DNA of 64,000 bases from assembly GCA_027037535.1 (NCBI GenBank), contig JALVZQ010000008.1:62001-126000 (forward strand), written 5' to 3'. This document shows positions 1 through 64,000 of the stretch, one piece after another (positions within the stretch are counted from its first letter, which is position 1; every line of letters begins with the position of its first letter). The stretch comes from Acidilobaceae archaeon. GTDB taxonomy: Archaea > Thermoproteota > Thermoprotei_A > Sulfolobales > Acidilobaceae. The position numbers and the translations under genes were made by a program. The notes beneath the pieces were generated by a model. It searched no databases, was not told the DNA's origin, and saw only the letters and a list, made by a program, of their open reading frames with translations.

Positions 1-957
1 GCTCCATCTATAGGACGAGTAGTATGCCGATAGACCTCTTCTCACAGATCTTTTATCTGATTTTTGTATGAACGCTGGTGGATCTACTATGACTACATCA
101 AAACCAGTAAGACTTGGATTTTCTCGGATGACGTCCCATATCGATGCATTAATTATCCTATAGGATTTTACATTGTTGAGTTCGAGGTTTTTCCTCAGCA
201 AGGCTACAGCAATCGGATCCTCCTCAATAAATGTTACGTTGGAGGCTCCTGCAAGCCATGCATGTACACCGAATGCTCCTGTATAGGCGAATACGTCCAG
301 CACTCTTTCCCTGTATCCAATATACCGGTATAGTTCGAGCCTATTCATCCGTTGATCCAGGTAGAAACCTGTTTTCTGACCCATCTCTACATTAACTATA
401 AATTTTGCTTCATTCTCCTCTATTGTTACTTGTTTAATCTTTTTTAGAAACCATCTCTTCCGGGGTTCTAGGCCGATATCTTTTCTGGAGCGTTGCGTGC
501 TCTTCTCGAAGACTCCTTCTATACCTATTATCTGGTTTAAGATCCGTGCAATTTTTTCAATGTACATATCAATGGCGCTGCTACTTGATTGTATTACGGC
601 GACTTTTTCGTCAAAAACATCTATTATAAGGCCCGATAACAGGTCGCCGTCACTATTAACGAGACGATAACTCCGTGTTTTTCTGAGCCCTGATAGCTCT
701 CTTCTCCGTAGACTTGCCTCGAGCTTCATTCTAAACACTTGTACGGGATTAGTATCTGGACACTCATGGTGATATAGTATTCTTAATGCTACAGGTCCTA
801 CAGCTTCATATATTCCGCAAGCTTTAATACCTGAGGGAGTCTTTATGTCGACTATGTCCCCATTTCTTACACCATGTGTTGCCCGCACCCATTTCCTGTA
901 TATTATCCCGGTTCCCCTCTCTAGATGGCGCTCGCCTTCGCCGATCACTGTTATCAT
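1..957 (-). CDS. RlmI-like class I SAM-dependent rRNA methyltransferase (3' end beyond window)
   Basis: The minus-strand frame is open from an ATG at 957 to the window edge (319 codons, no stop), so the gene is cut off here; the family is usually near 390-400 residues. An N-terminal PUA-like segment contains the run TGIIYRKWVRATHG. It is followed by the Rossmann methyltransferase with VLDVFAYTGAFGVHAW (SAM-binding loop), FIEEDPIA and VDPPAF, a motif typical of RlmI/YccW 23S rRNA cytosine-C5 methyltransferases. An SD GGAGG lies about 8 bases before the ATG and a TTAAATC TATA-like box lies near 986-994. The exact rRNA target in archaea is inference. Confidence 0.88.
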   Translation of the reverse strand, partial: MITVIGEGERHLERGTGIIYRKWVRATHGVRNGDIVDIKTPSGIKACGIYEAVGPVALRILYHHECPDTNPVQVFRMKLEASLRRRELSGLRKTRSYRLVNSDGDLLSGLIIDVFDEKVAVIQSSSSAIDMYIEKIARILNQIIGIEGVFEKSTQRSRKDIGLEPRKRWFLKKIKQVTIEENEAKFIVNVEMGQKTGFYLDQRMNRLELYRYIGYRERVLDVFAYTGAFGVHAWLAGASNVTFIEEDPIAVALLRKNLELNNVKSYRIINASIWDVIRENPSLTGFDVVIVDPPAFIQKSDKRSVRRGLSAYYSSYRWS

Positions 958-1046
958 TTTTTCTTCCTCCTTTCTTGGTTGCAAGATTTAACATACGAAG
1001 CTTGGAAGGTTTCACTTCGATACACGTTGACGTATTTAGTGATTAA

Positions 1047-2282
1047 TCAAAGGGCGTTCCTAATTATGTTTCCTTTAGTTATTACAGTTAGAAGCCTATC
1101 ATAACCCCATATATATGATAGTTGGCTCAGCTTCTCGTAGTCCCAGATTAATATGTCGGCATAGGCTCCCTCGCGGATTGTTCCATGGTCCGGATATAAA
1201 TCGAGGCTCCATGCAGCGTTAACGGTGGCAGCGGCTAATGCTTCTAATGGTGTTAGACCCAGAAGATATACTGCGAGATCCAAAGTGGTTTGGAGTATTG
1301 GATTCATATTATTTGGATTATAGTCTGTTGCTACTCCTAGGTATACTCCGTTTTTCCTAAGTTGTTTTACCGGTGGTTTCTTGTCTGCAAATACTGATAA
1401 CATTGACGTTGGCAGGAGAGTAGCCACGGTTCTTGTCATGGCGAGGCCTGGTATTATAGACTCGGGGAGATACTCCAAGTGATCAATGCTGTATATCTCG
1501 TATTCCAAGGCCAGCCTAGAGCAGCCTATATTCGCTAGCTCATCTGAGTGTAGTCTTGTCTTTAACCCGTTTCTTATCCCCCAGGAAATTATCTTCTTTG
1601 TTTCTTCTACTGTAAATGCTCCTTTATCACAGAACACGTCCACGAATTCGAGCTTCTTTTCCGCGGCCAGAGGCACAAGTCTCCTAGTGAAACAGTCTAC
1701 GTATTCACTGCGCTTCTCCTTATACTCTCTCGGTATAACATGTGCTAGGAGGGTACCTATAACTGTCTGCTGAGCTCGTTTCTTTAGCTCCAATATTGCG
1801 TCAATGAGTTTTGCCTCATGCTCGTAGAGGAGTCCATAGCCTGTTTTAACTTCAACTACTGTTGTTCCGTGATCTAACATTTTGTCGAGGACTCTCAGCG
1901 CATCGCCGACTAGGTCTTCTAGAGGTGCTTTTCTAGTCTCTTCGACTGTATAATATATTCCACCGCCTGCTTCGAGTATCTCCGAGTATGTTCTCCCTTC
2001 TAGCTTCATCCATAGCTCATGGCTCCTATCTCCTGCGAAAATGAGATGAGTGTGCGTGTCAATCAGGCCTGGTGTCACGATCCTGCCTTCTGCATTTATT
2101 ATAAGGGATGCCTCGTATCGATCCGCATCACTGTCTGATCCGATCCATACAATTTTACTGTCTTTTACTGCCACTGCCGCATTATGTATTATACCTGCTG
2201 AATCCTTGTCGACTCTTCGAAGAGGTCCCTCTTTGAAGGTTACTAGTTCTCCGATATTTCTTATCAAGAGATCTACTCTCAT
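1047..2282 (-). CDS. hutI: Imidazolonepropionase
   Basis: This 411-residue amidohydrolase would open the imidazolone ring of 4-imidazolone-5-propanoate to formiminoglutamate, the third step of histidine degradation. Visible metal and catalytic motifs are GLIDTHTHLIFAGDRSHE (HxH), RLHSDELANIG, SIDHLEYL and VATDYNPN near the C-terminus, all in family order. Length matches bacterial HutI (about 400-420). Its ATG overlaps the stop of the upstream gene as ATGA, so it is translationally coupled to the ureohydrolase. Together with hutU across the divergent promoter this makes a hut cluster, and the context separates it from other amidohydrolases. Confidence 0.93.
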   Translation of the reverse strand: MRVDLLIRNIGELVTFKEGPLRRVDKDSAGIIHNAAVAVKDSKIVWIGSDSDADRYEASLIINAEGRIVTPGLIDTHTHLIFAGDRSHELWMKLEGRTYSEILEAGGGIYYTVEETRKAPLEDLVGDALRVLDKMLDHGTTVVEVKTGYGLLYEHEAKLIDAILELKKRAQQTVIGTLLAHVIPREYKEKRSEYVDCFTRRLVPLAAEKKLEFVDVFCDKGAFTVEETKKIISWGIRNGLKTRLHSDELANIGCSRLALEYEIYSIDHLEYLPESIIPGLAMTRTVATLLPTSMLSVFADKKPPVKQLRKNGVYLGVATDYNPNNMNPILQTTLDLAVYLLGLTPLEALAAATVNAAWSLDLYPDHGTIREGAYADILIWDYEKLSQLSYIWGYDRLLTVITKGNIIRNAL

Positions 2283-3208
2283 ATTATTACCCCGTGTAAC
2301 ATGTATAATGCTAATTTGGATGCTAGTCTTATCGTTCTATTTCCGTTATCTTTTATTGGTACGATTTCTACAATGTCTGCTCCCTTAACATTCATATTGT
2401 TAAGGACGTAGTCTAGGATCTGTATTGTTTCCCTTGGATGAAGCCCTGGGCTCGAGGGACTGTTAACACCGGGAGCATATGTAGAGTCTAAATGATCAAT
2501 GTCGAGTGTTATATAGTGGACTTGGCAGGTTTCTTTCAGGTCTTTTAGATCCCTGTAGATTTCTTCTATTCTAGTCCACACGTCTCTTACGCCATAGAAG
2601 CTTATTCCAAGTTCCTTTGCTCTATTCGCTAAATAGGATGGGTTAGAGTATTCTCCTATACCTATAATTACAGTCTTAATACGATTCCTATGAGTCTGGT
2701 ATAATTCGTATAGCCAGCTCCCGCTTGTTACTCCACCCGATATTGATCTTAGATCGAAGTGTGCGTCTAGCATTACTAGTCCTACACAGTCGTATACCTC
2801 GAGGAGACCTTCTAGTATGGGACCCGTTATACTATGGTCTCCTCCTAGGAAGAGTGTAAACTTGTTTTCTTCGAATAATTTTCTTGACGCTTCTCTGATT
2901 ATTCTCTTAGTTTTCTCCCAGTTTCTTGGATACAGAATTATGTCCCCGTAGTCCTTGGGTTTGCATGGTAACTGTCCTTTGGAAGGACTATAGTCAGGGC
3001 TAGCATAAATATTGTCTCGAAGGAGCCTAGGTGCGTGTCTTGCACCTGGATCCCCACCAGTACTCCAATCCCACGGCACTCCTACTAATCCTATTCTATT
3101 ACACGGTTCTTTCTCGTGGATCCTCTTATCCTGAGGATCCTGAAGCACCTTATAGTAGGGTTTAACAAATAGATCCTTCGCCTCCAAACGGCTACACCAG
3201 GATAGCAT
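2279..3208 (-). CDS. hutG: Formimidoylglutamase / agmatinase-family ureohydrolase
   Basis: Arginase-fold enzyme with the binuclear manganese motifs FLGGDHSITGP, LDAHFDLR and LDIDHLDSTYAPG. Its position between hutI and hutU favours hydrolysis of N-formimino-L-glutamate to glutamate plus formamide rather than agmatine hydrolysis, but sequence alone does not exclude agmatinase. The frame opens at 3253 with a hydrophobic stretch (LLVLIAIATIML) that is unlike the family and would run into the divergent hutU promoter. I therefore prefer the internal ATG at 3208, with TTG 3187 (just at a GGAGGCG) as an alternative. The stop overlaps the hutI ATG by 4 bases. Confidence 0.86.
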   Translation of the reverse strand: MLSWCSRLEAKDLFVKPYYKVLQDPQDKRIHEKEPCNRIGLVGVPWDWSTGGDPGARHAPRLLRDNIYASPDYSPSKGQLPCKPKDYGDIILYPRNWEKTKRIIREASRKLFEENKFTLFLGGDHSITGPILEGLLEVYDCVGLVMLDAHFDLRSISGGVTSGSWLYELYQTHRNRIKTVIIGIGEYSNPSYLANRAKELGISFYGVRDVWTRIEEIYRDLKDLKETCQVHYITLDIDHLDSTYAPGVNSPSSPGLHPRETIQILDYVLNNMNVKGADIVEIVPIKDNGNRTIRLASKLALYMLHGVII

Positions 3209-3275
3209 TATTGTCGCAATAGCTATTAAGACTAATAATATATCTAGAACCACTATATACTAGCGGTGAATCCCT
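3209..3275. promoter_or_regulatory. Divergent hutG/hutU promoter region
   Basis: Only a few dozen bases separate hutU (GTG 3276) from the opposing hutG. An AT-rich run TAATAATATATC (about 3232-3244) is suitably placed as the hutU TATA box, with SD GGTGA at 3264-3268, 7 bases before the GTG. On the other strand TAGTATATAGTG (about 3250-3261) could serve hutG. The two promoters interleave, which would allow co-regulation. No operator is recognisable. Confidence 0.5.
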
Positions 3276-5003
3276 GTGTCTTCCCTTGACTCCTATAAAT
3301 CAAAGCCCATATGGAAACTAATAGAGAAAGGATACTATGATCCTACACGAAAACTAAGAGTACGACACATACGCGGAGAAGAACTCCACGTTAGTAGCGG
3401 TAGCTGGCAACTAGAAGGTCCTCTCAGAATGCTATTCCATGTTCTAGACCCAGAAGTCGCAAAGGATCCTGAAAACCTAATAGTATATGGCGGAACGGGG
3501 AGAGCTGCTCGAAGCTGGGAGGCATTCGAAGCAATTGTAAATACGCTTATGGAGATGAAAGAGGATGAGACCCTCGTAGTACAGTCGGGTAAACCAGTAG
3601 CTGTATTCAAGACACACAAGATGGCGCCAAGGGTCGTTATATCCAACGCGGTATTGGTTCCTAAATGGGCAGACTGGGAGTATTTCAGAGAGCTCGAGAA
3701 GAAAGGGCTAATAATGTATGGTCAAATGACTGCTGGATGCTGGGCCTACATCGGTACACAGGGAATACTTCAGGGGACTTATGAGACGTTAGCGTTTGCC
3801 GCTGAAAAACACTTCCCTGAAGGAAGCCTTGAGGGGAGACTAGTCCTAACTGCAGGGCTCGGAGAGATGGGGGGAGCCCAGCCCTTAGCAGTAACCATGA
3901 ATGGTGGAATAGCTATCGTAGTGGAAGTAGACAAGAGAATGATAGAGAGAAGAATACGACACGGCTATCTAGATACATGGACGGATAGCCTCGACAAGGC
4001 GCTTGACCTCGCATCCAAGTATAAGGAGAAGAGAGAACCTATAAGCATAGGCCTCCTCGGCAACGCGGCAGAGATATATGAAGAAATCCTAAAGCAAGGA
4101 ATAGTTCCAGACGTGGTCACAGATCAGACCCCAGCCCATGATCCTCTGAGCTATGTACCCGCAGGTATGAGCTTGGAGGAAGCTGAGAAGCTTCGCCAAG
4201 AGAACCCCGAGAAATATACTGAGCTCTCGATGAAGAGCATGAGGAGGCAAGTAGAGGCTATGGTCGGATTCCTAAAGAAGGGAAGCGTCGTATTCGAATA
4301 TGGAAACAACATAAGGAAAATGGCATATGAGGCAGGATTCACTGATGCGTTCCTCTTCCCGGGATTCGTACAGGCATATATCAGGCCTATGTTCGAGGAA
4401 GGACGAGGCCCATTTAGATACACTAGCCTAACCGGTAACGAGAAAGACATATACAGGCTCGACGACGAGCTAATAGCCACATTCAAAGACAATAAGAGGC
4501 TTGTGAGATGGGTCGAAAAAGCTAGGAAACACGTAAAGTTCCAAGGTCTACCGGCAAGAGTCGTCTGGCTAGGATATGGAGAGAGAGCAAGGTTCGGGAA
4601 ACTAATGAATAGCCTAGTAAGACTAGGCGAAATCGGCCCCATGTGGATAGGAAGAGATCACCTTGATGCTGGATCAGTCGCGAGCCCCTATAGGGAAACA
4701 GAAGGCATGATAGATGGTAGCGACGCTGTCGGAGACTGGCCCGTATTGAACGCGTTATTAAATGCCGCGGCTGGCGCTACATGGGTATGCTTCCATCATG
4801 GTGGTGGAACAGGTATAGGGTACAGTCTCCATGCAGGGCTAGGACTTGTACTGGATGGTAGCGAGGAGAGCGAGAAAAGGGCGGATCTAGTTCTTACGGC
4901 GGATCCTGGTATGGGAGTAGTCAGGCATGCGGATGCAGGATACAAGCATGCTAGGAAGACAGCGTGCGAGAAGGGTATATGGATGCCTATGCTGAGTTGT
5001 TAA
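3276..5003 (+). CDS. hutU: Urocanate hydratase
   Basis: At 575 residues it matches urocanases (about 555), which hydrate urocanate to imidazolonepropionate using tightly bound NAD. Family signatures are [50 protein letters not shown], the NAD-binding [40 protein letters not shown] and [20 protein letters not shown]. The bacterial ARICW signature, which carries the cysteine numbered 410 in Pseudomonas, reads ARVVW here (about residue 429), so that Cys is Val. GTG start with SD GGTGA at 3264. No histidine ammonia-lyase gene is present in the window. Confidence 0.95.
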
Positions 5004-5125
5004 TTCCGTAATACGATTCGAACATAGAATAGGTATATTTTTATCATTCTTTAACTTAAACTTATATATATTGTACTTGCTCGATAATAGCTTTGATAAC
5101 TATAAAATAATAATGGTGATAGAGA

Positions 5126-5548
5126 ATGGTTCGTCTTCCTAAGAGAGCTATCCCATTATTCGCTCGAGACATAATGTCCACACCTCCACTAGTAATCCAT
5201 GAGAAAACACCCCTCAGGGAAGCAGCAAAACTCATGTGCGAGAACAAAGTAGGAAGCGTCATTATAGTAGGCGAAGACGGTAAAATCCGCGGTATCCTAA
5301 CCGAAAGAGACATCACATGTGCAGCCAGTAGAGATAGCGACGTTTGTGAGATGCCGGTATGGGAATTCATGACTCCTGACCCAGCCGTAGTATATCCAAC
5401 TACGCCGCTATCTGAAGTGATCGAAAAGATGAGCGAGCTGGGTGTAAGGCATCTGCCAGTCGTTGATAAGGACAATAAGCCGGTAGGCGTGATATCGGTC
5501 AGAGACATACTCGCAGTGATAGAACTATTATTCAGAGCATTTAGATAA
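5126..5548 (+). CDS. CBS-domain pair protein
   Basis: 140 residues consisting of two tandem CBS motifs, roughly 10-65 (IMSTPPLVIHEKTPLREA ... GILTERDI) and 75-135 (FMTPDPAVVYPTTPLSEV ... GVISVRDIL). Such stand-alone Bateman modules bind adenosine nucleotides or related ligands and act as regulators; the partner is unknown. ATG 5126 is preceded by SD GGTGAT at 5114-5119, and TATA-like ACTTATATATATTG lies near 5062-5075. Transcription appears monocistronic. It is the first of four CBS proteins in this window. Confidence 0.85.
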   Translation: MVRLPKRAIPLFARDIMSTPPLVIHEKTPLREAAKLMCENKVGSVIIVGEDGKIRGILTERDITCAASRDSDVCEMPVWEFMTPDPAVVYPTTPLSEVIEKMSELGVRHLPVVDKDNKPVGVISVRDILAVIELLFRAFR

Positions 5549-5758
5549 AAATAATGTTTTTTAGCAACAAAAGTGTTTTACCTCCCTGTTTCTCTTTATC
5601 ATTATATTTTGATATATTTCAATTCACACCCATAGATTTAAGGCCTACCGTTCCTTACACGATATGGGATACGGCTAGATACAATTATTGTTTACCAAGT
5701 ACTATCAGCAGTGCCTATGTATTACTTAGCAGTAGTAGGGCCTACAGGTGTAATAGAT

Positions 5759-6235
5759 ATGTCCTGGATAATCGTAGAGATTGAATCTGGAATAAGGAAA
5801 TGCGATAACTTAGAGAGGGATCTAAAAAAGCTACCGACATGGCCACCTAAGCTAAAGATGACTATTGCTGAGGCCGTATCTAAATGTATCGTGAACTTGA
5901 TCGGAAGAGAATACGTAGAGGAGATCTACTACGTTGATCTAAGCGGAGGAGAGCCGAGATCTGATTTTCTTGGAAGAGATATTGATCTTATAGTAAAGGT
6001 TAAACCTGATCTTAAACCTGTAGAGAGGGACCTAGAGAAAATCCTAGAGAGCCGCTTTAATACTCAACTATATTATATAATTGGAGAGGTTGCATTGACT
6101 ATTTTAAAGCCTGATCTCATAGAAATACACGTTATAACTTCTTACGATTCATATTATGGACGCCTTGTTAGGAGTCCATTTACATACGCTATCCGCGTCT
6201 GGCCTCCCGATCAGAGTTATTCTCCCACACTTTGA
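5759..6235 (+). CDS. Nucleotidyltransferase-like protein (paralogue of the convergent gene)
   Basis: The frame is open from 5711, but ATG 5759 has SD AGGTG 9 bases upstream and gives MSWIIVEIES, so I use it (158 residues). The core YYVDLSGGEPRSDFLGRDID resembles a minimal Pol-beta-type nucleotidyltransferase: a Gly-Gly turn followed by a DxD strand (RDIDLIVKV). A later strand, IEIHVITSYDSYYGRL, may carry the third acidic residue. The last 47 bases overlap the convergent gene at 6189, which encodes a paralogue with the same two blocks. Substrate and role are unknown; no HEPN partner is seen. Confidence 0.65.
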   Translation: MSWIIVEIESGIRKCDNLERDLKKLPTWPPKLKMTIAEAVSKCIVNLIGREYVEEIYYVDLSGGEPRSDFLGRDIDLIVKVKPDLKPVERDLEKILESRFNTQLYYIIGEVALTILKPDLIEIHVITSYDSYYGRLVRSPFTYAIRVWPPDQSYSPTL

Positions 6236-6758
6236 TAAGCGATCTACTTCGATTTGCTACCATTTGATAATAAGGATAACAATCCGATCCTGTAACTAGG
6301 TGCACTTCTATTATATTAGGGATTCCTAGTAATTTATAGAAGTCTTCGTCGAATACCTCCTGAAGAATAAAGTACACATTCTCTTCAAGGCGTTTTTCTA
6401 TTGATTTCTCCTTAATTCTATTCTTGCAATTCTTATCTAGTACAATTATAATATCGAGGTCTTTTCCTCCATGACCGCTATAATAGCTGTGCTGGCCTCC
6501 AGTCAAATCGGCTATATATATTTCCTTTATACAATCCCTGTAGCAAGAAGTTTCTGGGTTAACTAGACAATATACTATTTGGTCAGCTATATAGCGTTTA
6601 AGATACTGCCATGTATGGCTTGTATATTTTTCATGTCGTAAAGTCTTTATTATCCTTTCTATTCCTCCCGGATAACGCTGAATAAGTTTTGGCAGTTCTC
6701 TACTGAGCCGTGTATAGACGCATCCAGCAATTTTTTCTTCGCACAACCGGTATCCCAT
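6189..6758 (-). CDS. Nucleotidyltransferase-like protein (paralogue of the convergent gene)
   Basis: 189 residues. The block IYIADLTGGQHSYYSGHGG followed by KDLDIIIVL aligns with YYVDLSGG...GRDIDLIVKV of the facing gene, and IEVHLVTGSDCYPYY with its IEIHVITSYDSYYG. Both proteins end in a short IKVW/IRVW strand. The N-terminal 70 residues are not shared obviously and hold several cysteines (CEEKIAGC). A TATA-like element about 30 bases upstream of the ATG suggests a leaderless transcript. The MNT-like fold is inferred from the GG...DxD pattern; function is unknown. Confidence 0.65.
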   Translation of the reverse strand: MGYRLCEEKIAGCVYTRLSRELPKLIQRYPGGIERIIKTLRHEKYTSHTWQYLKRYIADQIVYCLVNPETSCYRDCIKEIYIADLTGGQHSYYSGHGGKDLDIIIVLDKNCKNRIKEKSIEKRLEENVYFILQEVFDEDFYKLLGIPNIIEVHLVTGSDCYPYYQMVANRSRSLIKVWENNSDREARRG

Positions 6759-6781
6759 TATTAGTGTTATTGTAGAGGACT

Positions 6782-6794
6782 GAAAAATTTAGAT
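6782..6794 (-). promoter_or_regulatory. TATA-like element for the 6758 gene
   Basis: On the minus strand this reads GATCTAAATTTTT, centred about 30 bases before the ATG at 6758. There is no Shine-Dalgarno sequence in between, which is the arrangement expected for a leaderless archaeal mRNA. Confidence 0.4.
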
Positions 6795-6831
6795 CTACTC
6801 AGCTAATTTTACTTAATAAATAATAACAATA

Positions 6832-7749
6832 TTATTGATAGCCTGGAGAAGGTTGTGTTTGTCCTCTAACTATTGCGCATGAAGCTGTGCTAATTAGAAG
6901 TTCTAATGAGTCCATGAAGCTTAGTATGAAGCCTCTCATAGCAGGGTTCTTGATTAAGCTTATTTTCTCTTTGACGCTTTTAATTTCTTCTTTTGCCAGA
7001 CCTAGTCTCTTTATGCTATTGTTTGATAGTCCTCCCATAACCGATAATATTATAGCACGTATAGCTTCTCTCAAGTGTTTTTTCTCTTCTTCGTCTTCTA
7101 TCGCATTAAGAGACGAGAGTAAATGCCTAAACTGAACTACTATTGTCTTAAGTATTCCTACTGCTGACGGATCCATTGGTGTTTCCTGGCACGATATTAT
7201 TCCTCTCTTTGACATTACATGGGTTATTTCATTTATTCGCTCTTGTATTGTCTTGAATATGTTCTCTAGTTCTTCATCATTCTCTGAAACATCAATTGCC
7301 TCAAGCATGAATCTTCTTATATCTTTAATTATAGTAGCTGAGTCAGAATTACTACTGTTAATCATTATCTCTATGCGATCAGGATATACCGTATAATTTA
7401 CTACATAGTCTGACTCCTCTAATTCTCTTAGACTTTCTTCTACTAGACTCATAGTTGAACGCGACGGATACAAGTAGACCCAGTCTATGCCTTTTGAGAA
7501 TGCACATTCTACGATCTCGGATAACCTCATGCTTTTTATGTTTGAGCCGTATTTAACGATTAGTGATTTGAGCCTTCTCTCTGTATCTTCTGTACTTGGG
7601 AGTATTTTGAGATGAGCACCTTCATCTACTACTATGACCTCGTCTCCTGCTATGAGACCAAGTTTCTTTACCCAGTTTTTGGGAAGCGTAATTATAAGGC
7701 TAGAGCCTCCCAGCCGCTGTACGCGGCGTTTAGTTACTTGAATACTCAA
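6832..7749 (-). CDS. AbrB-PhoU phosphate-type transcriptional regulator
   Basis: 305 residues. Residues about 1-50 form a SpoVT/AbrB swapped-hairpin DNA-binding domain (RVQRLGGSSLIITLPKNWVK, GDEVIVV). The remainder is helical and PhoU-like, with SENDEELENIFKTIQERINE and a long C-terminal helical bundle. This archaeal architecture is annotated as phosphate uptake regulator, presumably linking metal/phosphate-state sensing to DNA binding. No Pst transporter is nearby, so the target regulon is unknown. A palindrome TTAACGGCGTTAA sits beside the likely TATA box (CATATAAAT, about 7783-7791), consistent with autoregulation. Confidence 0.82.
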   Translation of the reverse strand: MSIQVTKRRVQRLGGSSLIITLPKNWVKKLGLIAGDEVIVVDEGAHLKILPSTEDTERRLKSLIVKYGSNIKSMRLSEIVECAFSKGIDWVYLYPSRSTMSLVEESLRELEESDYVVNYTVYPDRIEIMINSSNSDSATIIKDIRRFMLEAIDVSENDEELENIFKTIQERINEITHVMSKRGIISCQETPMDPSAVGILKTIVVQFRHLLSSLNAIEDEEEKKHLREAIRAIILSVMGGLSNNSIKRLGLAKEEIKSVKEKISLIKNPAMRGFILSFMDSLELLISTASCAIVRGQTQPSPGYQ

Positions 7750-7793
7750 GTCCTACACCACTAATCTATTTAAGCTTGAGTCCATATAAATAG

Positions 7794-7806
7794 TTAACGG
7801 CGTTAA
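7794..7806. promoter_or_regulatory. Palindrome TTAACggcGTTAA upstream of the AbrB-PhoU gene
   Basis: Five-base perfect inverted repeats with a 3-base spacer lie immediately upstream of the TATA-like CATATAAAT for the gene starting at 7749. The placement suits an operator or activator site for a dimeric regulator such as the AbrB domain encoded next door. This is inference from position and symmetry only. Confidence 0.35.
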
Positions 7807-7814
7807 ATATCTGC

Positions 7815-7883
7815 TTTCGAAATAACAACTAAATAATACAAGAATTAAGAAATAACTTCTAACATAAAATAATTTCGAAATAA
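7815..7883. repeat. Two copies of TTTCGAAATAA between the CBS and AbrB-PhoU genes
   Basis: The 11-mer TTTCGAAATAA, containing the palindrome TTTCGAAA, occurs at 7815-7825 and again at 7873-7883 (58 bases apart). The intervening sequence is AT-rich and non-coding. The copies could be protein-binding sites upstream of the gene at 7749; the AT-rich context makes chance a real alternative. Confidence 0.3.
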
Positions 7884-7914
7884 AGATCCATTCTCAGAAC
7901 CAGATCCATACACT

Positions 7915-8346
7915 CTATCCTGCAGAATGTAGTTCGCTAACATCCACGTCCAGGGCTAGAGGCTTCGAGAGATCCCTTATACTCACAATACCAATAAGTG
8001 TACCGGACTCATCAACAATTGGCAAATGTCTAAATCCGAAATTTAACATAATCTCTAATGCCTGTTTCACCGGTGTCTCCTCTTTGATAGTGAATGGATT
8101 CCTTGTCATTACTTCTTTCAACTTAACAGAATTCATATCCAAACCCTTAGCGCATACTTTTATTAACAGGTCTCTCTCTGTGAAGATGCCTATAGGCTTC
8201 ATAGAATCATCAACTATAACCACGGCCCCTATATTATGTTCTGCCATTAACTGCACGGCTTCTGCAACAGTAGTATCTTCTTTCAATACTATCGGGGACT
8301 GAGAGGCAACAGTAATTACCGGAGGACCCATGTCTTCCCCTGCCAT
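7915..8346 (-). CDS. CBS-domain pair protein
   Basis: About 143 residues with two CBS motifs: VITVASQSPIVLKEDTTVAE ... IGIFTERDLLIKV and VMTRNPFTIKEETPVKQALE ... LIGIVSIRDLS. The open frame begins at GTG 8355, but that codon is part of the SD itself (AGGAGGTGG). The ATG at 8346 lies 8 bases after GGAGG and is the better start. Probably a ligand-sensing regulator; the partner is unknown. It is followed after about 165 non-coding bases by the AbrB-PhoU gene on the same strand, which has its own promoter signals. Confidence 0.84.
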   Translation of the reverse strand: MAGEDMGPPVITVASQSPIVLKEDTTVAEAVQLMAEHNIGAVVIVDDSMKPIGIFTERDLLIKVCAKGLDMNSVKLKEVMTRNPFTIKEETPVKQALEIMLNFGFRHLPIVDESGTLIGIVSIRDLSKPLALDVDVSELHSAG

Positions 8347-8523
8347 GTTGGCCACCTCCTAGACTATCCTCTATAACTTATCCCATCATTTAATCTTATG
8401 ATATCTACATAATAATAAAATAATATACTATACGTCTCCCATACGAAGGTTTTAGGATTATTTATGAAGAATCACGTATGTCTTTAAGTTATATGCATGC
8501 AGATGAGAAAACTACTATGAAGA

Positions 8524-9441
8524 TTACTTTAGGGATTTGCAAAGTCTTCTAACGGTTTCCGTTATATTTGGATTTAGTGGTAGAGCTCTACTGTGTCTTA
8601 CATCTACGTCAACGATAAATACAGTGTCTATTTCCTCTAGGCCTTTTTCCTTTTCCTGTATTACTCCTACGTCGGGCTCGACAGGAATCGTATTCATATA
8701 GGCTAATTTCCCGTGATTGCCTACATCCTCAACTATTCCTCCTACTAGTAGTATTGGTATTCCTATTTCCTTGCTTCTAACGGCTAGGAACGTCTCGACC
8801 ATTGATTTATCCATTGTCATTATGTGGCCTAGATCCCGGGTCATCTTGAAGTATGCTGAGGGATATGGCAACATAAAACCGATCACTATGTTAACTTCTT
8901 CTTTCTGCATGAATCTAAATACTTCTGGATAGGCGAGATCTTCATCTATGAATATCCCTATCTTAGCGTCTTTGCTTGATACATAGAATATTCCTGGGTC
9001 TTTACCACGGTTTATACCGTATTTTATTTCTTCTGGCGTCAGGCTCATCTTCCTGTATTTTGCGACTATACTGCCGTACTCGTCTATTAAGACACTAGTG
9101 ATATAGAGTCTGGGCCCTGCTCTTTCAATCATAGGGCCTACAAGTATACTGACATTTAATTTTACAGCCCACTCAATAGGATTCACAAGTATACTGTTTC
9201 CGGGAAGTCTACGCCCTATTCTTTCAGCATAGTTTGACATTGCATGTTTAAGACGGTTAGGCGTATAATAATTAATCACAGGTCCTGTAAAAGGATAGGG
9301 AGGGAGAACAATCAAGTCTACCTTATAGTCGTCCACTAGGGATGCTACAAGGCTCTTAAGCTTGCGAGTATTAGCTCTTTTCGAGCCAAGCTTAATCCTG
9401 GCATGTATAACCCCGATTCTCAAAGAGGATGCTCTGCTCAT
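8524..9441 (-). CDS. Nitrilase-superfamily homologue lacking two catalytic residues
   Basis: 305 residues with the carbon-nitrogen hydrolase fold pattern throughout. The catalytic Glu motif (normally LPE) is LIVLPPYPFTGP. The Lys motif is kept (AKYRKMSLTPEEIKYG). The nucleophile elbow, normally GVxxCYDxRFPE, is IGIFIDEDLAYPE, so Asp replaces Cys. With Glu and Cys both absent, classical amidase or nitrilase chemistry is not expected; a binding or structural role is inferred. Its ATG overlaps the reverse gyrase stop (9438-9441), so the two are translationally coupled. The reason for coupling is unknown. Confidence 0.75.
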   Translation of the reverse strand: MSRASSLRIGVIHARIKLGSKRANTRKLKSLVASLVDDYKVDLIVLPPYPFTGPVINYYTPNRLKHAMSNYAERIGRRLPGNSILVNPIEWAVKLNVSILVGPMIERAGPRLYITSVLIDEYGSIVAKYRKMSLTPEEIKYGINRGKDPGIFYVSSKDAKIGIFIDEDLAYPEVFRFMQKEEVNIVIGFMLPYPSAYFKMTRDLGHIMTMDKSMVETFLAVRSKEIGIPILLVGGIVEDVGNHGKLAYMNTIPVEPDVGVIQEKEKGLEEIDTVFIVDVDVRHSRALPLNPNITETVRRLCKSLK

Positions 9442-12400
9442 GTTCTTCGACCCTCCCTACTGGACACGACTATGGTTGCCATAGAGATACATTCGTGGAA
9501 CGAGCCACGAGGCGGCTTAGACTCCTTTAGCTCGTCTGGGATCTTGCTGATAGCTGAAGCCAGTGGCCCTATCTCATTGTATACTTCTTTGAGTACTTTA
9601 ACTCTAGTTGTTTTCCCTGTTTCGATCTCATTCATTCTCTGTTCTAGCTGGCGGGTTCTTTCTTCTGAAACCAGCTGCGGTATGCTTTCTACTACTTCGA
9701 CTGCTTTATCTCCTAGTGGTTTAAAGTCGTCTTTATACTCTACTATGCTCCTTGTCAGATAGTTATACACGTGTTCACCTCTGATTGTCGATATCAGATA
9801 GTCTCCCTTTGCTCCGGGCGGCCTCGTGATATAACGTCTCTTAAGCAGGGTCTCTATTATCTTGGCATATGTGCTAGGCCTTCCGATGCCTCGCTTCTTC
9901 ATTTCCTCTATTACGTCGCCCTGAGTATATAGTGGTACTAGGGGTACCTTGTAGACCTCTATCTTCGACCAGAAAGATCCCACAGGTAGTTCCTCGGAGA
10001 GCCTAGCATAAGGCCATATGAGTAGGAAACCCATGTCATTTTCAGATTCAGCGGCTATGATAACTCTCTCGACTTCGAACCATGCGTTATATGGCGGGAA
10101 ACTTACTTTGTACTTTGCTCTCTTAACTCTAGCTTCCCTCATCTGGCTTGCCATGAATCTCCTGAATATTAGATCGTACAGTCTTAGATGTCTCTGTGTG
10201 ATCTGGCCTGGGAACTCGAGTATTCCTTCGTCTACGAGGTTTCTTAGTCTATCTGCGTCGATTGGCCTTGTGGGCCTGATTGCTTCGTGGGCTCCTCCTT
10301 CGCCCCACTGCCTCGGCCTGAATAATTCTCTATAGGATTCTCCGAAGCGCTCGCTTAGCCATTCTCTTGCTACCTGTATTCCTTTGTCACTTACCCGTGT
10401 ACTGTCTGTCCTATGGTATGTTATGAGACCCCATTCGAAGAGGTTCTGGGCGAGTCTCATCGTTTCCGGTGCACTCATCCTTAGTATTCTGCTTGCATCG
10501 AATAATAGGGTATCCGTAGTATATGGTGGAGGCGGATATAGATTATCGTCTTTCTCCTCTAATAATTCTATAGAGACTTCGTGTTCAACGAGTTTCTTTC
10601 CTTTGAGAGCTTTCTGTAGTTCTATTACTTCGCCTTTTATTTCGTCTATTCTTGTACTTAGATAGGCGCCGTCGACATGGATCCTGAGTGCTAATACTTT
10701 TTTCTTCGATTCATGTGTTCTCTGCACTATCCATCCTAGGACGGGGGTTTGTACTCGTCCGGCGCTCAGGTTATAATAAAATCTCATTGATGAGCATCTC
10801 TCTAGTTCATGCGATATGAACATTTGTTTTTTGCCGGGAGCAGCATAGAATTCTTTTAGCAGCTGACAATAGTGTTTAGGCCAGAAGTGGCACCAGAGTA
10901 GAGGCGAGAGCGAGAAGCCTATCCATCTATCCTCAATTCTTCTTACTATTTGTGCATCTATTAGGTTCTGGTCGAACCCTCTGGTGTTCTTTAACGCCTC
11001 GAGTATGGCTCTTTTAGTGACCTCGTGGAATTCAAGTCTCTCTATCCTTCTACTGTATGGTTTCAGAAGGACTGATACGTCCCATCCTATTTTCTCTCCC
11101 TCGACATCGGGATCGGTCCCTATTAATACTTTGTCTACTTCCCAAGCTATTCTGCGGAGATCACTTACTATTTGTCTTGAATCTCTTATCCTTGTACTGC
11201 CACATACAGGGCATTTCTCTACGTCTGCTGTGAATTGGTGTCCACAGTCTAGGCATCTCTTAATACTCGTATAGACAGGAATGAATTCTTTATCGTTCTT
11301 ATTTTCCTCGATGATAACACCGAATATATCATCTTTTGCAGGTTCACCTAGTATCCTATAATCATACTCGTCTGCAAACGGAGAAAGATCGTACACATGG
11401 CCGCCGCTAGCTGCTATGCTTAGAATATAGTCTCCGACTGCTACCTCGTAAACTCTCAAACCTCCAGGTAAGAGGCGAATGCTTGGTTGTCCAAAGAAAC
11501 CTGCTATGGTTCTAGCTTTGTTCGGTGATTCTACTACTAGTAAGGCGGTCTTGACTAGGTCCTTTAATTTTATTGCTCCTCTCTTCAGCTCTCTTACTTT
11601 TCTCCTATCCTCGTCTATTTCTTTCAGTACCTGGTCTAGATCGATCTCCTCTAGCTGTTGCCATTTTGCCTCGACGAACCATTGCGTACGCCTTATAAGA
11701 CCATTGAGCACTGGCTCGTAGTCAACGACTACTATGCTAAGTCCTCTTGTTATTCCCCCTGCGTAGAGCCTGCTTGTTCTACCGCTCGCTTGTATGTATG
11801 TAGGTGCATCAGCTATGAGGACGTATCTTTTGTCGTCCTCTTTTACGACGGCTACGTCTCTTCTACTCTCTAGGAACTCCCATACGTCTTCTTCCTCCAT
11901 TGCTTGTCTTAGGAAATTATAGGCCTCTGCCACGAGACGAGTGGGACTCCCTGATTCGTCGACGTCTCCACTCATTACACGTTCTGCGATCATGTGGAGA
12001 GCCGCGGGGCTGAGTCTCCGCATGAGGTCGCGGAGTCTTGCCATGTATACTCGTGCTGTGTTAGCAATATCCTCCATTGGGGCCTCTACTAATAGAGATA
12101 GTAGTCTTATCATCCTGGCAGGATGGGGATCACCTATGTCGGCGGAGAATTTATGTCTTGGAACTCCTGCAAAAATAGCGTACCTTACGACTTCAGGTAG
12201 GTCGAGGCCTCTTACTAGGACTCCATAATAGTTTGCGACGCCTACTAATACGTCTAGTTCTCCACTAGCATACTCGTCTATTATCCTTGTGGGCTTCTTG
12301 CTGTGGAACGCCTCTGCCTTAATGCCCTCGTTTCGGAGTCTCTCCGCGATTGCCTCGGCTCCCTCGATGCCTTGATCTATAGGTACGTATACGAGGCCTC

Positions 12401-13520
12401 CCTTCCCCAATCTTTTTACGAGTTCGACTACTCGCTCCACTATACCATTATCCGGATAAGTATAGGTATCATATACTCTTCTCAGCCCTAGATCGCTTCT
12501 TCCCCCGGCCTCGAAGCCGAGAAGGCTCCTGAATAACTTTACTCGTGCCCCTCTAGGTCTTCCCGTTGCGGTGCTAACTATTAGGCTTGCAACACTGTTT
12601 CTGGCATTATTTATGTACTCTTGTAACTTTGTTATTCTAGCCTCGATAAGTGCGAGTTCTTTTCTAACATTCTCTGCTTGAGCCCTACGGCGCTCTTGAA
12701 GCCTAGTAAGTCTATTGTAGAGCGAGGCCCTTCGCACCTGGAGCCTGAGCAGTTCTGCTCCTTTTTCTAGATCCTCTTCGGTGAAGCCCACGATTTTTAG
12801 GACTGTATCAACGCTCTTGGCGCTTTTTAGCACCGCGTCAACGTCGTCTACGAATACCAGTCTATACCTTGTCTTAGAGACTAGATCAACGTTCTTCCTT
12901 GCAAAAGCAGCTGTAGTAACAAGTACACCGAACTCGCCTTTTTCTAGTTTCTCTATGGCTTCTTGACGTTTCTTTCGGCCCATCTTGCTATGTATAACAA
13001 GTATCCCTGGATCGCATCCTACCCTTTCGATGACTGAGAGAGCCTTTCTTTCGACCTGCTGGACCAGAGGAGTCGTAGGGAGGATAATATAAGCTTTCTC
13101 ACCATTACACGCATAATATATACTAGCTACTATGCCAAAAGTCGTCTTTCCGACTCCCGTAGGAGCCACTATAGAAAAACTATCCTTCCTCGCTAACCTT
13201 CTCGCCCATGTGCGCTGTGCTCCCCATGGAGGACTCTCAATCGCTTTCTCGAAAAACTTTATGAGCCTCAAACTCTCCTCTTCTAGCGAGGCCAGTTCTC
13301 TATAATTGCTCAACGATCTAGCCTCTTTCAACAACTCGTTTATGGCGAGAATATCGTATTCTTCACGAGAATATCTTGATAATAACTCGTCGCTGATACA
13401 TTGAGGGCATGGGAGGCCACGTATTAGTCTACCCTCTGTATTAGCCCTGCCGCAATTGGGGCACGAATGCCGGTAAATTCCTCGTCCTTTAGAGAATCTT
13501 TGCATATGCAATGGCACCAT
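9438..13520 (-). CDS. rgy: Reverse gyrase
   Basis: 1360-residue ATP-dependent enzyme that introduces positive supercoils, the hallmark protein of hyperthermophiles. In order: N-terminal zinc finger (C20, C23, C38, C41), helicase Walker A APTGVGKTT (about 119-127), VFVDDVDAV (DEAD-equivalent, about 225), helicase motif VI ASGRTSRLYAGG (about 578), and topoisomerase IA from about 658 (VVESPNKARTIAGFFG). Then come a second zinc finger (C756, C759, C770, C773), toprim GTDPDVEGE (about 802) and active Tyr1035 in GLITYHRTDSTR. It is somewhat longer than most family members (about 1050-1250) with no intein visible. ATG 13505 is an alternative start. The downstream pseudo-nitrilase is coupled by a 4-base overlap. 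Confidence 0.97.
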   Translation of the reverse strand: MVPLHMQRFSKGRGIYRHSCPNCGRANTEGRLIRGLPCPQCISDELLSRYSREEYDILAINELLKEARSLSNYRELASLEEESLRLIKFFEKAIESPPWGAQRTWARRLARKDSFSIVAPTGVGKTTFGIVASIYYACNGEKAYIILPTTPLVQQVERKALSVIERVGCDPGILVIHSKMGRKKRQEAIEKLEKGEFGVLVTTAAFARKNVDLVSKTRYRLVFVDDVDAVLKSAKSVDTVLKIVGFTEEDLEKGAELLRLQVRRASLYNRLTRLQERRRAQAENVRKELALIEARITKLQEYINNARNSVASLIVSTATGRPRGARVKLFRSLLGFEAGGRSDLGLRRVYDTYTYPDNGIVERVVELVKRLGKGGLVYVPIDQGIEGAEAIAERLRNEGIKAEAFHSKKPTRIIDEYASGELDVLVGVANYYGVLVRGLDLPEVVRYAIFAGVPRHKFSADIGDPHPARMIRLLSLLVEAPMEDIANTARVYMARLRDLMRRLSPAALHMIAERVMSGDVDESGSPTRLVAEAYNFLRQAMEEEDVWEFLESRRDVAVVKEDDKRYVLIADAPTYIQASGRTSRLYAGGITRGLSIVVVDYEPVLNGLIRRTQWFVEAKWQQLEEIDLDQVLKEIDEDRRKVRELKRGAIKLKDLVKTALLVVESPNKARTIAGFFGQPSIRLLPGGLRVYEVAVGDYILSIAASGGHVYDLSPFADEYDYRILGEPAKDDIFGVIIEENKNDKEFIPVYTSIKRCLDCGHQFTADVEKCPVCGSTRIRDSRQIVSDLRRIAWEVDKVLIGTDPDVEGEKIGWDVSVLLKPYSRRIERLEFHEVTKRAILEALKNTRGFDQNLIDAQIVRRIEDRWIGFSLSPLLWCHFWPKHYCQLLKEFYAAPGKKQMFISHELERCSSMRFYYNLSAGRVQTPVLGWIVQRTHESKKKVLALRIHVDGAYLSTRIDEIKGEVIELQKALKGKKLVEHEVSIELLEEKDDNLYPPPPYTTDTLLFDASRILRMSAPETMRLAQNLFEWGLITYHRTDSTRVSDKGIQVAREWLSERFGESYRELFRPRQWGEGGAHEAIRPTRPIDADRLRNLVDEGILEFPGQITQRHLRLYDLIFRRFMASQMREARVKRAKYKVSFPPYNAWFEVERVIIAAESENDMGFLLIWPYARLSEELPVGSFWSKIEVYKVPLVPLYTQGDVIEEMKKRGIGRPSTYAKIIETLLKRRYITRPPGAKGDYLISTIRGEHVYNYLTRSIVEYKDDFKPLGDKAVEVVESIPQLVSEERTRQLEQRMNEIETGKTTRVKVLKEVYNEIGPLASAISKIPDELKESKPPRGSFHECISMATIVVSSREGRRT

Positions 13521-13653
13521 CCGGCTTACCGATCTAGTGTACCCAGATAAGGTTGATTATGAGTATAACGATATAATAAAAATTATGTCGGTGAATTATA
13601 CTTATTCATATATCTTAATTTTTCGTCAAAAGTCGTATCTAGTCCACGGCATA

Positions 13654-13663
13654 ACTATATAAC
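13654..13663 (+). promoter_or_regulatory. TATA box of the small ORF at 13703
   Basis: The sequence ACTATATAAC lies where a transcript would begin near 13683-13688, giving a leader of about 20 bases that ends with SD GAGGTGA at 13691-13697. It supports independent expression of the 45-residue ORF. Confidence 0.45.
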
Positions 13664-13702
13664 TATTCGACAACCATAGTAATAAATGACGAGGTGAGAA
13701 AT

Positions 13703-13840
13703 ATGATAGCAAATACTCTACGCGGGAAAACCGCTAAGAGAGAGATAAGAAGAGAAGAAAAACTAACAATAATAGTCACCAAAGATGATAAAGAACTCCT
13801 TGACTGGCACATAGCAGAGGTTACCGGGCTCGGATGCTAA
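13703..13840 (+). CDS. Small charged protein, 45 residues, unknown function
   Basis: ATG 13703 follows a strong SD, GAGGTGA, by 5 bases and has its own TATA element (13654-13663). Translation begins MIANTLRGKTAKREIRREEK and ends with HIAEVTGLGC before TAA at 13838-13840. The first half is basic with an alternating Lys/Arg/Glu pattern (probable helix), and the middle TIIVTKDDKEL could be a strand. There is no signal peptide and no match I recognise. It lies between the divergent rgy promoter and the convergent GTPase gene. The protein is predicted from initiation signals only; conservation is untested. Confidence 0.55.
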   Translation: MIANTLRGKTAKREIRREEKLTIIVTKDDKELLDWHIAEVTGLGC

Positions 13841-13888
13841 GATAAATTCACTAAAAATAACTATTTCATAATAACTAAGCCATAGAAT

Positions 13889-14701
13889 TTAGGAAAGCAA
13901 ATACTCTTCTGGCGGAACATAGAATCTTATCTTATTCTTATGATAATCCCTTATAATAGTACGAGCAGCTTGCTCTATTAACGGTTCTTTATCAAGCTTA
14001 TAGAACCATCCCCTTTTCCTAGCTAATTCTTCAAGAATCATGAGGGGGTCTCTTGTCTCGATTCCATATGCATCCTGTATAGCTCTAGGATTATACTTTA
14101 GGATTCTTTCTATTAAGGCCATTGCGGGTCTAACAGGATCTACTAGCTCGTCCGGACTCCTTCCCCTTATAATTGACTCGGGCCAACCACCCTCTATAGG
14201 TATAACGCCGGGAGTATCAATCATATAGAAGCCGGGTTCTATCTTCAATAACTGTATGCTTTTCGTATAGCCAGGACTTCCAGGTATTGGGCTAGTGGAA
14301 GCTCCTTTTCTCCCCCGAAGTGCATTAATTATGCTCGATTTACCTGTCTTCGGATAGCCGACAACCGCCACCGAAAACGGTTTTATTGGAGCCACAGACT
14401 TAATGAATCCTCTAAGAACCCTTGTTCCAAGCCTCCTAGTCGCACTAACATACATAACCTCGAATCCTTGCCCCTCAATTATACGCTTCCATTTTTCTGC
14501 GACCATCCTCGGTACTAGGTCTGATTTGTTTAATACTATGATCAACTCCTTATCCAATGCATTTACCATGCTCTCGACTCTTCGACTCCGCGTATGTATC
14601 GGGTCTCTTATATCAACTACTTCTACGACGACATCAGCGTTCTTAATAGTCCGTGCCAGCAGCCTCCAGCTTGCAAGCTCCATTGCCATTACACCGTTCA
14701 T
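13889..14701 (-). CDS. Circularly permuted GTPase (YlqF/MTG1/YawG family)
   Basis: 270 residues with GTPase motifs in permuted order: G4 IIVLNKSDLV (about 55-64), G5-like VSATRRLG, then G1 VVGYPKTGKSS (about 112-122), a G2 threonine in PGYTKS, and G3 MIDTPGVIP. Members act in large-subunit ribosome assembly and bind rRNA through the C-terminal helical region, so a 50S maturation role is the likely function. Start is ATG 14701; ATG 14689 and 14683 are possible alternatives. Transcribed toward the small ORF at 13703-13840, with about 48 bases between the two stops. Confidence 0.87.
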   Translation of the reverse strand: MNGVMAMELASWRLLARTIKNADVVVEVVDIRDPIHTRSRRVESMVNALDKELIIVLNKSDLVPRMVAEKWKRIIEGQGFEVMYVSATRRLGTRVLRGFIKSVAPIKPFSVAVVGYPKTGKSSIINALRGRKGASTSPIPGSPGYTKSIQLLKIEPGFYMIDTPGVIPIEGGWPESIIRGRSPDELVDPVRPAMALIERILKYNPRAIQDAYGIETRDPLMILEELARKRGWFYKLDKEPLIEQAARTIIRDYHKNKIRFYVPPEEYLLS

Positions 14702-14843
14702 ATCTAGAGTCTCTTACTTCGTCTCCCTCAAGAACTCCTATATTGTAGAAGTTATATCTAATTCTATCTTGTTCACGTGGAGGAAATCGTGTGCCGGGAA
14801 AAACAGCTATTTAAAAATGCAAACTTCAAATATTGTTGTGAGG

Positions 14844-15083
14844 TTATGCTTCTTCGACGATAATTATGTTGACTGGACAGCTGTCTGCTGCTTCCTGGAC
14901 ACAGTCTTTTAGGTCGTCTGGTACTTCTCCCTCAGCGTTGTTGTCTGGGCTTACTCTGAACTGTGGGACTATTTCGCTCTTTCCGTCATCGTCGTTTATC
15001 TGGAAGACTTCTCCACAGATCGATACACATACCATGTCTGAGATACAGGAGTCCCTTGGCTCTATCTTTACTTTTACCGGCAT
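14844..15083 (-). CDS. Single-cluster [4Fe-4S]/[3Fe-4S] ferredoxin
   Basis: 79 residues. The cluster motif is CISDMVCVSIC with the final Cys in DSCPVN, i.e. CxxDxxCxxxC...CP. The second ligand position is Asp, as in Pyrococcus furiosus ferredoxin, which also shares the N-terminal strand and the C-terminal AxxACPVxAIxxEEA pattern. A further Cys (KDCVQEA) could form the disulphide known in that protein. It is a low-potential electron carrier for oxidoreductases such as the AOR encoded at 48 kb. SD-like GAGGCGAGG precedes the ATG. Confidence 0.92.
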   Translation of the reverse strand: MPVKVKIEPRDSCISDMVCVSICGEVFQINDDDGKSEIVPQFRVSPDNNAEGEVPDDLKDCVQEAADSCPVNIIIVEEA

Positions 15084-15292
15084 GGTTCCTCGCCTCTCTA
15101 GTTAATTTCATGATATGACTACGTGAAGCCAGTATTTAATTGTTTAGATATTGAAAGAATATTAGTATAGGAAAAGATGATTTTAAACTCCTATAGGGAG
15201 ATTCCAACGACCCAACGACAACAGTGGAGCGCTAGCATTCATAGGCTAAATATTATTCCTCGAACATACATTGTAAAACAAGGGGGATAAAT

Positions 15293-16063
15293 GTGCCTAG
15301 ATTCTATGAAGAGATAGTCAACGGATTCCTCTTCCAAGAGTATGATGATACCAAAATAGACACTTTGATTCTTGGTCTTCCAGATGTCGGTCTCGTCGGT
15401 GCTATTACGGCTATACATCTAATCAAGGAATTAAACATGAAGGATGTAGTAGGAATAGACAACTATACTGCCCTTCCTCCAGTAGCAGTTATCATGGAGG
15501 GCAAACCAAAGCTTCCGATTAGAATATATGCAAGAGATAACCTGGGCGTCTTAGTAACAGACGTACCATTAGCGCCCTCAAGCATACCGCTATTCTCCGA
15601 GGCACTCGTGAGATATGCTAAGAGTAGGGGTGTAAAGACCCTCATTAGCGTCACCGGCCTGGGTAATCCTGGAAGAATAGAGATAGAGAAACCGAACGTA
15701 TACTTAATCGGATCCGATCAGGATAACGTTAAGCAAGTTTCAGAAAAGATCAATCCTAAAAATATAAACCAAGGAATACTAGTAGGCCCCTACGCGATAA
15801 TACTTAAGGAGAGTATACGCTTAAACCTAAATAATATCGTGCTAATGGTAGACTCCTTCATCGATATACCTGACCCTGGAGCCGCAGCCGTCGCCATAGA
15901 ATCCCTAAACAAGATACTGGAGCTGGATATAGATGTTACTAAATTATTAGAAGAAGAAGACAAGATCAAGCTAAGGCTTAAGGAGCTAATGAAGGAAACA
16001 AAGAATGTAATGGCGAGAATGGGTAAGACATACGAGTACCGGCCAACACTGATCTATACCTAG
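15293..16063 (+). CDS. PAC2-family proteasome assembly chaperone homologue
   Basis: 256 residues of the archaeal PAC2/DUF75 family: LILGLPDVGLVGAITAIHLI near the N-terminus, VSVTGLGNPGRIEIEKPNVY in the middle, and a charged C-terminal helix (LLEEEDKIKLRLKELMKE). Homologues assist 20S proteasome alpha-ring assembly or bind proteasomes. GTG start at 15293 with SD GGGGGAT; the ATG two bases earlier is out of frame and soon stops. TATA-like CTAAATATTATT lies near 15245-15256. An Hsp20 gene follows after 28 bases, suggesting a protein-quality-control operon. Confidence 0.86.
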   Translation: MPRFYEEIVNGFLFQEYDDTKIDTLILGLPDVGLVGAITAIHLIKELNMKDVVGIDNYTALPPVAVIMEGKPKLPIRIYARDNLGVLVTDVPLAPSSIPLFSEALVRYAKSRGVKTLISVTGLGNPGRIEIEKPNVYLIGSDQDNVKQVSEKINPKNINQGILVGPYAIILKESIRLNLNNIVLMVDSFIDIPDPGAAAVAIESLNKILELDIDVTKLLEEEDKIKLRLKELMKETKNVMARMGKTYEYRPTLIYT

Positions 16064-16091
16064 TACAATTAATAGCGGGGACGGTGAGACA

Positions 16092-16529
16092 ATGTCTACG
16101 CAGGGAGACCCCTTCGAAGAAATGCTACGCAGGATATACAGAGAGTTCCAGAACATAATAGATCAAATAGAACGAGTCTATGATGAGGAAGCGCTAGAAG
16201 ACGTATTCTATGAACGGACAAGACAGTATAGTAGAGGATCTATAGAGCCAATCATAAGTATAATGGACATGGGTGACTCCGTAAGGATCATAATCGATCT
16301 TCCAGGAGCTAAAGAGTCAACGATCGATGTCCGAGTCTACGAGGACTATATACATGTAACTGCGAGTATCGATGAGAGAATGATTAAAGACGCGTTTCCA
16401 GAGCTTAGCTGGGCTCATAAGATACGCAGGTTCGAGGGCAGATACAGGTTACCGGCTAGGATAGATGTTAGAAGAATAAAGATGGAGAAAAAAGGATCAC
16501 GTATAATACTGACCGCTCCGAAGATCTAG
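16092..16529 (+). CDS. Hsp20 / alpha-crystallin family small heat shock protein
   Basis: 145 residues. An N-terminal amphipathic helix (FEEMLRRIYREFQNIIDQIE) precedes an alpha-crystallin beta-sandwich, about 55-145, with SVRIIIDLPGAKESTIDVRV and YEDYIHVTASI. The usual GxL motif is weak (RYRLPARIDVRRIKMEKKGS). The C-terminal IxI oligomerisation tail seems to be missing, since the protein ends ILTAPKI. Acts as an ATP-independent holdase. SD GGTGA is 5 bases upstream and the PAC2 gene ends 28 bases before. Its stop codon directly abuts the stop of the convergent gene at 16530. Confidence 0.85.
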   Translation: MSTQGDPFEEMLRRIYREFQNIIDQIERVYDEEALEDVFYERTRQYSRGSIEPIISIMDMGDSVRIIIDLPGAKESTIDVRVYEDYIHVTASIDERMIKDAFPELSWAHKIRRFEGRYRLPARIDVRRIKMEKKGSRIILTAPKI

Positions 16530-18677
16530 TCACCCTTCTTGTTTCTCCTCGGAGCCAACAGATTCTGCCAGTAACTCTGCTATATCCTTAACTTCGAAGC
16601 CGAAGTCCTCCGCTTCGCCTCTGAACATCGTGTTACAGTATGGGCATGCAACAGCCACTATTCTCGGCTTGCCGTCTTCTTCCTGTTTTAGAGTATCTGC
16701 TGCTTCAGCGGCCCTGATGCGGGAGATTCTCTCCCCTCTCTTTATCTCATAAAACATTTGTCCGCCGCCACCACCGCAGCAGAAGCTTCTGTCACGGTTT
16801 CTCGGCATCTCGCGGATTCTTAGTCCTGGTATGGATCTTAGCACGAGTCTGGGCTCCTCGTAGTGGTTGTTCCATCTTCCAAGGTAGCAGGGGTCGTGGA
16901 ATGTCACAGCGTAGGATAGCTGTTTCGATGGCTTGATCTTTCCTTCTTTTACTAGTCTTGCTAGTACGATAGAGTGATGTTCTACTTCGAGGTTCTCTAG
17001 GACGTCTGCGTACTGTTTTGCCTCTTCATCGTTTCTGATATAGTCTAGGTATTTCTTGTATTCGTTCTTGAATACATGATAGCCGTGTGGGCAGTGTACT
17101 AGGAGTTTCTTGAACTTATATTGGCTTAGGATCTCTAGGTTCATCTTTATCATTTCGACGAATAGGGTTTCTTCTCCCATTCTCCTTGCTGGCTCTCCAC
17201 AGCATCCTTCCTCTAGGAGAACGCCTACTTTGTATCCTGCTTGTTTCAGTAGCTTTATCACGTTCTCTGCTATTGGCCGTAGTCTTTGGTCGTAGCTGGC
17301 CACACACCCTATCCAGTAGATGTAGTCGTATTCTATTTCTGGATCCGCTACAACGTCGTCGCCATACTTCTCTGCAAGGCTCTGCACCCATTCTTCTCTT
17401 TCTGCTGGGTTGTATCCGAATGGGTTACCTGTCTGTTGCATACTGTATAGTACGTTTAACGCGTCCTCTGGGACACTCTCGCTGGCCGAACTCATCATTC
17501 CACGTCTGATATCGAGAATCGTATCTACATGGTGTATTAGTACTGGGCACTCGGTCACACATGCACCGCATGTTACACAACTCCATATAGCTTCAGGGTC
17601 GAGCTGAAGGCGCTTAACCTCTTCCGGCGTCTCCTCGTCTTCTTCCTCTTTCCATACTCTACTATCCCAGGCCCCACTATACATTAGATCTCTCATTCCC
17701 ACAATTACATCCCGAGGTCTCAGAATCTTGCCCGAGTTAGCAGCTGGACAAGCATTTACACATCTCATACAGCTTGTACATGCGTCATAATCCATTCTCT
17801 GTTTCCAGCTGGTGTCTTTGAGTCGCACAACTCCTATTGGTTCCTCTTTTTCTATTCGTTCGTCTATATCGAGTACTGGTTTTATTGCCTCTGCAGGAGG
17901 CTCCGGCCTGGCTAGTGCAACGTTTAGTGTTGACGCTGCTATATGCCATAGGTTTGTGAATGGTATTAGTGCTAGTGTTAATTGTGCTATTATTAGGTGG
18001 AAGAGCCATAGAACTCTATAATATGACTCTATCTGGTCTGGACTGAGGCTTTGCGCCCAGCTATATATGAGGTATCCTACTGGATCGAAGCTTGCTGATT
18101 CAATTGCGTGACGTGTGCTCTCCGGATACGCAGCAACTAGTCCGTCTAGGAAGAATCCTGTTGTTACTATTGTTATGAATAGTATGTGTACAACATAGTA
18201 TACTGGGTCCTGTGGTAGGTTGGGTGTTAGCTTAAGTGCCCTTCGTATAATCGCGATTATGCCGCCGGCTATTACCATTATACCGGCAATATTGCTCAAT
18301 AGCTTGTAGACTATCCAGACGTTACCTGTTAGTATTGTTACTAAGTGATCGTCTATTGCTCTGAGTGTTGTAGCGATTAGAAGCCATAGCATTCCTCCAA
18401 ATATGAGTAGGTGCATTAGACCTGGGAATCTATCTCTTACTACTTTCCATTGGAAGAGCGCGTATTTTACTAGGTTCTTTAATCTGAGAGATAAGGGCCC
18501 ATACTGTATCTTTTGGCCTCCGTATGTCCATCTCTTATAGGCTTCATATAAGCTGTAGAGCAGGACGATTACTGTAATAGTCGATATGATGTATACTATT
18601 GGTTCTAAGTCTTCTACCATTATAAAGTGGTCGATACGAGGTACTACGCTAGGCTCCGCCACCAGTAATCCCTCCAT
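16530..18677 (-). CDS. Membrane-bound Fe-S oxidoreductase, fused cytochrome-b-like/HdrD-like (EMO type)
   Basis: 715 residues. About six transmembrane helices occupy roughly residues 25-245, resembling the NarI/HdrE haem-b domain. Two [4Fe-4S] motifs follow (DACTSCMRCVNACPAANSGK; CVTCGACVTECP), then two CCG domains (EEGCCGEPARRMG; FHDPCYLGRWN ... SFCCGGGGGQMF). The same architecture occurs in the proposed ETF:(methyl)menaquinone oxidoreductases of syntrophic bacteria. A role passing electrons between EtfAB or another soluble carrier and quinone is inference, supported by the etf operon at 44-48 kb. Stand-alone transcription unit; ATG 18677. Confidence 0.85.
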   Translation of the reverse strand: MEGLLVAEPSVVPRIDHFIMVEDLEPIVYIISTITVIVLLYSLYEAYKRWTYGGQKIQYGPLSLRLKNLVKYALFQWKVVRDRFPGLMHLLIFGGMLWLLIATTLRAIDDHLVTILTGNVWIVYKLLSNIAGIMVIAGGIIAIIRRALKLTPNLPQDPVYYVVHILFITIVTTGFFLDGLVAAYPESTRHAIESASFDPVGYLIYSWAQSLSPDQIESYYRVLWLFHLIIAQLTLALIPFTNLWHIAASTLNVALARPEPPAEAIKPVLDIDERIEKEEPIGVVRLKDTSWKQRMDYDACTSCMRCVNACPAANSGKILRPRDVIVGMRDLMYSGAWDSRVWKEEEDEETPEEVKRLQLDPEAIWSCVTCGACVTECPVLIHHVDTILDIRRGMMSSASESVPEDALNVLYSMQQTGNPFGYNPAEREEWVQSLAEKYGDDVVADPEIEYDYIYWIGCVASYDQRLRPIAENVIKLLKQAGYKVGVLLEEGCCGEPARRMGEETLFVEMIKMNLEILSQYKFKKLLVHCPHGYHVFKNEYKKYLDYIRNDEEAKQYADVLENLEVEHHSIVLARLVKEGKIKPSKQLSYAVTFHDPCYLGRWNNHYEEPRLVLRSIPGLRIREMPRNRDRSFCCGGGGGQMFYEIKRGERISRIRAAEAADTLKQEEDGKPRIVAVACPYCNTMFRGEAEDFGFEVKDIAELLAESVGSEEKQEG

Positions 18678-18922
18678 GAAACCTACTAGGCTATGAAGAC
18701 CGGTATTCTTCCCACTGCCAAATAATTAGGCCAATAACGTATTATGTTATTCAAATATAATTGTTAGATATATCATCGCCCTTCTACGATTTAAATAGTA
18801 TAGTGTTATTATTGACATAGTATTACCAACATTACATTGGATAGGATACATGACAAGATCCGTTTTCTCCTTAAATCCACCCTAGAACCCTCTAGATACT
18901 TGGATCCCCGGGGCAACAGCCT

Positions 18923-21901
18923 ATGCCGAAAAAGAAGAAGAGCCTAGACGAATTCATAATGAGTATTAATAACAAGATAAACGGAGCTACGAAAAACAAC
19001 AATACAAAACCCAACTATAGCAATAAGCAAGTAAAACCAAGCACCAGTCAAGCATATAACACGCCTAACAGGGCTCCACGAAGAAAAATAAACCGATCAA
19101 TCACGGACTATCTATTCGTTTCGCCACATGATAGACGAAGGTTGCCGTCAAATAGGAAAGGAGAGAAAAAAGAAATAATAAGCCAAAAAGAGGGGCCAAG
19201 AGGAAAACCATTATCGTCTAAATTACTGGGAGAGACTTCTATGAGTGCCCATGCTCAATACGTTGAGTTATCCGTTGAGGCTTCAAACCACAGACAAGAC
19301 CATGTAGAAAAAGAAAAGTTATATGCTCCTCTAAATTTTATAAACAATACACGAGAGATCGAACAAGTAGTTTGGGATCTGGGCGAAATAGACGATATTG
19401 TGGAATCAGCCACAGGTTATATCATAGATGTTAAATATGATGGTGATGCAAAGAAAGCTGTCGTCTATTTCTTTAGTCCAAAAGACAATAAGCTCTATAG
19501 ATGGTTCGATAGAAGCGGACATATGCCATATTTTCTAGCACTTGCGGAGCCCGAAGAATTATCATCCCGGGAAATTGGTGTCAATAGACACGAGTCCTTC
19601 ATGTCATATAGCAAGATCGAGAAAATCAATCCTTTGACTGGAAAGAGGATTAAGCTTACAAAAATAAACGTCACGGACCCTCTAGCTGTGAGGGATCTTA
19701 GGCAGAGGCTCTCAGGGAAGGGGATACCCTACTACGAGGCGGACATTAAGTATCATCATAACTATATCTATGACAAGCATATCATTCCCGGCTTGTTACA
19801 CAAGGCTAGGAAGGATGTGTCCCTGCTAGATTATAAAGTTGAGGAAGAAGCACTAGAGAACGTTAAGAAAGTCTTTAGAGACGAGCCAGAAGATATCCAG
19901 GAACGGGCTCTAAAATGGATACCCATATTCGAGCAGCCCCCACCCGAAATGAAGAGAATAGCTATTGACATAGAAGTATATACACCCTACGAATCAGAGC
20001 TCCCGGACCCGGAGAAAGCCTTGTACCCCATTGTGAGCATAGCTCTAGTAGATGATTCCGGGAATAAACGTGTACTAGTCTTAGATAGAGCAGACTATAA
20101 TGAGCCCCTAGATCCAGATAAAATCCCTGAAGATGCTATCGTGGAAGTCTACGATAGCGAGCTCGAAATGCTTCTAGACGCTCTAAGGATAATCTCAGAA
20201 TATCCAGTCATCATTACATTTAATGGAGACAACTTCGACTTACCCTACCTATATAATAGACTAATCGTTCTAGGAGTAAATCCCCACTATCTACCGTTCG
20301 AATTCCACCAGGACAGCGCTAGTTTTAGAAACATGCTACATGTAGACCTATACAAGTTCTTTGATATACGTGCACTACAAGTCTATGCTTTCGGAAACGC
20401 CTATAGAGAGAAGAACCTAGACGCGATCGCTGAAGCGCTATTGGGCAAAAAGAAAGTAGCACTAGACAAGCCAGTGCCAGAACTCGATATAAACACCCTG
20501 ATAAACTATAACTTGACCGACGCAGAGCTGACAATGGAGCTAACCACCTTCGCAGACAACCTTGTGTGGAACCTAATAATTCTCCTGATGCGTATCAGCA
20601 AGCTAGGACTCGAAGACGTAACAAGAACCCAGGTCTCCGGATGGATAAGAAGCCTGATGCACTGGGAACATAGAAAGAGAAACTACCTAATCCCCTCAAA
20701 GCAAGATATAAATCAATATAGTGGTCAAGCAAAGAGTACCGCTATAATCAAAGATAAAAAGTACAAGGGAGCAATAGTCCTCAAACCGCCTCAAGGCGTA
20801 TTTTTCAACATCCTCGTACTCGACTTCGCAAGCCTGTATCCTACTATAATAAAGAACTGGAACCTCTCATATGAGACAGTAAATAATCCATATTGTAAAG
20901 GCAAGAAAATAAAAGTACCAGAGGTCGGCCACGAAGTTTGCATGAGCGTAAAAGGGATCACCAGCGAGCTAGTAGGGCTCCTAAGAGACTTCAGGGTAAA
21001 GATCTATAAGAAACGGGCTAAGGACAAGAATCTCGACAAGATACTAAGATTATGGTACAATACCGTACAGTCTGCAATGAAAGTGTATATCAATGCGAGC
21101 TATGGAGTTTTCGGAAACGAAACCTTCAACTATTACAGCCTAGCCGTAGCTGAAAGCGTTACCGCGATAGGTAGAACCGTTCTAAAGAATACTCTCAAAA
21201 AAGCTAGAGAACTCGACCTAATGATAATCTACGGCGATACAGACAGCGTATTCATGTGGGATCCTCCCAGAGAGAAGCTCGACGATATAATAAGCTATGT
21301 AAAAGAAGAGTACGGTCTCGATCTGGAGATTGATAAAGAATTTAAAATAGGGTTATTCAGTGGACTCAAAAAGAACTATATAGGCATAGGCAAAGACGGC
21401 TCCGTTGTCATCAAGGGAATGGTCGGCAAAAAGAGTAATACACCAGAATTCCTGAAGAAAGAGTTCCAGCAGGCCACCAAACTATTAGCCGAGATAAATG
21501 AACCGGAAGACGTATTCGATACTATAACAAAGCTACGCGATCATATTCACGAGATATACTATAGGCTAAGGAAGAAAGAATATACACTTGATGAACTAGC
21601 CATAAAAATCATGTTGTCCAAAGACCCGAAAGAGTACAAGAAGAATACACCTCAACATGTGAAAGCCGCTCTCCTACTCAGGAAATATGGTATACGAGTA
21701 ACAAAGGGAACAGTAATAACATTCGTCAAAACCCGTGACAAGCTAGGTGTTAGGCCTGTCAAGCTTGCTAGATTATCAGAGGTCGATACATCCAAGTACC
21801 AGGAATATGTACGTACAGTTTTCGAACAAATGATTCAGGCACTGGGAGTCAACTGGGAAAGCCTCGGAGGACAGTCCAGTCTTCTTTCGCATTTCAGTTG
21901 A
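18923..21901 (+). CDS. polB1: Replicative DNA polymerase B1
   Basis: 992-residue family B polymerase closest to crenarchaeal PolB1/Dpo1. A poorly conserved, Asn/Lys-rich N-terminus of about 140 residues precedes the body. Exonuclease motifs are RIAIDIEVYTPY (Exo I, about 347) and VIITFNGDNFDLPYLYNR (Exo II). Polymerase motifs are LDFASLYPTIIKNWNLSYE (A, about 633), KVYINASYGVFG (B) and IIYGDTDSVF (C, about 770). The C-terminus KKNTPQHVKAALLLRKYGIR matches PolB1. Two PIP-like hexapeptides, SLDEFI (7-12) and SITDYL (59-64), lie in the N-terminal tail. TATA-like CCTTAAATCC lies near 18871-18880 and a GGGG SD near 18909. Confidence 0.95.
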   Translation: MPKKKKSLDEFIMSINNKINGATKNNNTKPNYSNKQVKPSTSQAYNTPNRAPRRKINRSITDYLFVSPHDRRRLPSNRKGEKKEIISQKEGPRGKPLSSKLLGETSMSAHAQYVELSVEASNHRQDHVEKEKLYAPLNFINNTREIEQVVWDLGEIDDIVESATGYIIDVKYDGDAKKAVVYFFSPKDNKLYRWFDRSGHMPYFLALAEPEELSSREIGVNRHESFMSYSKIEKINPLTGKRIKLTKINVTDPLAVRDLRQRLSGKGIPYYEADIKYHHNYIYDKHIIPGLLHKARKDVSLLDYKVEEEALENVKKVFRDEPEDIQERALKWIPIFEQPPPEMKRIAIDIEVYTPYESELPDPEKALYPIVSIALVDDSGNKRVLVLDRADYNEPLDPDKIPEDAIVEVYDSELEMLLDALRIISEYPVIITFNGDNFDLPYLYNRLIVLGVNPHYLPFEFHQDSASFRNMLHVDLYKFFDIRALQVYAFGNAYREKNLDAIAEALLGKKKVALDKPVPELDINTLINYNLTDAELTMELTTFADNLVWNLIILLMRISKLGLEDVTRTQVSGWIRSLMHWEHRKRNYLIPSKQDINQYSGQAKSTAIIKDKKYKGAIVLKPPQGVFFNILVLDFASLYPTIIKNWNLSYETVNNPYCKGKKIKVPEVGHEVCMSVKGITSELVGLLRDFRVKIYKKRAKDKNLDKILRLWYNTVQSAMKVYINASYGVFGNETFNYYSLAVAESVTAIGRTVLKNTLKKARELDLMIIYGDTDSVFMWDPPREKLDDIISYVKEEYGLDLEIDKEFKIGLFSGLKKNYIGIGKDGSVVIKGMVGKKSNTPEFLKKEFQQATKLLAEINEPEDVFDTITKLRDHIHEIYYRLRKKEYTLDELAIKIMLSKDPKEYKKNTPQHVKAALLLRKYGIRVTKGTVITFVKTRDKLGVRPVKLARLSEVDTSKYQEYVRTVFEQMIQALGVNWESLGGQSSLLSHFS

Positions 21902-21967
21902 ATCTCTTCTCATGCAATATATTTTCCTGCGGCAACTAATTATCCTCAATACTAATCTCTCTATAAC

Positions 21968-22035
21968 GGCGATGATGACCGACTTCGGAACAGAATAATT
22001 TAATGTAATATGAAGAACCGTGTGAGGTCTGAGCC
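21968..22035 (+). ncRNA. Candidate C/D-box guide sRNA
   Basis: In the intergenic region after polB1, a terminal stem GGC/GCC (21968-21970 and 22033-22035) encloses a C box GATGATGA (21971-21978), then a 12-base guide to a D'-like CAGA (21991-21994). A C'-like TGAAGA (22011-22016) is followed by a 12-base guide ACCGTGTGAGGT to D box CTGA (22029-22032). Box spacing and order fit archaeal 2'-O-methylation guides; the 16-base D'-C' spacer is longer than usual. Targets would be complements of the two guides (ACCTCACACGGT, TTCCGAAGTCGG); I could not place them. Confidence 0.5.
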
Positions 22036-22124
22036 ATACACCATATATCATGACTATTTATTAAGGATCATTAGAGAATACTAATTCCCTATTATGAAGA
22101 GCAATTATTAGGATAACATGATTA

Positions 22125-22234
22125 TGGTGGGCCCGCGGGGATTTGAACCCCGGACCACGGGGTCCCGAGTCGGGCGCCGCCCCTTATTCGGGCTCGGCGT
22201 ACCCCGCATCCTAGCCAGGCTAGACGACGGGCCC
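22125..22234 (-). tRNA. tRNA-Pro(CGG) with an intron of about 32 bases
   Basis: Reading the minus strand from 22234: acceptor GGGCCCG pairs with CGGGCCC, discriminator A, and an encoded CCA ends at 22125. The D arm is GTCTAG...CTAGGAT and the anticodon stem is CGGGG/CCCCG. Variable loop TGGTC, T arm CGGGG-TTCAAAT-CCCCG. Between the anticodon-stem strands lie 39 bases; removing 32 leaves a loop CTCGGGA (or TTCGGGA) with U33 and anticodon CGG. The intron must therefore enter at 31/32 or 32/33 rather than the canonical 37/38. Intron bases CCGAG can pair with exon CTCGG, as expected for a bulge-helix-type splice substrate. Confidence 0.85.
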
Positions 22235-22279
22235 CCTTTTTGATCGGGTTGCTCCAGAGATGTAATGATATGGTGTTGA

Positions 22280-22288
22280 TATTTAAAG
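22280..22288. promoter_or_regulatory. Possible bidirectional TATA box for tRNA-Pro and the HTH gene
   Basis: The near-symmetrical TATTTAAAG is centred about 26 bases before the ATG at 22310 (leaderless HTH mRNA). On the other strand CTTTAAATA would start a transcript near 22257, leaving about 20 bases of 5' leader before the tRNA. No other TATA-like sequence is visible between the two genes. Confidence 0.45.
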
Positions 22289-22309
22289 CTCTGCTGGTCC
22301 TAGAGAGAT

Positions 22310-23089
22310 ATGGGTGTTCGACCCTTGTCGAACAATGATTCGATCGAAGACTATGCCGTTTCAATAATAGCACGAAGAATAGCAGGAGACATAGTATTAA
22401 GCGACGATCCAGGCCAAAGCCTTAAAAAATGGAGAGACTATTTCGATGCAAGCCAACAAACAGTAGCAAGAGTAATGGGAGTCAGCCCCAGCGTCGTAAG
22501 CGATTATGAGAAAGGCCGACGCCAACCCGGCTCCAAATTCATTCAAAGATTCGTCACAGCACTATTATCCATAGATAGAGCCCGAGGATGGCCTAAACTT
22601 ACCCAGCTAACTAGAACCCTTGGTGTACCGCCGGGAGTAATAATTGACATGAGAGATTTCGACGAACCACTCAGCATAGCCGAGATATCCGAGATAGTCG
22701 AAGGGATCCTCCTAGCACCCACCTATCCATCAGAAAAAAAGATCTACGGTTACACAATCATAGACAGTATACGTGCAATAGCATCTCTTAGCGGAACACA
22801 GTTCTACACCCTCCTAGGAGGAACCCCAGAGCGAGCAGTCATATTTACAGGAGTACAAGCAGGCAGAAGCCCCATGGTCGCAGTAAGAGTCTCGCCAGTA
22901 AAACCCTCCTTAGTAATAATACATGGACCCCGCCGACACGTCGATCCACTAGCGGTTAAACTAGCAGAGCTCGACGGAGTACCACTAATCCTAAGCCTGG
23001 CCAAAAACGTCCAAGACCTAGTAGCAAAACTTAGGACAAGAAGCATAAGAAATATTGACCTAGCAGCCGCTGGACTATCAGGGCTCTAA
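22310..23089 (+). CDS. HTH (Cro/C1-type) transcriptional regulator, COG1709-like
   Basis: 259 residues. The helix-turn-helix at about 45-95 (SQQTVARVMGVSPSVVSDYE followed by KGRRQPGSKFIQR) is XRE-type. The C-terminal 150 residues (VIFTGVQAGRSPMVAVRVSP, VIIHGPRRHVDPLAVKLAEL) form an alpha/beta domain typical of archaeal predicted regulators of this family, with no assigned ligand. ATG lies about 26 bases after a TATA box and lacks an SD, so the mRNA is probably leaderless. Its stop is 2 bases from the stop of the convergent NAC gene. Regulated genes are unknown. Confidence 0.8.
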   Translation: MGVRPLSNNDSIEDYAVSIIARRIAGDIVLSDDPGQSLKKWRDYFDASQQTVARVMGVSPSVVSDYEKGRRQPGSKFIQRFVTALLSIDRARGWPKLTQLTRTLGVPPGVIIDMRDFDEPLSIAEISEIVEGILLAPTYPSEKKIYGYTIIDSIRAIASLSGTQFYTLLGGTPERAVIFTGVQAGRSPMVAVRVSPVKPSLVIIHGPRRHVDPLAVKLAELDGVPLILSLAKNVQDLVAKLRTRSIRNIDLAAAGLSGL

Positions 23090-23091
23090 TT

Positions 23092-23460
23092 TCATCCTTC
23101 GGTAAGTTTTAAGATAGCAGCCGCAATATCGCCGCCAGCTTCCTCAAGAGCTTTCCTAGCTTCTTCTAGAGAGACATTTGCCTGCTCTGCAACGAGCTTA
23201 ACGTCTTCCTCGCTAATCTCTGGGACTTCCTCTTTAACCTCTTCCTTTACCTCAACTGGCTCCCCTACAACATAGATCATTGGTGGCTGGCCACGTGCCC
23301 TAAGAAGCATTGTCTGCGGATTCTCTACCACCAGTTTTCTGCCATCTGACAGCTCAAATACTACTCTTTCCACATCTAAGTCCTCCATCTTTATTCCCAG
23401 TTGTTTCATTGCTCTTCTTAAATCTCTAGGACTCATCCCAAACACGTCTAAGCACCCCAT
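23092..23460 (-). CDS. nac: Nascent polypeptide-associated complex protein (alpha-NAC homologue)
   Basis: 122 residues. A NAC domain occupies about 8-65 (PRDLRRAMKQLGIKMEDLD, VVFELSDGRKLVVENPQTML). An acidic linker (VEVKEEVKEEVPEISEEDVK) leads to a C-terminal UBA domain (VKLVAEQANVSLEEARKALE ... GGDIAAAILKLTEG). It forms homodimers and binds ribosome-nascent chains. The domain order and length match archaeal NAC. The start is ATG 23460 without a clear SD; ATG 23436 is possible. Confidence 0.93.
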   Translation of the reverse strand: MGCLDVFGMSPRDLRRAMKQLGIKMEDLDVERVVFELSDGRKLVVENPQTMLLRARGQPPMIYVVGEPVEVKEEVKEEVPEISEEDVKLVAEQANVSLEEARKALEEAGGDIAAAILKLTEG

Positions 23461-23635
23461 ATACGCCAGTATAACTATGTCCTATGCATTTCCTAAAATA
23501 ATTCTATAATAACGATGTGGATATAACCCTTATCTAGATTTTATAGATGGGGGCATATCCAGGCATAATAGGAGGTTATCTACACCCAGAGTATAAGCAC
23601 AATAACGCATCGAGACAATATGCTGGTGAACTAAG

Positions 23636-24922
23636 GTGACAAGGAAAAACAGTAGAGTTAGCATAGAAATATTAGGGAGCGGTAGAGAAGTGGGAAGAGC
23701 AGCCATTTCTATAAATTATAATGGTAGGAAACTACTCCTCGATTACGGAGTTAACTTCGATGAGAACGATAATCCTATATTCCCAGGACACATACGTCCT
23801 AGAGATATAGAGGCTTTAGTACTAACTCACAGCCACTTGGACCATATAGGTGCGGCCCCATCGCTATACGTATCAGTATTCCCTAGACTGATAGCAACTC
23901 CTGTTACACTAGACGTGTCAAAACTCCTACTATACGATATGATAAAGCTGAATGGACCCTTCCTGCCATATGATAATGCAACTGTCGATGATATGCTCGG
24001 TCACGCGGAGACCCGTGGCTACGGCGAAAAAATCACCGCTGGAGATTTCGAGGTAACACTATTGTACAATGGCCATATTCCTGGAAGCGCCGCGGTTTAC
24101 GTCAACATAGATTCAAACACTATACTCTATACAAGTGACTTCAACACGGTGACAACCAAGCTAATGGAGCCAGCGAGACTCGGAGGATACAAGGTAAATA
24201 CCTTAATCATCGAGAGCACCTATGGCTCTAGCAACCACCCGCCACGAGAAGAAACCGAGAAACTCTTCTATGACAGCGTAGAGGAAGTAGTAAAGAAAGG
24301 AGGCACAGTCCTGGTCCCATCGTTCAGCGTTTCTAGGGGGCAGGAGATAATGTGTATTCTAGCTGAAAGAGGATTCAGCTATCCGGTATGGATTGATGGC
24401 ATGATAAGACAGATAACAGAGATATATCTAGCACATGGAGAATACCTAAGAGACCCCTCGATACTCTCAAAAGCAGCAAACCAGTTCAGAATGGTAAAAG
24501 GATGGCAAGACCGGAGGAAAGCCTATAAGAAGCCAGGAGTGATTATAGCTAGCGCAGGCATGCTAAAAGGAGGACCAAGCCTCTACTATCTGAAAAAGCT
24601 GGCTGGAGATCCCAAGAACGCCGTCTTCCTTGTGAGCTATCAGGCCGAGGGCACGCCTGGTAGAAGGATCATAGAGGAAGGAGTATACGGTGACGCAGAC
24701 ATACCCGTGAAGGCAAGGGTTCAGTGGTTTGATTTCTCGAGTCACACGGATCAGAACGGCATCATGCAGACAATCAAGGGGTTAAGAGGCCTTGAACGAA
24801 TAATACTAGTACATGGTGACCCAATGATTCAAGAGGAGTTGGCTAATAAGATAAAAGAAGAATACGATGGCAATATAGAAGTTCTAATACCCTCTAATGG
24901 AGAAAACATACAATTAAGGTAA
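23636..24922 (+). CDS. Beta-CASP metallo-beta-lactamase ribonuclease, aCPSF2 type
   Basis: 428 residues. The MBL domain carries GSGREVGRAAI, LTHSHLDHIGA (HxHxDH), NGHIPGSAAVY and YTSDFN. The beta-CASP part has LIIESTYGSS, VPSFSVSRGQEIMCIL, IIASAGMLKGGPSLYYL, DFSSHTDQNG and LVHGDP. There is no N-terminal KH domain, so it is the shorter archaeal CPSF-like group (aCPSF2) rather than aCPSF1. Such enzymes act as RNA endo- or 5'-exonucleases in mRNA processing and decay. GTG 23636 has SD GGTGA about 6 bases upstream. TATA-like GATTTTATAG lies near 23537-23546. Confidence 0.9.
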   Translation: MTRKNSRVSIEILGSGREVGRAAISINYNGRKLLLDYGVNFDENDNPIFPGHIRPRDIEALVLTHSHLDHIGAAPSLYVSVFPRLIATPVTLDVSKLLLYDMIKLNGPFLPYDNATVDDMLGHAETRGYGEKITAGDFEVTLLYNGHIPGSAAVYVNIDSNTILYTSDFNTVTTKLMEPARLGGYKVNTLIIESTYGSSNHPPREETEKLFYDSVEEVVKKGGTVLVPSFSVSRGQEIMCILAERGFSYPVWIDGMIRQITEIYLAHGEYLRDPSILSKAANQFRMVKGWQDRRKAYKKPGVIIASAGMLKGGPSLYYLKKLAGDPKNAVFLVSYQAEGTPGRRIIEEGVYGDADIPVKARVQWFDFSSHTDQNGIMQTIKGLRGLERIILVHGDPMIQEELANKIKEEYDGNIEVLIPSNGENIQLR

Positions 24923-24989
24923 CGTAGCTATGATATTCTTTATATTTATATTACCCTATTATTGATAATAATTACTAAAATATAATATT

Positions 24990-25220
24990 TTATTGTTTTT
25001 CTTCTACCTTACCCTCGTCAACATAAACTATCTTCTTACATTTTACTTTCCCTAGGATTTCACCAAGTTTATCCTCAGTTGTCTTATATGTGTAGAGATA
25101 TCTTTTTGTTCTTGCTTTAACTTTTACGATGTTTCCTTTTCTGGATCTTTTTACTCTGCATTCAATTGCTCTAGCCGTTACCTCTATGAACTTCTCAAGG
25201 TCCTTTATCTCCACCGGCAT
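24990..25220 (-). CDS. rpl38e: 50S ribosomal protein L38e
   Basis: 76 residues. MPVEIKDLEKFIEVTARAIE and VKVKARTKRYLYTYKTTEDK align with eukaryotic L38e ([34 protein letters not shown]). Archaeal L38e is found mainly in Crenarchaeota and relatives, which helps to place the genome. Monocistronic, convergent with the aCPSF2 gene across an AT-rich 67-base gap whose T-rich stretches could terminate both. Confidence 0.88.
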   Translation of the reverse strand: MPVEIKDLEKFIEVTARAIECRVKRSRKGNIVKVKARTKRYLYTYKTTEDKLGEILGKVKCKKIVYVDEGKVEEKQ

Positions 25221-25329
25221 CCTTCTACCACCAGATCCACTAGTGTTATGTATCCAGTTATTATATTCTATCGTAAAATTTGGTCATTGTGGAGAAAAGG
25301 AGAACGTCTGGGACTGAGGCGACAAGGCA

Positions 25330-26472
25330 TTGAACAAATCTAGGAGCATGAAAGCGCTTGTAGCGGGCTTCCCTGCCATGGCATACATGTACACGGTCGG
25401 TAGCGTTGGATTCTGGCTCCCATTATACCTGGAGTCGAGAGGATATAGTTATCTTAACCTACAGCTTATAGCTACATTCTATTTTACTAGCCTAGCTCTC
25501 GGAAGCCTTGTCGCCGGAATGATTACTGATAAGGTTAAGAGGCCCGACTTAGTAGCGTTTGTTGGTATGAGTGTAAACGGGCTGGTTATTATCGGAATGT
25601 ACTATCACTATGACTTCAAAGAGCTAGTTATACTGCGTATAGTTCAGGGATTAGCATTGTCAACCGCTATTCCTGTGGCGTTAGGCTCTCTCTCACTTCT
25701 TTTCGGTGAGAGTCTTGGGGTAGGATTAACTTCTTTATTCATGGCGATGGGTATGAGTTTTGGAAGCCTAACCGCAGGCTACATTATATCTTGGCTAGGG
25801 TACCTTCCCATGTTTATTGTGGCCGGCTTATTGAGCATAGTTGCAGGCATTCTATCGTTCTATATAGAGGTACCGTTAGAGGCTTCCAAGATCAAGCCCT
25901 CGATTCTTAAACATCTAAAGAGGCTTCCAAGGATTGTTATTATAGTCCTATTAGGGATACTCATGCGACAGACTTTTTCAACTGGAATATACGCTATACT
26001 AGCTGTCTTGTTTAATAAGATACTAGGCCTTACACTCTTGGCAACCGCCGTAGCTTTAGCAGTTAATCCCTTAGTGCAGGGTCTTATTAGTATTCCGGTT
26101 TCAAGAACCTTGCAGAGGTATGCTAGGATTCTATATCCTATCGGCATACTATTGACAAGCCTCGTGTTTATACTACTTTATTATGCCGAGAGCGCCATCA
26201 GCGTTATAATTGCAATGATTGTGCAAGGTATAGCGTTCGGTATAGTCAACATTTCTGGCAATTATCTAATCATAAGTAATGTTAGTACGGAGATAAGGTA
26301 TACCTCTAGTAGTCTCTTCAACTTGTTCTTCAATCTTGGATGGATCATTGGAACATTTATTGCCGGCATATATATGAAAACTCATGATCCCACTGGATGG
26401 CTTATAATAGCGTCAATAGGGGTAGCTCTGACATCTATTATCATTATGAAAGCACTATATGCTAAAATGTAA
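25330..26472 (+). CDS. Major facilitator superfamily transporter
   Basis: 380 residues with about 11-12 hydrophobic segments. The MFS loop 2-3 signature is present as LGSLVAGMITDKVKRPDLVA, and the second half begins after a central basic loop (IKPSILKHLKRLPRIV). Substrate cannot be predicted. The frame begins with TTG 25330, preceded at 8 bases by SD GAGGCGA; ATG 25348, six codons further, is an alternative. No transport-related neighbours: L38e lies on one side and a DHH-like gene ends 21 bases after it on the opposite strand. Confidence 0.8.
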   Translation: MNKSRSMKALVAGFPAMAYMYTVGSVGFWLPLYLESRGYSYLNLQLIATFYFTSLALGSLVAGMITDKVKRPDLVAFVGMSVNGLVIIGMYYHYDFKELVILRIVQGLALSTAIPVALGSLSLLFGESLGVGLTSLFMAMGMSFGSLTAGYIISWLGYLPMFIVAGLLSIVAGILSFYIEVPLEASKIKPSILKHLKRLPRIVIIVLLGILMRQTFSTGIYAILAVLFNKILGLTLLATAVALAVNPLVQGLISIPVSRTLQRYARILYPIGILLTSLVFILLYYAESAISVIIAMIVQGIAFGIVNISGNYLIISNVSTEIRYTSSSLFNLFFNLGWIIGTFIAGIYMKTHDPTGWLIIASIGVALTSIIIMKALYAKM

Positions 26473-26493
26473 GGGAATAGGAGTTAGACCTCT

Positions 26494-27528
26494 TCAAGAT
26501 AATACACGTTCAATAATAGACTTAGAGAGATCTTCTCCGCAAACGTAGTTGATCTGGCCCTGATACACGCCTTTCGCCTTAGCATTCCTACGCCTCAAAT
26601 CGCCTACAATCGATGCGATAGGCCGTTTGGCGAGCGACCATGCACAAAACCTATACCCAGAGGAGACTTTAGCAGCTGTGACAACTTTTTTGACCGGGGA
26701 TCTTAGAAGGATACGGCTTGTTAGTAGGAGAGTCGAATAATTTCTGGGAAGATCTGATTCCACTAATCTAACACTATCATACTCTTTTCTCCTTGACTTA
26801 AGAACCTCATTAACTATCTCGGACGCTAATACCTCATAACTAGAAACTAGAGGATCTTTCATTAGGGCCATACATATGTCATAGCCTGATTCAACTAGGC
26901 TCCTAGGTATATCCTTGAAACTCAAAGGATTCTGGCTTACAGTTATACCCCATAGTTTGTTAGAGCACTCTAACGGGATACTCTTATCGAGAATATGGTG
27001 TAGTCCTGCTTTCACCATCATATTTTGATATATCCTAGAACTAATAGCGCCATGACCCATCATCGCTATGATGCTAGCTGCGATCTCCAAATAATATTCG
27101 CTCCTTGTAATCATATGTACAAGGAATGACACTGTTGGCCAGTTTCCTCTAGAATCTCCTCTAGGGCTTGGATTAAAGTACAAGACATTTTTCATGCGAG
27201 GCCGTATATAGTTCCATGAGTTATCTATCACTACTACTTCTCCGTGGATATTGGCCGCAAGGAGATCTATCTCTGGACCCTGCCATCCCGGTCCTAATAA
27301 AATCACGGAATCATATTGTCTACTTGTCTTAGCTATATCCCCTATAAATGATACACCTGGCTTGAAATCTTCATGAGCCAAGTATCCAAGTCTTCCGGGA
27401 CCTGTGTTCAACACATAGCTAGTAATTATTGACGCCGCCATTAGATTATCCGCGTCCCAAGTATAGACTATTAAGAGATCATTATTTGTCAACACGTCTC
27501 TAATCTCATTTATCAATACATGTTCCAC
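26494..27528 (-). CDS. Degenerate DHH-family (RecJ/Cdc45-like) protein
   Basis: 344 residues. Motif I, usually DxDGxxA, is TWDADNLMAASII (residues 25-27); the strand normally ending in DHH reads VVVIDNSWN. The C-terminal DHHA1-like end (GYRFCAWSLAKRPIASIVGD, NAKAKGVYQGQINYVCG) lacks the GGGH signature. Loss of DHH ligands suggests no nuclease activity. Crenarchaeal RecJ-like proteins associated with GINS-MCM as Cdc45 equivalents are similarly degenerate, so a replisome role is a reasonable hypothesis. Alternatively it is a phosphoesterase relative of unknown role. Lies about 75 bases downstream of the glycosylase gene on the same strand. Confidence 0.6.
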   Translation of the reverse strand: MEHVLINEIRDVLTNNDLLIVYTWDADNLMAASIITSYVLNTGPGRLGYLAHEDFKPGVSFIGDIAKTSRQYDSVILLGPGWQGPEIDLLAANIHGEVVVIDNSWNYIRPRMKNVLYFNPSPRGDSRGNWPTVSFLVHMITRSEYYLEIAASIIAMMGHGAISSRIYQNMMVKAGLHHILDKSIPLECSNKLWGITVSQNPLSFKDIPRSLVESGYDICMALMKDPLVSSYEVLASEIVNEVLKSRRKEYDSVRLVESDLPRNYSTLLLTSRILLRSPVKKVVTAAKVSSGYRFCAWSLAKRPIASIVGDLRRRNAKAKGVYQGQINYVCGEDLSKSIIERVLS

Positions 27529-27603
27529 CTCGCTTCATGCTTCTTTTTCCCGTTTTTACCGTCATAGCCTGTAATGTTGGATAAAACATAGTGGATCTAT
27601 TCA

Positions 27604-28209
27604 TTACTCTTTAGTGCTATTTAATATGTTATATCGTCTTGGTAATACATTGTCTGTGGAGTCTTTACAATCTTGTATAAACCGCCGATATATATTTCTA
27701 GGAATAAAGAAACGCAGCCTAGCATCTAGATCCTTTCTTAACCCAACTCTTTTCGTTGCTTTAACCATGCCTGGCTCTAATCTAAAATTATCTGATACAA
27801 TACGTGCTTCTTCACGTGATCCCAGCTTTACTCCGTTTAATTCCCTATTTATAGCATAATATTTAGAAACTATGCCTGGCCCAGTGAGGTAGTCTTCAAA
27901 GCATTTTCCTACCGAAACTCTTCGAATAAACACGAGGCCTCTCCGAGTCTCGCCGACTACTATATTCAGCATCCAATATCCATGCACAGGATATAGAAAT
28001 AATTCACCGGGTTCTAATGCCTTTATGTCTTTTTCCTTTACGTATTTATGAGAATGACAGGCAGGATCGTTTAAAACACAATACACTTCAATGTCTACTA
28101 TCCTTCCGGGTCTACTGTTTATAACTAGTATTTTACCTAGTAAATTATACGCTGCTTTTAGCGGGTTCAAACGAACGAGTTCGTTAAGATTATAGTCTTG
28201 CATAACCAT
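27604..28209 (-). CDS. DNA-3-methyladenine glycosylase (AAG/MPG family)
   Basis: About 201 residues. It removes alkylated purines to begin base excision repair. Family pattern: LKAAYNLLGKILVINSRPGR, then IVDIEVYCVLNDPACHSHKY (human ETEAYLGPEDEAAHS), with the catalytic Glu and flipping-pocket Tyr retained. It continues with FLYPVHGYWMLNIV and TGPGIVSKYYAINRELNG. The residue aligning with human intercalating Tyr162 appears to be His (VHGYW against IYGMYF). The frame opens at 28224, but a TATA-like element at 28235-28245 favours ATG 28209. Divergent from the membrane protein at 28282. Confidence 0.82.
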   Translation of the reverse strand: MVMQDYNLNELVRLNPLKAAYNLLGKILVINSRPGRIVDIEVYCVLNDPACHSHKYVKEKDIKALEPGELFLYPVHGYWMLNIVVGETRRGLVFIRRVSVGKCFEDYLTGPGIVSKYYAINRELNGVKLGSREEARIVSDNFRLEPGMVKATKRVGLRKDLDARLRFFIPRNIYRRFIQDCKDSTDNVLPRRYNILNSTKE

Positions 28210-28234
28210 ACCCACACTATACATTTCTCACAGT

Positions 28235-28246
28235 GAAAATAATATT
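28235..28246. promoter_or_regulatory. Shared AT-rich promoter element between the glycosylase and membrane protein genes
   Basis: AAATAATATTCG resembles a TATA box on both strands. It is about 30 bases from ATG 28209 on the minus strand and about 40 bases from TTG 28282 on the plus strand. It is the only such element in the 72-base divergent gap. Confidence 0.35.
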
Positions 28247-28281
28247 CGAAAAGCTCCGTCAATGAATATATTGATCGAGAA

Positions 28282-30924
28282 TTGGACAGGGTCCCGGGAA
28301 GAACGAGAAGCAGTGATCTTTACAGAATATTTACGATAGTAGTAGCCTGGATTCTAGCTTTAAACCTGCTAGTATTTTCGTTCTATATGTTCTTTTATCA
28401 TGGTAGCTATTATTATATAGGAGACTACGGTGGATACTCTCTTTATAGATTTCATCCCTATGAAGGATTAGTTATTCCTAGTCTCCTGCTCTTAGCCTTA
28501 TCAGTAACCCTATATATGGCGATTCCGTATATTAGTAGAAGATCGACAATTATACTGTTGACTGTAATAATTTTTCTCCTTGTAGCATATATTTTCATAG
28601 TCTTTGATTATTCTCAGAGCATAAAGGCTGTTCTCTTATTTTACGGTGGGAAAACTGACAGCTATGTTCTACAATATGCGGCTGCTAAAGCCATTCTCAA
28701 CGGCGAGAATCCATATACAATGAATTTCTCCTCTGTATTGAAAGAATCTATCGATAGCGGTGTTCTCCCGATATCTAAAGTTACTTACGTCTATGAGCCT
28801 AGTACGACTAGATACGCTGGCTCTGAGATTATCGGGTTCGTAGATAGATTTGATTATCCTGCAATGGCAGCGTTGTATTATATACCAGCTATTCTACTAG
28901 GAATAAGCGGAGTATACTGGGACGCGATCATTATCGGCCTAGCACTGGGAATAGTGTATCTTAAGGCAGATACTCCTATTCGGCATCTTATTCTAGCATT
29001 ATTCGCCTCTGGAGCATTCTCGTTCTTTGGTATCATGTATCTCGGGAGTCCGCATGCCGGATGGGTTGCTCCATTAATGGTTGCAATGGCATATTCCTCG
29101 AACCCCATTGTCTCCGGAATAATGCTAGGTCTCTCATCCTCGTATAGGGAAACAGCCGTAATTTTCTCGGCCTTTTTCGCTGTGTACGTTCTGAGGAAAT
29201 ACGGGTGGCACCGGTTTACACGTTTTTCAGCGAGTTACGTTGTGACTGGCCTTATAGTTAATCTCCCGTTTTTCTTACTGGATCCTCACGCTTTTATCCA
29301 TAATATAATGCTACCTGCATCATATAATCTCTATCCGGAAGGCTTTGGGCTGAGCTCTCTGCACTATATTGGCGTATCAATAGACAAGAGGTTATCCATG
29401 ATCTTGTTTGTCGCCTCCTTCATGGTTCTCCTAATAATATCATACGTTTACTTCTCAAAGGTAGAAACAATACTATTCACGTTTCCAAGTCTAGTCTTTT
29501 TATTCTACTACAGGCCTATGACAGTTTATTATGAGTACTTCTTTGTAATAAACGCAATGTATCTTGTCCTATCCTCTAGACCAGAACATTCAGAGATAAA
29601 CGTGAAGCTACTCCGATATAGTAGATGGCTAGCCTACACGGTTGTCGCCGCGTCGATTCTCTCTGTATTCTCTGTATACATGGGTTCGCCTAGAGATATA
29701 CAAAGATACATTACAACGATACCCAAGCCGTTGATATATAGTGTCGTGTTTGCTGGAGCCTATATCTTCACATTATTCATAGCTTACTCATTCTCTGCAC
29801 GGCGAATACCCATAAGATCATTTAAACTTGACAGAATGAGAGGCGCAAAGATTATTATTTCAATACTAATATTCAGCCTATTTGTAGCCTTCTTGGGACA
29901 ATACTTGTTCCCTACAGTCCGGATCCTAGTATACACACCATACTATGTAGATACTGACTCCGCAGTCACAGGTCTAAGTGGAGCGCGTATACTAGATTTT
30001 AAGAACCCCTACCACGTAGACTATTCCGGAAATTTAATAGAGTTGTTGAAGGAGGGCAAAATAGGAGCCTTCTTTGGGTTCTATAATTATACTAGGAACT
30101 ATCCTATCGCGCCACATGCTGAACTATATCTATACGGGAGAATAGCATATACCGGTTCTAACTGGGTGCCGGTCTCGTGGAAAACAGGAATAGTACTTAT
30201 CGATCCGCTCCTATCATTCATCGTCAATGATAGTAATACACTAAGAGGATTATCATACTTCCTCTTGTTCTTAGGACAGGTTTTATTCTTGAGAGCACTG
30301 ATCAGTCTGGCAAGTGATGAGACCGAGAAACTCATAATAATAACTGTATACTCGTCGATCTTTATACCGGTATTATTATTCCCGTATACGTCCCCGCTTT
30401 TTGCGATAGAGGCTGGTCTCCTCTTATTAATCGGGAGCATAATTCTGAGAAGCAGACTGTCACAATTATCAGCATTCCTTGTTGGAGTCGGATCTGTGAT
30501 CTCTTCGTTTAACTTGGCGGGACTTGCTGCTCTGCTCTTATCAACTGAGAGATCCGATAAAAGAACTCTTTCTTATATTGGTTTTGGCTTTCTATCTATG
30601 ATTATCGCATCGATTGTGTTAGGTGGTGAAAGCGTATTCGCGGTGTTTGGATCCATTATTGATAAGGGCGTGAGCGCTTCCCACATATTGCTTCCTATCG
30701 GCCTATTAGGACCAATAATAGTACCTTTAAAGCTCCTAACATTATTAATGTCGTTGCTTGTCGGAATGATACTCTGTGCTTCTCGATCTAGAATTATTTA
30801 TGGATGTATGTTTATTGCTTTCACTACTCTTATAATTACATTGCCTCTCTGGAGGTTTGACCATCTCACATTTATTTTATCTTTATACGTTGTAGTAACA
30901 TCTATACGAAGGATGATAGAATGA
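28282..30924 (+). CDS. Large polytopic membrane protein, duplicated GT-C-like architecture
   Basis: 880 residues with about 20 predicted hydrophobic segments in two halves. Each half has, after its first membrane segments, a short extracytoplasmic-type motif: TDSYVLQY...ILNGENPY at 125-145 and DTDSAVTGL...ILDFKNPY at about 557-577. Both are followed by a Tyr-rich loop. The Asp-containing first loop plus NPY resembles DUF2029/GT-C polyprenol-phosphate-sugar glycosyltransferases; that assignment is tentative. TTG start with a weak upstream purine run. Its stop overlaps the ATG of the PPP phosphatase (ATGA at 30921-30924), so the two are co-translated. Confidence 0.6.
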   Translation: MDRVPGRTRSSDLYRIFTIVVAWILALNLLVFSFYMFFYHGSYYYIGDYGGYSLYRFHPYEGLVIPSLLLLALSVTLYMAIPYISRRSTIILLTVIIFLLVAYIFIVFDYSQSIKAVLLFYGGKTDSYVLQYAAAKAILNGENPYTMNFSSVLKESIDSGVLPISKVTYVYEPSTTRYAGSEIIGFVDRFDYPAMAALYYIPAILLGISGVYWDAIIIGLALGIVYLKADTPIRHLILALFASGAFSFFGIMYLGSPHAGWVAPLMVAMAYSSNPIVSGIMLGLSSSYRETAVIFSAFFAVYVLRKYGWHRFTRFSASYVVTGLIVNLPFFLLDPHAFIHNIMLPASYNLYPEGFGLSSLHYIGVSIDKRLSMILFVASFMVLLIISYVYFSKVETILFTFPSLVFLFYYRPMTVYYEYFFVINAMYLVLSSRPEHSEINVKLLRYSRWLAYTVVAASILSVFSVYMGSPRDIQRYITTIPKPLIYSVVFAGAYIFTLFIAYSFSARRIPIRSFKLDRMRGAKIIISILIFSLFVAFLGQYLFPTVRILVYTPYYVDTDSAVTGLSGARILDFKNPYHVDYSGNLIELLKEGKIGAFFGFYNYTRNYPIAPHAELYLYGRIAYTGSNWVPVSWKTGIVLIDPLLSFIVNDSNTLRGLSYFLLFLGQVLFLRALISLASDETEKLIIITVYSSIFIPVLLFPYTSPLFAIEAGLLLLIGSIILRSRLSQLSAFLVGVGSVISSFNLAGLAALLLSTERSDKRTLSYIGFGFLSMIIASIVLGGESVFAVFGSIIDKGVSASHILLPIGLLGPIIVPLKLLTLLMSLLVGMILCASRSRIIYGCMFIAFTTLIITLPLWRFDHLTFILSLYVVVTSIRRMIE

Positions 30925-31802
30925 GATGGCAAGACCTCTATGATACTGCTATAAGGAAGCTAGACAATTATAGTGGAAGAATACGAGTTAAATGTAGTAA
31001 GTTCGCAGTTCTCGGAGACACCCACGGATATTTGTCCGTGTCTAGATGGTTTATCGACTCGTTCTTAGACGAATACGAGTGTATATTCTTTTTAGGAGAT
31101 TATGTTGATAGGGGGCCTAAGGGAGTCGAGAATCTCGATTATATCCTTGAAATGTTCGTATCGTCGGAGAAGGTATTCGTCCTGAGAGGCAACCATGAAG
31201 ATCTCAGAATGAATAGATACTATGGTTTTCTGTCCCAGGCACTTTCTAGAGGAGACATTTATTTAGAGAAGCTAAAAATGCTTTATAGAAAACTACCCCT
31301 TTTCGCCGTGGTCAACAACGAATTCTTCCTGGTACATGGCGGTATTCCGTGTAGATCATGCCGCAATACTCCGGAACCTCCACTAACAGTTATGGAACTT
31401 GAAGAAAACCTCGAAGAAATGTTTAGTACAGGAGAGGATCCCTTAAACGACAGGATCCTGTTCCAACTGCTCTGGAATGACCCGGACTTATTCCTCGAAT
31501 GGTATGCGCCTAACATAAGGGGCGAAGGCACCTACCTCTATGGGAGAGAGGCCTGGAAGGCGTTTCTCATAAACAATTATCTAAGAACGATAATTAGAGC
31601 CCATGAAAGAGTTAACGGTGTCGTAATATATACTTCTTCTATGAGGAGCATTGATCATCCAACTACTTGTATCGATAAAAGCGAATTAAACATGGGAGTA
31701 CTAACTGTATTCTCGAGCCTATACCATGGAGCTGATGCAGGAGCAGTTCTTGTCGAGGAAGACAAGCTATGCTTCAAGTACTATTCTCTAAAACCCAGCT
31801 AG
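30921..31802 (+). CDS. PPP-family serine/threonine phosphatase-like metallophosphoesterase
   Basis: 293 residues with the complete PPP signature series: VLGDTHGYLSVSR (GDxHG), FLGDYVDRGPKG (GDxVDRG), VLRGNHEDLRM (GNHE), then FLVHGGIP and IIRAHERVNG for the distal metal and phosphate ligands. Archaeal PP1-arch enzymes of this type dephosphorylate Ser/Thr. Translational coupling to the duplicated membrane protein suggests a link to surface glycosylation or signalling, which is inference. Its last 4 bases overlap the convergent HAD gene. Confidence 0.9.
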   Translation: MRWQDLYDTAIRKLDNYSGRIRVKCSKFAVLGDTHGYLSVSRWFIDSFLDEYECIFFLGDYVDRGPKGVENLDYILEMFVSSEKVFVLRGNHEDLRMNRYYGFLSQALSRGDIYLEKLKMLYRKLPLFAVVNNEFFLVHGGIPCRSCRNTPEPPLTVMELEENLEEMFSTGEDPLNDRILFQLLWNDPDLFLEWYAPNIRGEGTYLYGREAWKAFLINNYLRTIIRAHERVNGVVIYTSSMRSIDHPTTCIDKSELNMGVLTVFSSLYHGADAGAVLVEEDKLCFKYYSLKPS

Positions 31803-32620
31803 TCGTTAAACAATCGGCTCTCTATACATAGTTTTGAATCAAATAAAAGGGATGCTAGAGTCTTCGCCACTACAACGCCGTCAAGCCCTCTGGGCGGATC
31901 CCGGGTAACACCGGTTAAGACTAGTATTGAGTCAAGCTTGTTTTCCTGTGCCATAGCAATGTCTGTGTCTATTCTATCTCCTATAACGATGACCTCGTTT
32001 CTCGGAAAACTAATTTTTGCCAGAGCTAGTTCAAGTATCCACTTGTTTGGTTTTCCTGCATCGACGACCGGACTCTTTCCACTACTAGTCTCGAGCAGCG
32101 AAACTATAGAGCCTGCACCAGGCACGGTTCCCTCTACGTCTGGATAACTTGTATCTCTATTTGTAGCTACAAACAATGCTCCATTCACTATGGCCTTATG
32201 TGCTGCGGCGAGCTTTCTATAGGTCAAGTTCCTATCTAATCCCACTACTACGGCGTCAGCGGACATCCAATTATCCGTTGTCAAAACTGTATGTCCCGCC
32301 ATCGTTAATTCAGCTACTAGACCTTCCTCGCCTACTACTAGTGTTTTAGATCCTGGCTTGGTTCTTCTTAACCACTCCGCCGCCGAGTATCCGCTTGTTA
32401 TAATCTGGCCTGGTGATATTTCATATTCTAGTATCCTTGATAGCTTCAGCGCGTACTCTTTTCTCGTTCTAGTGCTATTATTTGTGAGAAAAACCAGCTG
32501 TGTGGTTTCTAGTATGGATTTCAATGCTTCGACGTTTTCTTCTATTATTTTACTTGATCTCCAGACTACGCCGTCAAGGTCTACTATTGCAGCTTTGTAG
32601 CACTTCATCCTGTTCCCCAC
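31799..32620 (-). CDS. HAD-superfamily phosphatase, NagD-like
   Basis: 273 residues. HAD motif I is AIVDLDGVVWRSS, motif II LVFLTNNSTRTRKEY, the C2 cap includes VVVGLDRNLTYRKL and ATNRDTSYPDVEG, motif III includes DAGKPNKWIL and motif IV VIVIGDRIDTDIAMA. NagD-type enzymes hydrolyse sugar or nucleoside monophosphates, including phosphoglycolate; the substrate here is unknown. The start ATG 32620 lies 16 bases inside the 3' end of alaS, so the two are in one operon. Convergent 4-base overlap with the PPP phosphatase gene. Confidence 0.88.
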   Translation of the reverse strand: MGNRMKCYKAAIVDLDGVVWRSSKIIEENVEALKSILETTQLVFLTNNSTRTRKEYALKLSRILEYEISPGQIITSGYSAAEWLRRTKPGSKTLVVGEEGLVAELTMAGHTVLTTDNWMSADAVVVGLDRNLTYRKLAAAHKAIVNGALFVATNRDTSYPDVEGTVPGAGSIVSLLETSSGKSPVVDAGKPNKWILELALAKISFPRNEVIVIGDRIDTDIAMAQENKLDSILVLTGVTRDPPRGLDGVVVAKTLASLLFDSKLCIESRLFND

Positions 32621-35337
32621 GTTAGTTTTTCTAGTTCCTGTTTTAGTGTCTGGAGCTTGTCTTCATCGAGTCGTAGGCTTGCATACGTCTTACTTCCTCC
32701 TCCCCGGGCTCCTATCCGGTTTGCTAGCTCTTTGATTGTTTTCCCGAGGTGCAGTTTTGTGGCATCTCCTGTTGCTATTTCTAGCTGTATAGTGTGGCCT
32801 TGCTTGTAGTATAGTCCTATTATCTTGTCTGGATAAGTCATTGTTAGTTTCCTGAGTATTTCTTGTATTGCTTTTCTATCGTTTTCGGGGAACTCTATGA
32901 TGACTACTTTCTTGTCCGTAGTTTTGATTTTTGATTCTATCATTTCATAGTAGAGTTTCCTGTAGGTGGCTAGCTTAGACTTATACAAGTCTGACTCTTC
33001 GAGAATCTTTGATAGTCGTGTAGTTAGTTGTTGCGGGCTTGTTCTCAGGGTCTCGGCTAGTTGAAGCAGTGTGTCTTCTTGTTCTTGTGCGTGTTCTGCC
33101 AATCTTGTCCCGGCCACGTATTCTATTCTGATTACTCCGTCCTGGATCTTGTCTACGTTAATTATTTTGAGGCCTCCTATCTCGCCTGTATTGGCTAAGT
33201 GGGTTCCTCCGCATCCTTCTATGTCCCAGTCCTCGATTTCGAGTAACCGTATCGTTGCTTGCATTGGTACTCCTCCCTGGTATATTATGAAGCCGTATTT
33301 TTCTTCAGCCTCGTTCCTTGGCATGTACATTACCTTGACTTTCCGACGGTCGTCTATCACCTTGTTTGCTAGTCTTTCGATTTCTCTTACTTGTTCCCTT
33401 GTTAGTGGCCTGTGATGGGTGAAGTCTAGTCGGCCTTTCTCAACAGTTTTCTCTGCACCGGCTTGCCATACATGGTTGCCGAGAACTCTTCTCAGGGCCC
33501 CTAATATTACATGTGTGCCTGTATGGTGCCTCATTAGCCTGTAGCGTCGGGCCCAGTCTATTCTTCCGACTACATTGTTATTGCAGTTGAATTGTTTGTC
33601 CAGAACGTGTACTACGACATCGCCTACTTTCTCTACTCTCTCAACGCGGTAGACTTCGCCGTTGCATTCTATTATTCCTGTGTCGTGGTCTTGGCCTCCT
33701 CCTTTTGGATAGAATACTGTTTGGTCCAGGACTAGGTATTTGTCCCTCCAAGCTATTGGCTTAGCTGTGAACTCTCTCATGTATTGGTCCTCGTAATAGA
33801 GTTTTCTTGTCGGTGATAGATTACTTGCCCACTTTATTATATCTGGTGGTAGCGATGTTTTTTCTCCGATTTTCCTGATTTTTGCTGGTGCTTGATGCCT
33901 TGATGCAACCAGGCTGTAGAAGTTGTGGGGTATTGTGATAGTTATTCCTCTTGATTTTAATATGTCTGCCACGATTTCTGGTGGAAGACCATTGCTATCA
34001 TATAATTTTATGAGGTCTTCTAGATCTAGAGTTTTCTTCTTCTTAATTATCTTTTTAACTAACTGTTCGCCTTTTGCTAGTACTTCTTTGAATTTCTCTT
34101 CTTCGACCAGGACTGCGTCAATTATATAGTTCCTGTTCTCCGCCATTTGTGGGAAGTCATTCTTCCAGTAGTCTACTTGTACCTCTACGAGCTCTGCAAG
34201 ATCAACCTCTGCGTCTAGGAGTCTGAGTTGTTTAAGTGTTCTCCTGGCTACGAGACGTGCAAGATAACCCTCGCCTGTATTTGATGGTACTATGCCGTCT
34301 GCAAGCATTAGGGCAAGTGTGCGTGTATGATCTAGTATACTATAGAGTCTTGCTTCTTTTTCGAGTGCTCGTATAATCTCGTTGATATCTAGTCCTGTTC
34401 TTTTAGCAATACGCTTGTAATAGCTCTGTACGCTGGCGGGATCTTCGGGATCTAGTCTTCCGGCTTCTTTGAAGGCTGCCCATAGGATACTCTCGTCGAC
34501 TTCCTCTACATTGATCTTGGAACGGAACTTGTCCAGGAGATCCTGGAATATGGAGTGAAATGCCGTGGGTGTTTTCTGGGTGAACCATGCTAGCCTCTCT
34601 ACCCCATACCCGGTATCGACTATTTTTAGGGGGATCTCAGTGTAGGAGCCGTTATCTACCTTGTATTTCATGAAGACAAGGGTTGCTAGTTCTATTCCGC
34701 CAACTACTACTTCAAAGCTTGGACCAGCGTTTCCTCCTCCCTCCCACCAAGATTCTTTGAAGACTACTTCTTCCGGAGGAATCTTCATATACTCTGTGAA
34801 GAACTCGTATGCTAGTCTAACAGTCTCGTTTTTCCAATATACGAACTTGTCTGGATAGTTGAATGCGTGGTGTGCGGCCATCTCGAAACTTGTTAGGTGT
34901 CTACCTATTGTAAGTCCTACATTGTCTATGTCTTCGAGTCTTATGCTTGGCTGGCTAATTACTAATGGATTAGCGGGAGGCGGGACTAGGCCACTTGTTA
35001 CGTGCGGCTGGAAAACCACTATGCTGGCTATGGTTAGATAGAGGTCTTCTCTCCATCTTGCTACGACTGGTCTAGGTTTTAATGGTGTATGCCCATGCTT
35101 CTCGAAGAACTGGATGAAGAGTTTCCGAGCCTCCGAAACCGATAGGTTCTCGATACTCTTTATATCCTCGAATCGGTATTCTATGCACGGCGTGTCCTGG
35201 GGTTCTTCGATCTCTGGGTTTAGCGTCCAAAAGTATTCTGGACATCTCCTTCCTTTCTTTCGTATAAAGCCGTTTTCTTTGAAGAATTCTAGCATGTATT
35301 CTTTTTCGCTTACTTTCAATTTGTAATCGCCCTCCAC
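32605..35337 (-). CDS. alaS: Alanyl-tRNA synthetase
   Basis: 910-residue archaeal-type AlaRS. The aminoacylation domain has FFEKHGHTPLKPRPVVARW, GRHLTSFEMAAHHAFNYP and WEGGGNAGPSFEVVVGGIE. The editing domain has HHTGTHVILGALRR and CGGTHLANTGEIGGLKI, and the C-terminal DHHA1-like end has NRIGARGGGSKTYASLR. GTG 35337 is the first codon of the frame but overlaps GGAGGGCGAT. TTG 35319, 11 bases after that SD, is a credible alternative. TATA-like GATTAAATCC near 35364-35373. It follows the L12 gene's opposite end of the ribosomal block, as in many archaea, and leads into the NagD-like gene. Confidence 0.96.
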   Translation of the reverse strand: MEGDYKLKVSEKEYMLEFFKENGFIRKKGRRCPEYFWTLNPEIEEPQDTPCIEYRFEDIKSIENLSVSEARKLFIQFFEKHGHTPLKPRPVVARWREDLYLTIASIVVFQPHVTSGLVPPPANPLVISQPSIRLEDIDNVGLTIGRHLTSFEMAAHHAFNYPDKFVYWKNETVRLAYEFFTEYMKIPPEEVVFKESWWEGGGNAGPSFEVVVGGIELATLVFMKYKVDNGSYTEIPLKIVDTGYGVERLAWFTQKTPTAFHSIFQDLLDKFRSKINVEEVDESILWAAFKEAGRLDPEDPASVQSYYKRIAKRTGLDINEIIRALEKEARLYSILDHTRTLALMLADGIVPSNTGEGYLARLVARRTLKQLRLLDAEVDLAELVEVQVDYWKNDFPQMAENRNYIIDAVLVEEEKFKEVLAKGEQLVKKIIKKKKTLDLEDLIKLYDSNGLPPEIVADILKSRGITITIPHNFYSLVASRHQAPAKIRKIGEKTSLPPDIIKWASNLSPTRKLYYEDQYMREFTAKPIAWRDKYLVLDQTVFYPKGGGQDHDTGIIECNGEVYRVERVEKVGDVVVHVLDKQFNCNNNVVGRIDWARRYRLMRHHTGTHVILGALRRVLGNHVWQAGAEKTVEKGRLDFTHHRPLTREQVREIERLANKVIDDRRKVKVMYMPRNEAEEKYGFIIYQGGVPMQATIRLLEIEDWDIEGCGGTHLANTGEIGGLKIINVDKIQDGVIRIEYVAGTRLAEHAQEQEDTLLQLAETLRTSPQQLTTRLSKILEESDLYKSKLATYRKLYYEMIESKIKTTDKKVVIIEFPENDRKAIQEILRKLTMTYPDKIIGLYYKQGHTIQLEIATGDATKLHLGKTIKELANRIGARGGGSKTYASLRLDEDKLQTLKQELEKLTWGTG

Positions 35338-35509
35338 TAGTGATTGGGCTACTTCGACAGGGATTTAATCATTTTATTTACAAGGAAAGATTCTTTGCTT
35401 ACATACTGTGTTTAACTCAGATCGACAAAACGTATAGAAACCTGTTTTTCTTGTATTAAGTGAAAAATTCTTAGGTTATGAGTAAAGACTTCGTTGAGGC
35501 TGTTGGAGG

Positions 35510-35851
35510 TTAGAAGCCGAAGAGGCCTGAGAGGCCTTCTCCGATGTCGACGTCGGCCTCCTTCTCCTCCTCTTCCTCCTTCTTCTCCTCGGCAGCCTCA
35601 GACTCCGCAGCCTCAGCAGCAGGAGCCGCAGCAGGAGCAGCTGCAACTGCTACTGGTGCTGCTACTGCGTTCTTTAGTACTTCTTCTAGGTTTATTTCTG
35701 AGAGGCTTGCTACTAGCATCTTTACTTTGGCCTCGTCTACTTGGAGGCCTAGTGCCTCAATTACTTTCTTGAGGTTCTCCTCGTTTACCTCTTGGCCTGC
35801 ATAGTAGAGTGCGAGTGCCGCGTGTATGTATGCCTTTCCCTCCTGAGCCAT
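35510..35851 (-). CDS. rpl12: 50S ribosomal protein L12 (P1-type stalk protein)
   Basis: 113 residues. The frame opens at 35908, but ATG 35851 has SD AGGTGG about 8 bases upstream and yields the expected MAQEGKAYIHAALALYYAG. The N-terminal dimerisation helices, Ala/Pro hinge, acidic Glu/Lys run and terminal GEGLSGLFGF are all present. It binds L10 in multiple dimers and recruits translation GTPases. The last 44 codons are identical in DNA to the end of the L10 gene just upstream in the same operon. Confidence 0.95.
   Translation of the reverse strand: MAQEGKAYIHAALALYYAGQEVNEENLKKVIEALGLQVDEAKVKMLVASLSEINLEEVLKNAVAAPVAVAAAPAAAPAAEAAESEAAEEKKEEEEEKEADVDIGEGLSGLFGF
35511..35644 (-). repeat. 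134-bp perfect direct repeat, copy in rpl12
   Basis: Identical base for base to 35913-36046 in the L10 gene. It covers two bases of the stop codon and the last 44 codons (the A/P hinge, acidic run and GLFGF tail). Copies are in the same orientation, 402 bp start to start. The stop codons themselves differ (TAA here, TAG in rpl10). Confidence 0.97.
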
Positions 35852-35911
35852 TTTCGAACCACCTACCATACTCCACCGTCTCTTACATGTTATAGAGAAT
35901 AAAAACACTTA

Positions 35912-36952
35912 CTAGAAGCCGAAGAGGCCTGAGAGGCCTTCTCCGATGTCGACGTCGGCCTCCTTCTCCTCCTCTTCCTCCTTCTTCTCCTCGGCAGCCT
36001 CAGACTCCGCAGCCTCAGCAGCAGGAGCCGCAGCAGGAGCAGCTGCTGGTACCTCTTCTATTCCTAGTTCTTTTGCTTTATCGCCTAGTGCCATGATTAT
36101 TGCTAGTTCTTCGCTTACTGCTCTTCTCACAGCATATTCTGCAACGTCCGGTGTTAGGAATCCTGTTTCTCCGACTACTGCTGCAATTATCCTCTCAGCA
36201 TTAGCAAGGGCTGCTTCAACTGCTTCTGGGACAGGCATGAACACTATCTCTGTTGCCAGGCCGATCGCCTCTAGTGCAGCAAGTGTGATATCTTGCTTGA
36301 CTTGTTCTAGGTCTACTATTAGTTCTTCTCTCGGGATTATTACGCCGTTATCTATAGCAGCTACCAGGCTTATTCCGATTTCGAACGGCATTATTCCGAG
36401 TTGTTGAAGTAGTCCTGCTAAATCGGTTGAGATCACGTCTCCTGGTTTTGCTACTACCGTGTCTTTCTTAACGTATACTGTCCCTTTCCTTATCTCGTAT
36501 GGGATCCTTAGCTTTCCGAACACGCTAAGCATTGGGCCAGGTGTGATTCCTGTATCTCCTTCAGGTATTACTATTTCTTTGTCTGCTACCTGGCCTGGCT
36601 TCGCCGGTATCGGTACTTTTTCCGACTCTATGAGTCTAGCCATCTTGAACGGGTTCATATCCGTGAAGAGAACCATTGGGCTACCCTTGATTATTTCTTC
36701 CAGCTTCTCCCTAGGTAGTCCTGCCCGCTCAGCGGCAAGTAGTATCAGATTTTTCTTGGCTACCTTGAAGACTATTTGTTTCCTGAACTTCTTGCGTATC
36801 AGCTGTAGCTGTTTGGTCGGCATTCCTGTTAGATCGGCTATTCCTACCACAGGATATTTCTTGAATAACTCTTCTAGTTCTGCTACTACTTTCTTTTTCC
36901 AGGCCGGGATCTCCCTTTCCTTCCTCGCGTGAAGCATCTCCATAGACATCAT
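35912..36952 (-). CDS. rpl10: 50S ribosomal protein L10 (P0-type stalk base)
   Basis: 346 residues, the archaeal P0 length. The rRNA-binding domain includes AWKKKVVAELEELFKKYPVV and GIADLTGMPTKQLQLIRKKF. Then come the P0 insert, helical L12-binding repeats and an acidic C-terminal tail shared with L12. ATG 36952 has a near-perfect SD GGAGGTGA 6 bases upstream, within the 14-base gap after rpl1. It anchors L12 dimers on the 23S GTPase centre. Note MMSMEM: three in-frame ATGs cluster here, with the first best placed for the SD. Confidence 0.96.
   Translation of the reverse strand: MMSMEMLHARKEREIPAWKKKVVAELEELFKKYPVVGIADLTGMPTKQLQLIRKKFRKQIVFKVAKKNLILLAAERAGLPREKLEEIIKGSPMVLFTDMNPFKMARLIESEKVPIPAKPGQVADKEIVIPEGDTGITPGPMLSVFGKLRIPYEIRKGTVYVKKDTVVAKPGDVISTDLAGLLQQLGIMPFEIGISLVAAIDNGVIIPREELIVDLEQVKQDITLAALEAIGLATEIVFMPVPEAVEAALANAERIIAAVVGETGFLTPDVAEYAVRRAVSEELAIIMALGDKAKELGIEEVPAAAPAAAPAAEAAESEAAEEKKEEEEEKEADVDIGEGLSGLFGF
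35913..36046 (-). repeat. 134-bp perfect direct repeat, copy in rpl10
   Basis: Second copy of the repeat at 35511-35644, identical at all positions including synonymous ones. Beyond its inner end the two genes diverge at once (GCTGCTGG against GCTGCAAC on the plus strand). Confidence 0.97.
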
Positions 36953-36966
36953 AGCTCACCTCCTTA

Positions 36967-37611
36967 CTAGAACAGTACCTGCACCGGTGGTCCCATTGTT
37001 TTCTTGACATAGATCTTCGCTATCTTGCCTTGGCCTAGCTTGTTCTCAATAGCATTGATTACTGCTATAATGTTCTCAGCTATATCTTCTGGCGCCATAT
37101 CCTCATCTCCCACCTTTACCATAACCTGTGGCTGGTTTCTTATTCTTACATTAACACTTCTCCTGAACCTCTCCACTATCTCCTCTATGTTAGCGTTGGG
37201 TGGTATTGGTGTAGGTGCCTTGCCTCTGGGTCCGAGAGCTGGTCCGAGTATCCCTCCTACTACACCCATTAAGGGCGCCTGGACCAAGACCCAGTAGCAT
37301 CGCTTTGCAATCTTTCTGGCAGCTTTCTTATTTCCTCTGAGCTCCTGTATCTGTTGTCTATTGAATACTTCTATTCCTTCGATGTTCTTTGCTCTTAGCT
37401 CCATGTCTCCTTCTGCAACTACACATACTTTAGCGATCTTGTTAGGCTTCTTTGGAAGAACTACTATTTCTCTTAGACGCGAAGAAGGACTTTTGAGATC
37501 TACATCTTTTAGAACTACTATTAGATCGACTGTTTCCTTGAACTTCCTTTTTTTCGCGATTTTTAAAGCGAATTTAACTGCTTCTACGATCTCGTTCTTA
37601 TCTACCGGCAA
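36967..37611 (-). CDS. rpl1: 50S ribosomal protein L1
   Basis: 214 residues. Hallmarks are FKETVDLIVVLKDVDLKSPS, GKAPTPIPPNANIEEIVERF and VNVRIRNQPQVMVKVGDEDM. It forms the L1 stalk binding 23S rRNA, and in archaea L1 is also a known translational repressor of its own mRNA. The start is TTG 37611, with SD GGAGGTG about 12 bases upstream (slightly long); no ATG or GTG in frame is available nearby. The leader before it is highly structured (see the hairpin at 37649-37687). First gene of an L1-L10-L12 set. Confidence 0.95.
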   Translation of the reverse strand: MPVDKNEIVEAVKFALKIAKKRKFKETVDLIVVLKDVDLKSPSSRLREIVVLPKKPNKIAKVCVVAEGDMELRAKNIEGIEVFNRQQIQELRGNKKAARKIAKRCYWVLVQAPLMGVVGGILGPALGPRGKAPTPIPPNANIEEIVERFRRSVNVRIRNQPQVMVKVGDEDMAPEDIAENIIAVINAIENKLGQGKIAKIYVKKTMGPPVQVLF

Positions 37612-37648
37612 CTTTTATTCACACCTCCTGTCGGGCCTATCGGCCCTG

Positions 37649-37687
37649 CTCCCCAGAAGAAGAGCCCTATACACTTCTTCTGGGGAG
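37649..37687 (-). promoter_or_regulatory. 14-bp perfect hairpin in the rpl1 leader
   Basis: CTCCCCAGAAGAAG (37649-37662) and CTTCTTCTGGGGAG (37674-37687) are exact inverted repeats with an 11-base loop. Between it and the rpl1 SD the minus strand has a second small stem, GGGCC-GATA-GGCCC. A T6 tract just after the rpl11 stop and a TATA-like TGATATAG near 37702-37711 suggest that a new transcript starts close to the hairpin. Candidate regulatory leader of L1-L10-L12, or processing/termination structure. Confidence 0.6.
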
Positions 37688-37722
37688 TCGATTCATCAAT
37701 CACTATATCACGGCTAAAAAAC

Positions 37723-38235
37723 TTAATCCTCTTTCTCCCATTCTTCCTCGTATTTTGCTAGGAGGGCGTCGTATACTCCCTCCTCTATTTCCTGTGTGAC
37801 TATTTTTGGATCCTTACCGTTAACTGTTATACCTATAGACCTGGCACTGCCGAGTATTGTTTTGACTGCTGCCTTGAGCGTCTTTGATAGTAGTTGTGGC
37901 TTCTTTTGTAGCGTTATCTCTATTATTTTTTCGAGCGGGAGATCTCCTATCTTATTGTGCATTGGGTCTCCTGGCGGCTCCTTTGCTCCTACTGCTTTGA
38001 GGAGTAGTGCCGTGGTCGTCGGGATTCCTACCTCTATCCTGTATTTCTTGGTTTTTGTATCTATGATTATATTGACGGGTATCGTCATTCCCTCGAATTG
38101 TTTTGTTTTCTCGTTTATCTCGTCTATTACTTGTTTCACGTTTAGACCTAGCTGCGAAAGCATTGGGCCCAGTGGTGGCCCCGGTCTAGCCTTTCCGCCT
38201 TCTATCTGGACCTTCACTACCTTTTCTTGAGGCAT
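37723..38235 (-). CDS. rpl11: 50S ribosomal protein L11
   Basis: The frame is open from 38331, but ATG 38235 follows SD GGAGG by 8 bases and gives the canonical [20 protein letters not shown] (170 residues). N-terminal domain [20 protein letters not shown] and C-terminal rRNA-binding [20 protein letters not shown] with DPKIVTQEI are typical. L11 binds the GTPase-associated centre of 23S rRNA. Its own promoter (ATTAAAATCC, about 38273-38282, minus strand) lies in the gap with the divergent HTH-PRTase gene, so L11 is separated from secE-spt5. Confidence 0.95.
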
Positions 38236-38301
38236 CTCTATTACCTCCCCAACCTTCCACTGATGCTTTAAGGATTTTAATACTCTATCGAGTCTGGAGT
38301 G

Positions 38302-38316
38302 ACACGGAGATCGTGT
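38302..38316. promoter_or_regulatory. Inverted repeat ACACGgagatCGTGT beside the HTH-PRTase promoter
   Basis: A perfect 5-5-5 inverted repeat in the divergent gap between rpl11 and the HTH-PRTase gene. Its right half runs into the TATA-like TGTAAATATAATT (38314-38326) of the gene starting at 38350. Position and symmetry fit an operator for that dimeric regulator (autorepression), possibly also affecting rpl11. Inferred only. Confidence 0.45.
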
Positions 38317-38349
38317 AAATATAATTATCAAGTTTGAGGAAGGAAGGCT

Positions 38350-39063
38350 ATGAAGCGGCTCACTCAGCAGGACAGGCTACGCATGCGTCTACATGCAGTT
38401 GCTATGCTTAGATACGCGAAGAAATACGCAAAATACAATTATCTATCAGAGCACCTCGATATAGATCCTAGCCTGCTAGCAAGATATGTTAGTGGATTAG
38501 TGGTTCCAAGCTACGAGCAGTCACTCAAAATAATCGCCGTGTTAGAGAAACTAATGCCCCTAGATAAAATAATACTCGGGGAAATCGAAAAACACCACGG
38601 ATACATCGATCTAACGGGACTATTATCCGATCCTTCTTTTCTCAGAGTAGTCGCTTTCAAGCTAGCCTCACATTTCAAAGATGATAAGCCCACAGCCGTA
38701 CTTGTGCCCGAGACAAGCGGTATATCATTAGCATCATTCATAGCAGAAGAGTTCCCAGTAAAAATAATTGTAGCAAGGAGGAGAAAAGATAATCCCCTTG
38801 AAGACTATTATGAAGAACACTTGATTCTACCCCCAAACGTGAGGAGAATATTCTATATTAGGCGTAGAAGCCTATCGAGTCGAGACAGAGTCTTAGTAGT
38901 GGACGATATCGTTCACACAGGCCTTACATTATATGTGTTGAAGAATTTAATTTCTAGGATAGATGCAAAATTAGTTGGCGTAGCGTCTATAGTTGTTCAT
39001 GGAACTGAGTGGAGAAAGAGGCTTGGAGACTCTATAAAAATAAAATCTATATTATCACTCTGA
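38350..39063 (+). CDS. HTH-phosphoribosyltransferase regulator (GfcR/PurR-like)
   Basis: 237 residues. The N-terminal third is an HTH region ([20 protein letters not shown]). The rest is a type I PRTase fold with the PRPP loop [19 protein letters not shown] and an upstream beta-strand/hood ([20 protein letters not shown]). Archaeal proteins of this design (GfcR type) are transcription factors that use the PRTase domain as a nucleotide or PRPP sensor; catalytic activity cannot be excluded. It lies inverted within the secE-spt5-L11 cluster and overlaps the 3' end of spt5 by 9 bases. SD AGGAAGG precedes the ATG. Confidence 0.82.
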
Positions 39064-39528
39064 CTCTGCTAGTTTTACTTGTTCAATAGGCACTGTTATT
39101 ACCATATGAAACTCCGACTCTAGAAGGACTAAGTCCACTTCTCCTCTTGACTCATAGACTTCGACTACTCTACCACGCATCCCCTTAAATGGGCCTCCTA
39201 TAATCTCAACTATCTGGTCACGTTTGAGCTCCGGTATCTCAACTACTGGTCTTGCGAGCTTCACTACCTCCTCTGGCTTCATTAATAGCGGTCTCCTCCT
39301 TTTGACGTTTCTTACTCCGCGTATAAGATCGTATAGATCTCCGGGGTTGCCTAGTTCGACTATTACATAGCCTTTCATGCCAGCAGGTACCACGATGCTT
39401 CTCACATCTAGGCCCATTACCTGGGTTCTTTCTGCGAACACCATTGCTACTTTAAGTTCAGTACTACCAGTGACCGGGATTGCATAGAATCTCGTCTTTA
39501 TATCGTACTGGTGCTGTTCCTCGTTCAT
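39055..39528 (-). CDS. spt5: Transcription elongation factor Spt5 (NusG homologue)
   Basis: 157 residues: an NGN domain (FYAIPVTGSTELKVAMVFAE, SIVVPAGMKGYVIVELGNPG) and a KOW domain (LKRDQIVEIIGGPFKGMRGR, VVEVYESRGEVDLVLLE). It binds the RNA polymerase clamp with Spt4 to promote processivity. The SD GGTGG begins right after the secE stop, 6 bases before ATG 39528, so the two are co-transcribed. Its last 9 bases overlap the convergent HTH-PRTase gene. Confidence 0.95.
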   Translation of the reverse strand: MNEEQHQYDIKTRFYAIPVTGSTELKVAMVFAERTQVMGLDVRSIVVPAGMKGYVIVELGNPGDLYDLIRGVRNVKRRRPLLMKPEEVVKLARPVVEIPELKRDQIVEIIGGPFKGMRGRVVEVYESRGEVDLVLLESEFHMVITVPIEQVKLAESE

Positions 39529-39540
39529 AGGAAACCACCG

Positions 39541-39717
39541 TTATGTTGTGAGAAGAACGTATACGAGGTGTATTATGTATGCTATTCCACCCACAAGCGT
39601 GAATCCTATGAAGTTAAGCTTTGTTAATAGGTTGAACTCCTCTTCATCAGGTCTTCTTGCGAGGATCAGTATCCTCCTCCATGCTGTAATGTATTCCTTT
39701 AACTTTGATACTACCAT
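39541..39717 (-). CDS. secE: Preprotein translocase subunit SecE/Sec61-gamma
   Basis: 58 residues from ATG 39717 (MVVSKLKEYITAWRRILILA). The longer frame to 39762 would overlap AMMECR1, whereas SD GGTGA sits about 7 bases before 39717. One transmembrane segment (FTLVGGIAYIIHLVYVLLTT) follows an amphipathic helix ending in RRPDEEEFNLL, the conserved SecE feature. Standard partner of SecY in the membrane; in archaea secE is normally next to spt5, as here. Confidence 0.9.
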   Translation of the reverse strand: MVVSKLKEYITAWRRILILARRPDEEEFNLLTKLNFIGFTLVGGIAYIIHLVYVLLTT

Positions 39718-39742
39718 TCTCTGGTCACCGAATTCCTGGTAT

Positions 39743-40441
39743 TTATTCGAATTCTTCCACATTTATACCTGCACTTTCCAGTTTTTTAACGTATTCTTTT
39801 GCCATATCTCTGGGCTCAATGGGCCCACGTGGATATTTTTCCCGCCAGACTCTAGCCCTAAACCTGTAGACCTTTATCTCGGGCTTGAGCCAGCAGTCTG
39901 GCCAGAGACCTGCCTTAATACAGGTCTGTGACAGGAATGTCTGTCTATCCCACACGTATTCGACTGGAACTACCGGGAGGAGAAGTCCCTTTGCGACTCC
40001 CGCGTCAACTAATAAACCATCTCTACCTATCTTAACATTAGAGATACGTTCCTCTGGTGTATCACCTAGATACTCGAACTCTGATAGGACGGATACCTCA
40101 AAAGTTACCTGGTCTAACTCATACTCTTCCATAGGAGGAAATCGTGGATCAGAAAACGCGCTCTCTAATGCCACTTCTATGACGGTATCTATTAGGCTTT
40201 TCACTGGTGCCGTTGAACCAATGCATCCTCTTAGCTCTCTCTTCTCGGCTCCATAGTAGGTCTCTATGGTTACGAATGCCATGCCTGGCCTGTATAATTT
40301 GGTGGAAGCATCTTGGGGAGTAGGCATGCGTCTCCTATACCTAAAATAATACTCTACGCTTCTTCGAGCTAACCTAACTAAATACTCTCCCTCCTTATCT
40401 GTGACCTCTTCTGGGTCTACGGGTCGGGCGTTTTCTTGCAT
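39743..40441 (-). CDS. AMMECR1-domain protein
   Basis: 232 residues with the conserved motif ELRGCIGSTAPVKSL and flanks FVTIETYYGAEKRELRG, ALESAFSDPRFPPMEEYELD and VTFEVSVLSEFEYL, covering the whole family. The biochemical role of archaeal AMMECR1 is unestablished (it often sits near MEMO genes or radical SAM enzymes). ATG 40441 is preceded by SD GAGGT at 8 bases, even though this places the first 47 bases inside the upstream Mut7-C gene. Upstream of secE-spt5, possibly one operon. Confidence 0.9.
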   Translation of the reverse strand: MQENARPVDPEEVTDKEGEYLVRLARRSVEYYFRYRRRMPTPQDASTKLYRPGMAFVTIETYYGAEKRELRGCIGSTAPVKSLIDTVIEVALESAFSDPRFPPMEEYELDQVTFEVSVLSEFEYLGDTPEERISNVKIGRDGLLVDAGVAKGLLLPVVPVEYVWDRQTFLSQTCIKAGLWPDCWLKPEIKVYRFRARVWREKYPRGPIEPRDMAKEYVKKLESAGINVEEFE

Positions 40442-40973
40442 ACTTCATTACCTCTGCCAATTCTAATGCTTCGCGAATTATGCGTCTAATGTTCTTCCAG
40501 TGGCCTCCTTCCCAGTATACTCTACCGCATCTGGGACAAATATAGAAAACATCATAGGTTTCGAGAGCTTTTGGAGGTACTCGGTCTCTAACCTTTTCCT
40601 TGTCCCTCACCTGGATCAATGGACTATTACATTCAGAACACCTGCTCTTAGAAGGATCAGCCACTAGACGTAGTCCTAGCGCCACAACGAGCTCTGCCAG
40701 TCTTCCGGCTATATCATGAGAAGAAACATATACTGCTCGTATCCCTTTCTTTCTTGCTCTAATGAAAAGTCCTCTATCACGAGTGAGTATTATCCTTCCT
40801 GTTTTCTCAGCTATACTAACTATTTGCCTATCGGAGAATGTCTTAGAATATAAAGTATCGTATCCTAGTATTCGAAGCCATCGAGCTACCTCTCCTAACA
40901 TTGTGTCTACTATGAATCTTGGCTGTGTAGCTCTGTATCTACTTTGTCTGTCTTTTATATTTTCCTTATCCAT
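40395..40973 (-). CDS. Mut7-C RNase domain protein (PIN-like fold, zinc ribbon)
   Basis: 192 residues. The N-terminal PIN-related core has FIVDTMLGEVARWLRILGYD, DRQIVSIAEKTGRIILTRDR and GIRAVYVSSHD, with the acidic residues expected for metal binding. A zinc ribbon follows (CSECNSPLI ... FYICPRCGRVYWEGGHW). The extreme C-terminus is basic (RKRPTRRPRRGHR). The family (DUF82/Mut7-C) is predicted to be an RNase; no substrate is known. It overlaps AMMECR1 by 47 bases. SD GGAGG lies about 12 bases before the ATG. Confidence 0.87.
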   Translation of the reverse strand: MDKENIKDRQSRYRATQPRFIVDTMLGEVARWLRILGYDTLYSKTFSDRQIVSIAEKTGRIILTRDRGLFIRARKKGIRAVYVSSHDIAGRLAELVVALGLRLVADPSKSRCSECNSPLIQVRDKEKVRDRVPPKALETYDVFYICPRCGRVYWEGGHWKNIRRIIREALELAEVMKYARKRPTRRPRRGHR

Positions 40974-41058
40974 TCTTACCAGTATCCTCCTCGCTTTATC
41001 ATTTCAGTGTCCAGGCTAGATACATCGACTATCTCAAAGTTTTATACTATCCTGATAC

Positions 41059-41094
41059 GGTAAGCGGTATCGCGAATAAAACATTATGCTTACC
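41059..41094. other. Inverted repeat GGTAAGC/GCTTACC in a 170-base gap
   Basis: A 7-bp inverted repeat (41059-41065 and 41088-41094) flanks 22 bases that include CGCGAATAAAACAT. The same 14-mer occurs once more, at about 42009-42022, in front of the CBS gene at 41975. It may be a hairpin or paired promoter element upstream of the Mut7-C gene. Weak evidence. Confidence 0.3.
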
Positions 41095-41147
41095 ATGTGG
41101 TGATAAAGATTGTAGAGACCAGGAAAATACTATGATATTATTCCCGA

Positions 41148-41975
41148 CTACGCACCCTTTAGTATTAGCCGAGCTAGCTCTAGCCCGCTTATGTACCCTA
41201 CTGGTTTACCATTATCAACAACGACCACTACCCTGTAGCGGTGGCTCACCATTTTAGAGGCGGCTTCTGCAACGGATGCATCGGGATCAACTGTAGGTGG
41301 CCTGAGTCTTATAGCGTCGCCGACTATAACATACTTTAGTGGTGTTATTCTCTTCGGTTCTCCTCTGCTTAGCTCATAGTACTTCAAGAACACTAATGCA
41401 ATCTCGTCTACGCCTATGACTCCTAGAAATTCGCCTTCTTCCATTACTGGAACTATACTGAGATTATGTTGGAGTAGAAGCTGTCTTACATGCAGTATTC
41501 TCGCCTGGAGATCTACGCTTACAGGAAACGTCTTCATTATTTCTCTTGCTCTAATATCTGATGCATCAACGCTTTCTGATAGTAGTGATGCTAGTTCCCA
41601 GCGTGACACTATACCTGTCGGCTTCCCTTCCTTATCTGTAACGGGCACACTCGTTATCTCTGCTTCGTCCATGAAGCGTAGGGCTTGAAGTAGGGGTGAT
41701 TCCTGGTCAACGTATTTCACAGGCTCTGTCATAAAGCTTGAAGCATGCATTCCAGAGGGAGTTGCTTGTTTAGTCCTAGTTGTTCCAAGCTTGAATATAA
41801 CGTCTCTAAGTGTAAGAATGCCTCTGATCTTGCCTTTTTCTGTCAGGATAGCTCTGTCTGTCTTGAACTTGTCTATTTCGTCTAGTACTTCTGCTAGTGA
41901 ATAGTCCTTGTCTAGTACTGGAGCTGTGCTTCCTTTAATCTCGTCCACGCTCTTAAGCGCTATTTTCTCGAACAC
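41148..41975 (-). CDS. Protein with four CBS domains
   Basis: 275 residues made of two Bateman modules: approximately 15-65 (IRGILTLRDVIFKLG), 80-130 (SFMTEPVKYVDQESPLLQAL ... TGIVSRWELASLL), 140-195 (EIMKTFPVSVDLQARILHVR ... LGVIGVDEIALVF) and 210-270 (RLRPPTVDPDASVAEAASKM ... VGYISGLELARLI). No fused effector domain, so it is a ligand-responsive regulator or scaffold of unknown partner. Start GTG 41975 with SD GGTGAACGGAA. An independent CBS-pair gene lies upstream on the same strand. Confidence 0.85.
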   Translation of the reverse strand: MFEKIALKSVDEIKGSTAPVLDKDYSLAEVLDEIDKFKTDRAILTEKGKIRGILTLRDVIFKLGTTRTKQATPSGMHASSFMTEPVKYVDQESPLLQALRFMDEAEITSVPVTDKEGKPTGIVSRWELASLLSESVDASDIRAREIMKTFPVSVDLQARILHVRQLLLQHNLSIVPVMEEGEFLGVIGVDEIALVFLKYYELSRGEPKRITPLKYVIVGDAIRLRPPTVDPDASVAEAASKMVSHRYRVVVVVDNGKPVGYISGLELARLILKGA

Positions 41976-42150
41976 TTCCGTTCACCATATTTCTATTATT
42001 GATTATACGCGAATAAAACATATTGGCTCATAACTAATATAATTTAGAATCCTAATGATACTCGGAGTCTAAATATACTGCTACTCTACTTTTGATAATG
42101 ATAATGGAAAATCCTGGCCTGAATAAATAATGCATATACTTAGATAGAGT

Positions 42151-42591
42151 CTAGACCTGATTGGCTTTGCCTACATAATATACTAAGTCTATGTAGTGTG
42201 GAGCTAGTCTAATTATGTCTCTCTTGGATATTACTCCCACGACCTTATAGGTCTCGGGGTCTAGTACTGGTAAGTGTCCTATGTTATAGGAGCCCATCAT
42301 TTCTGCGGCTTCTCTAAGCGTAGTATTCCTAAATACATAGTAAGGATTCTTCGACATTATGTCGGCGAGTTTGACCTTTGAAGCGTCTAGACCCTTCGCC
42401 ACTACATTTACTATTATGTCGGTTTTCGTCACTATTCCTAGCAGGCTGTCTTGCTCGTCAACTATTATCAGGCTCCCAATATTATTCTCGGCCATTATCT
42501 TTGCTCCTTCCAGTACTGATTGCACAGGCATTGCCTTTATTGGGGGAGTGCTCATGACTTCTTCACAAAGTGTCTCTGGCTCTTCCGACAT
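42151..42591 (-). CDS. CBS-domain pair protein
   Basis: About 146 residues with CBS motifs VMSTPPIKAMPVQSVLEGAK ... LLGIVTKTDIIVNVV and IMSKNPYYVFRNTTLREAAE ... VVGVISKRDIIRL. The frame starts at ATG 42603, but the sequence GGTGGATGAA between that codon and ATG 42591 is a suitable SD for the latter. Closely resembles the protein at 7915-8346 in layout (VxAKGLDxxxVKLxDVM-type linker in both), so the two are probably paralogues. Partner unknown. Confidence 0.83.
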   Translation of the reverse strand: MSEEPETLCEEVMSTPPIKAMPVQSVLEGAKIMAENNIGSLIIVDEQDSLLGIVTKTDIIVNVVAKGLDASKVKLADIMSKNPYYVFRNTTLREAAEMMGSYNIGHLPVLDPETYKVVGVISKRDIIRLAPHYIDLVYYVGKANQV

Positions 42592-42747
42592 TTCATCCAC
42601 CATTCTTTAAGTCTCTTATTATTACCATGTAATTGTAACTATTTCCGATCTATAATAGTTATCTCTTGACATAAAGATCTATTCCGCCTGGACCACAGTG
42701 TATCTTATATGTCCTGTTCGACAATGATGAATCTGGTGTAGGAGTGA

Positions 42748-43494
42748 TTGGAGCCCTCTAGAAGTGTTCCGAGATTACTAATACATCCTCCTACTCATCC
42801 TCTCCTATCGCTATTATATGTTCCCTTGGGCTTCCTTATAGCTCTAGTTCTAGCATATATTGTAGGATTCACAGCTAACAGGTTGCCACATCCCTACGAC
42901 TATTATGTAATTCTCGCTTCAACATTGATTGCCTTAAGCCCTATTCTTAGCTATGTTAATGTTATAGTAAAAGAGCTAGAATCCTCGGAAGAGCTAGTAT
43001 TAGCGGTTGAATACGTATCGTTATATGGCATACCAGTGCCGATCCCTGCTCTTGTGAAGCAGAGGCGAAAACTCATCATAGCCGTTAACCTAGGAGGCGC
43101 CGCTATTCCTGTTATTGTCTCGTTAATCTTTTTGAAGCTAGCGATCGATCTTCTTGGTCTAGGTGTAATAGTTCCTTATCTCATCGCCGTAATGATTACC
43201 AGTATAGTCACCTTTTGGTTTAGTAGAGTTATTCCAGGCGTAGGAATCGCTGTTCCCGCACTTATTCCTCCATTAACGGCAGCTATGGTTGTATCCTTTT
43301 TATTCGGAGTAGGCCTTATTCCGGGTCTCCTAGCTTATAGTGTAGGGAGCCTAGGTAGCCTGTTGGGCGCTGATGTTTTTAGACTATTGAAGGATCTGGA
43401 TAAATTAAAGACTGGCTTCGCAAGTATTGGGGGTGTAGGCGTATTCGATGGAATATTCCTATCAGGCTTCCTTGCTCTATTGTTAACGATCTGA
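42748..43494 (+). CDS. DUF1614 family membrane protein
   Basis: 248 residues with about seven hydrophobic segments. Typical features are IVGFTANRLPH near the N-terminus, NLGGAAIPVIVSLIFLKLAI in the middle and GSLLGADVFRLLKDLDKLKT with IGGVGVFDGIFLSGFLALLL at the C-terminus. Function of the family is unknown. TTG 42748 start, with GGTGTAGGAG just upstream; the start is uncertain. The B3/4 gene follows in the same direction after about 83 bases. Confidence 0.75.
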   Translation: MEPSRSVPRLLIHPPTHPLLSLLYVPLGFLIALVLAYIVGFTANRLPHPYDYYVILASTLIALSPILSYVNVIVKELESSEELVLAVEYVSLYGIPVPIPALVKQRRKLIIAVNLGGAAIPVIVSLIFLKLAIDLLGLGVIVPYLIAVMITSIVTFWFSRVIPGVGIAVPALIPPLTAAMVVSFLFGVGLIPGLLAYSVGSLGSLLGADVFRLLKDLDKLKTGFASIGGVGVFDGIFLSGFLALLLTI

Positions 43495-43577
43495 TGATTT
43501 GGATGAAACCTTATTAGTATCTTTAATATATTTTGGAGGTGTTCTATAGTCAAAGAATACTGGGAGGTCCAGGTAGA

Positions 43578-44276
43578 ATGAGTGGATCATCGTCTGATAT
43601 ACTTATCTGTATAGATAGCAATGCTTCGAAATATGGGATAAAGGCCTACTATATGACGTCAGAGGGGCCTAGCTCTCCGAGATACCCGGCGAACTGGGAA
43701 AACATAATACGAGAACTTCACGAGTATATTGTGAACAAGTATACTGTAGAGGATCTAAAGAACGATCCAATCATTAAAGCTTACAGGAAATTCTACTGGA
43801 GAATAGGAATCGATCCTACCAAGACAAGGCCAAGCAGTGAAGCCCTTGTAAGGAGACTTCTTAGAGGCAGATTCCCGAAAATCAGCCCTATTGTAGACGC
43901 GGGAAACATTGCTTCCGCCAAGTATCTAGTCCCTATAGGCCTTTACGATCTCGAAAAAGCCTCTGTACCACTCCGATTGACCGTATCGCGTGGCGGAGAA
44001 ATATTCTATGGCATCGGAGGAAAAGACGAAGTGCTTGAAGAGGGATTACCGATCCTAGTGGATTCAGTTGGAAACGTGCTCCACTTATATCCACATAGAG
44101 ATAGCCGTATAACGATGATCAGAGATACAACAACTAAGCTCTTGGCTTTAGCAGCCGGAGTCCCTGGTGTCTCCGATGACCTACTCGTCGAGACCTTGAG
44201 ATTCCTTGGCGGGTTGCTGGATCTATTGAAATGGAAGACTAGCGATATAATTAGAGTAGAAGGCTGCTTACACTAG
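43578..44276 (+). CDS. B3/B4 (PheT-like tRNA-binding fold) domain protein
   Basis: About 232 residues resembling the stand-alone B3/4 domains related to phenylalanyl-tRNA synthetase beta: YRKFYWRIGIDPTKTRPSSE, ISPIVDAGNIASAKYLVPIG, LTVSRGGEIFYGIGG and LYPHRDSRITMIRDTTTKLL. Some members are trans-editing enzymes for mischarged tRNA or D-aminoacyl species; which applies here is unknown. TTG 43533 is embedded in an SD-like TTGGAGGTG, so I prefer ATG 43578, preceded by GGAGGTCCAGGTAGA. Confidence 0.8.
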   Translation: MSGSSSDILICIDSNASKYGIKAYYMTSEGPSSPRYPANWENIIRELHEYIVNKYTVEDLKNDPIIKAYRKFYWRIGIDPTKTRPSSEALVRRLLRGRFPKISPIVDAGNIASAKYLVPIGLYDLEKASVPLRLTVSRGGEIFYGIGGKDEVLEEGLPILVDSVGNVLHLYPHRDSRITMIRDTTTKLLALAAGVPGVSDDLLVETLRFLGGLLDLLKWKTSDIIRVEGCLH

Positions 44277-44323
44277 AGATGTTTATTCCGGGAAGAAAAA
44301 GAATAAGGGATAATTTGAGTCAA

Positions 44324-45412
44324 TTACTCTTTTAACAGTTCTTCTATTGCTTCTGGACCTTTTTCTTTGAGCTGTTGTAGTTCTTCTATCAGGGCTTCTA
44401 GTATCGGTCTATAATCTCCTACTACGCCATAGTCTGATTGTTTGAATATTGGGGCTTCTGGATCTATGTTTATTGCGACTATTCTTCCAGCCTCTCTTAC
44501 TCCTAGCATGTGTTGGGCTGCTCCGCTTATTCCTATTGCGAAGTAGAGTACTGGTTTCACGCTTTTACCTGTCTGTCCTACTTGTCTTTCTGGATCGACG
44601 AAGCCTGCGTCTACTGCTTTTCTTGATCCTGCTACTACTCCGCCCAGTAGTGAAGCCAGTTTTTCTGCGAGTTTTACTCCGTCCATGGATCCTATTCCTT
44701 TACCTACTGATACAATTATCTCTGCTTTCTCGATAAGTACTTCTTCTTTTTTGACTGGGACATAGTTTACTAGCTGCATTCCTGGATCCATTATGGTTTC
44801 GAGTTTCTCTTCGATGATCTCTCCAGTCCTGCTCTCGTCGTAGGGTGGTACTGGGAAGACGTTTGGTCTTGCAGTACCCATCTGTGGTCTTCTAAACGGT
44901 GTCTTAATGTATGCTAGCATTATTGCCGCGAAGGGGGGTCGTATCATTAGGACGTCTCCGGTTTTTTCGTCGACGTCGAAATCTGTACAGTCAGCGGTGA
45001 TTCCTGTTCTTAGCGTGTTAGCGATATATGGTCCCATCTCTCGGCCTTTCATAGTTGCAGAGACAAGGATCACTGCTGGCTTGTATTTCTTAGCTAGGTC
45101 TACTATTACTTGGCCGTATACTCTTGGATAATACGTCTTTAGTCTCTCATCGTCTACTACTATTACCTTGTCTGCTCCATGTTTGATTGGTATCTCGGCA
45201 TATTGTTTTATATTGTATCCTATCAGTACGGCTACTATTTTTTCCTCAGGCTTCTTCGACTGTATTTTCTTCGCTGGCGTGAGCATCTGTAGGCTTGCTT
45301 CACTGATACCGTGCTCGTCTGTTTCCATAACTACCCATATGTCTTTGAACTCGTCTGGCTGCTCGCATGGCCAGTCCGGACATAGCTTCTCACAGTTCAC
45401 TTTCATGGGCAT
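44324..45412 (-). CDS. etfA: Electron transfer flavoprotein alpha subunit (FixB type)
   Basis: 362 residues. The C-terminal FAD domain is clear: SRKAVDAGFVDPERQVGQTG, VLYFAIGISGAAQHMLGVRE and IVAINIDPEAPIFKQSDYGV. The N-terminus begins with an unusual cysteine cluster (MPMKVNCEKLCPDWPCEQ: C7, C11, C16) that ordinary EtfA lacks. Last gene of the fixC-fixX-etfB-etfA operon; its ATG overlaps the etfB stop by one base. The Fix/EtfABCX type in Pyrobaculum bifurcates electrons from NADH to ferredoxin and menaquinone, so the same is likely here. Confidence 0.93.
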   Translation of the reverse strand: MPMKVNCEKLCPDWPCEQPDEFKDIWVVMETDEHGISEASLQMLTPAKKIQSKKPEEKIVAVLIGYNIKQYAEIPIKHGADKVIVVDDERLKTYYPRVYGQVIVDLAKKYKPAVILVSATMKGREMGPYIANTLRTGITADCTDFDVDEKTGDVLMIRPPFAAIMLAYIKTPFRRPQMGTARPNVFPVPPYDESRTGEIIEEKLETIMDPGMQLVNYVPVKKEEVLIEKAEIIVSVGKGIGSMDGVKLAEKLASLLGGVVAGSRKAVDAGFVDPERQVGQTGKSVKPVLYFAIGISGAAQHMLGVREAGRIVAINIDPEAPIFKQSDYGVVGDYRPILEALIEELQQLKEKGPEAIEELLKE

Positions 45413-46263
45413 TACTCCTCACCCCATAGGGCCTTCTTTAAGAAGCCGGCTACTGATTCATCGCTAAACAATTGCTTTAGAATCCATCTTGCCGCGTCTC
45501 TCGGATCTTTTGGAGTGTATACTATCTTCTTTCTGGGTACTTCCGGCATCCATGTGATGTTTGCTACTACTGTCGGTGATCCTTTGAGACCTGTACATCT
45601 CGGATCGAGACCTAGGTCTTCTATGTTCCAAGCGATTATGGGCTTCTCTATCTTAGCTCGTAGCTTGTAGCTTAGCCTCACCGGCCTTGGCTTAAGTGCT
45701 TTGATCGCGGTGGCAACGACCGCTGGCAGATTCACCTCGTATTCCTCGACTGCTTTCTCAGTTTGCCTAGTCACTCTTAGCTTTCCATCCTCGACTAGTT
45801 TCGCGTCTCTTGCATAGTAGACATATGGCCATCCTAGCCAGCTGGCTACCTGTGCACCGATGTGGGCTGTGCTGGAGTCTATTGTCTCGTGGCCGAATAT
45901 TGCCACGTCTACAGGGCCGATCTCCTTTGATATCTTCTCTATTCCTTTAGCTATTACGTAGCTTGTTGCTAGCGTGTCTGCGCCTGCGAACTTTCTATCT
46001 GTCAGTAGGATTCCTTTGTCGACGCCCATTCCTAGGACGTGTTCGAGTCCTTGTGTTGCTGATGGAGGGGCCATTGTTACAGCTATGACTTCTCCGCCGT
46101 ACATGTCTTTTAACCTTAGTGCAAGTTCTATAGCGGGGAAGTCGTGTGGGTTGACTATTGAGGGGACTCCTGCTCTTATCAGTGTTCCTGTCTTTGGATC
46201 GAACCTGACTGCCTGTGTGTTCGGGACCCACTTTATTCCAACTACTATCCTCATATCGTACAC
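45412..46263 (-). CDS. etfB: Electron transfer flavoprotein beta subunit (FixA type)
   Basis: 283 residues. Signatures are VVGIKWVPNTQAVRFDPKTG, VNPHDFPAIELALRLKDMYG, VIAVTMAPPSATQGLEHVLG and VDVAIFGHETIDSSTAHIGA. The last includes the ETF-beta nucleotide-binding region, and QVASWLGWPYVYYA follows. The insert between these blocks is consistent with the bifurcating group, where EtfB carries a second FAD instead of AMP; that assignment is from context. GGAGGTG SD before ATG; 9 bases after fixX. Confidence 0.94.
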   Translation of the reverse strand: MYDMRIVVGIKWVPNTQAVRFDPKTGTLIRAGVPSIVNPHDFPAIELALRLKDMYGGEVIAVTMAPPSATQGLEHVLGMGVDKGILLTDRKFAGADTLATSYVIAKGIEKISKEIGPVDVAIFGHETIDSSTAHIGAQVASWLGWPYVYYARDAKLVEDGKLRVTRQTEKAVEEYEVNLPAVVATAIKALKPRPVRLSYKLRAKIEKPIIAWNIEDLGLDPRCTGLKGSPTVVANITWMPEVPRKKIVYTPKDPRDAARWILKQLFSDESVAGFLKKALWGEE

Positions 46264-46272
46264 CTCCTACCT

Positions 46273-46560
46273 CTACGTGAACCTGTACTGGACTCCTCTT
46301 CCGCTCTTAGGATACTCCCAGCGTAGTCCCCAGGGCTCTGATAGTACTCTGCAGAGTCCGCATTCGAGACATCCCTCGTAGCTGTAGAGTAGCTTCTCAC
46401 CTACAGTTGTATAACAGCTACAGGGGCATAGCATGGTCAGTTCTTTTGGCACGCCTCGTTCATCTATTATTTCTATATGTGGGTCTTCGTCTACGTCATA
46501 GACGGTTCTCTGTAGGAGATCCTCTATTTTTATGGGTTTAAGCCCCTTCTCCTCGCTCAT
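46273..46560 (-). CDS. fixX: FixX ferredoxin-like protein
   Basis: 95 residues. The Fe-S motif is MLCPCSCYTT ... GCLECGLCRVL, followed by the family-typical GLRWEYPKSGRGVQYRF ending. FixX supplies the [4Fe-4S] cluster that in eukaryotic ETF-QO is fused to the FixC part. ATG 46560 overlaps the fixC stop as ATGA, showing coupled translation and stoichiometric production. Confidence 0.93.
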   Translation of the reverse strand: MSEEKGLKPIKIEDLLQRTVYDVDEDPHIEIIDERGVPKELTMLCPCSCYTTVGEKLLYSYEGCLECGLCRVLSEPWGLRWEYPKSGRGVQYRFT

Positions 46561-47873
46561 AGCTTACTCACCACCGAGAATAGTTTGAGCATAAACTTTG
46601 ACAAGCTTACGTCACTCTCCTTCACGGAGTCGAGCAGTGCCTCGAGCACTGTTGGCTCCTCATAGTCTTGCTCATATAGCTTTGCGAGCAGTATATTCAG
46701 CATGGCTGGTAGTTTTGTGAAGAACATCGGGTCCTCCATTACTTTTTCTATTCCGCGGTGCTTGACTAGTTCTCTGAACATGAAGCTTTCCCTTACTCTT
46801 TCCTCGTATTTTCTAAGGTTCTCTTCTGTTGGCCCATCTGACTCGAGGGCCTCTATTATTGTCTCTGCCGCGAGTTTTCCGCTATAGACGGCATAGTCTA
46901 CTCCTCTAATCGTGTAGCCTGTGTTTAGGAGTAATCCTGCCGCGTCTCCCACTACTACTAGGCCTGGCATGTAGAGTTTCTTCGGCATATATCTGAGTCC
47001 ACCTTCAATAGTCATGTGGGCTCCGTACTCGAGAACGTCTGCGTCTCCCCAAATCTTGCTGAAGAATGGATGCGTCCTCAGCTTCTCTAGGAGCATGGGC
47101 ACTGTATGTTTTAATTCACCAGTTTTCGCTGCCTCGTATGCCTTACCGATGTGTAGGACTAGTCCTAGCGCTATCGTGTCTTTCATGGTATACATAAAGC
47201 CTCCGCCTGGGATTCCTGCTGTGACATCGCCTACCATGAACCATGCCAATCCTTCTCCTTCGTCGAGGAGGAGTCGTTCGTTCATAGCCTTTTTACCAAT
47301 GTTGATAACTTCCTTGACTCCTAGTGCTACTTGATCCGGCTTTATCTTCTCTGCTAAGCCAAGTTTCTCTAGTAGGATTCTGTTTACTCCCTCGGCATCT
47401 ACTACTACGTCTGCTTCGATCGTATCTGGCCCGCTCCTGATCCCTTTCACTCTACCGTTTTCTACGATTATCTCGTCAACTCTGACTTCGTCTACAAGTA
47501 TTGCTCCGCTCTCCACTGCTTTGTTGGTCATCCACTTGGCCATCTCTGTAAGATAGGTTGTGAATGCTACTTTTCGCCCAAGCTTAAATTCTACAGTCGT
47601 TACTCGCTCTCCCTTAACGAAGCTGATCCTTTCCCTTGTAACCCATCTATGGATAGGGGCTTCTTTATCGAGATCTGGCCAAACGGTTCTTAGAGGCTCA
47701 GCATATATTTTTCCTCCGAATAGCTCTTTAGTGCCTGCTCCTCGGCCTCTCTCGACGATGAGTACCTTGTAGCCTGCCTTCGCCAGCAAGTATGCTGCCG
47801 AGGCACCTGCTGGCCCCGCTCCTACAACCACAACGTCGAACTTTGTAGGCGTCTGGCTACTCAAAACAGTCAC
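46557..47873 (-). CDS. fixC: FixC, ETF-quinone oxidoreductase flavoprotein
   Basis: 438 residues. FAD-binding GxGxxG is VVVGAGPAGASAAYLLAKAG, followed by EADVVVDAEGVNRILLEKLG and VVVGDAAGLLLNTGYTIRGV near the C-terminal third, where the quinone-facing region lies. It accepts electrons from EtfAB via FAD and the FixX cluster and reduces quinone at the membrane. First gene of the operon; TATA-like GTAAAATAAAC lies near 47905-47916 on the minus strand. Confidence 0.94.
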   Translation of the reverse strand: MTVLSSQTPTKFDVVVVGAGPAGASAAYLLAKAGYKVLIVERGRGAGTKELFGGKIYAEPLRTVWPDLDKEAPIHRWVTRERISFVKGERVTTVEFKLGRKVAFTTYLTEMAKWMTNKAVESGAILVDEVRVDEIIVENGRVKGIRSGPDTIEADVVVDAEGVNRILLEKLGLAEKIKPDQVALGVKEVINIGKKAMNERLLLDEGEGLAWFMVGDVTAGIPGGGFMYTMKDTIALGLVLHIGKAYEAAKTGELKHTVPMLLEKLRTHPFFSKIWGDADVLEYGAHMTIEGGLRYMPKKLYMPGLVVVGDAAGLLLNTGYTIRGVDYAVYSGKLAAETIIEALESDGPTEENLRKYEERVRESFMFRELVKHRGIEKVMEDPMFFTKLPAMLNILLAKLYEQDYEEPTVLEALLDSVKESDVSLSKFMLKLFSVVSKL

Positions 47874-48057
47874 CTATTAACGGCATATGTATTTAGTTTA
47901 TTTTACCTATAACAATCCAAATACTTAATACAAGTTGCTATTAGATACTTTATTAAGGAACGATATAGGACCAGTTAATTTCGCCGTCAGCCAATAATAA
48001 GAGGTTCAACTTATAGACTACTACTGCGTGTTAATACTCTAATGGTGTGTGATAAAT

Positions 48058-49938
48058 ATGCAAGTACCAAGCGGCAAGATACTTCTAATCAATGCTTCAA
48101 CAAACACGAGTAAGATTATCGAGATCCCTCAGACTGTTTATAAAACGCTACTAGGGGGTAGAGGTCTCGGCGCGTTTCTAGCATATAAAATGTTGAATTT
48201 TAATATAGAACCTTTCTCGGAGAAAAATCCTTTTATTATAATACCAGGACTATTAGTAGGAACAGGACTGAGCACAGCTAGTAAGACAACCATTATCTCG
48301 AGGAGTCCTTTAACAAATCTTCTCGGACGAAGTAGCGTTGGAGCCAGACTTGGCTCGGTCTTGAGACAATTGGGTCTTGACGCCCTAGTGATAGTTGGAA
48401 GAGCAAGGAATCCCAGCGTTATAGTAGTTGATAATGAGAAAGTATCTATAGAGAATGCTGAGGAGTTTTGGGGACTTAGGATAAGTGAGGCACGAACAGA
48501 GCTCCAGAAAAAGTATCCCGGGTACTCGTCCTGTATTATAGGGCCTGCAGGCGAGAACCTTAGCAGAATCGCGCTCGTAGACTGTGACGGTAGACAGGCC
48601 GGGAGAACAGGCTTAGGAGCCGTCCTCGGATCAAAAAATATAAAAGCAATATTAGCAAAGGCCCGGGGAAGCAAGTCCGAGTACAACAGGGAGCAAAGGC
48701 GATTAATTGTAAAATGGGCGCAAACTATCCCCAAGAGCCCCTCTAGTAAAACACTCGTCGAGTATGGCACACCCATAGTCGTTAGCTTAACTGAGCCCCA
48801 AGGGGTTCTGCCCTCGCGTAACTGGACTAATAGCACCTTGTCTTGGTGCCCGGACAGAAACATTGCACGTGACGAATACACGAGCTATGCTAGGAGAAAT
48901 AGGGTTGCTCGGAATCCTTGTATTAGTTGTAACAGGCCATGTAGTCAAGTAATACGTATAAGAGATCCCTTAGAGAATAAAATTAGAGAGTACGATGGGC
49001 CAGAATACGAACTGTTATATAGTCTGGGAACAAACCTAGGTTTCTGCGATCCAGAAAATGCTGCAGTTCTAAGCTTATTAGCCGATGAACTTGGGTTTGA
49101 CGGGATTAGTCTAGGAACAACGATATCCTGGTTCCTTGAGGCTAAGGAGAAGGGTTTTATCGATCTTGAGAAGCTTCCAAACGAGTATAAGCACGTAGCT
49201 TGGGGAGATCTAGAGGGAATAGTCAAACTAATAACCGATATTGCCTATAGAAATAATGCCGTTGCTAGTATTCTTGCTGAAGGCGAGAAAATTGCCTCTG
49301 AGAAGCTTGGAGGCCCCGAGCTAGCTATTCATGTTAAGGGCCTAGGTTTGCCGGCGTACGATGCACGGGGACTCAAGGGCTTAGGCCTAGGATACGCTGT
49401 TAGTAGTAGGGGTGGGGACCATCTGACTAGTGGAATGTATGCAGTCGAGCTCGGAGGCAAGCTATGGATCTATGATAATGTTGATCCCTTGACATATAGA
49501 GGGAAACCTCACATTGTAAGATTTATGGAGAATATGTTTGCATTATTCGATATATTGGGTATATGTAAGTTCTCTAGAAAAGAAATAACACTCAGCGATA
49601 TACTAGAGGCTGTAAACGTGTTCACAGGATACTCTTATACTACTACTGATCTAATGAGTGTTGCAGAACGAACAATAACCTTGGAACGACTAGTGAACCT
49701 TGCACTCGGATTATCTCCACGAGAAGAAGATAACTTGCCTCGTAGACTCTTTGAAGAACCTATTAGTGACGGACCTAAAAAAGGCGAAAGAATGGATCCC
49801 GGAGAGTTCCGTCGTATGAAGAGAGAGTATTATCTGATTAGAGGATGGGATCCGGATACAGGAGTTCCAACAAAAGAAATACTATATATGCTGAGACTAG
49901 ACAAGCTATTAGCAATAGATATTGCTCTTGTAGACTAA
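48058..49938 (+). CDS. Aldehyde:ferredoxin oxidoreductase family protein (tungstopterin)
   Basis: About 626 residues. Domain 1 has KTLLGGRGLGAFLAYKML and PGLLVGTGLSTASKTTIISR. The [4Fe-4S] ligands are CISCNRPC (about residue 288) with the fourth Cys in DILGICKFSR near the C-terminus. The pterin-binding region includes YDARGLKGLGLGYAVSSRGG. It oxidises aldehydes to acids, reducing ferredoxin; which aldehyde is unknown. GTG 48049 opens the frame, but GGTG at 48043 is better spaced for ATG 48058. Its final 4 bases overlap the convergent NFACT gene. Confidence 0.9.
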   Translation: MQVPSGKILLINASTNTSKIIEIPQTVYKTLLGGRGLGAFLAYKMLNFNIEPFSEKNPFIIIPGLLVGTGLSTASKTTIISRSPLTNLLGRSSVGARLGSVLRQLGLDALVIVGRARNPSVIVVDNEKVSIENAEEFWGLRISEARTELQKKYPGYSSCIIGPAGENLSRIALVDCDGRQAGRTGLGAVLGSKNIKAILAKARGSKSEYNREQRRLIVKWAQTIPKSPSSKTLVEYGTPIVVSLTEPQGVLPSRNWTNSTLSWCPDRNIARDEYTSYARRNRVARNPCISCNRPCSQVIRIRDPLENKIREYDGPEYELLYSLGTNLGFCDPENAAVLSLLADELGFDGISLGTTISWFLEAKEKGFIDLEKLPNEYKHVAWGDLEGIVKLITDIAYRNNAVASILAEGEKIASEKLGGPELAIHVKGLGLPAYDARGLKGLGLGYAVSSRGGDHLTSGMYAVELGGKLWIYDNVDPLTYRGKPHIVRFMENMFALFDILGICKFSRKEITLSDILEAVNVFTGYSYTTTDLMSVAERTITLERLVNLALGLSPREEDNLPRRLFEEPISDGPKKGERMDPGEFRRMKREYYLIRGWDPDTGVPTKEILYMLRLDKLLAIDIALVD

Positions 49939-51944
49939 TTTTCGAGGTCTCTAAGTACTATCCCTTTATTATATCCACTCTTGGTCCTTATGATCCTGGA
50001 CCTTCCCGGAATCCTAGGCATTATTTCTTCGTCTGGGACCGCGTATGGTATGTGTTTATACTCATGGTTCAGTGTTTCATACCATTTGTTCTTGAGAATC
50101 CTTGCCGTTTCGCTTTTTGAATGTTCTCCTGGGACGAGTACTGAGTACACCAAGGTTTTCTCATGTATTGCCTCTTCGCTTCCAGTCATAACTATTGGTA
50201 CGCCTTCCTCGTTGATGGCGATTCCTATCGCTATCTTAATAGGCACTGGCTTTGGAAGATAATTCTTCTTCCCATAAACCATTATTCCTCCCTTAGCCAG
50301 GTATTCTCCCGTCGGCGGGCTAAATGATACCTGGCTCGCAGTTACCCAGTATACATCGATGCTTCCAGCACCGGCCTTCCATGCCCTGCTATAGGCGGCT
50401 GTTATGACAGCGGCATCGAATATGTCTTCTGGCTGAGGAGTCTTGTCCTTAATTTTTAGGACGACAGCTGGTGCTCCGTGGATGTTTGCGTGTAGGAATA
50501 GGTCGTTTTGAGATAGATGTTTCTTGACTACTGCTTCGTTTTGGCTGGCATCGCGGCCGCCTATTGCTAGAAGATTATTTCTCGTCACAGTCCAGTGATA
50601 TTTCTCGAACCAGAACCGTTTCCTTCTCCGTACCTGCTGGGACAGCTCTCTGGCTTTAACCTTTATCTTAAGCTCGTCTATTCGCTTCAATATCTCTTCT
50701 TTTACTTGTTCCGCGCGCGTGGCTTTTGCTTCTAGTTCTCCGGCTTCCCTGTATAATCTGAGTATTACAGAGTCCACTGTTTCTCCATGATAGTAGTCGA
50801 ACTTGATATCGTTTGGTAGCTCTATAACGTATCTGTCATTTAGTCTTGTTACGATTACTTTTCCTAGAGTGACTTTTTCCGCTTTATTTCTTGTTATGAT
50901 ATCGAAGAGTTTGTCGAAGTCCTGATAATGCTTCGCGACTAGCTCTGCTATTTTTTTCTTCTTCTCCGCCTCCAACACGTATTCTCTTGCTCTCTTCTCC
51001 GCCTCTTCAATACTTTTTAGAAGTCTGTAATATTCGCTGTCGCCTGTTGTATCGTCTTGTGTTCTTGTACGTGGTTCTCTAACAGGTTGTGCAAATAGTA
51101 TGTCCAGGGCCTCGTCAAACGGGGAATATTCTTGAACTGTAAGGTCTCCTCTCTCGATATGTCTTAGTGGTTTGAATGGATCCGCCTCAATAGGGTATTC
51201 TTGAATTATCAACCATCCTTTTCCGGCGAACGATTCTTCGACAATCTCTGTTAGCGCTTCTATTATTGCCTGCAGATCGTTTTCTCGTAGATCGCCTACC
51301 TCTCTCTGTTTATCGATACCGGCTCTATACAATGCCTCTTCGGCGAGCTCTCCGGGTATCCTGCATCCTCTTATAAGTCCTCGTACTGCGTCTTTTCCTG
51401 ATCTTATACAGTCCACGAGGTTCTCAAAGAAATTTTCTATCTTTGACTCAACCAGTTTTATGATGATACTCTCTTGCGCTGGAGGAGGAATATAGTTTAT
51501 CTTAGGTTTTAGCACTCTATCTCGTAATCTAAGGGTTCTTGTCAAGGCAATAATAGAATCCTTATCGTCAAGCAACACTATTACCCCTCTAGGGATTAGC
51601 TCTGCAATTATCGAGTATCCTCGCCTACCAGTGATTTTTACAATTCTATCGTTTCCTTGCAGAGATATGTCTTGAATCCTATCTCCACGTAGATACTTCC
51701 TTGCCAGTACTACCAATGGATATGGTTTATAGTCACTTGGAGTTACAACTCTCGACGATAAATGTATTCTTTTCCCTGCCTCTATTACCAGGAGGTCTTT
51801 TACAAGGTTAGACTTGACTTTTAGTATTAGACGCTCATATTCTTTCTCATAATAGATATTTGATATTAATCCATTGTTCAATTGATCTCCCGTTGTTTTC
51901 AGCCAAACTAATATATCTAGTAGGTTCATGCTTTTTCTAGCCAT
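49935..51944 (-). CDS. NFACT family protein (Rqc2/RqcH/Tae2 homologue)
   Basis: 669 residues in the order NFACT-N (MNLLDILVWLKTTGDQLNNG), HhH region, long coiled coil (about 300-340 and 380-440), NFACT-R/DUF814 (ARELSQQVRRRKRFWFEKYH, IGGRDASQNEAVVKKHLSQN, HGAPAVVLKIKDKTPQPEDI). Homologues bind 60S/50S subunits carrying stalled peptidyl-tRNA and add alanine-rich tails in ribosome quality control. The DUF814 core residues appear intact. Monocistronic; GGGG precedes the ATG. Confidence 0.92.
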   Translation of the reverse strand: MARKSMNLLDILVWLKTTGDQLNNGLISNIYYEKEYERLILKVKSNLVKDLLVIEAGKRIHLSSRVVTPSDYKPYPLVVLARKYLRGDRIQDISLQGNDRIVKITGRRGYSIIAELIPRGVIVLLDDKDSIIALTRTLRLRDRVLKPKINYIPPPAQESIIIKLVESKIENFFENLVDCIRSGKDAVRGLIRGCRIPGELAEEALYRAGIDKQREVGDLRENDLQAIIEALTEIVEESFAGKGWLIIQEYPIEADPFKPLRHIERGDLTVQEYSPFDEALDILFAQPVREPRTRTQDDTTGDSEYYRLLKSIEEAEKRAREYVLEAEKKKKIAELVAKHYQDFDKLFDIITRNKAEKVTLGKVIVTRLNDRYVIELPNDIKFDYYHGETVDSVILRLYREAGELEAKATRAEQVKEEILKRIDELKIKVKARELSQQVRRRKRFWFEKYHWTVTRNNLLAIGGRDASQNEAVVKKHLSQNDLFLHANIHGAPAVVLKIKDKTPQPEDIFDAAVITAAYSRAWKAGAGSIDVYWVTASQVSFSPPTGEYLAKGGIMVYGKKNYLPKPVPIKIAIGIAINEEGVPIVMTGSEEAIHEKTLVYSVLVPGEHSKSETARILKNKWYETLNHEYKHIPYAVPDEEIMPRIPGRSRIIRTKSGYNKGIVLRDLEN

Positions 51945-52077
51945 TTTCTTTTAGCCCCGTTAATAAGTTAATGTCAGGTAGAGGAATAATGGAGTTATCC
52001 TCATGAATTTATTTCATCGCTATTATTACCCTAAAGAACCTAGTTTAGGATAACTGGTAATGAAGAGGTGATATCAG

Positions 52078-52371
52078 ATGGTTGCTGGAGTCTCCATAGA
52101 TGCTCATATTGTCGCAGGGATAATTATAGGGTTTATACTAGGGAGTATCCTAGCAGTGTTATCATATATAGGAGGCTTCGAACAGCTCTCGATGCCAAGC
52201 AGGGGTCTGGCGGGATCGTTAGGGTCTGCTATAATAGCCTTTCTACTTCTCCCCCTCGTGCAGCTACGTATCGGGGTTCTCTCCACAAGGAAGAAAATCG
52301 AGTACGTAGCTGTATCTGTGTTAATGACTTTAGTATTCTGGCCAGTCATATACGCAGTCCTTATTAGCTAG
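52078..52371 (+). CDS. Small three-helix membrane protein, unknown
   Basis: 97 residues with three hydrophobic segments (about 10-32, GSLGSAIIAFLLLPLVQLRI and VAVSVLMTLVFWPVIYAVLI) and a short basic loop (STRKKIE). ATG 52078 follows a near-ideal SD, GAGGTGAT, by 5 bases, so the gene is real despite its size. A small inverted repeat CCTAAA/TTTAGG (52030-52049) lies in the promoter region. The surface protein gene follows 73 bases later in the same direction, and the two may be functionally linked. No family recognised. Confidence 0.65.
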   Translation: MVAGVSIDAHIVAGIIIGFILGSILAVLSYIGGFEQLSMPSRGLAGSLGSAIIAFLLLPLVQLRIGVLSTRKKIEYVAVSVLMTLVFWPVIYAVLIS

Positions 52372-52444
52372 TTTTTAGAGGAGAGCGATACCTCATAGTT
52401 TATTTTATTAGCTTGTCTAAGAGCATATATGGTGTAAGTCTAGC

Positions 52445-53878
52445 ATGTATAGAATCAACATAACGAGACACAAGTACTTGCTCGTGATTATTAGTTTGCT
52501 GGTATTAGCAACATATATGGTTCCTTCAGAAGCTTCCTCCTCTGTATGTTACTCTCCTAATAAGATGATAATAGTTCCAGTACAATCAACAAGCTATTCT
52601 GACAAGCTAGAAATATATCTTGAATCATACACGCAACCGATAACCGTATACAACATATCCAGTTCTCTCTATGATGTTAAAGGAGCAGGTTGCATCAATG
52701 ATTACTTCATAGTTATGTATCTAGATCTAACTAATGGTAGCCTGATTCTTGACTATTATGATATAAATGTTCTTGGCTATGAGGCCCCCAGCATCGACCT
52801 TGGGAAAATGAATCATTTATTGATAAAGAGGATAACATTTTATCCGGAGTCTCCTGCCATTATAAGCGCTGCAGATGGCTTCTTCAATAATGAAACTCTC
52901 CTGGTACTCGGTATATCTAGCGCAGTAATAGACAATGGAACAATATCAAAACCCTTCAGTATATATTTAGGCAACGGAGAAAAAGATATTGTAAAGAAAT
53001 ATTATAGCGTAGAATCAACGCTTAAGTTGCCTACAAAACCTGTACTTCCACCATTTTTCTATAATGTGACAGAAGAACAGCTTACCATCGGAACAGTAAT
53101 TAGTGGAGAGCTTGAACTTATGAAGACTTCTATACCTAATTCTCCTGATCCCGGCACGATAGTCTATTATCCTAGCGATAACAAGAGATTAACTGTTTAT
53201 GTTTCAAATTCTACTACTCTAACTATTCTGTATACTGACAAGGCTACGCTTACAACAAACATTTATCTGGTAGGCTTCGAGAACTATACATTAATCTCTG
53301 TAGACGGAATAATTAGTCTCAATAACACATTCTATATATCATCTAAAGCTATAACGTATGCCGCCGGGACATCTCAGCCGGAAACCGTTAGTCTCATAAC
53401 GTTATTTGTTCCATCAACGGACACGATCACCGTCTATAAACAGGACAATTCTGCGAACCGCTTAGAAATAATGGGTTACCATTATCTGGCCGTCATAAAT
53501 GGCACCTATCTCGTCGAACCATCGATCTCTGATCTAAACACGATACTTGCGAAGCAGACAACTGTAGAATATAAATTAGAGACATTATCAACTACGTCTG
53601 CATTCCTATTAGCTCCTTCACAGGAAGCATCAGACTTCTCAACTATAACTAAAGTATACGCTGAACAAGCCACAACACCCCGAAACACGACATCGACCAC
53701 AACCTCGCAAACAACTCAGGAAAAACCAGTATTAAACATGAAACTCCTGGCCTTAGTAATAGCTGTTGTTATTATAGCTGTGGCAGGTATTCTTGTCTAC
53801 TTCTTAAAAATTAGAAAGAGGACTGTGTCCACAGGAGAAGAGGAAGAATCGGAACAAGTCATAGAGCTAAACATTTAG
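52445..53878 (+). CDS. Secreted, membrane-anchored surface protein with Ser/Thr stalk
   Basis: 477 residues. An N-terminal signal peptide (KYLLVIISLLVLATYMVPSE) with probable cleavage near SEASS precedes a beta-rich ectodomain with many Asn-x-Ser/Thr sequons. A Thr/Ser-rich stalk follows (NTTSTTTSQTTQEKP, about 418-432). A transmembrane helix (LALVIAVVIIAVAGILVYFL) leads to a short cytosolic tail with KIRKR and an acidic end. The topology matches archaeal binding-protein or S-layer-associated proteins. The ectodomain family is not recognised; the segment about 110-330 has repeated strand patterns that might be a propeller. SD GGTGTAAG. Confidence 0.75.
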   Translation: MYRINITRHKYLLVIISLLVLATYMVPSEASSSVCYSPNKMIIVPVQSTSYSDKLEIYLESYTQPITVYNISSSLYDVKGAGCINDYFIVMYLDLTNGSLILDYYDINVLGYEAPSIDLGKMNHLLIKRITFYPESPAIISAADGFFNNETLLVLGISSAVIDNGTISKPFSIYLGNGEKDIVKKYYSVESTLKLPTKPVLPPFFYNVTEEQLTIGTVISGELELMKTSIPNSPDPGTIVYYPSDNKRLTVYVSNSTTLTILYTDKATLTTNIYLVGFENYTLISVDGIISLNNTFYISSKAITYAAGTSQPETVSLITLFVPSTDTITVYKQDNSANRLEIMGYHYLAVINGTYLVEPSISDLNTILAKQTTVEYKLETLSTTSAFLLAPSQEASDFSTITKVYAEQATTPRNTTSTTTSQTTQEKPVLNMKLLALVIAVVIIAVAGILVYFLKIRKRTVSTGEEEESEQVIELNI

Positions 53879-53974
53879 CACCAATATTTCAATATAGAAT
53901 TCTCTAGGGAAATTTTTTATAAATCAAACACAAACCTATTATCTTCTCCGATAACGGGGGGTGCTGTTTGGAAA

Positions 53975-55192
53975 ATGAAGCGGAACATAGTGGTAGAAGA
54001 ATATCTTCTGCCAAGTGTGGAAGAAATAGAAGTAGAGCTCGTGGAAAGAAAAGGCCTAGGCCACCCGGACTATATTAGTGACGCTGCGTCAGAGGTAGCA
54101 AGTATTGCTCTAAGCAGATTATATCTTGAAAGGTATGGAAGAATACTCCATCATAACCTCGACAAAGTACTACTAGTGGGCGGCCAGGCAAGCCCACGTT
54201 ATGGAGGAGGAGACGTACTACAGCCAATCTACATCATCGTGTCTGGAAGAGCGACAACACAAGTACGCACCGACGACGGCGTAGAGAATATACCGGTAGG
54301 AACAACAATAGTAGCCGCAGTAAAAGAATGGATAAAAAAGAACTTCAGATTCCTAGACCCTGAAAAACACATAATAGTGGACTATAAGATCGGGAAAGGA
54401 AGCACAGACCTAGTAGGAATCTTCGAGGAAAAAGACAAGGTGCCGAAAAGCAACGATACAAGTTTCGGAAGCGGATACGCACCGTTCTCAACCCTAGAAC
54501 GACTAGTATTCGAGACAGAACGTATGCTAAATTCACCAGGATTTAAGTCAAAGCTCCCGCAAGTAGGCGAGGATATCAAAGTAATGGGCCTACGCAGAGG
54601 AAAAACGATAGAACTAACAATTGCAGCAGCCATGATCAGTAGCCTCGTGCATGACAGACAAGAATATCTCTCGATAAAAGAAGAGGTCAAGAACTATGTT
54701 CTAGACCTAGCCGCAAAAATAGCACCGGAACATACCGTAAATGTATACATAAACACTGGAGACATACCAGAAAAAGACATCGTCTACCTAACAGTAACAG
54801 GCACTAGCGCAGAACACGGAGATGATGGAATGACTGGACGCGGAAACAGGGCAAACGGGCTGATAACTCCCCTAAGACCTATGAGCCTAGAGGCAGCCGC
54901 CGGAAAGAACCCTGTAAACCACGTAGGTAAAATCTATAATGTCGTAGCCAACGACCTCGCCCGCAAAATATACAGCGAAGTTACCGGCATCAAAGAAGTA
55001 TATGTAAAATTATTGAGCCAAATAGGAAGACCAATAGATAACCCGCTCGTAGCAGACGTCAAAGTAAAACCAGAGGGCAACGGTTTATCAAGCGATCAAA
55101 AACGCGAAATCGAAGCAATAGTTAACGACGTCTTAGACAATATCACTACCTACACGTACAAGATAATAAACGGGGAAGTAATACTCTTCTAG
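53975..55192 (+). CDS. mat: Archaeal-type S-adenosylmethionine synthetase
   Basis: 405 residues, the length of archaeal MAT. Landmarks are [75 protein letters not shown] and [20 protein letters not shown]. It makes SAM from methionine and ATP for the methyltransferases, including that at 1-957. TATA-like TTTTTTATAAATC (about 53914-53926) and SD GGGGGTG lie upstream. The leader is too short to hold a SAM riboswitch. Codon use appears ordinary. Confidence 0.97.
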
Positions 55193-55204
55193 GCAAACAA
55201 TCTT

Positions 55205-57256
55205 TTACTGAGTAATTCTTTTCCCGTGAGATCCTAACGCTCTGAATCTCTCCTTTCTATACTCGGATATAAGTCTCTCTAGATTGATTCTTTGCTCATA
55301 TTCTTCTTCTAGCTTCTTTCTCCTCCGAAATAACTCTTCGCGAACCCTAGCATCTAACACTACATACTCGTCCGTCATATAAAGGGGGCGTATATCGAGT
55401 TCTCCCTCAGTAACGACCGGGATTAACAGTCTCTTCGCGTTTTTCTTTAGCATTGCTATATCGGGCGATCCCCTGACAATTAATCCTAGCAGTTTAATAC
55501 TTGACAAAGTATAGAGTAAGTCTTCCTCGAAAACAGGATTATCAAGATAAAGAGCCTCTCCCATTAGAGTTTGAGGATTACTAATTAGGTTCTTGGCGTT
55601 GCTCTGGGTAAGGCTTCTTATTCTATATGCCAAGAAATATGTTCCCGAATAGACTTTTGAAAGTATTTCTTCTATCGTTTTCTTTTCATTTATTAGATTG
55701 TTAATAGTATCTTTAAGTGATTCTATTTCTTTCGATAATATAGCAATCTGCGACTCCATCTTAGATACGAGGCTGTCCCTATAGATCGACGACTTAAAGG
55801 AGGCTAGCTTCCTCTCCATCTCCTCCTGTAATCTCTCATTTTCTTCCTGAAGCTGTTTAACTCTCTCCCTTAGATAAGTTAACTCGGCCTCTAGAAGCTG
55901 TAGTCTTTGATAACCCCTTGCCTCATCTTGAGACTGTTGGATCCGGGCTCTATGATTCTTCTCCTCTACTCTCTCCTTATTAACCGACAGAATATCGTCT
56001 AGCTCCTTTTCAATAGCTATCTCGAGAGCTTCAGCTACGGTAACTCCTTTGATAACTGCTTCTTTTACAGTTGACGAATCAACATTGATCCCTATTTTCT
56101 TAAGCTGCGACTCGACGTGTCCCAGCTTGTTTCTCAAAGATAAGTATGCTTTGTAGGCAGCAGCGAGGGCATCTCTTTGATGGGAGTCATCTGGTAATAA
56201 TCCGTTTAGAGCCTTTTGAGCAAGACCCCTTTTCTCTACAACACTGAGTTCTCCTGGAGGAGTATACAGTAGGGCTCCTGTTAGGCTTGCTATCTTTCTA
56301 ACTGATTCCGGCGGCTCCGGTACGTCAACTGCTATTATTACAGGTTTTCCATATTCAAGTATCGCCTCTAACAAGCTACCCCGATCGAAGGACTTCGAGC
56401 TGTCCAAATATACTACCCTCCCATTAAGATCTAGAACCGCGATACCCGTCGTTATCCCTGGATCCAGCCCTACAATTATCGGTTTTAAGTGCTTGCTACT
56501 TTTCTCTGGTATTGATAGGATTGTCCTGTACACCGGTTTTATAGTGACTGAATAGTCAGCTCCTCTATATGGCCTGACAATGCCTAATAACCTCTCTCTT
56601 GGAGCGTAGACTGTGAAAGTAGCTGACTCTAGTCCCCCTTCACTTTTCCTATATTTTAAATCGTATTCGAGTCCGGCCTCGTCAAGGGCTTGTTTAACCC
56701 TCATTGTGGCGTTCAACACAGCCGCTCTAACCTTTCTCTGATATCTTTGCTGACTGTATCCACCGCTTGCAGGACTTCGATGTTTAGTTATGAGTATCAT
56801 AGTCTTTTGCTCTATTTTCCTTATACTCGCGCCATAGTTTTTTGAGGCTAGTATTGCCGCTAGGTATGCTGTCTTTCCCGGAGTCAGCTTACCGTATCCG
56901 ACTATATCACGGTACGGAGCTGTCAGCTGGTTCATGGAGTAGTATTTGTCTTTCCCTATAGTAACTTGCACTATTTCGGACTCGGCAGGGAACAATTCTA
57001 GTATACGTGCTAGGTCCTTCTTGTTTGAGGCGATCTCCATTATGTTGTCAAAAGCTATTTTCTTTGGCTTATAATACCATGCTAGTCTGATTAGTCTCGA
57101 GAGAGGAGCTCTTGACTGTTTTTCTATTATTTTTCCCTCTGCGTCGACTATCACAATGCTATAAAGAGCCCTCTTTGTGGAGCTCAGCGGGCTACCTTCC
57201 TCTATATCTACTCCCATGTATAGTTCTTTTCGTCTTGGCAACTGCGTCTTAGTCAT
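55205..57256 (-). CDS. DUF460 protein (RNase H/RuvC-like fold plus coiled coil)
   Basis: 683 residues. An N-terminal RNase H-like domain starts YMGVDIEEGSPLSSTKRAL, and a second starts IVGLDPGITTGIAVLDLNGR (about 270) with DSHQRDALAAAYKAYLSL; the Asp residues suggest a nuclease fold. Then a coiled coil of about 120 residues (LTYLRERVKQLQEENERLQE) and a charged C-terminus. The family is archaea-specific with no established function, predicted nuclease. Its ATG immediately follows the rio2 stop (TAAATG) with SD GAGGTGAA inside rio2, so they are coupled. Confidence 0.8.
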   Translation of the reverse strand: MTKTQLPRRKELYMGVDIEEGSPLSSTKRALYSIVIVDAEGKIIEKQSRAPLSRLIRLAWYYKPKKIAFDNIMEIASNKKDLARILELFPAESEIVQVTIGKDKYYSMNQLTAPYRDIVGYGKLTPGKTAYLAAILASKNYGASIRKIEQKTMILITKHRSPASGGYSQQRYQRKVRAAVLNATMRVKQALDEAGLEYDLKYRKSEGGLESATFTVYAPRERLLGIVRPYRGADYSVTIKPVYRTILSIPEKSSKHLKPIIVGLDPGITTGIAVLDLNGRVVYLDSSKSFDRGSLLEAILEYGKPVIIAVDVPEPPESVRKIASLTGALLYTPPGELSVVEKRGLAQKALNGLLPDDSHQRDALAAAYKAYLSLRNKLGHVESQLKKIGINVDSSTVKEAVIKGVTVAEALEIAIEKELDDILSVNKERVEEKNHRARIQQSQDEARGYQRLQLLEAELTYLRERVKQLQEENERLQEEMERKLASFKSSIYRDSLVSKMESQIAILSKEIESLKDTINNLINEKKTIEEILSKVYSGTYFLAYRIRSLTQSNAKNLISNPQTLMGEALYLDNPVFEEDLLYTLSSIKLLGLIVRGSPDIAMLKKNAKRLLIPVVTEGELDIRPLYMTDEYVVLDARVREELFRRRKKLEEEYEQRINLERLISEYRKERFRALGSHGKRITQ

Positions 57257-58144
57257 TTATTCACCTCTTATATATGAAAGAGTCTTCTCCGGATCTCTCT
57301 CGACACCATATTTTCTTTTGAAGAATGAGAGGATATAGGTTACATCTCTTCTGAGGAGCTCGTCTGCCATTTCCTCTTCTTTATAAACATACTGGGGCCA
57401 GTCAATTATGTACGGTACCAGGTCCTCACTAATTAGTACATTATACTCGCTTAAGTCTCCGTGTACTATTCCAACCTTCTTATACGCTATACGGAGGGTC
57501 TCTATTATCATGTTAAGAATTTTTTCGGCTTCATTCCTTGACAGTTCTCTAACCTTGAATAGTTCAATTCCAGGTATGTATTCTTGAACGACACTGTTCC
57601 TGTTCCATGCTATTGGTTCTGGGACTAAGGCGTCGTGCTCTCTTAGTGCCACTAGTATCTTGAACTCTCGCTCTCCCAGCAACCTTGTTATCTGAAACCA
57701 TGACTTTCTCGGTAAATTGGCGACCATGCCTCTATACCTCTTTATCTTCTGAAAACTTCTTCTCCCTTCTCTATGGAACTTAACTATAACTAGGCCTCCG
57801 GAGGCATCCTCTGCTATGTATATGTTTCCTTCTTTTCCTACACCAATCCTGTCGCCGAGAACCTTTATGACACCTCTCTGAACGAGATTGTTCAGCGATA
57901 GAATATCTAGACCCCAATATGTAAGCGTATATCCTACCGTTGACCCTAGTCTTCTCCTTATCAGCTTCATCTGATTCAGCTTATCTATGCTCGATATAAT
58001 TTTACGAGGAGTACCCCTCAAGCGGCGTTCAATATACTCTAGAGGGACATACTCGTATCTAGTCATTCCTCGTTCGATCGTTCTCAGCACCGTCATATCT
58101 AACTTTGTAAGCCCAATGTACATTTTCCATAAGTTTCTCGGCAT
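57257..58144 (-). CDS. rio2: Rio2-type atypical serine kinase
   Basis: About 295 residues. An N-terminal winged helix (MTVLRTIERGMTRYEYVPLE) is diagnostic of Rio2. The kinase domain has DRIGVGKEGNIYIAEDASGG (P-loop), VIVKFHREGRRSFQ, catalytic IVHGDLSEYNVLI and metal-binding YIIDWPQYV. It is a 40S/30S ribosome-maturation ATPase-kinase. TTG 58159 is the first start codon but lies at the GGGGAAT SD; ATG 58144 is the better start. Operon with the DUF460 gene. Confidence 0.94.
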   Translation of the reverse strand: MPRNLWKMYIGLTKLDMTVLRTIERGMTRYEYVPLEYIERRLRGTPRKIISSIDKLNQMKLIRRRLGSTVGYTLTYWGLDILSLNNLVQRGVIKVLGDRIGVGKEGNIYIAEDASGGLVIVKFHREGRRSFQKIKRYRGMVANLPRKSWFQITRLLGEREFKILVALREHDALVPEPIAWNRNSVVQEYIPGIELFKVRELSRNEAEKILNMIIETLRIAYKKVGIVHGDLSEYNVLISEDLVPYIIDWPQYVYKEEEMADELLRRDVTYILSFFKRKYGVERDPEKTLSYIRGE

Positions 58145-58452
58145 CAGTGTATTCCCCAAATATACCGTATAGCATATTAATTTATGGATTCATACGACTC
58201 CCGTATACAATTATCTAAGAGTTAAATAACTTAACTTTGCTTCTTATCCGTATTTTGGGAAAAATTCAATCTTTATGGTTAGAAGATAAGATTATAGATG
58301 TCGCGGATATTATATAACTATTATCTAATTAATTTAATTGTTAATACAAATTAAACAACTAACGCTAAAACACATAATGATTTAAATAATATATTTCACG
58401 AATAAACTAAAATGTAAAGGACTATCCAAACACTAGAAAGGAGGTGCACGAC
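58145..58452. promoter_or_regulatory. AT-rich divergent promoter region with two inverted repeats
   Basis: 308 non-coding bases between rio2 and the ArsR-like gene. TTTAATT (58333-58339) and AATTAAA (58349-58355) form a 7-bp inverted repeat, and AGTTA-AA-TAACT (58220-58231) is a second palindrome. TATA-like ATTTAAATAATATA (about 58379-58392) precedes the ArsR gene. A dimeric winged-helix repressor could bind such repeats. I see no coding or RNA gene here. Confidence 0.4.
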
Positions 58453-58791
58453 GTGGGATTAAATCCGCCATTCGATAAAGAGGGAATATACACGGTAGAC
58501 GGTAAACTCCACGTGATAGGCCCCAGATACATAGCTATGGTAGCCAACGCGCTAGCCAACGAGACCAGGGCCAGGATCCTACGATATATAGCTAAAAAAC
58601 CAGCCGACCTAGACGAACTCTCACATATAGTCGGACAAAGCAAAGCAAACATTAGCAGCCAAATAAGGAAGCTTGAGAACGTTAATATTGTCAGGGCCAA
58701 GTATGTTCCTGGAACAAGAGGAATCCGAAAAGTAGTAGAGTTAAACGTGAATCAGATAATATTCCACATAGCAGATCCAGAGAAGAAATAA
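58453..58791 (+). CDS. ArsR-like winged-helix regulator
   Basis: 112 residues. A winged HTH of the ArsR class occupies about 25-100: YIAMVANALANETRARILRY, DLDELSHIVGQSKANISSQI and RKLENVNIVRAKYVPGTRG. No metal-binding ELCVCDL motif is present, so the inducer is unknown. The frame opens with GTG 58444, which is part of the SD (GGAGGTG); GTG 58453, 8 bases after GGAGG, is the sensible start. It has inverted repeats upstream that may be its operator. Monocistronic. Confidence 0.82.
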   Translation: MGLNPPFDKEGIYTVDGKLHVIGPRYIAMVANALANETRARILRYIAKKPADLDELSHIVGQSKANISSQIRKLENVNIVRAKYVPGTRGIRKVVELNVNQIIFHIADPEKK

Positions 58792-58880
58792 CTCCAGAAC
58801 ACTAGGTAGATCACTAGCAATAATCGATAATAGATAGGGTTTAGGGAGACATGTTCCCTGCTTGTAAACACCACAGCTAC

Positions 58881-60622
<1,742 letters not shown>

Positions 60623-60669
60623 CGCATGGTATTGAAATAATGAGGGAACAAGAATATTGGTTATTGTTG

Positions 60670-62583
60670 TTAATTCTCGCTATATTCTTTTATCTTTATC
60701 CTTACTATCTCGGCAACTATTTTTCCATCAATTCTTCCTCTAAGCTTGGCCATTGCTCTGCCCATGATTAGTCCCATTGCTTTCATTCCGCGTTCTTTAA
60801 CGATCTCAAGGTTTTCTTCGACTATTTCTTCGATTATTTTCTCCGCTTCTTCCCTCGATAACGATGTTAGGTTGAGTTCTTCGGCGGCTTTTCTTGGATT
60901 TGCTCCGGGATGTTTTCCTAGGTATTTTAGGATCTCTTCAACCGCTTCTTTTGCTATTTGCTTGTTTGCTAGCATATCTATTAGTGTCTCCATTTGCCAG
61001 TCCTCTATCGAGTCCGTGTCTATTTCGTTCCGTAAGCCTCTGAGAGTGACTACGAATATTGATGCTATTGTCTTGGCTGGAACTTTTCCTCTGTATTTTA
61101 TTATCAGTTTCTCAATAAGGTCGAGCCTGACGTCTCGAAGGACTTCCTTTGCAAGATCTTTTGGTACTCCATATTCTTCGACTAGTCTTTTCATTTTCCT
61201 CTCTGGTGATTCTGGTTTGATCGACTCTGCAAGCTCCAATATGTCTGAATCTACAAGTATTGGCGGTGTATCTGTTTCGGGATACATTCGTGCGCTTCCA
61301 GGCCTTGGCCTGAGGAATCTCGTCGTGCCGTCTTCTAAGGCGCCGCGTGTTTCTTGTGGAACACCATCAAGTGCTAGGCGGGATCTTTCGACTACTGCTT
61401 CTAAGGCTTTTAGGGCTTTTTCTTCTTCTGCGGCGACGATAACTATGGCGTCTTCGTCCTTTTTTGCCTTTAGAACCTCGTAGGCTTTGTCTAGTTCTTC
61501 CTGCGTTATGCCATATTTCGGTAGTTCATCGCTGTGGAATATGCCTCCTACACCCGACCAGAATCGTACATAGTCCGCTATCTCAGTCCCGAATCTTCTT
61601 CCAGGCATGACTTCTTTTCCTAATAGTCCCTTCATTTTCGGTAGCTTTAGACCATATACTCTTCCTCCTTTCTTTATGGTTCTCCGTATTACCTTGCTCT
61701 TTGTATCTGCGAAGACCTCAGTTAGGTCTACGGGCTCGTAAATTATCTTCTCTTTCTTTAGTCCCCGTCTTATTAGTTCCTCTTTTATTTCTAGGAGCGA
61801 TACCTGTCTAAGCGCCTCGTATTCTATTACCTTGGGGATAAGGTCGAGCCTTTGTACTCCTTTTATCTCAGTTATTGCTCCGTTTTTGATGCTCACGTTT
61901 AAGTCCTGTCTTATTGTTCCTAGACCTCTCCTCACTTTGCCGGTTAGCCTGAGCATCTGGCCTATTGCTAGTGCGACTTCTCTTGCTTCCTCGGGGGAGG
62001 TTATCACCGGTCCCGTCGCTATTTCGATTAGAGGTATTCCAAGCCTATCTAGCCGATATCTTATTCTAAGGCCTTCATCCTTGATTTTCCTAGCCGCGTC
62101 TTCTTCTATAGCGATTGTCTGGATGGGGATCTCTTTTTCTCCTACCTTTATCGCTCCTCCAAGCGCAACTATAGCCGTTCTCTGGAATCCAGTCGTGTTA
62201 CTGCCGTCAATTACTATTTTTCTCATCACGTGTACTTCGTCCACTATGTATGATTTGAAGGCCAGGCCCATAGCTACTCCTATAGCTATTGCTTCTTTGT
62301 TCATCTCGTGTGGCGGTTCTTCGTCGGCTTCTACTAGACAACTATGCTTTGTGGGGGCCTCATAACGATAGTACTTTCCTTTTCTCCACTCGAATAATGC
62401 TGCTATATCTATGTCGCCTGTTTCTCCCCTCGTAGGCCTGAGTCTTCTCTCGAATTCGTCATGATCCTCTTCGCCAAGCTCTGCTGGACAGGGACAGAAA
62501 AGCTTCTGCTTTGTAGCTAGTTGTTGGTGGATTTCAAGGCCTACTAGGAGGCCTATCTTTCCGTAATCTAATCTCCTTGACAC
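60670..62583 (-). CDS. gatE: Glutamyl-tRNA(Gln) amidotransferase subunit E
   Basis: 637 residues. GLLVGLEIHQQLATKQKLFC and CLVEADEEPPHEMNKEAIAI are the GatB/E cradle. LDRLGIPLIEIATGPVITSP and RRGLGTIRQDLNVSIKNGAI follow, with a GatE-specific AspRS-like insertion (about 250-400) and C-terminal YqeY/tail helices (GANPRKAAEELNLTSLSREE). With GatD it converts Glu-tRNA(Gln) to Gln-tRNA(Gln), so glutaminyl-tRNA synthetase is presumably absent. It lies 18 bases after gatD in one operon. Confidence 0.96.
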   Translation of the reverse strand: MSRRLDYGKIGLLVGLEIHQQLATKQKLFCPCPAELGEEDHDEFERRLRPTRGETGDIDIAALFEWRKGKYYRYEAPTKHSCLVEADEEPPHEMNKEAIAIGVAMGLAFKSYIVDEVHVMRKIVIDGSNTTGFQRTAIVALGGAIKVGEKEIPIQTIAIEEDAARKIKDEGLRIRYRLDRLGIPLIEIATGPVITSPEEAREVALAIGQMLRLTGKVRRGLGTIRQDLNVSIKNGAITEIKGVQRLDLIPKVIEYEALRQVSLLEIKEELIRRGLKKEKIIYEPVDLTEVFADTKSKVIRRTIKKGGRVYGLKLPKMKGLLGKEVMPGRRFGTEIADYVRFWSGVGGIFHSDELPKYGITQEELDKAYEVLKAKKDEDAIVIVAAEEEKALKALEAVVERSRLALDGVPQETRGALEDGTTRFLRPRPGSARMYPETDTPPILVDSDILELAESIKPESPERKMKRLVEEYGVPKDLAKEVLRDVRLDLIEKLIIKYRGKVPAKTIASIFVVTLRGLRNEIDTDSIEDWQMETLIDMLANKQIAKEAVEEILKYLGKHPGANPRKAAEELNLTSLSREEAEKIIEEIVEENLEIVKERGMKAMGLIMGRAMAKLRGRIDGKIVAEIVRIKIKEYSEN

Positions 62584-62601
62584 TGCCTAGCACCTCCCGG
62601 C

Positions 62602-63984
62602 CTAGAGGTTGTCATGATACCATGTGGGATAATATCTAAGGGACTGTCTCTCACCTATCTCCCATGATAGATTAGTCAACATGATTCGTCGCACTTCTTC
62701 TAAGTCTCTTGTTCTAGCCAGCGCCCATGAGAGTTTAACATAAGCAGTTTCAGCTATCATATCCTCTACGGGTATGGCGCCTGCTTTCAGCATTTTTCGA
62801 CCTGTACTATACACGTTTAGGTTTACCCTTCCGAAGACAGTCTGTGTCGCTATAACGACAGGTATACCGGCCTGCGTTGCTCTCTCAATACTCTTTATAG
62901 CTTCCTGGTCTACATGCCCGAAGCCAGTCCCCTCAACCACTATTCCATGGAATCCTTTGTCGACGAGAATGTCGATTATCTCACTAGTTCTCCCAGGATA
63001 ATGCTTGATTAAGGCGACCTTATCGTCGAAACCATTCTCGACTACTATGCTAGTTTCTTTTCTTTTTCTATATCTCTGGTCTAGAACCTCGATTCTTCCA
63101 TTTTCTGGCCAGATCTTGGCGAGAGGAGTCGTGTTTATACTTTGGAATGCATCTCTTCTACTCGAATGCATCTTTCTGACCCGGGTACCCCTATGAGCTA
63201 AGGCGTAGGAGTCGCTGAGAGTACCGTGCATTACGACTACTACCTCGGCGAAGGGAGCGTTTACTGCTGTTAGTACTGCGGCGGTAAAGTTAAAGGCCGA
63301 GTCACTGCTGGGCCTGTCACTTGATCTTTGGGCACCTACAAGCACGATGGGTACGGGCAGGCCTTTGTGGAAGGCGAAAGATAGGGCTGCCGCCGTATAG
63401 CCCATCGTATCGGTTCCGTGGGCAATGACTATACCATCGTAGCCCTCCTCGATTACTTTTGCAACATGTTCAATGATTTTCTCCCAATGATACGGCTTCA
63501 TGTCTTCGCTAAACACGGTGAAAAGCTCCTCAGCATATATCTGCGCGTACCGTGCTGCCTCGGGGATTGCCTCGATTAGTTCTGCAGCGTCTATGTACGG
63601 CTTTACAGCTCCTGTCTCATAATCTATTCTGCTAGCTATCGTTCCTCCTGTACCTATCACAAATACTTTCTTATCAGAAGAAACCTTTAGGTCCTCCACT
63701 AAAGGAGCTGGGCTCCCTGGCTTTGACAACCTGGTCTTTCCTTCTACTTTAATTATAGTTTTTATTCTATCTAGTCTTATACCGATATTATAGCCGTTGT
63801 CGAGTTTAACAATTATGACGTCTCGACGAATGACTTCGTACCTGGGCATAAGAATTCCTTCCACGACAAGCCCATCGTCTCTAACGATTCGTACCCTGTC
63901 TCCTGGTTTAAGATTTCTCTCATTTAGCAATTCACTTGTTCTTTTAGGGTATCCTTGTAACACTTCATAATCCCCAATACACAC
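62602..63984 (-). CDS. gatD: Glutamyl-tRNA(Gln) amidotransferase subunit D
   Basis: 460 residues. After an N-terminal Sm-like beta domain (KPGDRVRIVRDDGLVVEGIL), an L-asparaginase-like glutaminase follows: VIGTGGTIASRIDYETGAVK (first catalytic Thr), IVIAHGTDTMGYTAAALSFA (second Thr-Asp), VVVVMHGTLSDSYALAHRGT. It releases ammonia from Gln or Asn for GatE. The first start is GTG 63984, close to the window edge. GTG 63963, preceded by GGGGAT at 6 bases, is a credible alternative. Upstream promoter not visible. Confidence 0.95.
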   Translation of the reverse strand: MCIGDYEVLQGYPKRTSELLNERNLKPGDRVRIVRDDGLVVEGILMPRYEVIRRDVIIVKLDNGYNIGIRLDRIKTIIKVEGKTRLSKPGSPAPLVEDLKVSSDKKVFVIGTGGTIASRIDYETGAVKPYIDAAELIEAIPEAARYAQIYAEELFTVFSEDMKPYHWEKIIEHVAKVIEEGYDGIVIAHGTDTMGYTAAALSFAFHKGLPVPIVLVGAQRSSDRPSSDSAFNFTAAVLTAVNAPFAEVVVVMHGTLSDSYALAHRGTRVRKMHSSRRDAFQSINTTPLAKIWPENGRIEVLDQRYRKRKETSIVVENGFDDKVALIKHYPGRTSEIIDILVDKGFHGIVVEGTGFGHVDQEAIKSIERATQAGIPVVIATQTVFGRVNLNVYSTGRKMLKAGAIPVEDMIAETAYVKLSWALARTRDLEEVRRIMLTNLSWEIGERQSLRYYPTWYHDNL

Positions 63985-64000
63985 TCATAACACTCTAGGA

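Follow-up and report, generated by a model that had tools for sequence, protein, structure and literature searches.

Results

Genes at the Locus

The window, a 64,000-nucleotide stretch, belongs to an archaeal genome of 1.65 Mb whose closest named relatives are Acidilobaceae MAGs. It contains a convergent pair of genes, designated A and B, with the following features.

5759–6235, forward strand: gene A, encoding a 158-aa minimal nucleotidyltransferase-like protein (conserved start; family profile; dN/dS 0.035)
5936–5950, forward strand: DLSGG, the loop of A predicted to bind nucleotide, conserved in A proteins except those of family f7 (deleted in 7/7)
5975–5995, forward strand: RDIDLIV, whose D74 and D76 make up the DxD of A, predicted metal ligands that are unchanged in 53/53 members
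6119–6139, forward strand: IEIHVIT, third carboxylate (E122, invariant in 53/53) and His of A, aligning with ELHVVT of archaeal MNTs
6189–6235: 47-bp overlap of the A and B 3′ ends, of variable length among relatives (47 bp down to a small gap)
6189–6758, reverse strand: gene B, encoding a 189-aa paralogue with extra N-terminal helices (family profile; AF2 pLDDT 85; dN/dS 0.041)
6291–6311, reverse strand: IEVHLVT, third carboxylate (E151, invariant) and His of B
6444–6464, reverse strand: KDLDIII, containing the DxD predicted metal ligands of B (invariant)
6495–6509, reverse strand: DLTGG, predicted nucleotide-binding loop of B (GG in 20/21 B members; GA in genome G029)

The start of gene A was placed at ATG 5759 (MSWIIVE...), a position shared by relatives; a longer frame from GTG 5711 is not conserved among them and was rejected. 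A preliminary description, made from the window's sequence, had reported three blocks common to both proteins (DLSGG/DLTGG, RDIDLIV/KDLDIII, and IEIHVIT/IEVHLVT) and a 47-base overlap of the 3′ ends, all of which were located, and had proposed that A and B are paralogues. The paralogy was borne out: the proteins share 33% identity over 138 columns (BLASTP, E = 4e-16), and comparison of the A and B family profiles gave 99.8% (hhalign, E = 4.5e-28), so the likeness is not due to chance. Both are genuine genes under strong purifying selection, with dN/dS values against a congener of 0.035 (A) and 0.041 (B) that remain low when codons near the overlap are excluded. Scanning the window for Rfam families and tRNAs returned no match.

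Relationship to Minimal Nucleotidyltransferases

Searches of A and B against Pfam, NCBIfam, PADLOC, PHROGs, and PDB sequences gave no credible match. In the Pfam scan at the curated cut-off, both were below detection by PF01909 (NTP_transf_2), a profile that matched nine other nucleotidyltransferases (NTases) in the window's own genome, A and B not among them. In hhalign comparisons with 26 archaeal minimal nucleotidyltransferases (MNTs), A (without the f7 proteins) scored 93.6% (E = 2e-7) and B 87.5% (E = 3.6e-6); among the controls, reversed alignments did not exceed 8.2% (E = 0.004), and each of 100 column shuffles had E ≥ 0.015. The similarity to known Pol-β members is thus significant (in round figures, 94% and 88% versus controls of ≤8%). 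The GG loop, DxD, and EIHVIT columns of A/B stand opposite GS, DxD, and ELHVVT of the MNTs, most readable members of which have a HEPN gene immediately upstream. The sequence hallmarks of Pol-β enzymes are present as well, with a DxD and a third carboxylate on a later strand (D74, D76, and E122 in A numbering; 53/53) and a G[GS] motif upstream of the DxD in both window proteins. Outside the family, the combined profile produced weak matches (E = 1e-5 to 4e-3), and four such loci were examined; three are MNTs directly adjoining a HEPN gene and one is the C-terminal NTase domain of a transporter. A fusion of this kind, an amino-acid transporter with a C-terminal NTase domain (L120:596–2137, also G000:C5:21524; GSHARNQPHMAGDLDILIV), adjoins aldolase-like and PfkB-like genes.

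AF2 models were examined as single chains of A and of B. The A model had a pLDDT of 77, and MNT antitoxins ranked first in its Foldseek search (7bxo; prob 0.95, TMt 0.50), with HI0073 also among the best matches, at weak E-values of 0.03–0.3. The B model was of higher confidence (pLDDT 85) and has an A-like order of core elements after its longer helical N-terminus; its Foldseek search, with the motif loop at a pLDDT below 50, yielded no significant NTase match and no credible alternative. Assignments of B as an S-adenosylmethionine synthetase or a ribosomal protein were dismissed, at Foldseek probabilities of ≤0.29. The order of elements in both models fits an α-β-β-α-β core, which Foldseek associated with MNTs for A (at weak E-values) and with no NTase for B; the NTase core looked for in fold predictions was therefore recovered for A but not for B, which may nonetheless share the fold. 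The earlier suggestion of a minimal Pol-β-type transferase is supported by the profile comparison, the MNT matches outside the family, and Foldseek for A but not B. A and B are very likely members of the NTase superfamily, an assignment that for B falls short of proof.

Conservation and Asymmetry of the Predicted Active Site

None of the 53 members departs from the DxD or the third carboxylate. Of the 21 B proteins, 20 keep the GG loop, as do the A proteins outside f7 and the single-copy relative C. In f7 it is deleted as a block from all seven A proteins and retained by their B partners, and the motif is altered in the distant genome G317 and in B of G029. Two further positions distinguish the groups: the position just before the DxD is occupied by Arg in A, by Lys in nearly every B, and by a hydrophobic residue in C, and the GG-to-DxD spacing is 9 residues in A and 11 in B. 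As judged from these sequences, a putative division of labor is best indicated by the motif asymmetry, with B keeping the nucleotide loop nearly everywhere. The preliminary description had offered an active/regulatory pair as one possibility; this fits f7, where 7/7 A proteins lack the GG loop. In the window, both proteins carry every motif.

Co-occurrence, Arrangement, and Loss

Overlapping sets of 214 order-level, 229 class-level, and 397 phylum-level genomes, many of them MAGs, were searched and the regions identified were then examined. All 23 genomes in which both could be seen carry A together with B. They are convergent in 6 genomes (genera g1 and g8), tandem with A preceding B in 12 (families f7 and f10), and unlinked in 5 (genera g13 and g7, and G218); the two genes clearly do occur together elsewhere, contrary to what would have spoken against the preliminary description, and the convergent arrangement noticed in the window is seen in six genomes. 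The unlinked copies in G016 and G218 are truly apart, because both lie well inside long contigs. The sole A without a B is in G182, where the contig ends in A, and G169 has fragments of A and B across two contigs.

Both genes are absent from the congeners G001 and G004, the latter 99% complete. In G122, the A-like and B-like genes (L118 and L119) have decayed on different contigs and are broken in several frames, and neighboring ORFs on these contigs stay open; G122 is a MAG, so error is possible. G317 carries its own adjacent pair of long-branched relatives. Within the window's family, 10 genomes carry C, and all of them lack both A and B. The A and B distances correlate with r = 0.94, much of which shared ancestry alone would give. 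The strict co-occurrence, joint loss, and joint decay support the earlier idea that the paralogues act as a pair; co-occurrence and correlated divergence partly reflect shared ancestry and are no proof of contact.

Origin of the Pair and of the Overlap

In the tree, the B proteins of all families form one supported clade (95/92). The A proteins of Acidilobaceae, of f10, and of f7 are each supported, and the branch joining them is unsupported. On this phylogeny, the A/B split most likely predates the families and would represent an ancient duplication. The inverted duplication proposed in the preliminary description was rejected on the tree and gene orders: the split is older than several families, and outside two genera the genes are tandem or unlinked. 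Within those two genera, the overlap measures 47, 26, 4, 14, and 14 bp, plus one small gap. Convergence and overlap are lineage-specific traits, and a functional role for the 3′-end overlap was rejected because its length drifts.

Gene Neighborhoods

In Acidilobaceae, the genes preceding B encode reverse gyrase, a nitrilase-like protein, and an AbrB/PhoU-like protein, often with a CBS gene too, and in f7 the tandem pair sits between a metallophosphoesterase and a RIO-like kinase; the reverse gyrase, the metallophosphoesterase, and the kinase were named from their sequences. Neighborhoods are stable within families and have nothing in common between families, so no pathway could be derived from operon context and this approach was rejected. 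As the preliminary description had noted for the window, no HEPN gene is beside the pair: none was found among 571 ORFs of the A/B neighborhoods, nor was a HEPN domain found inside A, B, or C. No A/B relative was found in viral contigs. The GSX10DXD motif that marks MNTs of HEPN/MNT modules is not present in A or B, which have GG and 9 or 11 residues before the DxD.

Two other features of the region were recorded. Directly upstream of B, window positions 6832–7749 encode an AbrB/MazE-type N-terminus on a longer PhoU-like protein, and orthologues hold the same place in Acidilobaceae. Positions 1047–5003 contain genes that resemble those of histidine degradation (imidazolonepropionase-, formimidoylglutamase-, and urocanase-like, as read from sequence); reverse gyrase is present in this archaeon as well.

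Discussion

In these hot-vent crenarchaea, A and B are probably subunits of one obligate heteromeric, and most plausibly heterodimeric, enzyme of the Pol-β superfamily. The two proteins would be related to archaeal MNTs, with a paralogous MNT partner taking the place of the HEPN protein. The GG loop and DxD...E carboxylates of B, and of any intact A, would bind NTP-Mg2+, and the bound NTP would then be used for NMP transfer onto a target, either a protein or a small molecule. B would be the catalytic subunit and A a co-catalytic or regulatory one that positions the substrate. In f7, B would be the sole NTP-binding subunit because A has lost its nucleotide-binding loop there. More tentatively, and with some doubt, a heteromer of paralogous NTases in which the GG-less subunit of one lineage keeps its carboxylates could point to an asymmetric or composite active site, to which C might be the homomeric alternative.

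Three other explanations were weighed against an obligate heteromer. A and B could be NTases that work independently in distinct though related roles, such as on two substrates of one pathway, and never form a complex, and their joint retention would then reflect the common pathway. The full motif set found in each protein in most lineages fits such an arrangement, as do the five genomes in which the genes are unlinked; we nevertheless consider it unlikely, since neither gene was seen alone in the sampled genomes, the contig-end case aside, and since an A protein that keeps DxD and E without the GG loop, as in f7, is easier to account for as a subunit than as a stand-alone enzyme.

The remaining two readings appear more improbable still. 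In one, the pair resembles a toxin-antitoxin system, with one NTase modifying its counterpart or keeping it in check in the manner of MntA and HepT; the nearest relatives are indeed HEPN-partnered MNTs, and MntA adenylylates its partner (PMC7641770). Set against this are the lack of HEPN genes, of PADLOC or PHROGs matches, and of relatives in viral contigs, together with the retention of both genes when unlinked and with neighborhoods that are conserved within families, which speak against a mobile toxin-antitoxin module. In the other, equally improbable reading, the NTase folds would serve as a noncatalytic binding scaffold. Heterodimeric NTase-fold pseudoenzymes are known (NF45-NF90; PMC11952958) and the GG loop is deleted from f7 A, but the DxD and third carboxylate are invariant in 53/53 members and B keeps its GG in 20/21.

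Many archaeal genomes encode minimal NTases among their commonest small proteins, and these enzymes are mostly known from toxin-antitoxin modules, as partners of HEPN proteins (PMC2701414). MntA uses its GSX10DXD motif to transfer AMP onto its HEPN partner (PMC7641770). The archaeal MNTs of HepT/MntA modules (PF01909) are similar to A/B in size and in their order of β strand, G-loop, DxD, and β strand with ELH/EIHVVT, and they provide the best profile match and the best fold match of A. A/B differ from them in having GGE with 9–11 residues before the DxD rather than GSX10DXD, a basic residue before the DxD, a longer N-terminus (most so in B), a paralogous NTase and never HEPN as the partner, and similarity to PF01909 that is below detection. 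Kanamycin nucleotidyltransferase is dimeric, and its nucleotide and substrate sites are built by both subunits (PMC4631478); unlike A and B, which have no such domain, this homodimer carries a C-terminal helical domain. The DZF domains of NF45-NF90 are paralogous NTase-fold domains that form a heterodimer (PMC11952958), an association that for A/B is putative, but these eukaryotic pseudoenzymes lack key catalytic residues that A and B of the window retain. HI0073/HI0074 (1no5) also consists of two small subunits, and its NTase subunit is among the Foldseek matches of A. Its second subunit is a helical HEPN-like protein and not, as in A/B, a second NTase.

The A/B family has no Pfam or NCBIfam coverage; it may have been described earlier under an arCOG number, the literature covered here being that under open license. 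Its interest lies in a paralogue occupying the place of HEPN, in a pair kept through gene shuffling, and in the discarding of one subunit's nucleotide loop in one lineage. If the heteromeric interpretation is true, these proteins would form a natural series for the evolution of a heteromeric enzyme and a pseudo-subunit, and genes that are now hypothetical would gain a testable function. Outside the window, the window's genome has a pair of neighboring frames (315 and 327 aa; G000:C8:285537–286672) that each contain PF01909, and similar adjacent PF01909 pairs in G002, G003, G004, G005, G007, and G008 make this another conserved NTase-like gene pair.

Follow-up and report, generated by a model that had tools for sequence, protein, structure and literature searches.

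The gene directly behind reverse gyrase in the window (the whole 64,000-nucleotide stretch of contig JALVZQ010000008.1, from an Acidilobaceae archaeon) encodes what its sequence marks as a conserved, operon-linked pseudo-nitrilase, predicted to be catalytically dead and paired with the TopR1-like paralogue of reverse gyrase. Kept across an order of hot-spring archaea, this linkage points to an overlooked partner of TopR1. Reverse gyrase is the signature enzyme of hyperthermophiles and has two crenarchaeal copies whose divergence calls for an explanation; this slowly evolving protein, whose gene follows TopR1 and not TopR2 across the order, is a specific candidate for what distinguishes TopR1. 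Searches of freely available main texts returned no description of the gene or of its link to reverse gyrase, and the locus tags around topR1 (SSO0418/0419/0421, SiRe_1580 and M164_1731/1733; those of the SSO, Saci and M164 series being guesses at the neighbours) led to no paper about it. The features discussed below are as follows.

8524–9441, minus strand: pseudo-nitrilase gene (ATG start, 305 aa, CN_hydrolase match)
9438–9441, minus strand: ATGA shared by the reverse gyrase stop and the pseudo-nitrilase start (4 nt)
9438–13520, minus strand: reverse gyrase, TopR1-like paralogue, 1360 aa (TIGR01054, TopR1 clade)
9298–9300, minus strand: codon 48, Pro where the catalytic Glu is expected (from the alignment; coordinates from codon number)
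9112–9138, minus strand: GPMIERAGP motif, residues 102–110, hallmark of the orthologue group (from the alignment)
9049–9051, minus strand: codon 131, retained Lys (from the alignment)
9028–9030, minus strand: codon 138, acidic position close to the second Glu of nitrilases (E in 40/40 of the window's own family)
8944–8946, minus strand: codon 166, Asp where the nucleophilic Cys is expected (from the alignment)

Fold and superfamily

The initial annotation had proposed a nitrilase fold whose ATG overlaps the reverse gyrase stop; the overlap is the 4-nt ATGA, and the fold is borne out at three levels. The protein matches Pfam CN_hydrolase (PF00795) over residues 8–282 (E 8.6e-18; 65 bits, cut-off 23.2). 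Its AlphaFold model, calculated from an input alignment of 42 relatives, has a mean pLDDT of 94.0 and a pTM of 0.92. Structure searches with this model place N-carbamoylputrescine amidase first (5h8l; Z 29.0, rmsd 2.9, 273 aligned), with yeast Nit3 (1f89, Z 28.5) and mouse Nit2 (2w1v, Z 28.3) among the other top matches, and all of the best solved structures are nitrilase-superfamily enzymes. By its predicted fold, the protein is thus a member of this superfamily. The likeness extends over the whole fold (Z 28–29 across 254–275 residues), at 16–18% identity to the nearest solved structures, and includes the conserved Lys, GxxxE, PE and R..E elements; the protein differs in that no orthologue has the catalytic Glu or Cys, and in its own GPxxERAGP motif, His13 and Gly234. 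Orthologue open frames span ~260–335 aa in nearly all cases. The window genome encodes two further CN_hydrolases elsewhere, one of which (L049) retains both Glu and Cys when aligned.

Active site

We aligned 97 orthologues (one per genome from ten families, 40 from the window's own family and 57 from the nine others; at least two are partial) with 10 nitrilase paralogues. The window protein has Pro48, Lys131 and Asp166 at the catalytic columns, where active nitrilases from genomes of the same family read LPE, K and C, consistent with the earlier reading that Glu and Cys are missing and Lys is present. Glu is found in 0/97 orthologues, against 29/29 active relatives, and Cys in 0/97; the 15 orthologues with a nearby Cys carry it at least one position off the nucleophile column, not at the nucleophile position. 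The paralogues retain Glu and Lys in 10/10 and Cys in 9/10. That a non-enzymatic-looking homologue is conserved as such therefore holds across the group, and the intact Glu-Lys-Cys orthologues that would have pointed to local decay were not among the 97. The particular substitutions fared less evenly. LPP proved to be one form of several, residue 48 being Ala in 21, Pro in 9, Ser in 8 and Gln in 2 of the 40 own-family members, so that what is conserved is the absence of Glu (97/97); the Cys-to-Asp exchange broadens to Asp or Glu in 82/97, and the remainder come chiefly from family f2, plus a few from f3, f9 and f10. Lys has persisted in 85/97 (40/40 in the own family). Family f2 has mostly lost both Lys and the acid at the Cys column and keeps the reverse gyrase linkage; sequences of f2, f3 and f9 are very divergent, making single columns there less certain.

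When a core of 71 orthologues, obtained by setting aside the 26 most divergent, was compared with the 29 active enzymes, six residues proved to be fixed in the former and not in the latter (His13, Pro103, Ala108, Gly109, Pro110 and Gly234), together with loss of the enzyme-conserved Asn114, Gly249 and Ser251. These observations indicate a distinct conserved lineage, not an enzyme decayed in the window genome. The protein is a putative pseudoenzyme, its catalytic motif gone and its gene conserved under selection, and from its sequence it is probably catalytically dead.

Alternatively, it may have remained an enzyme whose site, rebuilt from Lys131, Asp/Glu166 and the nearby acidic residue, catalyses a different reaction. 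The frequencies of Lys and of the acid at the Cys column would fit this, as would the charged pocket residues, kept in 40/40 own-family members. However, the general base is gone in 97/97, Asn114, Gly249 and Ser251 are lost despite their conservation in the 29 enzymes, and f2 has kept the linkage having mostly dispensed with Lys and acid. We are aware of no nitrilase able to function without Cys, and consider a rebuilt site unlikely.

Separately, locus L061 (G047:C92:7700-10000) encodes at 556–1416, minus strand, a nitrilase homologue that retains Glu and Lys and has Asp in place of Cys (ILIDVDANIPE), possibly a separate pseudoenzyme lineage.

Selection

Compared with its counterpart in the nearest relative, the window's pseudo-nitrilase has a dN/dS of 0.013 (dS 1.08), and TopR1 in the same pair 0.062 (from 500 available codons). 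The corresponding values in an Aeropyrum-type pair are 0.028 for the pseudo-nitrilase, 0.066 for TopR1 and 0.073 for TopR2. Across 11 pairs (G116 and G064 used twice, and one pair being the window pair again) we compared dN, dS being saturated in several; pseudo-nitrilase dN is lower than that of TopR1 in 10/11, the exception being G070/G060. The gene is under strong purifying selection, usually stronger than that on TopR1. Absence of Glu and Cys throughout the 97 orthologues speaks against both chance and local decay. The idea that a normal nitrilase, behind reverse gyrase by chance, has decayed locally also runs against the dN/dS of 0.013 and the near-universal open frames; we reject it as exceedingly improbable.

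Linkage to reverse gyrase

The neighbouring reverse gyrase scores 1437 bits against TIGR01054 (cut-off 471.7). In the window's own family, reverse gyrase is matched in 48/48 genomes and the pseudo-nitrilase gene is present in 40/48 (24 of the 25 near-complete ones have a match); by coordinates, it lies directly behind a same-strand reverse gyrase in 32 of those 40. A further 60 loci come from elsewhere in the order and were picked around gene matches or, for some, downstream of reverse gyrase; 57 of them contain the gene, which directly follows reverse gyrase in 51 of these (nine families). The whole set gives 83/97 genomes in ten families, so the linkage does persist beyond the window genome, as had been asked of it, and random genomic placement is rejected. 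The remaining 14 comprise eight genomes that lack TopR1, five in which the gene has moved (L086, L092, L093, L109 and L133) and one at a contig end (L080). Counted by locus, 108/126 are linked (some genomes being covered twice), and the median gap in this set is −4 nt when the earliest possible start is taken.

A tree of 30 reverse gyrases from 15 genomes places 15/15 linked copies on one side of a single branch (support 100/100) and 15/15 unlinked copies on the other; a 46-sequence tree gives the same split. The second zinc finger, reported as strictly conserved in TopR2-like and often broken in TopR1-like proteins (PMC6878951), is missing from the linked copy and present in the unlinked one in the four Sulfolobaceae-type genomes. 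The window copy has this finger intact, and 35% of TopR1-like sequences are reported to keep the second Cys (PMC6878951). Upstream of the linked copy, Sulfolobaceae-type loci have CDC48 on the opposite strand. For S. islandicus REY15A, the literature gives SiRe_1581 as topR1 (PMC5535833) and SiRe_1582 as CDC48 (PMC5682000), from which the pseudo-nitrilase orthologue there is presumably SiRe_1580. The zinc-finger pattern and this synteny together identify the linked side of the tree as TopR1. As assigned from the trees, the linked partner is always TopR1-like and never TopR2 among the reverse gyrases tested (15/15).

The linked copy thus corresponds to the TopR1-like member of the crenarchaeal TopR1/TopR2 pair (PMC6878951, PMC8185306). 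The main texts of these two papers do not contain the words operon, synteny or genomic context, and so discuss no downstream partner gene in those terms. topR1 is reported to be non-essential and can be disrupted in Sulfolobus (PMC6249222), and its transcript is reported to drop at heat shock in S. acidocaldarius (PMC10653856).

Two TopR1-like frames, of 1627 aa (G008:C71:7206-12881) and 1891 aa (G010:C21:12234-18673), were matched in several pieces, which suggests that they carry inteins or other in-frame inserts.

Limits of the pair

A profile search (43-row profile, 300 genomes of the phylum) separates members of the order (E ≤ 7.4e-55, except G091 at 6.8e-16, which has only a 120-aa frame at the gene's place) from the best outside match (1.5e-38). 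All 20 outside matches that we read, from ~195 outside genomes with matches, resemble active enzymes, each with the PE and Cys motifs, and the stretch fetched around each contained no reverse gyrase. Six reverse gyrases from outside the order group with TopR1 in the tree (a seventh, L268, is partial and was left out); in their short flanks, inspected by eye and not by profile search, no pseudo-nitrilase was recognised. Ignicoccus-type genomes (f6) have kept a TopR1-side reverse gyrase, and the gene is found in 0/5 of them, and in 0/2 in the phylum search; their position within the linked clade leads us to interpret this as loss. As part of the joint explanation that we favour, at slightly less than even odds, the dead nitrilase may have become TopR1's operon partner in or before the ancestor of the order.

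A 3.5-kb contig labelled Euryarchaeota (L173) also carries the gene and is probably a mis-binned contig of the window's order.

Persistence without TopR1

In eight genomes from two sister genera (Acidilobus/Caldisphaera-type), the single reverse gyrase is TopR2 and the pseudo-nitrilase is kept; these genomes have lost TopR1 and retained its neighbour. Relative to TopR2, pseudo-nitrilase dN is 0.69 and 1.05 in TopR1-less pairs against 0.25 in the Aeropyrum-type pair, three pairs in all. One TopR1-less genome (G013; L033/L149) has a 31-nt deletion and frameshift in the gene, which could be decay or an assembly error, and its relative G014 (92% complete) gave no match to the gene. With three pairs and draft genomes, the rates hint at relaxed constraint where TopR1 is gone.

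Unlinked copies have varied surroundings. In three Pyrodictiaceae genomes (L092 and L168, from the same genome, L169 and L170) the gene lies 174–179 nt behind a same-strand HerA-type ATPase gene (Pfam DUF87, 4.1e-32, run on one of the three); in Caldisphaera-type genomes it follows a family-B polymerase-like gene; other relocated copies have unrelated neighbours. The ATPase and polymerase-like neighbours would suit a wider role in DNA maintenance.

Co-evolution with TopR1 was sought by a mirror-tree test over 15 genomes, with a negative outcome: no extra correlation with TopR1 (partial r −0.15 given TopR2) and, opposite to expectation, a weak one with TopR2 (partial r 0.42 given TopR1; 42 of 2000 permutations). 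Persistence in the eight TopR1-less genomes and the lack of rate co-variation argue against an obligate TopR1 subunit.

The same observations favour the nearest rival to an accessory role, ahead of the less likely rebuilt catalytic site: a housekeeping function of its own (for example, DNA repair or metabolic control), co-expression with topR1 then reflecting only that the cell needs both products in the same circumstances, with no contact to TopR1. Survival without TopR1, relocation in five genomes, the ATPase and polymerase-like neighbours and the absent rate co-variation all fit. Yet co-expression alone would hardly keep a TopR1-specific linkage in 83/97 genomes of ten families, and constraint seems looser where TopR1 was lost; we regard an independent role as a serious, if somewhat doubtful, alternative.

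Possible role with TopR1

Our best explanation, held at a little short of even confidence, is that the dead nitrilase-fold protein is a non-catalytic accessory of the TopR1 module, with a physical or regulatory role on TopR1 that is not obligate. For it stand the linkage (32/40 in the own family, 51/57 in nine others), the single clade of linked reverse gyrases (15/15) with CDC48 upstream as SiRe_1582 is beside SiRe_1581, the altered catalytic columns (Glu 0/97, Cys 0/97, Lys 85/97, Asp/Glu 82/97) with signature residues of their own, and the constraint on the gene (dN/dS 0.013 against 0.062; dN below that of TopR1 in 10/11 pairs), seemingly looser where TopR1 is lost. Against it stand the eight TopR2-only genomes that have the gene, the five relocated copies, Ignicoccus-type TopR1 without the gene and the mirror-tree correlations (−0.15 with TopR1, 0.42 with TopR2).

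As such an accessory, the pseudo-nitrilase would be made in step with TopR1 through translational coupling and, by analogy with its enzymatic relatives, may form an oligomer. Its charged pocket (Lys131, Asp/Glu166 and acidic 138) would be kept, not for amide hydrolysis but to bind a ligand and/or a protein surface, and the old pocket and/or the oligomer surface could tune TopR1 amount, stability or activity. The gene's survival in genomes without TopR1 suggests that the protein may also serve another partner or function.

Pseudoenzymes that act as allosteric or scaffold subunits (PMC5106787, PMC10211241) offer a parallel in their conserved fold without catalytic residues under strong constraint; the word nitrilase occurs 0 times in the consulted text of these two reviews. 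Whereas the partner of such subunits is an active enzyme sibling, that of the pseudo-nitrilase would be a topoisomerase. A more specific and quite improbable version of the accessory role makes the dead amidase a metabolite sensor, its old pocket binding a small nitrogen compound and reporting to TopR1. The ligand could be a polyamine or related cation, in keeping with the putrescine bound to the closest structural match, N-carbamoylputrescine amidase; if so, positive supercoiling would follow metabolic or thermal state in these archaea.

Other features of the window

Two convergent, overlapping ORFs on opposite strands at 5711–6758 share similar motifs, which we take to be nucleotidyltransferase-like, and are possibly a paralogous pair. 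Three adjoining ORFs at 1047–5003 presumably encode histidine-degradation enzymes, reading like imidazolonepropionase, a formiminoglutamase-like protein and urocanate hydratase.
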